From: Spirochaetaceae bacterium
Lineage (GTDB): Bacteria; Spirochaetota; Spirochaetia; Treponematales; Breznakiellaceae
Reading direction: 5' to 3'
Length of the DNA stretch: 19,366 bases
Assembly (NCBI GenBank): GCA_031284295.1
Contig: JAITAE010000294.1
Coordinates: 1 to 19,366, forward strand
The notes beneath the pieces were generated by a model. The model saw only the letters and a program-made list of their open reading frames with translations. It had not been told where the DNA came from and ran no database searches. Positions 1 through 19,366 of this stretch are shown piece by piece. Every line of letters begins with the position of its first letter. Position 1 is the first letter of the stretch. The translations under genes were made by a program, and so were the position numbers.

Positions 1-81
1 CGCGGCGCCAAAGACACGCTGGGTGTGGCCGACCGTAAACGTAGCCGGTCAAAGTACGGCGCCAAGCGTCCCAAGGCTTAA
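1..81 (+). CDS. rpsL: 30S ribosomal protein S12, C-terminal end (partial)
   Basis: Only the last 26 codons are inside the window. The reading frame from base 1 ends with SRSKYGAKRPKA and a TAA at 79-81. This is the conserved basic S12 tail (family form RSKYGVKKPKA). S12 sits at the decoding centre of the 30S subunit and influences accuracy. rpsG follows after 9 bp, the usual str-operon order. The streptomycin-related residues lie upstream of the window and cannot be assessed. Confidence 0.95.
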   Translation, partial: RGAKDTLGVADRKRSRSKYGAKRPKA

Positions 82-90
82 GGTATAATC

Positions 91-561
91 ATGGGTAGAA
101 AAAAGAAATCAATAAACCGTAGCGTTCAGCCGGATCCAAGGTATAACAGTGTTGTCGTTTCCAAATTCGTCAACCGGATGATGTGGGAGGGGAAGCGTTC
201 CATCAGCCTTCGAATCGTGCACGGCGCGTTGGAAACCCTGCGCGGCAAGACGGATAAGGAGCCGCTCGATGTGTTCTTGAAAGCCATCGAGAATGTCAAG
301 CCTGTAGTCGAGGTTAAATCTCGCCGTGTAGGTGGCGCGACTTATCAAGTACCTGTCGAAATCCGCGAGACTCGCCGTGAGGCCTTGGGAATGCGCTGGA
401 TAATAAAAGCCGCCCGCGCCCGCGCCGGTCACGGTATGGATGAGCGCCTGGCGACCGAGCTATTGGATGCGTTTAACAGTACGGGCGCCGCCTTCAAAAA
501 GAAGGAAGAAACCCACAAAAATGCCGAAGCGAACAAGGCCTTTACACATTACCGGTGGTAG
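91..561 (+). CDS. rpsG: 30S ribosomal protein S7
   Basis: The 156-residue protein has the standard length of bacterial S7. Recognisable landmarks are the N-terminal [10 protein letters not shown], the central block [12 protein letters not shown] (about residues 81-92) and the C-terminal AFTHYRW. S7 starts assembly of the 30S head by binding the 3' major domain of 16S rRNA and lines the E site. In E. coli it represses its own operon; no such site is evident here. The start has only a weak AAGG upstream, which fits translational coupling to rpsL nine bases earlier. The str operon normally continues with fusA, but here a 525 bp non-coding spacer and tuf follow. Confidence 0.97.
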
Positions 562-697
562 TGTTAGACTTATAAAATGTGGGGCGGGGAAGTTTCCCGC
601 GATGCGCGGTATTCGCCTCCGCTGAAGCCGGGTTTATGAAGATCGTGGTGTTTTGCTTTGCAAAACTCCCTGAGCAAACTCTTGTGTATTTGTGTTA
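562..697 (+). other. rpsG 3' spacer with two hairpins, no clear terminator
   Basis: No gene is supported here. Two compact inverted repeats are visible. GCGGG at 584-588 pairs with CCCGC at 596-600, extended by a G-U and an A-T pair. A perfect GTTTTGC/GCAAAAC pair lies at 650-656 and 660-666 with a TTT loop. Neither is followed by a U-run on the + strand, so I do not call an intrinsic terminator. Transcription of rpsL-rpsG may read through, end by Rho, or be processed here. An antisense frame of 129 codons (959-570) has no recognisable product and looks like chance. Confidence 0.5.
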
Positions 698-726
698 TTG
701 ACATTTTTATTGAAGTACGCTTTAAT
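698..726 (+). promoter_or_regulatory. Predicted sigma-70 promoter for tuf and the S10 cluster
   Basis: A perfect -35 hexamer TTGACA (698-703) is separated by 17 bp from TTTAAT (721-726), which matches the -10 consensus at five of six positions. The surroundings are AT-rich. A start site would lie near 733, about 350 nt upstream of the tuf ATG. It is the best promoter-like match I found in the spacers. It would give the tuf-rpsJ-to-rplQ unit its own transcription start, independent of rpsL-rpsG. Confidence 0.65.
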
Positions 727-732
727 AAAAAT

Positions 733-1086
733 ATAAATAAACTGTAAGTCTTTATGGTTGGGGTTCCGCGAAGCGGAGTTCCCCAGTTAAGCCCTAAGGG
801 GCTGTAACAGCATCCAAACCGATCATCAGGGCATCCTGATGGGATAGGTGGACATGGCAAATCAAAGGTGTGTTCCGCTTTTTGCGGCAAAACCGCGCCC
901 GTATTAGTCTGTCCCCAAAGAGTTAAACAAGGCCGTTTATCAGGAATAGACGGCGTCAATATAAACCGTTTTCAGATACTCCTGTGGAGTGTGAAAACGG
1001 GACGGTGTCTAGCATAATTTTTACTGTTATGCTAAATTAAAAACCGTTATAACAATGTGCCCAAAAATTGTAAGGAGGAGCACGAG
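733..1086 (+). promoter_or_regulatory. Long structured 5' leader of tuf
   Basis: If the promoter at 698-726 is used, this is an untranslated leader of about 350 nt. Visible hairpins in order are: GGGG-T-TCCGC/GCGGA-GTT-CCCC (760-784); GTTA-AGCCC/GGGCT-TAAC (786-808, one bulge); CATCAGG/CCTGATG with a 4-nt loop (824-841); CCGC/GCGG/CCGC with two mutually exclusive pairings (875-896); GCCGTTTA/TAGACGGC (932-954, one G-U); CCGTTTTCA...ACTCC/GGAGT...TGAAAACGG (966-1000); and TAGCATAA/TTATGCTA (1010-1034). The spacer ends in a full-strength Shine-Dalgarno. I recognise no known riboswitch or ribosomal-protein leader class. Function is inferred only from length, promoter and density of pairing. Confidence 0.5.
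1072..1078 (+). promoter_or_regulatory. Ribosome-binding site of tuf
   Basis: AAGGAGG lies eight bases before the ATG at 1087. It decides the start: an in-frame ATG at 1057 would add ten residues upstream of the canonical MAKDKF start and has no Shine-Dalgarno of its own. Confidence 0.9.
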
Positions 1087-2289
1087 ATGGCAAAAGATAA
1101 GTTTAATAGAACAAAAATTCACATGAACGTCGGGACCATTGGACATGTCGATCACGGAAAGACGACGTTGTCCGCCGCGATCACCATGCACTGCGGGAAG
1201 AAGTATGGTGACAAGGTTATGAAATATGACGAGATTGATAACGCGCCTGAAGAGAAGGCGCGCGGCATCACGATCAATACGCGGCATTTGGAGTATCAAT
1301 CCGAAAAGAGGCACTACGCCCATATAGACTGCCCGGGACACGCCGATTATATTAAAAACATGATTACCGGCGCGGCGCAGATGGACGGCGCGGTACTGGT
1401 GGTTTCGGCGCCCGATTCCGTCATGCCCCAGACCCGCGAGCATATCATCCTGGCCCGTCAGGTGGGCGTTCCGAATATGATCGTCTTCCTCAACAAGATT
1501 GACCAGTTGGAAGACCCGGAGTTGATCGACCTTGTCGAAGAAGAAGTCCGCGATGTTCTTACCGCCAACGGCTTCCCGGGAAAGGATATTCCCATAATTA
1601 AGGGTTCCGCGTTCAAGGCGATGTCCGAACCGGATAATCCCGAAGCTACAAAATGTATCGATGAGCTTCTGGAGGCGATGGATACCTACTTCCCCGACCC
1701 GGTCCGCGACATAGACAAGCCGTTCCTTATGCCTATAGAGGATGTGTTCACGATTCAGGGCCGCGGTACCGTTGTTACCGGCAAGGTTGAGCGTGGCATC
1801 ATCAAACTAAATGAAGAAGTAGAGATTGTCGGTATAAAGCCGACCAAAAAAACCGTTGTAACCGGCATAGAAATGTTCAACAAACTGCTTGACGAAGGTC
1901 AGTCCGGCGATAATATCGGCGCGCTCCTTCGGGGCATCGACAAAAAAGAAGTTGAGCGCGGACAGGTTCTGGCAAAACCCGGTTCCATCACACCGCACTT
2001 CAAATTTAAGGGCCAGATTTACTGCCTTTCACAGGAGGAAGGCGGACGCAAGACGCCGTTCTTCACCGGTTACAGGCCTCAGTTCTATTTCCGTACAACG
2101 GATATTACAGGTACCGTTACGCTTCCCGGAGAAGAGAAAGCGGGCGAAAAGATGGTTATGCCGGGCGATAATACCGAGATTCAGGGTGAACTTATTCATC
2201 CTATCGCTATGGAGAAAGGTTTACGTTTCGCCATTCGTGAGGGCGGAAAAACCGTTGCTTCCGGACAAGTTGTCGAGATTATAGAGTAA
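1087..2289 (+). CDS. tuf: Elongation factor Tu
   Basis: The 400-residue EF-Tu carries aminoacyl-tRNA to the ribosomal A site as a ternary complex with GTP. GTPase motifs are intact: G1 GHVDHGKT (residues 19-26), switch I RGITINT (59-65), G3 DCPGH with the catalytic His at 85, and G4 NKID (136-139). G5 reads GSAF (173-176) where E. coli has SAL. Domain 2 holds the GRGTVVTG block and domain 3 the [15 protein letters not shown] block that contacts tRNA. NTRHLEY after switch I is a spirochaete-like variant of NTAHVEY. The gene directly precedes rpsJ, with an 81 bp spacer. It has its own promoter and long leader, so expression may be set separately from rpsL-rpsG. Confidence 0.98.
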
Positions 2290-2302
2290 AGGATTCGAGT
2301 CA

Positions 2303-2341
2303 GGACGGCATGGGCAGGCGGCGGCAAATGCGCCGCCGTCC
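2303..2341 (+). promoter_or_regulatory. Competing hairpins in the tuf-rpsJ spacer
   Basis: Two pairings share the same 3' strand. A local GC hairpin joins CGGCGGC (2319-2325) to GCCGCCG (2332-2338). A wider helix joins GGACGGC (2303-2309) to GCCGTCC (2335-2341). Both cannot form fully at once. The downstream run is only TTTT at 2351-2354 after several other bases, so this is a weak terminator at best. It could tune the ratio of the abundant tuf message to the ribosomal genes, which is inference. Confidence 0.4.
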
Positions 2342-2370
2342 GGTACGCTGTTTTGTATTCCGGAGGAAAG

Positions 2371-2679
2371 ATGACCAAGGAGCAGATTCGCGTAAGATTA
2401 CGCGGTTTCGATGTTGAACTGATAGATCAAAGCGCCAAATCAATTGTAACGACAGTGGTAAAGGCGGGGGCCAAGATAACAGGGCCAATCCCGCTCCCTA
2501 CCAGAATCAATAAGATTACAGTGCTCCGTTCACCGCATGTGAACAAAAAGGCCCGCGAGCAGTTCGAAATGCGTACACACAAGCGCCTTATCGACATCAT
2601 TGAACCGTCGCCTGAAGTTATGGATTCGTTGATGAAACTTGAGCTTCCCGCCGGTGTAGACGTAGAGATAAAACAATAG
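2371..2679 (+). CDS. rpsJ: 30S ribosomal protein S10 (NusE)
   Basis: At 102 residues this matches the family length (E. coli 103). Landmarks are [14 protein letters not shown] near the N-terminus, GPIPLPTR, and [12 protein letters not shown] in the C-terminal half. S10 belongs to the 30S head and also acts with NusB in transcription antitermination. The ATG at 2371 is chosen because GGAGG (2362-2366) sits four bases upstream; an in-frame ATG at 2353 adds six residues that are not family-like. It opens the S10 group, with rplC 61 bp downstream. Confidence 0.97.
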
Positions 2680-2740
2680 CCGGTTCCGGGGTTGTCTGTT
2701 TGTGGAACGCGGGGCGGCTTGGCCGTGCAGGAGAAATATA

Positions 2741-3370
2741 ATGTTAGGGCTTTTGGCCAGAAAATTGGGTATGACACAGATTTTTGATGAGGAAGGTAGT
2801 CTCGTTCCCGTAACGGTGTTGCGTGTGGATCCGAATGTTGTCATAGCCCAAAAAAACGGAGAAAAAAACGGTTACAGCGCCGTAGTGATCGGGGTTGATG
2901 ATGTCAAGGCGAACAGGATTACAAAACCTTACGCCGGGCAGTTTCCCGAAAGCATTGTACCCAAAAAACGTATCAAGGAATTCCGCGGTTTCAGCAAGGA
3001 ATGTGCGGTCGGCGATTCCCTGGGTGTGGAAATTCTTGAAGGCTGCCGTTATGTTGATGTTACGGGCGTTTCAAAAGGCAAGGGATTTCAGGGCGTTGTT
3101 AAGAGGTACAGTTTTGGCGGAGGGCGCAAGACCCACGGGTCTAAATTTCACCGTGAGCCGGGTTCGACCGGCCAGTCGACCTATCCGCATAAAACTTTTA
3201 AAAATGTAAAACTTCCCGGCAGAATGGGGCGTGAACAGGTTACCACGTTGAATATCCGGGTGGTAAAGATCGATGTTGAAAAACAATTGCTCCTGATACG
3301 CGGCGCCGTTCCCGGTGTTAATAAAGGGCTTGTCGTGGTTCGTGCGGCGGTGAAGAAGCAGAGGGCGTAA
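2741..3370 (+). CDS. rplC: 50S ribosomal protein L3
   Basis: A 209-residue L3, equal in length to the E. coli protein. It begins [15 protein letters not shown] and has the loop reaching the peptidyl transferase centre ([13 protein letters not shown], then GSTGQS). The Gln of GSTGQ aligns with the residue methylated by PrmB in E. coli. L3 is an early 50S assembly protein bound to the 3' end of 23S rRNA. The ATG at 2741 has AGGAG at 2729-2733; an upstream in-frame ATG at 2702 adds 13 non-family residues. The stop codon TAA overlaps the rplD start as TAATG, so the two are translationally coupled. Confidence 0.97.
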
Positions 3371-4050
3371 TGGAAACGGCGGTATATTCAACAAACGGAC
3401 AGGAACTGCGAAAGATAAATCTTGACGATGCGGTTTTTGGTCTTGAGGTCAACGAGGGCCTGCTATGGTACGCGATAAACAACGAACTCGCTAACAAGCG
3501 GCTCGGAACGGCGTGTACCAAGGACCGCGGCGAAGTGCATGGTTCAAATACCAAACCTTACAAGCAAAAGGGTACAGGCCGGGCGCGCCGGGGCGACAAA
3601 AAATCGCCGCTTTTGGTTGGCGGCGGCACGGTTTTTGGACCGAAACCAAGGGATTTTTCGTATAGAATGCCCAAAATGGCAAAACGGCTAGCGGTGAAAA
3701 CAGCTTTGAGCCTTAAAGCGCATACCGGTATGTTAAAAGTCATCGAAGATTTTGCTGTCGAAGACGGAAAAACAAAGAAGCTTTTTGGAATTCTTCAGAA
3801 TTTCGGTTCCGGTGAGCGCACGGTTATCATATTGAACGAAGATGAAAGAGAGAGGGCCCGCGTTGAGAATTTGAAACGCGCCGGCAGGAATATTCCTTGG
3901 CTCAGCTTCCTTTCTCCCAGCCGTCTGCGAGTTCATGACCTATTTTATGGACGTCGCGTTCTTTTGCTGGAGACGGCTGCGAAAGAGATATGCGAATTTT
4001 ACGAGGCTCATAAAAACAGGCGTAATGTAATTTTGGAGGCGCAGGCATGA
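3370..4050 (+). CDS. rplD: 50S ribosomal protein L4
   Basis: A 226-residue L4, about 25 longer than E. coli. The extended loop that lines the exit tunnel is recognisable as KPYKQKGTGRARRGDKKSP (about residues 62-80), followed by GGGTVFGPKPRDFSYRMPKM. L4 binds 23S rRNA domain I. In E. coli it also represses the S10 operon through its leader; no equivalent leader is identified here. The start overlaps the rplC stop by one base and the end overlaps the rplW start by four bases (ATGA), so all three genes are coupled. The additional length is mostly C-terminal. Confidence 0.96.
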   Translation: METAVYSTNGQELRKINLDDAVFGLEVNEGLLWYAINNELANKRLGTACTKDRGEVHGSNTKPYKQKGTGRARRGDKKSPLLVGGGTVFGPKPRDFSYRMPKMAKRLAVKTALSLKAHTGMLKVIEDFAVEDGKTKKLFGILQNFGSGERTVIILNEDERERARVENLKRAGRNIPWLSFLSPSRLRVHDLFYGRRVLLLETAAKEICEFYEAHKNRRNVILEAQA

Positions 4051-4331
4051 ATTACGAACAGGTGCTGATAAGGCCGGTGCTGTCTGAAAAAACAAACATT
4101 TTGCGCGAAAGCGGCCGTTATGTCTTTCAGGTTGATATGAGGGCGAACAAGCCGCTCATCAAAGAAGCGGTGCGCGTGTTATTTAACGTGCATCCGGTTG
4201 CCTGCACTACGGCTATCGTGAGCGGCAAGCCGAAACGGCAGCGTTACAAACGCGGTTATACGGCAACATGGAAAAAAGCTGTGGTAACGCTGGCAAAAGA
4301 CGAAAAAATCGCATTGTTCGAGGGAGTATAG
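4047..4331 (+). CDS. rplW: 50S ribosomal protein L23
   Basis: A 94-residue L23, close to the usual length of about 95-100. It starts [16 protein letters not shown], has [18 protein letters not shown] in the core, and carries the basic loop [14 protein letters not shown]23 sits at the rim of the exit tunnel and is the docking point for trigger factor and SRP. The ATGA overlap with rplD and the 1 bp gap to rplB point to translational coupling. Nothing unusual is visible. Confidence 0.96.
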
Positions 4332-4332
4332 G

Positions 4333-5160
4333 ATGGGCATTAAGACATATAAACCGGTTACATCCGGTATGCGGCAATGGCAGAGTCTCGATTTTTCCCA
4401 CCTTACCGCTACGGAACCCGAAAAGTCTCTCACACGCGGGCGAGCGGAACGAGCCGGACGTGATTCGCATGGTAGAATCAGCGTGTGGCATAAGGGCGGC
4501 GGCCATAAAAGGCTTTACCGTACAATAGATTTTAAGCGGGATAAAATAGATATTCCGGGCAGGGTTGCCACGTTAGAGTACGATCCTAACCGTAGCGCAA
4601 ACATAGCTTTGGTCGTCTATGCGGACGGTGAGAAACGTTACATCATAGCTCCCAAGGATATCAAGGTTGGCAGTAAAATACTTAACGGCCCAAAAGCGCC
4701 GATAGAGCCTGGAAACGCGTTGCCGCTTGAAAATATACCACTTGGTTTCACTATACATAATATAGAGTTGACACTGGGTAAGGGCGCCCAGCTTGCCCGC
4801 TCCGCTGGAGCTTCCGCGCTGGTCGCCGCCAAAGACGGCGATTATGTTACAATAAAGTTGCCTTCCGGCGAGATGCGTATGATTTTCAAAAAGTGTTATG
4901 CCGTTATCGGTGTTGCCGGTAACGAGGATCACATGAATGTTCGTTACGGAAAGGCCGGCCGCAAACGCTGGCTTGGCGTAAGGCCCACAGTCCGCGGTAT
5001 GGTTATGAACCCTGTTGATCACCCGCACGGCGGCGGTGAAGGCAAGAATAAGGGTATTCATCCCGTAACACCGTGGGGACAGCCGACAAAAGGCTATAAG
5101 ACAAGGGACAAGCACAAGGCTTCTTCGCGCTTCATCGTAAGCCGCAGAAAGAAAAAATAG
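4333..5160 (+). CDS. rplB: 50S ribosomal protein L2
   Basis: A 275-residue L2, the standard length. The N-terminal half contains [18 protein letters not shown], and the C-terminal signature reads [23 protein letters not shown], including the His essential for peptidyl transferase-centre function. L2 is a primary 23S rRNA binder needed for subunit association. GGGAG of the rplW 3' end (4323-4327) precedes the ATG at 4333. rpsS follows after 18 bp. Confidence 0.97.
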
Positions 5161-5178
5161 GACGGTTAAGGGGTAAAG

Positions 5179-5457
5179 GTGTCGCGATCGATAAAAAAAG
5201 GCCCTTTTATTGAAAAGGGCTTGTACAAAAAAATTCTGGAGATAAGTAAGTCTACGGAACGGCGCATGGTCAAGACCTATTCACGCTGTTCGACGATCAT
5301 TCCCGAAATGGTTGGCATAACAATCTCGGTTTATAACGGAAAGACATGGGTGCCGGTGTACATAACCGAGAATCTTGTCGGGCACAAGCTGGGTGAATTT
5401 TCGCCTACAAGGATTTTCCGCGGACACTCAGGCTCCGATAAAAAAGCCTCCAAATAA
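5179..5457 (+). CDS. rpsS: 30S ribosomal protein S19
   Basis: A 92-residue S19 with the family core [29 protein letters not shown] and [12 protein letters not shown]19 pairs with S13 in the 30S head and contacts the A-site region. The start is GTG at 5179, preceded by AAGGGG (5168-5173); no in-frame ATG gives a family-like N-terminus. Codons 8-14 contain a perfect inverted repeat GCCCTTTT/AAAAGGGC (5201-5220), reported separately. Instead of the usual immediate rplV, a 266 bp untranslated gap follows. Confidence 0.96.
5191..5220 (-). terminator. Antisense terminator-like hairpin inside rpsS
   Basis: Read on the minus strand, GCCCTTTT, a 4-nt loop and AAAAGGGC (5220-5201) are followed by C and seven T residues (5199-5193). 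This is the signature of an intrinsic terminator. The protein segment KKGPFIEKG is conserved in S19, so the palindrome may be a by-product of codons. If functional, it would end antisense RNA entering from downstream. On the + strand the same hairpin lies about 20 nt after the start codon and could slow initiation. Confidence 0.35.
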
Positions 5458-5723
5458 CGAGGCCCGTAAAGGGGTGCTAAAGTTAAGGGTAGGTTGAATG
5501 GGTCTGTAAAGGGACTCAAAGGTGAAGGCCGGTGAAAGGGAAAGGTGGAAGAGCGTGTGAAATTGAGGGGCGGCGAAGGTTCGAAGTTTAAGGCTGGTTG
5601 ATTGGGCCCGTAAGAGAGGCTTGGAGTTGAGGGTCGATAAGCTTGAGGGCGGCCTGTAAAAGGGCGCCGGGTTTGGAATGGCTGCTGATTAGGACGCAGT
5701 AAAATATGTTTTAGGATGAAAAG
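5458..5723 (+). repeat. C-poor untranslated gap with degenerate repeats, rpsS-rplV
   Basis: No reading frame of useful length exists on the + strand. My count gives 31 C and 106 G in 266 nt (12% C, 40% G). A roughly 52 bp block recurs about 104 bp later: AAGTTAAGGGTAGGTTGAAT at 5480-5499 against AAGTTTAAGGCTGGTTGATT at 5584-5603, with similarity continuing through GGGTCTGTAAAG / GGGCCCGTAAGAG. Shorter GGCCCGTAAAGG-like words occur near 5461, 5501, 5605 and 5651. The RNA is rich in AAGG and GAGG words resembling Shine-Dalgarno sequences. The origin is unknown: a decayed insertion, slippage products, or a selected C-poor linker. Confidence 0.65.
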
Positions 5724-6065
5724 ATGGCAGACGGGTATAAGGCAGTATCGAAGTTTTTAATTTGTTCACCGTACAAGATACGTCCGGTGGCAAATCTTAT
5801 AAGGCGGAAAACGTATACTGAAGCGATTTCGATTTTGGAAAACATGCCGCACAAGGGCGCGAAGTTAATACGCAAAACGCTCAGATCGGCAGGTTCGAAT
5901 GCGTTGAATGTCAATAAGTATCTCGAGGAAGATATGCTGTATGTCAGGGAAATAATGATTGATGATGGCCCGCGTATGAAACGGCTTTGGTGCAGGGCGC
6001 GAGGCAGGGCGGATATGCTGTTGAAACGGCTTTGTCATATAACTGTTGTTGTCGATAGGACATAG
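5724..6065 (+). CDS. rplV: 50S ribosomal protein L22
   Basis: A 113-residue L22, near the family length of 110. It has the N-terminal core SPYKIRPVANLIRRK, the helix SAGSNALNV, and the C-terminal hairpin region RMKRLWCRARGRADMLLKRLCHITVVV. That beta-hairpin lines the exit tunnel near the macrolide site. The ATG at 5724 follows AGGA at 5713-5716. It is separated from rpsS by an unusual gap, while rpsC is only 15 bp downstream. Confidence 0.96.
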   Translation: MADGYKAVSKFLICSPYKIRPVANLIRRKTYTEAISILENMPHKGAKLIRKTLRSAGSNALNVNKYLEEDMLYVREIMIDDGPRMKRLWCRARGRADMLLKRLCHITVVVDRT

Positions 6066-6080
6066 GGGCGGGAGTTTAAT

Positions 6081-6788
6081 GTGGGACAAAAAGTAAATCC
6101 AATAGGGTTGCGTGTGGGTATCAATCGTACATGGTCTTCTCACTGGTATGTTGACCCGAAGCTGTATGCGGCTACTCTGCATGAAGACCTTAAGTTGCGT
6201 TCCTATATTGTCAAAATGCCTGAAACCAGGGGTGCGGACATAGCGGAACTGGAGATCATTCGTCATCCGCAACGTATAACGATTGTGATTCATACCGCCC
6301 GTCCGGGCGTGATAATCGGCGTTAAAGGCGCGAATATCGAAAAGATAGGGCTTGAGTTGCAAAAACTTGTCAGCAAAAAGATTCAGCTCAAGATAAAAGA
6401 AGTCCGCAATGCGGATAACAACGCCCAGATAGTAGCGCAGAATATCGCGCGTCAGTTGCTCGCCCGCGGCTCGTTCCGCAGGACGATGAAACAGGCGATC
6501 AGTAACGCCATCAAAAAGGGAAATGCGCAGGGTGTCAAGGTTAGGCTTTCCGGGCGTTTGGGCGGCGCGGAAATGTCCCGTACGGAAGAGGCAAAAGAGG
6601 GTCGCATCCCGCTTCATACGCTACGGGCGGATATTGAATATGGCTTTGCGGAGGCTCACACGACTTTCGGCGCGATAGGCGTCAAGGTGTGGGTGTACAA
6701 CGGCATGAAGTACGGCAAGGAACAGAAAGAGGACGCGGGCGCTATAGTCCGTAAACGCCGGGACAGAACGCCTGTCAAGGCCGAGTAG
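6081..6788 (+). CDS. rpsC: 30S ribosomal protein S3
   Basis: A 235-residue S3 (E. coli 233). It begins [14 protein letters not shown] type II KH domain is centred on [14 protein letters not shown] (about residues 75-88), with the GXXG loop GVKG. The C-terminal domain shows [14 protein letters not shown] and IEYGFAEA. S3 lies at the mRNA entry channel and helps unwind message. The start is GTG at 6081 with GGAG at 6071-6074; the overlapping ATG at 6079 is out of frame. rplP follows after 12 bp. Confidence 0.97.
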
Positions 6789-6800
6789 TAGGAGTAAACG

Positions 6801-7226
6801 ATGTTAAGTCCTAAACGTGTAAGATACCGCAAGGTTCAGCGTGGAAATATGCCGGGAAACGCGACAAGGTGTAATACAGTTGTTTTTGGCGAGTATGCGC
6901 TCGTTGCTTTGGAACGTATTTGGCTCACAAACAGGCAGATAGAGGCGGCCCGCGTCGCGATGAACAGGCACATCAAACGCGGCGGAAAACTTTGGATACG
7001 GATTTTTCCGGATAAGCCTTATACCAAAAAGCCTGCCGATACGCGAATGGGTAAGGGTAAGGGTGCCCCTGAGTATTGGGTCGCGGTTGTTAAGCCGGGT
7101 ACGGTGATGTTTGAACTTGGCGGCATTGACAAGCCTCTTGCTTCACAGGCGATGAAACTTGCGGGGGCAAAACTTCCGATCAAAACAAAATTTGTTGCCC
7201 GCAGTGATTTTGAGTTAGGAGGTTGA
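6801..7226 (+). CDS. rplP: 50S ribosomal protein L16
   Basis: A 141-residue L16, slightly longer than E. coli (136). Landmarks are [15 protein letters not shown], the basic helix [13 protein letters not shown], and [15 protein letters not shown]. The Arg of TRMGKGKG corresponds to the residue hydroxylated by RoxA (YcfD) in E. coli; whether this organism has the enzyme is unknown. L16 lies near the A-site tRNA elbow and is a late 50S assembly protein. Its last codons contain the AGGAGG used by rpmC, so rpmC translation is probably coupled. Confidence 0.97.
7217..7222 (+). promoter_or_regulatory. Ribosome-binding site of rpmC
   Basis: AGGAGG lies inside the last codons of rplP. It is six bases before GTG at 7229 but directly abuts a TTG at 7223, so it supports the GTG as the real start of L29. 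Confidence 0.85.
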
Positions 7227-7228
7227 GG

Positions 7229-7441
7229 GTGAAAAATTCGTTTAAAAATCTTACCTTTCCTGAGCTTAAGGCCAAGAGGGACGAACTTAACAGGAAGTAT
7301 CTGGAGCTTCGCTTTCAGCTGGTTATTGGGCATGTTGATAATCCGTTGCAAAAACGGACTATGCGACGGCAGATTGCCCGCCTCAATACGCTGATCAGTC
7401 AGCAGGCTGTATTAGCGGCGGCTGAGTCTCGGAAGGAATAA
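7229..7441 (+). CDS. rpmC: 50S ribosomal protein L29
   Basis: A 70-residue L29 of the usual helical-hairpin type: LTFPELKAKRDELNRKYLELRFQ forms the first long helix and RTMRRQIARLNTLISQQ the second. L29 neighbours L23 at the tunnel exit. I choose GTG at 7229 (protein MKNSFKN) over an in-frame TTG at 7223 because the AGGAGG spacing is right only for GTG. The gap to rplP is 2 bp and to rpsQ 9 bp. Confidence 0.94.
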   Translation: MKNSFKNLTFPELKAKRDELNRKYLELRFQLVIGHVDNPLQKRTMRRQIARLNTLISQQAVLAAAESRKE

Positions 7442-7450
7442 GGAAAAACG

Positions 7451-7753
7451 ATGTCAGATCAAGCGAAAGTGGCTAAAAGCGGCAAAAAAGAATTTGTCGG
7501 TTTGGTAAAGAATATAAAGCGTGTTGAAGAAAACGGTAAAGTTATCGGAATGAATAAAACGATAGTCGTTTCCGTTGAAACGATGGCTTTGCACTCGCTT
7601 TACAAAAAATATGTTCGTAAAGTAAAGCGTATTAAGGCGCACGACGAGGAAAATACGGCCCGCACCGGCGACAAGGTGCGCGTCATGGAGTGTCGCCCCA
7701 TCAGCAAGGATAAATGCTGGAAGCTGGTCGAAGTCGTTGAACGGGCAAAATAG
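7451..7753 (+). CDS. rpsQ: 30S ribosomal protein S17
   Basis: A 100-residue S17, longer than the 84-residue E. coli protein because of an N-terminal extension of about 14 residues rich in Lys ([17 protein letters not shown]). The OB-fold core is recognisable: [12 protein letters not shown], the basic [12 protein letters not shown], then [27 protein letters not shown]17 is a primary binder of the 16S 5' domain. The ATG at 7451 follows AAGGAA. rplN starts 11 bp downstream. Confidence 0.95.
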
Positions 7754-7764
7754 GGAGTGTTAAA

Positions 7765-8133
7765 ATGATTCAAGTGGAGACCTTTCTGAATGTTGCCGAT
7801 AATTCGGGCGCGCGGCTGGTTCAATGTATAAAGGTACTTGGCGGTTCCAGGCGCCGCTATGCAAGCATAGGCGATATTATTGTTGTCGCGGTCAAGGAAA
7901 CACTGCCGACATCTTCGATAAAAAAGGGGACTGTCGAGAAAGCTGTTGTTGTCCGGACGCACAAGGAGTACAGGCGCCCAGACGGTACATATATTCGTTT
8001 TGACGATAATGCTTGTGTGATAATTGACGCGAACAAGAATCCAAAGGGGAAGCGTATTTTCGGGCCGGTAGCCCGTGAGTTGCGGGATAAGGACTATATG
8101 AAGATAGTTTCTCTCGCGCCGGAAGTTTTATAG
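7765..8133 (+). CDS. rplN: 50S ribosomal protein L14
   Basis: A 122-residue L14, exactly the family length. It has [16 protein letters not shown] at the start, [24 protein letters not shown] in the middle and [12 protein letters not shown] near the end. L14 forms part of inter-subunit bridges and is the binding surface of the silencing factor RsfS. The ATG is preceded by AGGGAG. A 103 bp spacer follows, unusually large for this cluster. Confidence 0.97.
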
Positions 8134-8143
8134 TCAGTGTGTC

Positions 8144-8193
8144 TGCGGGGTTTGCGCTTTACGGGCGGTATTCGTTTGAATCGAGCCCCCGCA
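8144..8193 (+). promoter_or_regulatory. Inverted repeat in the rplN-rplX spacer
   Basis: TGCGGGG (8144-8150) can pair with CCCCGCA (8187-8193), enclosing 36 nt. No U-run follows, so it is not terminator-like. It may be an accessory structure or chance in a GC-containing spacer. Confidence 0.3.
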
Positions 8194-8236
8194 AACTTTG
8201 AAGGCTACGGGAAAGCGGCTTGTAAGGAGCGGTAGA

Positions 8237-8566
8237 ATGTCAGTTCAAACTGAAACGCATAAGTTTAAGATAAAGAAAGACGATACGGTTGAAGTGATTA
8301 CCGGAAAAGAAAAGGGTAAACGCGGACGAATTCTGCGTATTCTGCGGGAGAAGGATCGCGTCGTGGTTGACGGTCTAAACCTGGTCAAAAAGACTCAGAA
8401 ACGACGCAGCCAGAATGACAGGGGCGGCATAATTGAAATTGAAGCGCCCCTGCATACGTCGAATATCATGATTGTCTGTAAAAAATGCGGCCCTACACGG
8501 ATAGGATATAAGGTCGAAGGAACGGTGAAAAAACGAATTTGCAAAAAATGCGGAGAGGCGTTGTAA
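8237..8566 (+). CDS. rplX: 50S ribosomal protein L24, zinc-ribbon type
   Basis: A 109-residue L24. The KOW motif lies near residues 16-35 (DTVEVITGKEKGKRGRILRI), and KKTQKRRSQNDRGGIIEIEAPLH is the conserved middle. The C-terminus has two CKKC pairs, with cysteines at 81, 84, 102 and 105, a likely zinc site. L24 is a key initiator of 50S assembly at the tunnel exit. The ATG at 8237 is chosen because AAGGAG (8224-8229) is seven bases upstream; an in-frame TTG at 8198 would add 13 non-family residues and has no clear Shine-Dalgarno. The stop is immediately followed by the rplE ATG. Confidence 0.95.
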   Translation: MSVQTETHKFKIKKDDTVEVITGKEKGKRGRILRILREKDRVVVDGLNLVKKTQKRRSQNDRGGIIEIEAPLHTSNIMIVCKKCGPTRIGYKVEGTVKKRICKKCGEAL

Positions 8567-9265
8567 ATGGGCGAGGGAAAAACAAAGAAAGCAGCCGGTA
8601 AAGCGCCTACCGAAAAACGAAAAACCGCTCCCGGCAAGGGAACGGCGTCAGGCAAGAGTGGCGGCGGAGCATCCGGAAAGTCAGGCGGCATCGTGGCCGG
8701 TAAAAACATTCATCCCGAAGGTTACGTGCCACGTTTGAAAAAAAATTACAACGAGACTATCGCGCCGGAACTTGTTAAAGAGTTTAACTATTCTTCACCC
8801 ATGCAGACGCCGCGTCTTGTAAAAATTGTCGTGAGCATGGGTGTCGGCGAGGCTATTTCCAACAAGAAACTCCTCGATGCCGCCATTGATGAGCTCACGC
8901 TGATTACCGGGCAGAAAGCGGTAAAAACTAAGGCCCGTAAAAGTATCGCAAACTTCAAAATACGGGCGGGGCAGGAAATCGGCGCGCGGGTAACCTTGCG
9001 CGGGGCTATGATGTATGAATTTTTGGACCGCCTGGTAAATGCGGCGTTGCCTCGCGTTAAAGATTTTCGCGGGATCAGTCAGAATGCTTTTGACGGGCAT
9101 GGAAATTATGCTATGGGGATAACCGAGCAGATCATCTTCCCAGAAATTGATTTTGACAAGATAGAGCGTATTGCCGGACTCAATATTGTTATCGTTACAA
9201 GCGCAAAAACAGACGCTGAGGCGAAGGCATTCCTTGCAAAGTTTGGTATGCCGTTTAGAAAATAA
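8567..9265 (+). CDS. rplE: 50S ribosomal protein L5 with basic N-terminal extension
   Basis: The protein has 232 residues against about 180 in the family. Residues 53-232 are ordinary L5: [66 protein letters not shown] and [12 protein letters not shown]5 binds 5S rRNA and touches P-site tRNA. Residues 1-52 are low-complexity Lys/Gly/Ser/Ala, with the hexapeptide SGKSGG twice (28-33 and 36-41). The long start is supported by GGAGAGG (8552-8558), eight bases upstream of ATG 8567 and directly after the rplX stop. A canonical-length start is also possible at GTG 8726, with GAAGG (8717-8721) four bases before it. Either or both may be used. Confidence 0.94.
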
Positions 9266-9280
9266 ATAGAAGGAGCGTAC

Positions 9281-9466
9281 ATGGCAAGAAAAGCAATGAT
9301 TATAAAGGCGCTCAGGACGCCGAAATATAAAACTCGTAAGGTTAACCGTTGTAGAATTTGTGGAAGGGCAAGAGGGTATTTAGGTAAATTTGAGATGTGC
9401 CGTCTTTGTTTTCGTAAATTTGCAAGCGAAGGGCTTATACCCGGCGTTACAAAATCAAGTTGGTAG
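9281..9466 (+). CDS. rpsN: 30S ribosomal protein S14, zinc-binding (type Z)
   Basis: A 61-residue S14 of the short zinc form. The cysteines form CRIC (residues 24 and 27) and CRLC (40 and 43), followed by [19 protein letters not shown]14 completes the 30S head next to S19. Zinc-type S14 is replaced under zinc limitation in some bacteria by a cysteine-free copy elsewhere; none is in this window. AAGGAG lies before the ATG, and rpsH begins 9 bp downstream. Confidence 0.97.
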
Positions 9467-9475
9467 GGGGAAAGG

Positions 9476-9874
9476 ATGAGCGTTTCTGATCCGGTAGCCG
9501 ATATGCTGACCAAACTCCGCAACGCCGGTATGGCGAAGCATGAAAAAGTTGACGTTGCGACCTCCAGGCTTAAACTTGAAATAGTTAAGATACTAAAGAC
9601 TGAAGGTTATATACGGAATTTCAAGAAAGTAACACAGGGCGGTATGAGTATTATCCGTGTGTTTTTAAAATATGACGAAGAGACGGGGCCGGTTATTCAC
9701 GGTATAAAAAAGGTGTCCAAACCGGGCCGCCGTGTCTATGCCGGTTACAATAGTTTGCCGCGTGTTTTTAACGGTTTTGGGACGCTGATAGTTTCAACGT
9801 CAAGCGGTGTTACCACAGGTAAAAAAGCCGTTGAGCGAAAAGTTGGCGGCGAAGTAATCTGTATGGTTTGGTAG
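9476..9874 (+). CDS. rpsH: 30S ribosomal protein S8
   Basis: A 132-residue S8 with the expected [17 protein letters not shown] start, [11 protein letters not shown] in the middle and the C-terminal 16S-binding block [15 protein letters not shown]. It binds the 16S central domain. In E. coli, S8 also represses the spc genes by binding message near rplX-rplE. In this window that message stretch encodes the unusual L5 tail, so any equivalent site would have to be different. GGGGGAAAGG precedes the ATG. Confidence 0.97.
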
Positions 9875-9880
9875 GGTTAT

Positions 9881-10420
9881 ATGTCGCGTATTGGAAAGAT
9901 ACCGGTTAAAGTTCCGGCAGGCGTTAAAGTTTCTTTTAACAACAGCACAATCACCGTAGAGGGCCCAAAGGGTAAGCTGGCGCAGTCGTACCACGATGTT
10001 GTAAACTTTGAAAGTAAAGACGGCGAAATTGTTGTTACCAGAATAAACGATGAAAAACAGACTAAGGCTTTTCACGGATTGTACCGGAATCTACTTAATA
10101 ATATGGTTACCGGGGTGTCTACGGGTTTTTCGCGGGTCTTGATAATTAACGGTGTTGGTTACAGGGCGGAAGTCCAGGGTAAACTTCTTGTTATGAACCT
10201 TGGGTTTTCAAACGAAGTGTATGTTGGGATACCGGAAGGCATTGCGTTAAAGGTTGAAGCGAACGGGCGGCTTGAAATAAGCGGAATTGACAAATGTCAG
10301 GTCGGCGAGTTCGCATCGCAAGTACGGAAACTTCGCGCTCCTGAGCCTTACAAGGGCAAGGGCATCCGGTATGAAGATGAACATATCAGGCGGAAAGTCG
10401 GTAAATCCGGTGTTAAATAG
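9881..10420 (+). CDS. rplF: 50S ribosomal protein L6
   Basis: A 179-residue L6 (E. coli 177). It begins [17 protein letters not shown] and has [21 protein letters not shown] linking its two similar domains. The C-terminal signature is [16 protein letters not shown]6 sits near the sarcin-ricin loop and the factor-binding site. The Shine-Dalgarno is weak (TAGGG), and the 6 bp gap to rpsH suggests coupled translation. Confidence 0.97.
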
Positions 10421-10433
10421 GGATAGTTAAGCT

Positions 10434-10796
10434 ATGTTGCGGAAAATGTTGGAAAAAGAGAGAAAGCGTCTAAACCGAAAGGTTCATATACGAAAAATTC
10501 TTTCCGGTACCGCGGAAAGACCCCGTATGACGGTAACGCGGAGCAATAAGAATCTGTCCGTGCAGGCGATTGACGATACAAAGGGGCATACACTTGCCTC
10601 AGCTTCAACTCTGGAAAAAGACTTGAAGGAGATAAAGCCTACGGTGGAGGGAGGTGCCCGGTTGGGTGAGCTTATGGGAAAACGTCTTTTGGAAAAAAAT
10701 ATAAAGACGGTTGTTTTTGACAGAAACGGCTATCTGTATCACGGCGTCGTTAAGGCAATCGCGGACGGCGCCCGTAAAACCGGGGTTCAGTTTTAA
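10434..10796 (+). CDS. rplR: 50S ribosomal protein L18
   Basis: A 120-residue L18 with [28 protein letters not shown], and the C-terminal [27 protein letters not shown]18 binds 5S rRNA together with L5. The start at 10434 is preceded by AGGGA at some distance; an in-frame ATG at 10446 (four residues shorter) cannot be excluded. A 67 bp spacer with a strong palindrome separates it from rpsE. Confidence 0.95.
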
Positions 10797-10798
10797 TT

Positions 10799-10829
10799 GG
10801 TTGTTTCAAAACGTGGTTTTGGAACAGCC
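10799..10829 (+). repeat. Strong palindrome in the rplR-rpsE spacer
   Basis: GGTTGTTTCAAAAC (10799-10812) pairs with GTTTTGGAACAGCC (10816-10829) over 14 bp with two G-U pairs and a GTG loop. It begins two bases after the rplR stop. A TTTTT run comes seven bases after the stem (10836-10840), so attenuation is possible but not textbook. The half-site GGTTGTTTCAAAA recurs exactly at 17080-17092. GTTTTGGAA recurs at 17221-17229, and its complement lies at 17065-17073. This suggests a dispersed palindromic repeat. Confidence 0.6.
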
Positions 10830-10863
10830 GGCCTGGTTTTTGGAAAAATTTGTTGGGGGCGGA

Positions 10864-11391
10864 ATGGAACATTCAAGGGATAGAGATCGCGACAAAAACT
10901 CTCAGGATAGAGAGAAAGAGTTTGTAGAAAAATTGGTTAAGCTGAATAGAACGGCAAAGGTCGTGAAGGGTGGACGCCGGTTTTCATTTTCAGCGTTAAC
11001 CGTTGTCGGCGATCGTAAAGGTAATGTAGGTTACGGTTTCGGCAAAGCCAATGATGTTTCCGAAGCGATTCGTAAGAGTATGGATAAGGCAAAGCGAAAT
11101 ATGGTACGCTTACCATCTAAGCATGGTACGATACCACACGAGATACAGGGAACATTTAAGTCGTCTGTGGTGCTTTTGAAACCGGCCTGTTCCGGTACCG
11201 GCATCATTGCGGGCGGGCCTGTTCGCGCCATCATGGAAGCGGGCGGTGTTACCGATGTGCTTTCCAAGTCAATTGGCGCTTCAAGTCAGTACAATGTCGT
11301 TAAAGCGACGTTTGACTGTATTAAACGTATGATGGACGCGCGGCTTATCGCAAAAAACCGTGGTAAGTCGCTCAAAGAGATTTGGGGGTAA
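10864..11391 (+). CDS. rpsE: 30S ribosomal protein S5
   Basis: A 175-residue S5 (E. coli 167). It opens with an Arg/Asp-rich tail (MEHSRDRDRDKNS). The double-stranded RNA-binding core follows: VVKGGRRFSFSALTVVGDRKGNVGYGFGKA. The C-terminal domain has SGTGIIAGGPVRAIMEAGGV. The KGGR loop is the site of spectinomycin-resistance changes in other species and looks wild type. ATG 10864 is supported by a G-rich stretch at 10855-10859; a longer in-frame version from 10711 would overlap rplR and is not family-like. rpmD begins 2 bp after the stop. Confidence 0.95.
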   Translation: MEHSRDRDRDKNSQDREKEFVEKLVKLNRTAKVVKGGRRFSFSALTVVGDRKGNVGYGFGKANDVSEAIRKSMDKAKRNMVRLPSKHGTIPHEIQGTFKSSVVLLKPACSGTGIIAGGPVRAIMEAGGVTDVLSKSIGASSQYNVVKATFDCIKRMMDARLIAKNRGKSLKEIWG

Positions 11392-11393
11392 CA

Positions 11394-11591
11394 ATGGCGG
11401 ATGTTTTAAGCGGTAAAATAAAGATTCGCCTTGTGCGGAGTACGATAGGCGCACTTCCTAAACAGCGGGCGACTGTTAGGTCTCTGGGCTTGCGGAAAAT
11501 AGGCTCTGTGGTTGAACAGGAGGCCAATGGCGTGATTTTAGGAATGGTCAAGAAGGTTTCCCATCTTGTCAAAGTGGAGAAGATAGGCTGA
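11394..11591 (+). CDS. rpmD: 50S ribosomal protein L30
   Basis: A 65-residue L30. KIKIRLVRSTIGALPKQRATVRSLGLRKIGSVV carries the family pattern (R-S-x-I-G, then L-G-L-R-K). It continues with GMVKKVSHLVKVEKI. L30 is absent from some bacterial lineages, so its presence is mildly informative. GGGGG at 11384-11388 precedes ATG 11394; an in-frame TTG at 11382 overlaps the end of rpsE and is less likely. TGATG joins it to rplO. Confidence 0.95.
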   Translation: MADVLSGKIKIRLVRSTIGALPKQRATVRSLGLRKIGSVVEQEANGVILGMVKKVSHLVKVEKIG

Positions 11592-12070
11592 TGCAGGATT
11601 TCGATTTACACGCGCCTCACGGCGCAAACAAGAGAAAAAGGATAGTCGGACGCGGTCAGGGTTCTGGGCGCGGGACGACGGCAGGCAGGGGAAACAAGGG
11701 CCAGCAGTCACGTTCGGGCGGAAAGACATACCTTGGTTTTGAGGGTGGGCAGATGCCGTTGTACCGGCGTCTCGCCCACCGTGGATTTTCAAATTATCCG
11801 TTCAAAACGGTTTATCAGGCAATAAATCTTTGTGATATAGAAAAACATTTTGAAGACGGCGGGACGGTGGACATCGCTTCGCTGAAAGCGTCCGGGCTTG
11901 TTAAAGGTAGGAATACTTTGGTGAAAATTTTAGGTCGTGGAGAACTCACCAGAAAAATAAATTGCAAGGTTGCGGCGCTCTCCGCCTCCGCGAAAGAAAA
12001 GATAGTCAAAGCCGGCGGCACAGTGAACAGTGCTCCCGAAACGTCTGAGTCAACTTCAACTGAAATATAG
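11591..12070 (+). CDS. rplO: 50S ribosomal protein L15
   Basis: A 159-residue L15, about 15 longer than E. coli owing to a Ser/Thr/Glu-rich tail (APETSESTSTEI). The N-terminal Gly/Arg-rich arm GRGQGSGRGTTAGRGNKGQQSR and the segment GFEGGQMPLYRRLAHRGFSN are diagnostic. L15 is a late 50S assembly protein that threads through 23S rRNA. The start overlaps the rpmD stop by one base. Its TAG stop lies inside the first copy of a duplicated 14 bp element upstream of secY. Confidence 0.96.
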   Translation: MQDFDLHAPHGANKRKRIVGRGQGSGRGTTAGRGNKGQQSRSGGKTYLGFEGGQMPLYRRLAHRGFSNYPFKTVYQAINLCDIEKHFEDGGTVDIASLKASGLVKGRNTLVKILGRGELTRKINCKVAALSASAKEKIVKAGGTVNSAPETSESTSTEI

Positions 12071-12094
12071 TTAAGGAAACATAGTTAAGGAAAT
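12067..12094 (+). repeat. Tandem 14 bp duplication containing the secY ribosome-binding site
   Basis: ATAGTTAAGGAAAC (12067-12080) is followed immediately by ATAGTTAAGGAAAT (12081-12094), with 13 of 14 bases identical. Each copy carries an in-phase-independent TAG and an AAGGA Shine-Dalgarno. The second AAGGA (12087-12091) is six bases before ATG 12098. The first copy includes the rplO stop. Replication slippage is the simplest origin; a standby ribosome site is possible. Confidence 0.85.
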
Positions 12095-12097
12095 TTG

Positions 12098-13426
12098 ATG
12101 GCTAACCCTTTAGTTGGTATTTTCAGAATAAAAGAGCTTCGCGATCGTATCTTTTTTACGGTTGTGATACTTATAGTATTTCGTCTGGGCGCCGTGATTC
12201 CCGTTCCCGGTATAAATGTACGTGAACTGAACGCATATTTCTTGTCTCAGCAAAATTCGGGGAGCGCCATTGTGGATTACCTGGACTTCTTTGCGGGCGG
12301 CGCTTTCTCGAACTTTTCAGTGTTCATGCTCGGCATAATGCCGTATATCTCGATGTCCATCATCATGCAGCTTTTGTTGATAGTGTTTCCCGGTCTTAAA
12401 AAGTTATCGCAGGAAGAGGGTGGCAGAAAAAAAATACAGGCGTACCAGCGCTATGGAACCGTTATTGTCTGCTTGATTCAGTCTTACGCGGTTACCCAGT
12501 ACGCGCAGATCATATCGCGGAGCGTGGAGAATCTGCTCACGATGAATCTGTTGCCGTTTACGTTGCTTGCTATGCTTTCGGTTACGACGGGGACGCTCCT
12601 GTTGATGTGGATGGGAGAACAGATAACCAAGCGAGGCATTGGCAACGGCATATCGCTACTGATATTTGCCGGTATTGTTGCGCGGCTGCCGGATGCGGTT
12701 TGGGAGTTGGCGGGCCGCGTAGCGCACGGCGACCTGAACCCGGTATTCGTGCTGGTGGTGCTTTTTATGTTTGTCGCTGTCATTGCGCTTGTGGTGTTTG
12801 AACAGCAGGGACAGCGGAAGATAACCGTGCATTACGCAAAGCGCGTTGTCGGCAGGAAGATGTACGGTGCTCAGAATACATACATCCCGTTCAAAATAAA
12901 CCCGTCGGGGGTAATACCCGTTATATTTGCTTCTTCGATTCTGACCTTTCCGTTGCAGATAGCTTCGACGGTAGGGGGAAATGTTCCCTGGCTAGCGGCG
13001 CTCTCGCGGGCTCTGACACCGCGCGGTGTATTGTACAATATTTTATATGTTTTACTTATAATCTTTTTTGCTTATTTTTATACACAGGTTACATTGAATC
13101 CTATAGAGATCGCGAAAAACATACGCGAGAACGGCGGCTCAATACCGGGTATAAGGACGGAAAAGATAGAGGAGTATTTGACAAAGATACTGAACAGGAT
13201 AGTTCTGCCGGGGTCCCTGTACCTGGCCTTGATTGCGGTGATTCCGACAATAATTCAGGTGCTGTTTAAATTTCCATCATCGATTTCGTATCTGATGGGT
13301 GGTACATCACTGTTGATTTTGGTTGGAGTTGACCTGGACACGATGAGTCAAATTGAAGCTATGTTAAAGATGCATCACCATGATGGTTTAACGAAGCATG
13401 GGCGTTTGCGCGGGAGAAACCTGTAA
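12098..13426 (+). CDS. secY: Protein translocase subunit SecY
   Basis: The 442-residue SecY forms the membrane channel of the Sec translocon with SecE and SecG. About ten hydrophobic segments are readable, starting with FFTVVILIVFRLGAVIPVPG, whose PVPG is diagnostic. Further motifs are MLGIMPYISMSIIMQLL (helix 2), [30 protein letters not shown], and FKINPSGVIPVIFASS. The C-terminal NPxEIAKNIRENGGSIPGIR loop binds SecA and the ribosome. ATG 12098 follows AAGGA; a TTG just before it is unlikely. No adk or map follows, unlike many bacteria; rpmJ comes 9 bp later. Confidence 0.97.
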   Translation: MANPLVGIFRIKELRDRIFFTVVILIVFRLGAVIPVPGINVRELNAYFLSQQNSGSAIVDYLDFFAGGAFSNFSVFMLGIMPYISMSIIMQLLLIVFPGLKKLSQEEGGRKKIQAYQRYGTVIVCLIQSYAVTQYAQIISRSVENLLTMNLLPFTLLAMLSVTTGTLLLMWMGEQITKRGIGNGISLLIFAGIVARLPDAVWELAGRVAHGDLNPVFVLVVLFMFVAVIALVVFEQQGQRKITVHYAKRVVGRKMYGAQNTYIPFKINPSGVIPVIFASSILTFPLQIASTVGGNVPWLAALSRALTPRGVLYNILYVLLIIFFAYFYTQVTLNPIEIAKNIRENGGSIPGIRTEKIEEYLTKILNRIVLPGSLYLALIAVIPTIIQVLFKFPSSISYLMGGTSLLILVGVDLDTMSQIEAMLKMHHHDGLTKHGRLRGRNL

Positions 13427-13435
13427 GGGGGAAAA

Positions 13436-13549
13436 ATGAAAGTTAGGACAAGTGTGAAACCTATCTGCGATAAATGTAAAGTGATAAAGCGGCACGGTAT
13501 AATCCGTATCATTTGTCAAAATCCAAAACATAAGCAGAGACAGGGTTAG
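13436..13549 (+). CDS. rpmJ: 50S ribosomal protein L36
   Basis: A 37-residue L36: [20 protein letters not shown], then a basic C-terminal half ending [10 protein letters not shown]. The zinc ligands C11, C14, C27 and H32 are all present, so this is the zinc-binding form. L36 stabilises 23S rRNA near the factor-binding side. AGGGGG lies seven bases before ATG 13436. It fills the space between secY and rpsM, which starts 8 bp after the TAG. The infA gene often found beside rpmJ is absent. Confidence 0.97.
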
Positions 13550-13557
13550 GGGGAATA

Positions 13558-13923
13558 ATGGCTCGTATTGCGGGAGTTGACTTACCCAACAAGCACGTTG
13601 ATATTGCTTTGACCTATATATTCGGCATAGGCAGATCAAGCGCGGCGCGGATTTGCGAGAAAACCGGGATAGACGTTAAACGTTTGATAAACGATCTTTC
13701 CGCCGAGGAGTTGAATGAATTACGCCGCCTGATTGAAAGTGATTACAAGGTTGAAGGTAGGCTCCGGACGGAGGTTGCGCTAAACATCAAGCGGCTTATG
13801 GACATAGGCTGTTACCGTGGATTGCGGCACAGAAAGGGTTTGCCGCTTCGCGGTCAGAGGACACGTACTAACGCGCGTACCCGCAAAGGCAAAAAGAAGA
13901 CTGTTGCGGGTAAAAAGAAATGA
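13558..13923 (+). CDS. rpsM: 30S ribosomal protein S13
   Basis: A 121-residue S13 with [20 protein letters not shown], the helix-hairpin-helix [11 protein letters not shown], and the C-terminal tail [27 protein letters not shown], which reaches the P-site tRNA. GGGGGAA precedes the ATG. In E. coli the alpha operon is repressed by S4 binding at the rpsM start. Here the gene follows rpmJ by 8 bp, with no room for that leader, and the structured spacer lies after rpsM instead. Confidence 0.97.
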
Positions 13924-14156
13924 ACCTCACCGCACTGAATAGCAGTGTGTCTTGTAAGCATTACATTATTTACGAGGTTCGTTCTGTAAGGAAATTATTA
14001 GGGAATTATTTAATTGTGGGGTCTACTACCACTTTTTATTGGCGTTGCCAATTCTCGCCCGCCCTAAAGGGTGAGGTATTAGACCCTACTGCGAATAAAC
14101 CGGCGGTTTGAGTTTTCAAATTTTACAACGCCAATTATATATTTACAGGAGGAAGG
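13919..14156 (+). promoter_or_regulatory. Structured rpsM-rpsK spacer: two three-way junctions
   Basis: Domain 1: AATGAACCTC (13919-13928) pairs with GAGGTTCGTT (13974-13983, one G-U). It encloses CGCACTG/CAGTGTG (13931-13937 with 13943-13949) and TGTAA/TTACA (13953-13957 with 13961-13965). Domain 2: GGGTCTACTACC (14019-14030) pairs with GGTATTAGACCC (14075-14086, one mismatch), enclosing TTGGC/GCCAA (14039-14051) and a CCC/GGG hairpin (14062-14071). AAACC/GGTTT follows (14097-14109). ATTGGCGTT (14038-14046) is also fully complementary to AACGCCAAT (14127-14135), just before the rpsK-side Shine-Dalgarno. Alternatives are a regulatory RNA, perhaps for S4 or S11 feedback, or a palindrome-rich non-autonomous mobile element of IS200/IS605 type. 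I recognise no known family. Confidence 0.55.
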
Positions 14157-14183
14157 ATGAGCGGAGGACAGTGTGGCTGCTAA
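14157..14183 (+). CDS. Possible 8-codon leader ORF overlapping the rpsK start
   Basis: ATG 14157 is preceded by AGGAGG (14147-14152), the strongest Shine-Dalgarno near rpsK. It reads MSGGQCGC and stops at TAA 14181-14183, inside codons 3-4 of rpsK and in another frame. Its own codons contain the GGAGG (14163-14167) that serves the rpsK GTG. Ribosomes ending here could re-initiate on rpsK, giving translational coupling. It may also be chance: a strong Shine-Dalgarno placed early as a standby site. The peptide itself resembles nothing I know. Confidence 0.4.
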
Positions 14184-14556
14184 CGTTAAGAAAAAAAAAG
14201 AAAAGAAGTCGGTATATGAAGGTAATGTTTATATACAGGCTACCTTTAACAATACCATTGTGACCATTACCGATTTGATGGGAAACGCTATTTCGTGGGC
14301 GAGCTCAGGCGGTCTTGGTTTTAGGGGAGCAAAAAAGTCTACGCCTTTTGCGGCGCAGACCGTTACAGAGACAGCCGCTCAAAAGGCTATTCAGTCGGGA
14401 TTGCGGGAAGTTCACGTGTATGTGAAGGGGCCCGGTATGGGTAGAGAATCTGCCATACGTCAGCTTGGTGTGCTTGGGATGAAGGTTAAATCCATTAACG
14501 ATGTGACACCGATTCCGCATAATGGCTGCAGACCGCGTAAGACGCGGCGTATCTAA
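14173..14556 (+). CDS. rpsK: 30S ribosomal protein S11
   Basis: A 127-residue S11 with a Lys-rich N-terminus ([13 protein letters not shown]) and the core [15 protein letters not shown]. It continues with [23 protein letters not shown] and [15 protein letters not shown], and ends in [19 protein letters not shown]11 lies on the 30S platform near the E site. The start is GTG at 14173 with GGAGG at 14163-14167; an in-frame TGA at 14158-14160 rules out any longer form. Upstream lies the structured spacer and a competing 8-codon ORF, so initiation may be regulated. Confidence 0.96.
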
Positions 14557-14568
14557 ACGAGGAAAATA

Positions 14569-15204
14569 ATGGCAAGATATACCGGTCCGGTTTGCAGAAT
14601 GTGCCGGGCAGAACAAAAAAAATTGATGCTAAAGGGTGAGCGATGCAAGAGCGATAAATGCCCCATCAGCAGGAAGCGCGCGGCGCCTGGTAAAGATCCC
14701 AAAGGGAGGCCGTCCAAACGTTCGGACTATGCAGTACAGCTCCGTGAAAAACAGAAACTCAAAAGAGTTTATGGGATGATGGAAAGACAATTCAGCCTGT
14801 TTTTTGAGCGTGCGCAACGTATGCCCGGTATTACCGGTGAAAATCTTTTTTTGCTTTTGGAACGCCGCCTGGACAATGTTGTTTATCGCCTGCGTTTTGC
14901 ATCAAGCCGGAAAGAAGCGCGTCAAATTGTTTTACACGGTCATGTCCTGGTGAATGGGAAACGGGTGAATATCCCTTCGTATCTTGTCAAGACGGAAGAT
15001 TCCATCGAGATAAGGGAGGCAAGCCGGAATCTTGCCCTTATTAAAGATGCGTTGAAGGAACATGGAAAATCAGGGGTAATGCCGTGGCTTAATCTGGATC
15101 CTGACGCGCTTAAGGGAAAATTATTGGCTTTCCCAAGAAGAAGTGATATAACGGATCTTTCAGACATCAAAGAACAGATGATCGTAGAATACTATTCCAA
15201 GTAA
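14569..15204 (+). CDS. rpsD: 30S ribosomal protein S4, zinc-type
   Basis: A 211-residue S4. The N-terminus starts MARYTGPVCRMCRAE. Cysteines at 9, 12, 26 and 31 form the zinc knuckle of the C-plus form, which E. coli S4 has lost in part. The S4 RNA-binding domain follows (about residues 97-160): LERRLDNVVYRLRFASSRKEARQIVLHGHVLVNGKRVNIPSY. S4 starts 30S assembly at the 16S 5' domain and is the alpha-operon autoregulator in E. coli. GAGGAAA precedes the ATG. rpoA follows after 9 bp. Confidence 0.97.
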   Translation: MARYTGPVCRMCRAEQKKLMLKGERCKSDKCPISRKRAAPGKDPKGRPSKRSDYAVQLREKQKLKRVYGMMERQFSLFFERAQRMPGITGENLFLLLERRLDNVVYRLRFASSRKEARQIVLHGHVLVNGKRVNIPSYLVKTEDSIEIREASRNLALIKDALKEHGKSGVMPWLNLDPDALKGKLLAFPRRSDITDLSDIKEQMIVEYYSK

Positions 15205-15213
15205 GGAGTCTTC

Positions 15214-16269
15214 ATGGCCCGTAAAAATCTGCTTAAGGGTTTCAAAAAACCGAAAGGCCGGACATTTGAAACCGCTGAGTTAAGAAAAGATTATGGAAAA
15301 TTTATAGCCTCTCCTTTTGAACCAGGTTTTGGTACAACTATAGGCAATACTTTACGCAGAGTACTTTTATCGTCGATTCAGGGTTATGCGGTTACGGCAG
15401 TACGAATCGTTTCGCTCAATGCCGCCGATGGAACCAGGCATACTATATCAAACGAATTTGAACTGATGCCAAATGTCGTTGAAGATACGATTGAAGTGTT
15501 GAATAACCTTAAACAGGTGTGTTTTAAGCTGCCTGGTGATCTGGAACAGGATACCATTACATTTGAATGGTCGGGGAAAAATTTTATTAAGAGTGAACAT
15601 TTTGTAAAAACCGGATCGCTTGAGGTTTTGAATCCGGGGCTTCATGTTATGACTCTTACGGATGATGCCCATATCGAGATGGACTTGCATATAGAACTGG
15701 GGCGCGGTTACACCCCTTCCGAACATAACGCGCAACATATCGAAGTTATAGGTACTATACCTATGGATTCGATTTTTTCGCCGGTAAAAAAGGTTAAGTA
15801 CAGCGTCGAACCGGTCAGGGTAGGCCAGCGTAATGATTACGATAAACTTATCCTGGAAATTTGGACGGACGGAACGATTGGGCCGGACACGGCGCTGATC
15901 GAGGCCGCCAAAATAGCGAAAGAACACTTCGCGCTGTTTGTAAACATTGATGAAACTTCGTTTGGCGAGGACGAAGAATTGGATGAAGGCGATGAGCGTA
16001 TCCGGCAGCTTATGAGTACCCCAGTTGAAGAACTTGAATTGTCTATCCGGTCGTCAAACTGCCTGAAAGTCGCCAACATAAAAACGATTGGCGAATTGGT
16101 GCGAAAAACGGAAGATGACATAAATCAAACCCGTAATTTTGGCAAAAAGTCACTACAGGAAATAAAAGAAAAGTTACAGGAATGGGGATTGGCGCTTGGT
16201 GTAACAAGCACCAGTGAACTGAAAAACGCGTTAAAAGGCGTAAAAAAGGATAATGGTAATGAAACATAG
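15214..16269 (+). CDS. rpoA: DNA-directed RNA polymerase subunit alpha
   Basis: The 351-residue alpha subunit dimerises to seed assembly of RNA polymerase. The N-terminal domain shows [28 protein letters not shown] and [10 protein letters not shown]. An acidic linker ([12 protein letters not shown], about residues 251-262) leads to the C-terminal domain [24 protein letters not shown] and [13 protein letters not shown]. That domain keeps the Arg and Asn-Cys-Leu residues used for UP-element DNA and activators in E. coli. The length is slightly above E. coli (329). AAGGAG precedes ATG 15214. The 3' end overlaps rplQ by 11 bp. Confidence 0.97.
16246..16250 (+). promoter_or_regulatory. Ribosome-binding site deciding the rplQ start
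   Basis: AAGGA inside the rpoA 3' end is eight bases before ATG 16259 but only two before ATG 16253. The downstream ATG is therefore the likely L17 start, giving the family-like MKHRRGFN. Confidence 0.8.
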
Positions 16270-16690
16270 ACGCGGTTTTAATCCGCTTGAAAAGATGGCG
16301 GCGCACCGTAAGGCCATGGTGCGTAATATGATGACATCTTTGTTTAACAAGGAAAGAATCAAAACAACAAAGGCCAAAGCGCTTGAAGTAAGACGTTTTG
16401 CCGAAAAATTGATTACCCGGGCAAAAGTAGATTCTGTTCATAACAGGCGTATAGTTTCCGGACGGCTCTATAATGAGGGTGTTGTCGCAAAACTGTTTAC
16501 CAATATAGGGCCGCGCATGAAGGACCGGAACGGTGGCTATACCAGAATCGTCAAGCTGGGGCGGCGCTACGGCGATGCGGCTGAAATCGTAATTCTGGAA
16601 CTGGTTGATTATAAACTGGACAGCGAAAATAAAAAGGCCGAGGCTGGGGCAAAGAAAAAGAAGGGAGAAAAAAATGTCCAAAGCGCATAG
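16259..16690 (+). CDS. rplQ: 50S ribosomal protein L17
   Basis: A 143-residue L17: [29 protein letters not shown] at the start, [22 protein letters not shown] in the middle, and [27 protein letters not shown] at the C-terminal end of the conserved part. A Lys-rich tail of about 25 residues ([17 protein letters not shown]) follows. L17 is at the tunnel-exit side of the 50S. The gene overlaps rpoA by 11 bp and the next zinc-ribbon gene by 17 bp, so all three are probably coupled. Confidence 0.96.
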
Positions 16691-16853
16691 AGGAAAAGGA
16701 ATTCGGGAACTATTCCATAGGGGCCGTGGTGTATGTTCTGTCTGCAATAGAGCCAACGTGAAAACTCTTTATGAACATGACAAGGATGGAACAAAAATAA
16801 AAATTTGCAAAACATGCCGGGCGGCCCTTAAACACGGGAAAAAAAGCGTGTAG
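16674..16853 (+). CDS. Small zinc-ribbon protein of unknown function
   Basis: A 59-residue basic protein: [19 protein letters not shown], then two CxxC pairs (CSVC at 21-24 and CKTC at 45-48) around a short beta-like stretch [16 protein letters not shown], and a Lys-rich end. The spacing of the pairs is typical of a rubredoxin-like zinc ribbon. AGGGAG (16662-16667) lies six bases before ATG 16674, within rplQ, and the first 17 bases overlap rplQ. An in-frame ATG at 16605 would sit deep inside rplQ and is unlikely. Its size, charge and coupling to L17 suggest a ribosome- or RNA-associated role, which is inference. I do not recognise it as any ribosomal protein. Confidence 0.85.
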
Positions 16854-16994
16854 GAGGTTTTTCCCCGGCATTTCATCGCGGTGTGACGGCTTGTATTACG
16901 GTTTCTAATACCCCGCCGGTGGGCCCGGTAAAATCTAGGCTAGTTACACCGCTGCCTGTATTATGACAGTAATATAGATGCTGGTTTTCCCGTG
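16833..16994 (+). other. Nested inverted repeats at the 3' end of the cluster
   Basis: A fold of about 160 nt is visible. CACGGGAAAA (16833-16842, in the last codons of the zinc-ribbon gene) is perfectly complementary to TTTTCCCGTG (16985-16994). Inside, CCGGCA (16865-16870) pairs with TGCTGG (16979-16984, one G-U). Next, GCGGTGTGAC (16878-16887) pairs with GTTACACCGC (16943-16952, one G-U), enclosing GTATTA/TAATAC (16893-16911) and CCGG/CCGG (16916-16928). TATTA/TAATA lies at 16959-16974. The 5' strand can alternatively pair locally: GGGAAAAA with TTTTTCCC at 16858-16865. No known RNA family is recognised. It could be a 3' UTR stabiliser, a processed small RNA or a mobile palindrome element. 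Confidence 0.5.
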
Positions 16995-17079
16995 CGGAGA
17001 ACCTGTTTCGGATACGAAGATCTACGCAAGGGATAGAAGCCCGGTCGCGGCGAAGCAGCCAAATTCCAAAACTAAATGA

Positions 17080-17235
17080 GGTTGTTTCAAAATTCTGGGG
17101 GGTCCGGGGGCCTTACGGTGGCGGAACCCCTGTAGTGGGGGTAGGCGCGGACCAAAGGTCCGCTGGACCTTGGCCTGGCCGCAGGGGGCGACGGCCACCT
17201 CTTTAACTTGTAGACGGCGAGTTTTGGAATAGGCC
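17080..17235 (+). repeat. GC-rich hairpin cluster flanked by imperfect inverted repeats
   Basis: GGTTGTTTCAAAA (17080-17092) and GTTTTGGAATAGGCC (17221-17235) are imperfectly inverted and related to the palindrome at 10799-10829. Between them are ACCCC/GGGGT (17126-17142) and a perfect GCGGACC/GGTCCGC with AAA loop (17147-17163). A competing CCAAAGGTCC/GGACCTTGG (17152-17173, one bulge) is also possible. GGTGGC/GCCACC (17117-17122 with 17194-17199) closes the block. No protein is supported. It resembles a dispersed intergenic repeat, which a genome-wide count would test. Confidence 0.5.
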
Positions 17236-17276
17236 CAAAGCTACAAGTTTAATCGTGCCGGAATACCGGCGTATTT
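17205..17276 (+). terminator. Candidate terminator region of the cluster
   Basis: AACTTGTAG (17205-17213) pairs perfectly with CTACAAGTT (17241-17249), with TTTTGG/CCAAAG inside (17222-17240). A second hairpin, GCCGG-aata-CCGGC (17257-17270), is followed by GTATTT (17271-17276). The second has a short GC stem and a poor U-run, so it is at best a weak intrinsic terminator. It is still the most plausible end point I see before the next gene. Confidence 0.35.
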
Positions 17277-17504
17277 AAACCAGTTTGGCGGGCATGGAAA
17301 ATAGCAAGACGCCACAGTTATACCCATGTACATAAAAGCGGACTAGGTCGCCTATCATATCAAGAATCATTGAAGACCAGGCAAACCTCAGGGACAACCA
17401 TCCCGCCACCGGCGTATATAAAAAAGCGTCCAGCCGCTCTGGGCCGCCGGGCTTTATAAAAGAACCGGTAAATGGTATCATTTTAACTGGATCACGCTGA
17501 CAGA
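17277..17504. other. Non-coding approach to the TPR gene
   Basis: No gene or convincing promoter is supported. AT-rich -10-like words (TATATA near 17415, TTTATAAA near 17453) lack a good -35 at proper spacing. A 68-codon minus-strand frame (17481-17275) starts without a Shine-Dalgarno and resembles no known protein; it is hydrophobic in composition and probably accidental. Confidence 0.4.
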
Positions 17505-19366
17505 ATGAAAGAATCTGACATTTTTGGATATTTCCATGCTTTTTGCCGTTTTAAAATAGCGCCGGGATGCGGTTTGGTTCTTGCCGCCGCCGTGGTTTTG
17601 TTTGTAGCGGTTACGGCGGGGGCGCAGAGTCCCAGGGACGCTCTTTACTACTACAACCGGGGGCAGAGCGCGATGCTGAATGAGGACTGGTATGCCGCAG
17701 TTGAGGATTTTCTTGAATGTTTGAAGCAGAATCCCGCGCACGCCGAGGGCGCGGCCGCGTTGGCGGAGTGTTACTACACGCTTGAAGAGTACGATCAGGC
17801 GCTTGTTTGGGTGCGAAAGGCGCGTTCCCTGTCCCGTTTGAATTTAGAGGTCGCGAATCTTGAGGCTTTTATACTGATTGCGCTGGGGCGCCTGGACGAA
17901 GCGGCGGAGATTGTAAAGTATGTACAGTCCCGCGAACCGTACAACCGGAATGCGCTGTTTACTGCGGCGGAACTCGATGTCGCGCGGGGAAAACCGGGGG
18001 ACGCCGTTAAGCTATTTAACGAGGCCGTGCGCCGTTATCCCGACGACAGGCGGCTTCTGGTATCCCTTGCGCTGGTTCTGGGATCATTGGGGGACACGGA
18101 GACGGCGCGCCAATACATAGAACGCGCTGAGTTAAAGCATCCTGACGATTACAGGGTTTACTACTATGCCGCCTATCTTGCGTCCCGCGCCGGTCACATC
18201 AATACCGCGATCAGCGACGCGGAGAGGGCGCTGTCCTTACGTCCCGGGTTTATCCCGGCGCTTTCCCTGCTTGCCTCGCTACGCTACCGGAACGGAGAGT
18301 ACGAGGATGCCGCCGCGCTTGCCGACCGTATAATTGCCGCCGTACATGACGACTCGGGGGCCTGGCTCCTAAAGGGTATGGCGTATGACAGTATGGGACG
18401 GAAAAATGACGCCCGCATAATACTGGAAACGGCGCTGGGCTTTAACGGTGAGGACGAATTCATCCGTATCGCGCTGGAATATTTAGTGATTGAGACGACG
18501 CGGCTCGAAGATCCTCAGCGGGAACGCTGGGCCGCATACCATTTTGACCGTGCCCGCGGCTACCGTAGCCGGAATTTGAGTGCCGAGGCGCTTTTTGAGT
18601 ACCGGCGGGGTCTCCGTCTGAGTCCTTACGCAAAGGAACGCTTGGAGTATGCCGAAATTCTGCGGCTCCAGGGTTATCCTGAGCTTTACCTTGAGGAATT
18701 AAAGTTCATGCGCGATTTGGGGACGAATGAGCGCGCCGTCAACGATCAGATTGAAACCTATACCGCGCTGTTGGGAAACAGCCTGGCAAAGCGCTGGAAT
18801 GTGGCCATGGAAGAAATCCGTCCGCACTGGAACATCGCTATTTTTTCCGTAGCCGGTCAGTCGGCGTTTCATCACACGGACGCCGCCTACATAACTTCAC
18901 GGTACATAAAAGATATTTTGATACACGACGGCAACATAAACACTCCTGATTTGGAAATGCGCCAGAATACTTTCGCGTCTGCCTTCCGCGCCGCCCGTGA
19001 CAACGGCAGGGTTTCCGGCAAAGCTGTTGATTACTTTTTGGTGGTTGACGTACTGGAAAACGAACGCGATATTGCGGTAAACGCCGAACTCTACGTGGCG
19101 CGTACCGGGGCCCTCGCCGGTGCTTTCAGCGTATACCGTACCGGCACGGACAGGCTGCGCAATGCGGCGCGGAACATCGTCGAACAGCTCGGAAAGGCGC
19201 TGCCTTTCCGAGCCGCGCTGCTGCGCCGGGCGGCCGGCGAAGGCCTGATCGACAAGGGGCGGCTCGACGGCTGCCGCGAAGACGCCGTATACCAAATCGT
19301 AAAGAAAGGGCGCGTAGATGTGCGGAGTGAGGGCATAGGCCTTTACTATGCCGAAGGCGATGTTAC
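17505..19366 (+). CDS. Secreted TPR-repeat protein (partial, runs off the right edge)
   Basis: The frame is open from ATG 17505 to the window end, giving 620 codons without a stop. Residues 1-40 look like a signal peptide: basic residues near 15-17, the hydrophobic run GLVLAAAVVLFVAVTAG, and an AGA-QS cleavage site after residue 40. About eight 34-residue tetratricopeptide repeats follow (roughly 45-330), with typical pieces such as ALAECYYTLEEYDQALVWVRKA and ISDAERALSLRPG. A helical linker leads to an alpha/beta segment (about 423-560, NIAIFSVAG at 443-451). A C-terminal part contains GLIDKGRLDG (580-589). A periplasmic scaffold or envelope role is likely; the exact function is not recognised. 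The Shine-Dalgarno is poor, and a GC-richer codon choice separates it from the ribosomal genes. Confidence 0.88.
   Translation, partial: MKESDIFGYFHAFCRFKIAPGCGLVLAAAVVLFVAVTAGAQSPRDALYYYNRGQSAMLNEDWYAAVEDFLECLKQNPAHAEGAAALAECYYTLEEYDQALVWVRKARSLSRLNLEVANLEAFILIALGRLDEAAEIVKYVQSREPYNRNALFTAAELDVARGKPGDAVKLFNEAVRRYPDDRRLLVSLALVLGSLGDTETARQYIERAELKHPDDYRVYYYAAYLASRAGHINTAISDAERALSLRPGFIPALSLLASLRYRNGEYEDAAALADRIIAAVHDDSGAWLLKGMAYDSMGRKNDARIILETALGFNGEDEFIRIALEYLVIETTRLEDPQRERWAAYHFDRARGYRSRNLSAEALFEYRRGLRLSPYAKERLEYAEILRLQGYPELYLEELKFMRDLGTNERAVNDQIETYTALLGNSLAKRWNVAMEEIRPHWNIAIFSVAGQSAFHHTDAAYITSRYIKDILIHDGNINTPDLEMRQNTFASAFRAARDNGRVSGKAVDYFLVVDVLENERDIAVNAELYVARTGALAGAFSVYRTGTDRLRNAARNIVEQLGKALPFRAALLRRAAGEGLIDKGRLDGCREDAVYQIVKKGRVDVRSEGIGLYYAEGDV

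Follow-up and report, generated by a model that had tools for sequence, protein, structure and literature searches.

The end hairpins of IS200/IS605 insertion sequences have the same orientation at both ends, and the leader of the Escherichia coli alpha operon is regulated by S4. Members of the IS200/IS605 family such as IS608 and ISDra2 are described as having palindromic ends, single-strand action and guides (PMC8266576); their target is short, lies on the 5′ side of the left end and is not duplicated (PMC3119063). The same paper describes the PATEs of Haloquadratum walsbyi as short and non-coding, without terminal inverted repeats or target duplication; their near-terminal palindromes resemble those of IS605-type transposons, their terminal-only forms are ascribed to deletion between direct repeats, and their palindromes are targeted by other mobile elements (PMC3119063).

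The window analyzed here, a stretch of 19,366 nucleotides from a Spirochaetaceae bacterium, contains between rpsM and rpsK a 175-bp sequence (13922–14096, + strand) that is probably (about 0.8) a PATE-like non-autonomous IS200/IS605 element, as judged from the sequence and its relatives. The element resembles PATEs in being short and non-coding, in having near-terminal palindromes, no target duplication and terminal-only forms, and in having palindromes hit by other elements. It differs in forming a spirochaete family, in that each end hairpin lies within a covarying three-way fold, in its left target AAT, and in that its putative partners carry tnpA. With IS200/IS605 elements it shares palindromes at both ends, and its right-end hairpin and AAT junction are common to some tnpA-bearing elements of the genus, but it has no internal gene. 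The E. coli alpha-operon leader belongs to the same operon, whereas the element is mobile, is absent from this site in most relatives and does not precede rpsM. Dispersed palindromes, with RAYT-like genes nearby in some genomes, also recall the REP, REPIN and BIME sequences and their RAYTs; the element, however, is larger, has two different three-way palindromes and bears no GTAG or CGTC tag (PMC2817692, PMC3733652, PMC8266576), and the RAYT-like protein found here differs from the RAYTs of these accounts in having neither HUH nor Y---NP. The kind of element is therefore already known (PATE-like), and what appears to be new is its occurrence in a spirochaete lineage: searches of the open-licence literature gave no paper on these repeats in treponemes, judged by title.

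Structure of the rpsM–rpsK spacer

The genes rpsM (S13; 13558–13923) and rpsK (S11; 14173–14556), both on the + strand, lie in a tightly packed ribosomal cluster. The earlier note had described a 249-bp spacer between them and no leader space 5′ of rpsM, and both statements were borne out: the rpsM stop codon is 13921–13923 and rpsK starts with GTG at 14173, and rpmJ ends at 13549 with rpsM starting at 13558. Downstream of the element lies the ancestral rpsM–rpsK spacer (14097–14156, + strand), which opens with the AA of the old TAA stop and contains AACGCCAAT and a GGCG/CGCC hairpin (14102–14132). In six same-genus spacers, only 1 of the 10 predicted pairs of this hairpin showed a two-sided change, and two pairs were each broken in at least two of the six; covariation support for this ancestral rpsK-leader hairpin is weak. 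An 8-codon ORF (ATGAGCGGAGGACAGTGTGGCTGCTAA; 14157–14183, + strand) has a strong Shine–Dalgarno sequence and overlaps the rpsK GTG start. Its frame is kept in 11/11 same-genus genomes, and a varied form occurs in G020, G022 and G014 (stop TAG in the last); translational coupling is possible.

The fold of 13918–14104 consisted of two consecutive three-way junctions with −63.0 kcal/mol, compared with a shuffle mean of −43.5 (z −4.76), and none of 200 shuffles was equally stable, so the two junctions proposed in the earlier note are real. Two hairpins were found inside each outer stem, as proposed, but the stems, put at 10 and 12 bp, were 9 bp and 10+4 bp in the minimum free energy (MFE) structure. 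In the MFE structure of the whole of 13918–14172, the second junction was retained and the first was rearranged. A translational switch had also been proposed, in which ATTGGCGTT (14038–14046) would pair with AACGCCAAT (14127–14135). Both arms are present, but in folded 13918–14172 their pairing had a probability of about 1e-5, and forcing it cost 8.5 kcal/mol compared with the MFE. A complement of at least 9 nt arose in 64/2000 mononucleotide shuffles, the longest observed being 10. The AACGCC of the AACGCCAAT region pairs instead with GGCG at 14102 in the same spacer (p 0.95–0.996), and AACGCCAAT lies within the older rpsK leader (14097–14156), outside the element, which ends at 14096. A search of the window against Rfam gave no family at gathering score; the three matches in the spacer (E 1 to 9.5) were all far below it, and one of them was a sub-threshold match to a ribosomal leader, L20_leader (12.3 bits, E 9.5). 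No terminator-like site was found on the + strand inside the element, and one was found on the − strand.

Parts and ends of the element

The element runs from GAACCTC to CTGCGAAT, as delimited by its copies, the empty sites and the ends. Directly before it and outside it, according to the empty sites and the flank counts, stands AAT (13919–13921), the presumed target. The left-end three-way palindrome, P1 (13922–13980; fold, and covariation in 63 sequences), has the outer stem GAACCTC/GAGGTTC and includes the left-end hairpin (13931–13949), which reads CGCACTG-AATAG-CAGTGTG in the window copy and CCCCGCCC-TGAA-GGGCGGGG in many others. A linker (13981–14015; GTTCTGTAAGGAAATTATT...) separates P1 from the right-end three-way palindrome, P2 (14016–14089; fold, and covariation in 33 sequences), whose outer stem is GTGGGGTCTA/TAGACCCTAC. 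The first inner hairpin of P2 (14038–14052; ATTGGCGTTGCCAAT) contains the supposed switch arm, and the right-end hairpin (14056–14075; CGCCCGCCCTAAAGGGTGAG) has the type and orientation of the left-end hairpin of most copies. All these parts are given on the + strand.

When the copies were compared with their flanks, a common unit was found, AAT↓GAACCTCC-hairpin-GGTATC..., linker, GTGGGGTCTAC...hairpin-GGTATTAGACCCCACTGCGAAT↓AAA, where arrows mark the junctions. P1 and P2 share one hairpin type in direct orientation, CGCCC-TGAA/TAAA-GGGCGGGGTAT, with CGCCGCAGAGCGGCG as an alternative. The element thus has near-terminal palindromes without terminal inverted repeats, and its ends are GAACC...GCGAAT. 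Many of the 33 rows of the P2 alignment, though not every one, had ATTC, the partner of GAAT, 5′ of the right hairpin.

The ends were counted in 75 distinct two-ended copies (221 loci), with repeat-flank copies, weak hits and short-flanked hits excluded. On the left stood AAT in 63 copies and GAT in 7, with other triplets in the remaining 5; the left frequency of AAT is biased upward because AAT was part of the left search model. The right end was AAT in 70 of the 75, followed by AAA in 53. The 12 copies whose left triplet is not AAT nonetheless all finished in AAT, indicating that this AAT is the right end of the element and not a target duplication; the window site itself, having AAT on both sides, is uninformative on this point. 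Copy lengths ranged from 46 to 244 (median 168), and 5/75 copies were terminal-only forms of 46–61 bp, in which the left end runs into the right end via one hairpin. At 175 bp the element is too short for a transposase gene, and a 63-aa ORF across it is a mechanical listing.

Dispersal among genomes

A query of 13900–14170 gave 28 matches in the window's own genome (G000; 318 contigs, 58% complete), including the window copy. The earlier note had said that many near-identical copies would favour a mobile element; the other 27 were 69–88% identical to the window copy, save one 25-base piece at 96%. One own-genome copy had 95% identity to the family consensus, and in related genomes the identity of copies was as high as 96%. 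With the consensus as query and two candidates scored per genome, 63/291 genomes of the order, the own genome included, matched at E 1e-6; the match covered at least 100 of the 169 consensus bases in 34 of them and shorter pieces only in the other 29. Several full-length matches of 90–96% identity occurred in different genera of the family. The element query matched 16/38 relatives (17/39 with the own genome), and the element was present in 9/10 same-genus relatives, a count reduced from 10/10 because the sole match of G008 was the rpsK leader. In a pattern search, the 14 named hits were metagenome-assembled genomes (MAGs) titled Treponema sp. in 3 cases, Spirochaetaceae in 10 and Syntrophomonadaceae in 1; the MAGs with the element presumably come from termite guts, judged by isolate codes. 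No match to the element was found in phages or plasmids. The palindromes were sometimes seen to alternate in arrays.

Insertion at the rpsM stop codon

Thirty rpsM–rpsK spacers, one from the own genome and 29 from relatives, were compared (S13 was found in 37/39 genomes). The P1 and P2 models matched 3/30 loci, those of the own genome, G001 and G005, and the element was absent from the site in 8/11 same-genus genomes, one of which, G007, has a longer, unrelated spacer. The empty sites of G002 and G003 place the cut inside the old rpsM TAA stop, and the G003 site, TAAACGTGCGGTCTGGG, aligns with the window from 14096 (TAAACCGGCGGTTTGAG). The old TAA was cut between T and AA, and the new stop, TGA, joins the T of the target to GA, the first bases of the element. 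This comparison of empty with filled sites concerns the rpsM site only.

Related elements of other subtypes occur at the identical base in G001 and G005 (L048 and L053). The site copy of the own genome was closest to L002, elsewhere in the same genome (81%), that of G005 to L028 in G000 (87%), and that of G001 to L032 (89% over 82 bases). In the ribosomal-gene tree, the nearest neighbours are G010 (support 0.90) and G002 (0.89), both with an empty site; the other nodes are weakly supported. Three subtypes at one base suggest three independent insertions; one old insertion, followed by losses and conversion, is a possible alternative history. Stop codons as a general target were considered and rejected: among 79 distinct left ends, counted after the same exclusions, an open frame of at least 100 codons abutted in the TGA frame in 7 cases, compared with 5 and 8 for the two remaining frames. 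The rpsM stop case looks like coincidence combined with an AATAA preference.

Covariation of the palindromes

The P1 alignment held 63 of the 71 listed P1 copies, and the P2 alignment held 28 of the 31 listed P2 copies, 5′-trimmed, together with five added by coordinates (33 rows). In P1, 91.9% of cells were paired and 8 pairs were changed on both sides; in P2, the values were 91.2% and 6. The covariation score was reached by 0/500 shuffles in either palindrome, the two-sided pair count was matched by 15/500 in each, and the pair-type count was matched by 44/500 in P1 and 322/500 in P2; in the comparison with slid controls, the P1 and P2 structures were favoured because they were drawn partly from the same sequences. 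The covariation proposed as a check on a regulatory RNA was thus positive for both folds, but it was found among dispersed copies, and so provides no argument for a local regulator. The outer stems also covary, which is more than a plain end hairpin requires and counts against the IS200/IS605 reading.

The stems of P1 and P2 together contained 37 G-U pairs compared with 60 A-C mismatches. These are counts of cells (sequences), not events; 15 of the 37 G-U came from one pair and 23 of the 60 A-C from three pairs. Selection on a sense RNA should favour G-U, and since there was no excess of G-U over A-C, the stems look as if they were kept as DNA; these counts look to fit DNA better than sense RNA.

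Relatives that carry tnpA

IS200/IS605 tnpA genes are present in the genus. Among seven tnpA loci searched, the P2 model matched the right ends of G004:C28 (E 4.1e-8) and G003:C24 (E 1.4e-8), where tnpA sits within a P2-like frame, so that nesting could account for some of the similarity. The match at the right end of the own tnpA locus G000:C190 (L198) was weak (0.0026), and a strong P2 match at L083 was an ordinary element copy nearby. The tnpA locus G004:C159 starts AAAT↓GAAGAACC-hairpin-GGTATC and ends GGGTATTAAACCG...GCCTAAT↓AAC, the left end being shared, by eye. The gene was present in 11/12 loci fetched; right ends of the element kind were seen in L190 and L198–L201, the right ends of L192, L194 and L195 lie off the contig, and the more distant tnpA loci L191, L196 and L197, with visible right flanks, lack these ends. 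Including L217, six such right ends were obtained, with AAT↓AA in four and GATT in two. L217 was the only one of 20 loci with mostly one-ended matches to have tnpA (in pieces) beside it, and most of the 20 appear to be other solo elements that share this right end. In the own genome, which is 58% complete, the search gave no intact tnpA with matching ends: the C190 gene has an in-frame TAG and is bounded on its left side by the DDE-IS-like end of another IS, and the C165 gene had no P1/P2 match and, by eye, no such ends.

RAYT-like genes in hairpin loops

A family of RAYT-like genes gave 47 Y1 matches in G010 and 19 in G007. In G010 (L121–L133), these genes lie inside P1 hairpin loops, one loop each and in both orientations. 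A P1/P2 piece was present in 7/9 G010 loci fetched regardless of the element, in 4/9 at E <0.01 (13 loci were fetched, the 4 chosen near element matches being left out of the 9, and pieces were counted to E 0.75). The six fetched G007 loci with the gene (L134–L139) had no P1/P2. The HUH motif was found in 0 of 120 listed homologues of the protein (among 763) and in 0/23 RAYT-like loci (one, L101, broken), whereas canonical relatives used as controls had HUH in 13/13 and Y---NP in 11/13. The structural model of the protein (mean pLDDT 68.6, with good confidence up to about residue 102) best matched the TnpA proteins of IS608 and ISDra2 (E about 1e-5, TM-score 0.47–0.60); a PDB sequence search gave no match. 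With no HUH in these sequences and a predicted TnpA-like fold, the family is apparently a multicopy, catalytically dead TnpA relative.

The RAYT-like cassette of L121 and L123 is bounded by CTAAACTTGACCC/GGGTCAAGTTTAG. These ends recur elsewhere, next to a DDE transposase in L189 and, in L018, L181 and L189, within other P1/P2 loops. The RAYT-like gene was therefore rejected as an autonomous partner, its cassette ends being those of a DDE IS. Insertion into hairpin loops accounts for its association with P1, which is no proof that the protein moves the element. DDE-type IS ends (GGGTCAAGTTTAG; DDE_Tnp_1_3 adjoins in L189) were repeatedly seen in P1/P2 hairpin loops, and in L185, by eye, such an end lies inside a palindrome similar to P1/P2.

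Discussion

The mobility of the element rests on genome comparison: its copies are dispersed, the rpsM site occurs both empty and filled, the ends are conserved with no duplication of the target, both folds covary, some tnpA-bearing elements have the same right end, and terminal-only forms exist. A non-autonomous palindrome element of the IS200/IS605 kind was the earlier note's alternative, which the copies, empty sites and ends support. We infer the action of TnpA, the strand used and continued movement. In the most likely mechanism, IS200/IS605 elements of these genomes would provide a Y1/HUH transposase (TnpA) in trans. The enzyme would recognise the folded single strand and cut it 3′ of AAT on the left and, on the right, 3′ of the GAAT that belongs to the element; the released segment would then be joined 3′ of a new AAT, with AAT↓AAA as the preferred site. 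Here, the target would have been the rpsM stop AAAT↓AAACC; the stop would thereby have turned into TGA and the old AA would have been shifted 175 bp downstream.

The reading favoured in the earlier note, a cis-acting regulatory RNA (an S4- or S11-type leader or a translational switch) relocated from before rpsM to between rpsM and rpsK, draws on the stable fold, the covariation of both palindromes, the position in a ribosomal operon with no space 5′ of rpsM, and a related copy at the same base in 3/11 same-genus genomes. Against it, the sequence is a dispersed repeat found in unrelated contexts; 8/11 same-genus sites lack it, and the three copies at the site are different subtypes whose best matches lie at other loci. 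With no excess of G-U over A-C, a switch pairing of probability 1e-5, no Rfam family at gathering score and no conservation at the orthologous site, this reading is highly improbable, and a shift of rpsM-leader control to this spacer is likewise unsupported, the repeat being absent from most same-genus sites. A mobile origin followed by retention for some benefit to rpsM–rpsK (mRNA processing, attenuation or stability) could account for three subtypes at one site in three genomes and for the strong RNA fold; it is nevertheless unlikely, given that the nearest tree relatives, G010 and G002, have no element at this site and that there is no terminator-like site on its + strand. No role in rpsM or rpsK is needed to explain the element.

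Movement by a RAYT (TnpA-REP) of a REP/BIME-type repeat, and not by an IS200/IS605 TnpA, would fit palindromes that are dispersed and sometimes alternate in arrays, as well as the RAYT-like genes in the P1 loops of G010 (7/9 loci with a P1/P2 piece, 4 at E <0.01). We consider it quite unlikely, because HUH is missing from the 120 listed homologues and the 23 family loci but present in 13/13 canonical relatives, because the L121 and L123 cassette has the ends of a DDE-type IS that lies in P1/P2 loops elsewhere, and because the six G007 loci carry the gene without P1/P2; moreover, neither a GTAG nor a CGTC tag was seen by eye at the element ends, and P1 is not an inverted copy of P2. A more speculative and very unlikely scenario takes the rpsM stop as a recurrent landing site, where at least three independent insertions changed TAA to TGA without harm to S13 and the folded insert was recruited to release rpsK from its coupling to rpsM; a catalytically dead TnpA/RAYT-like protein with affinity for hairpins may also bind the palindromes of related genomes, as a repressor or chromosome-organising factor.

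With the spacer sequence identified as a probable PATE-like IS200/IS605 element, a misleading candidate for a ribosomal regulatory RNA is set aside. The case also cautions that RNA function need not follow from strong covariation when the repeats are dispersed, and counting G-U against A-C offers an inexpensive way to tell the two apart. This locus has led to the description of an abundant PATE-like family in spirochaetes and raises two side questions that can be tested, one on the repeated choice of a single base within a ribosomal operon and the other on a multicopy TnpA relative that lacks the catalytic motifs.
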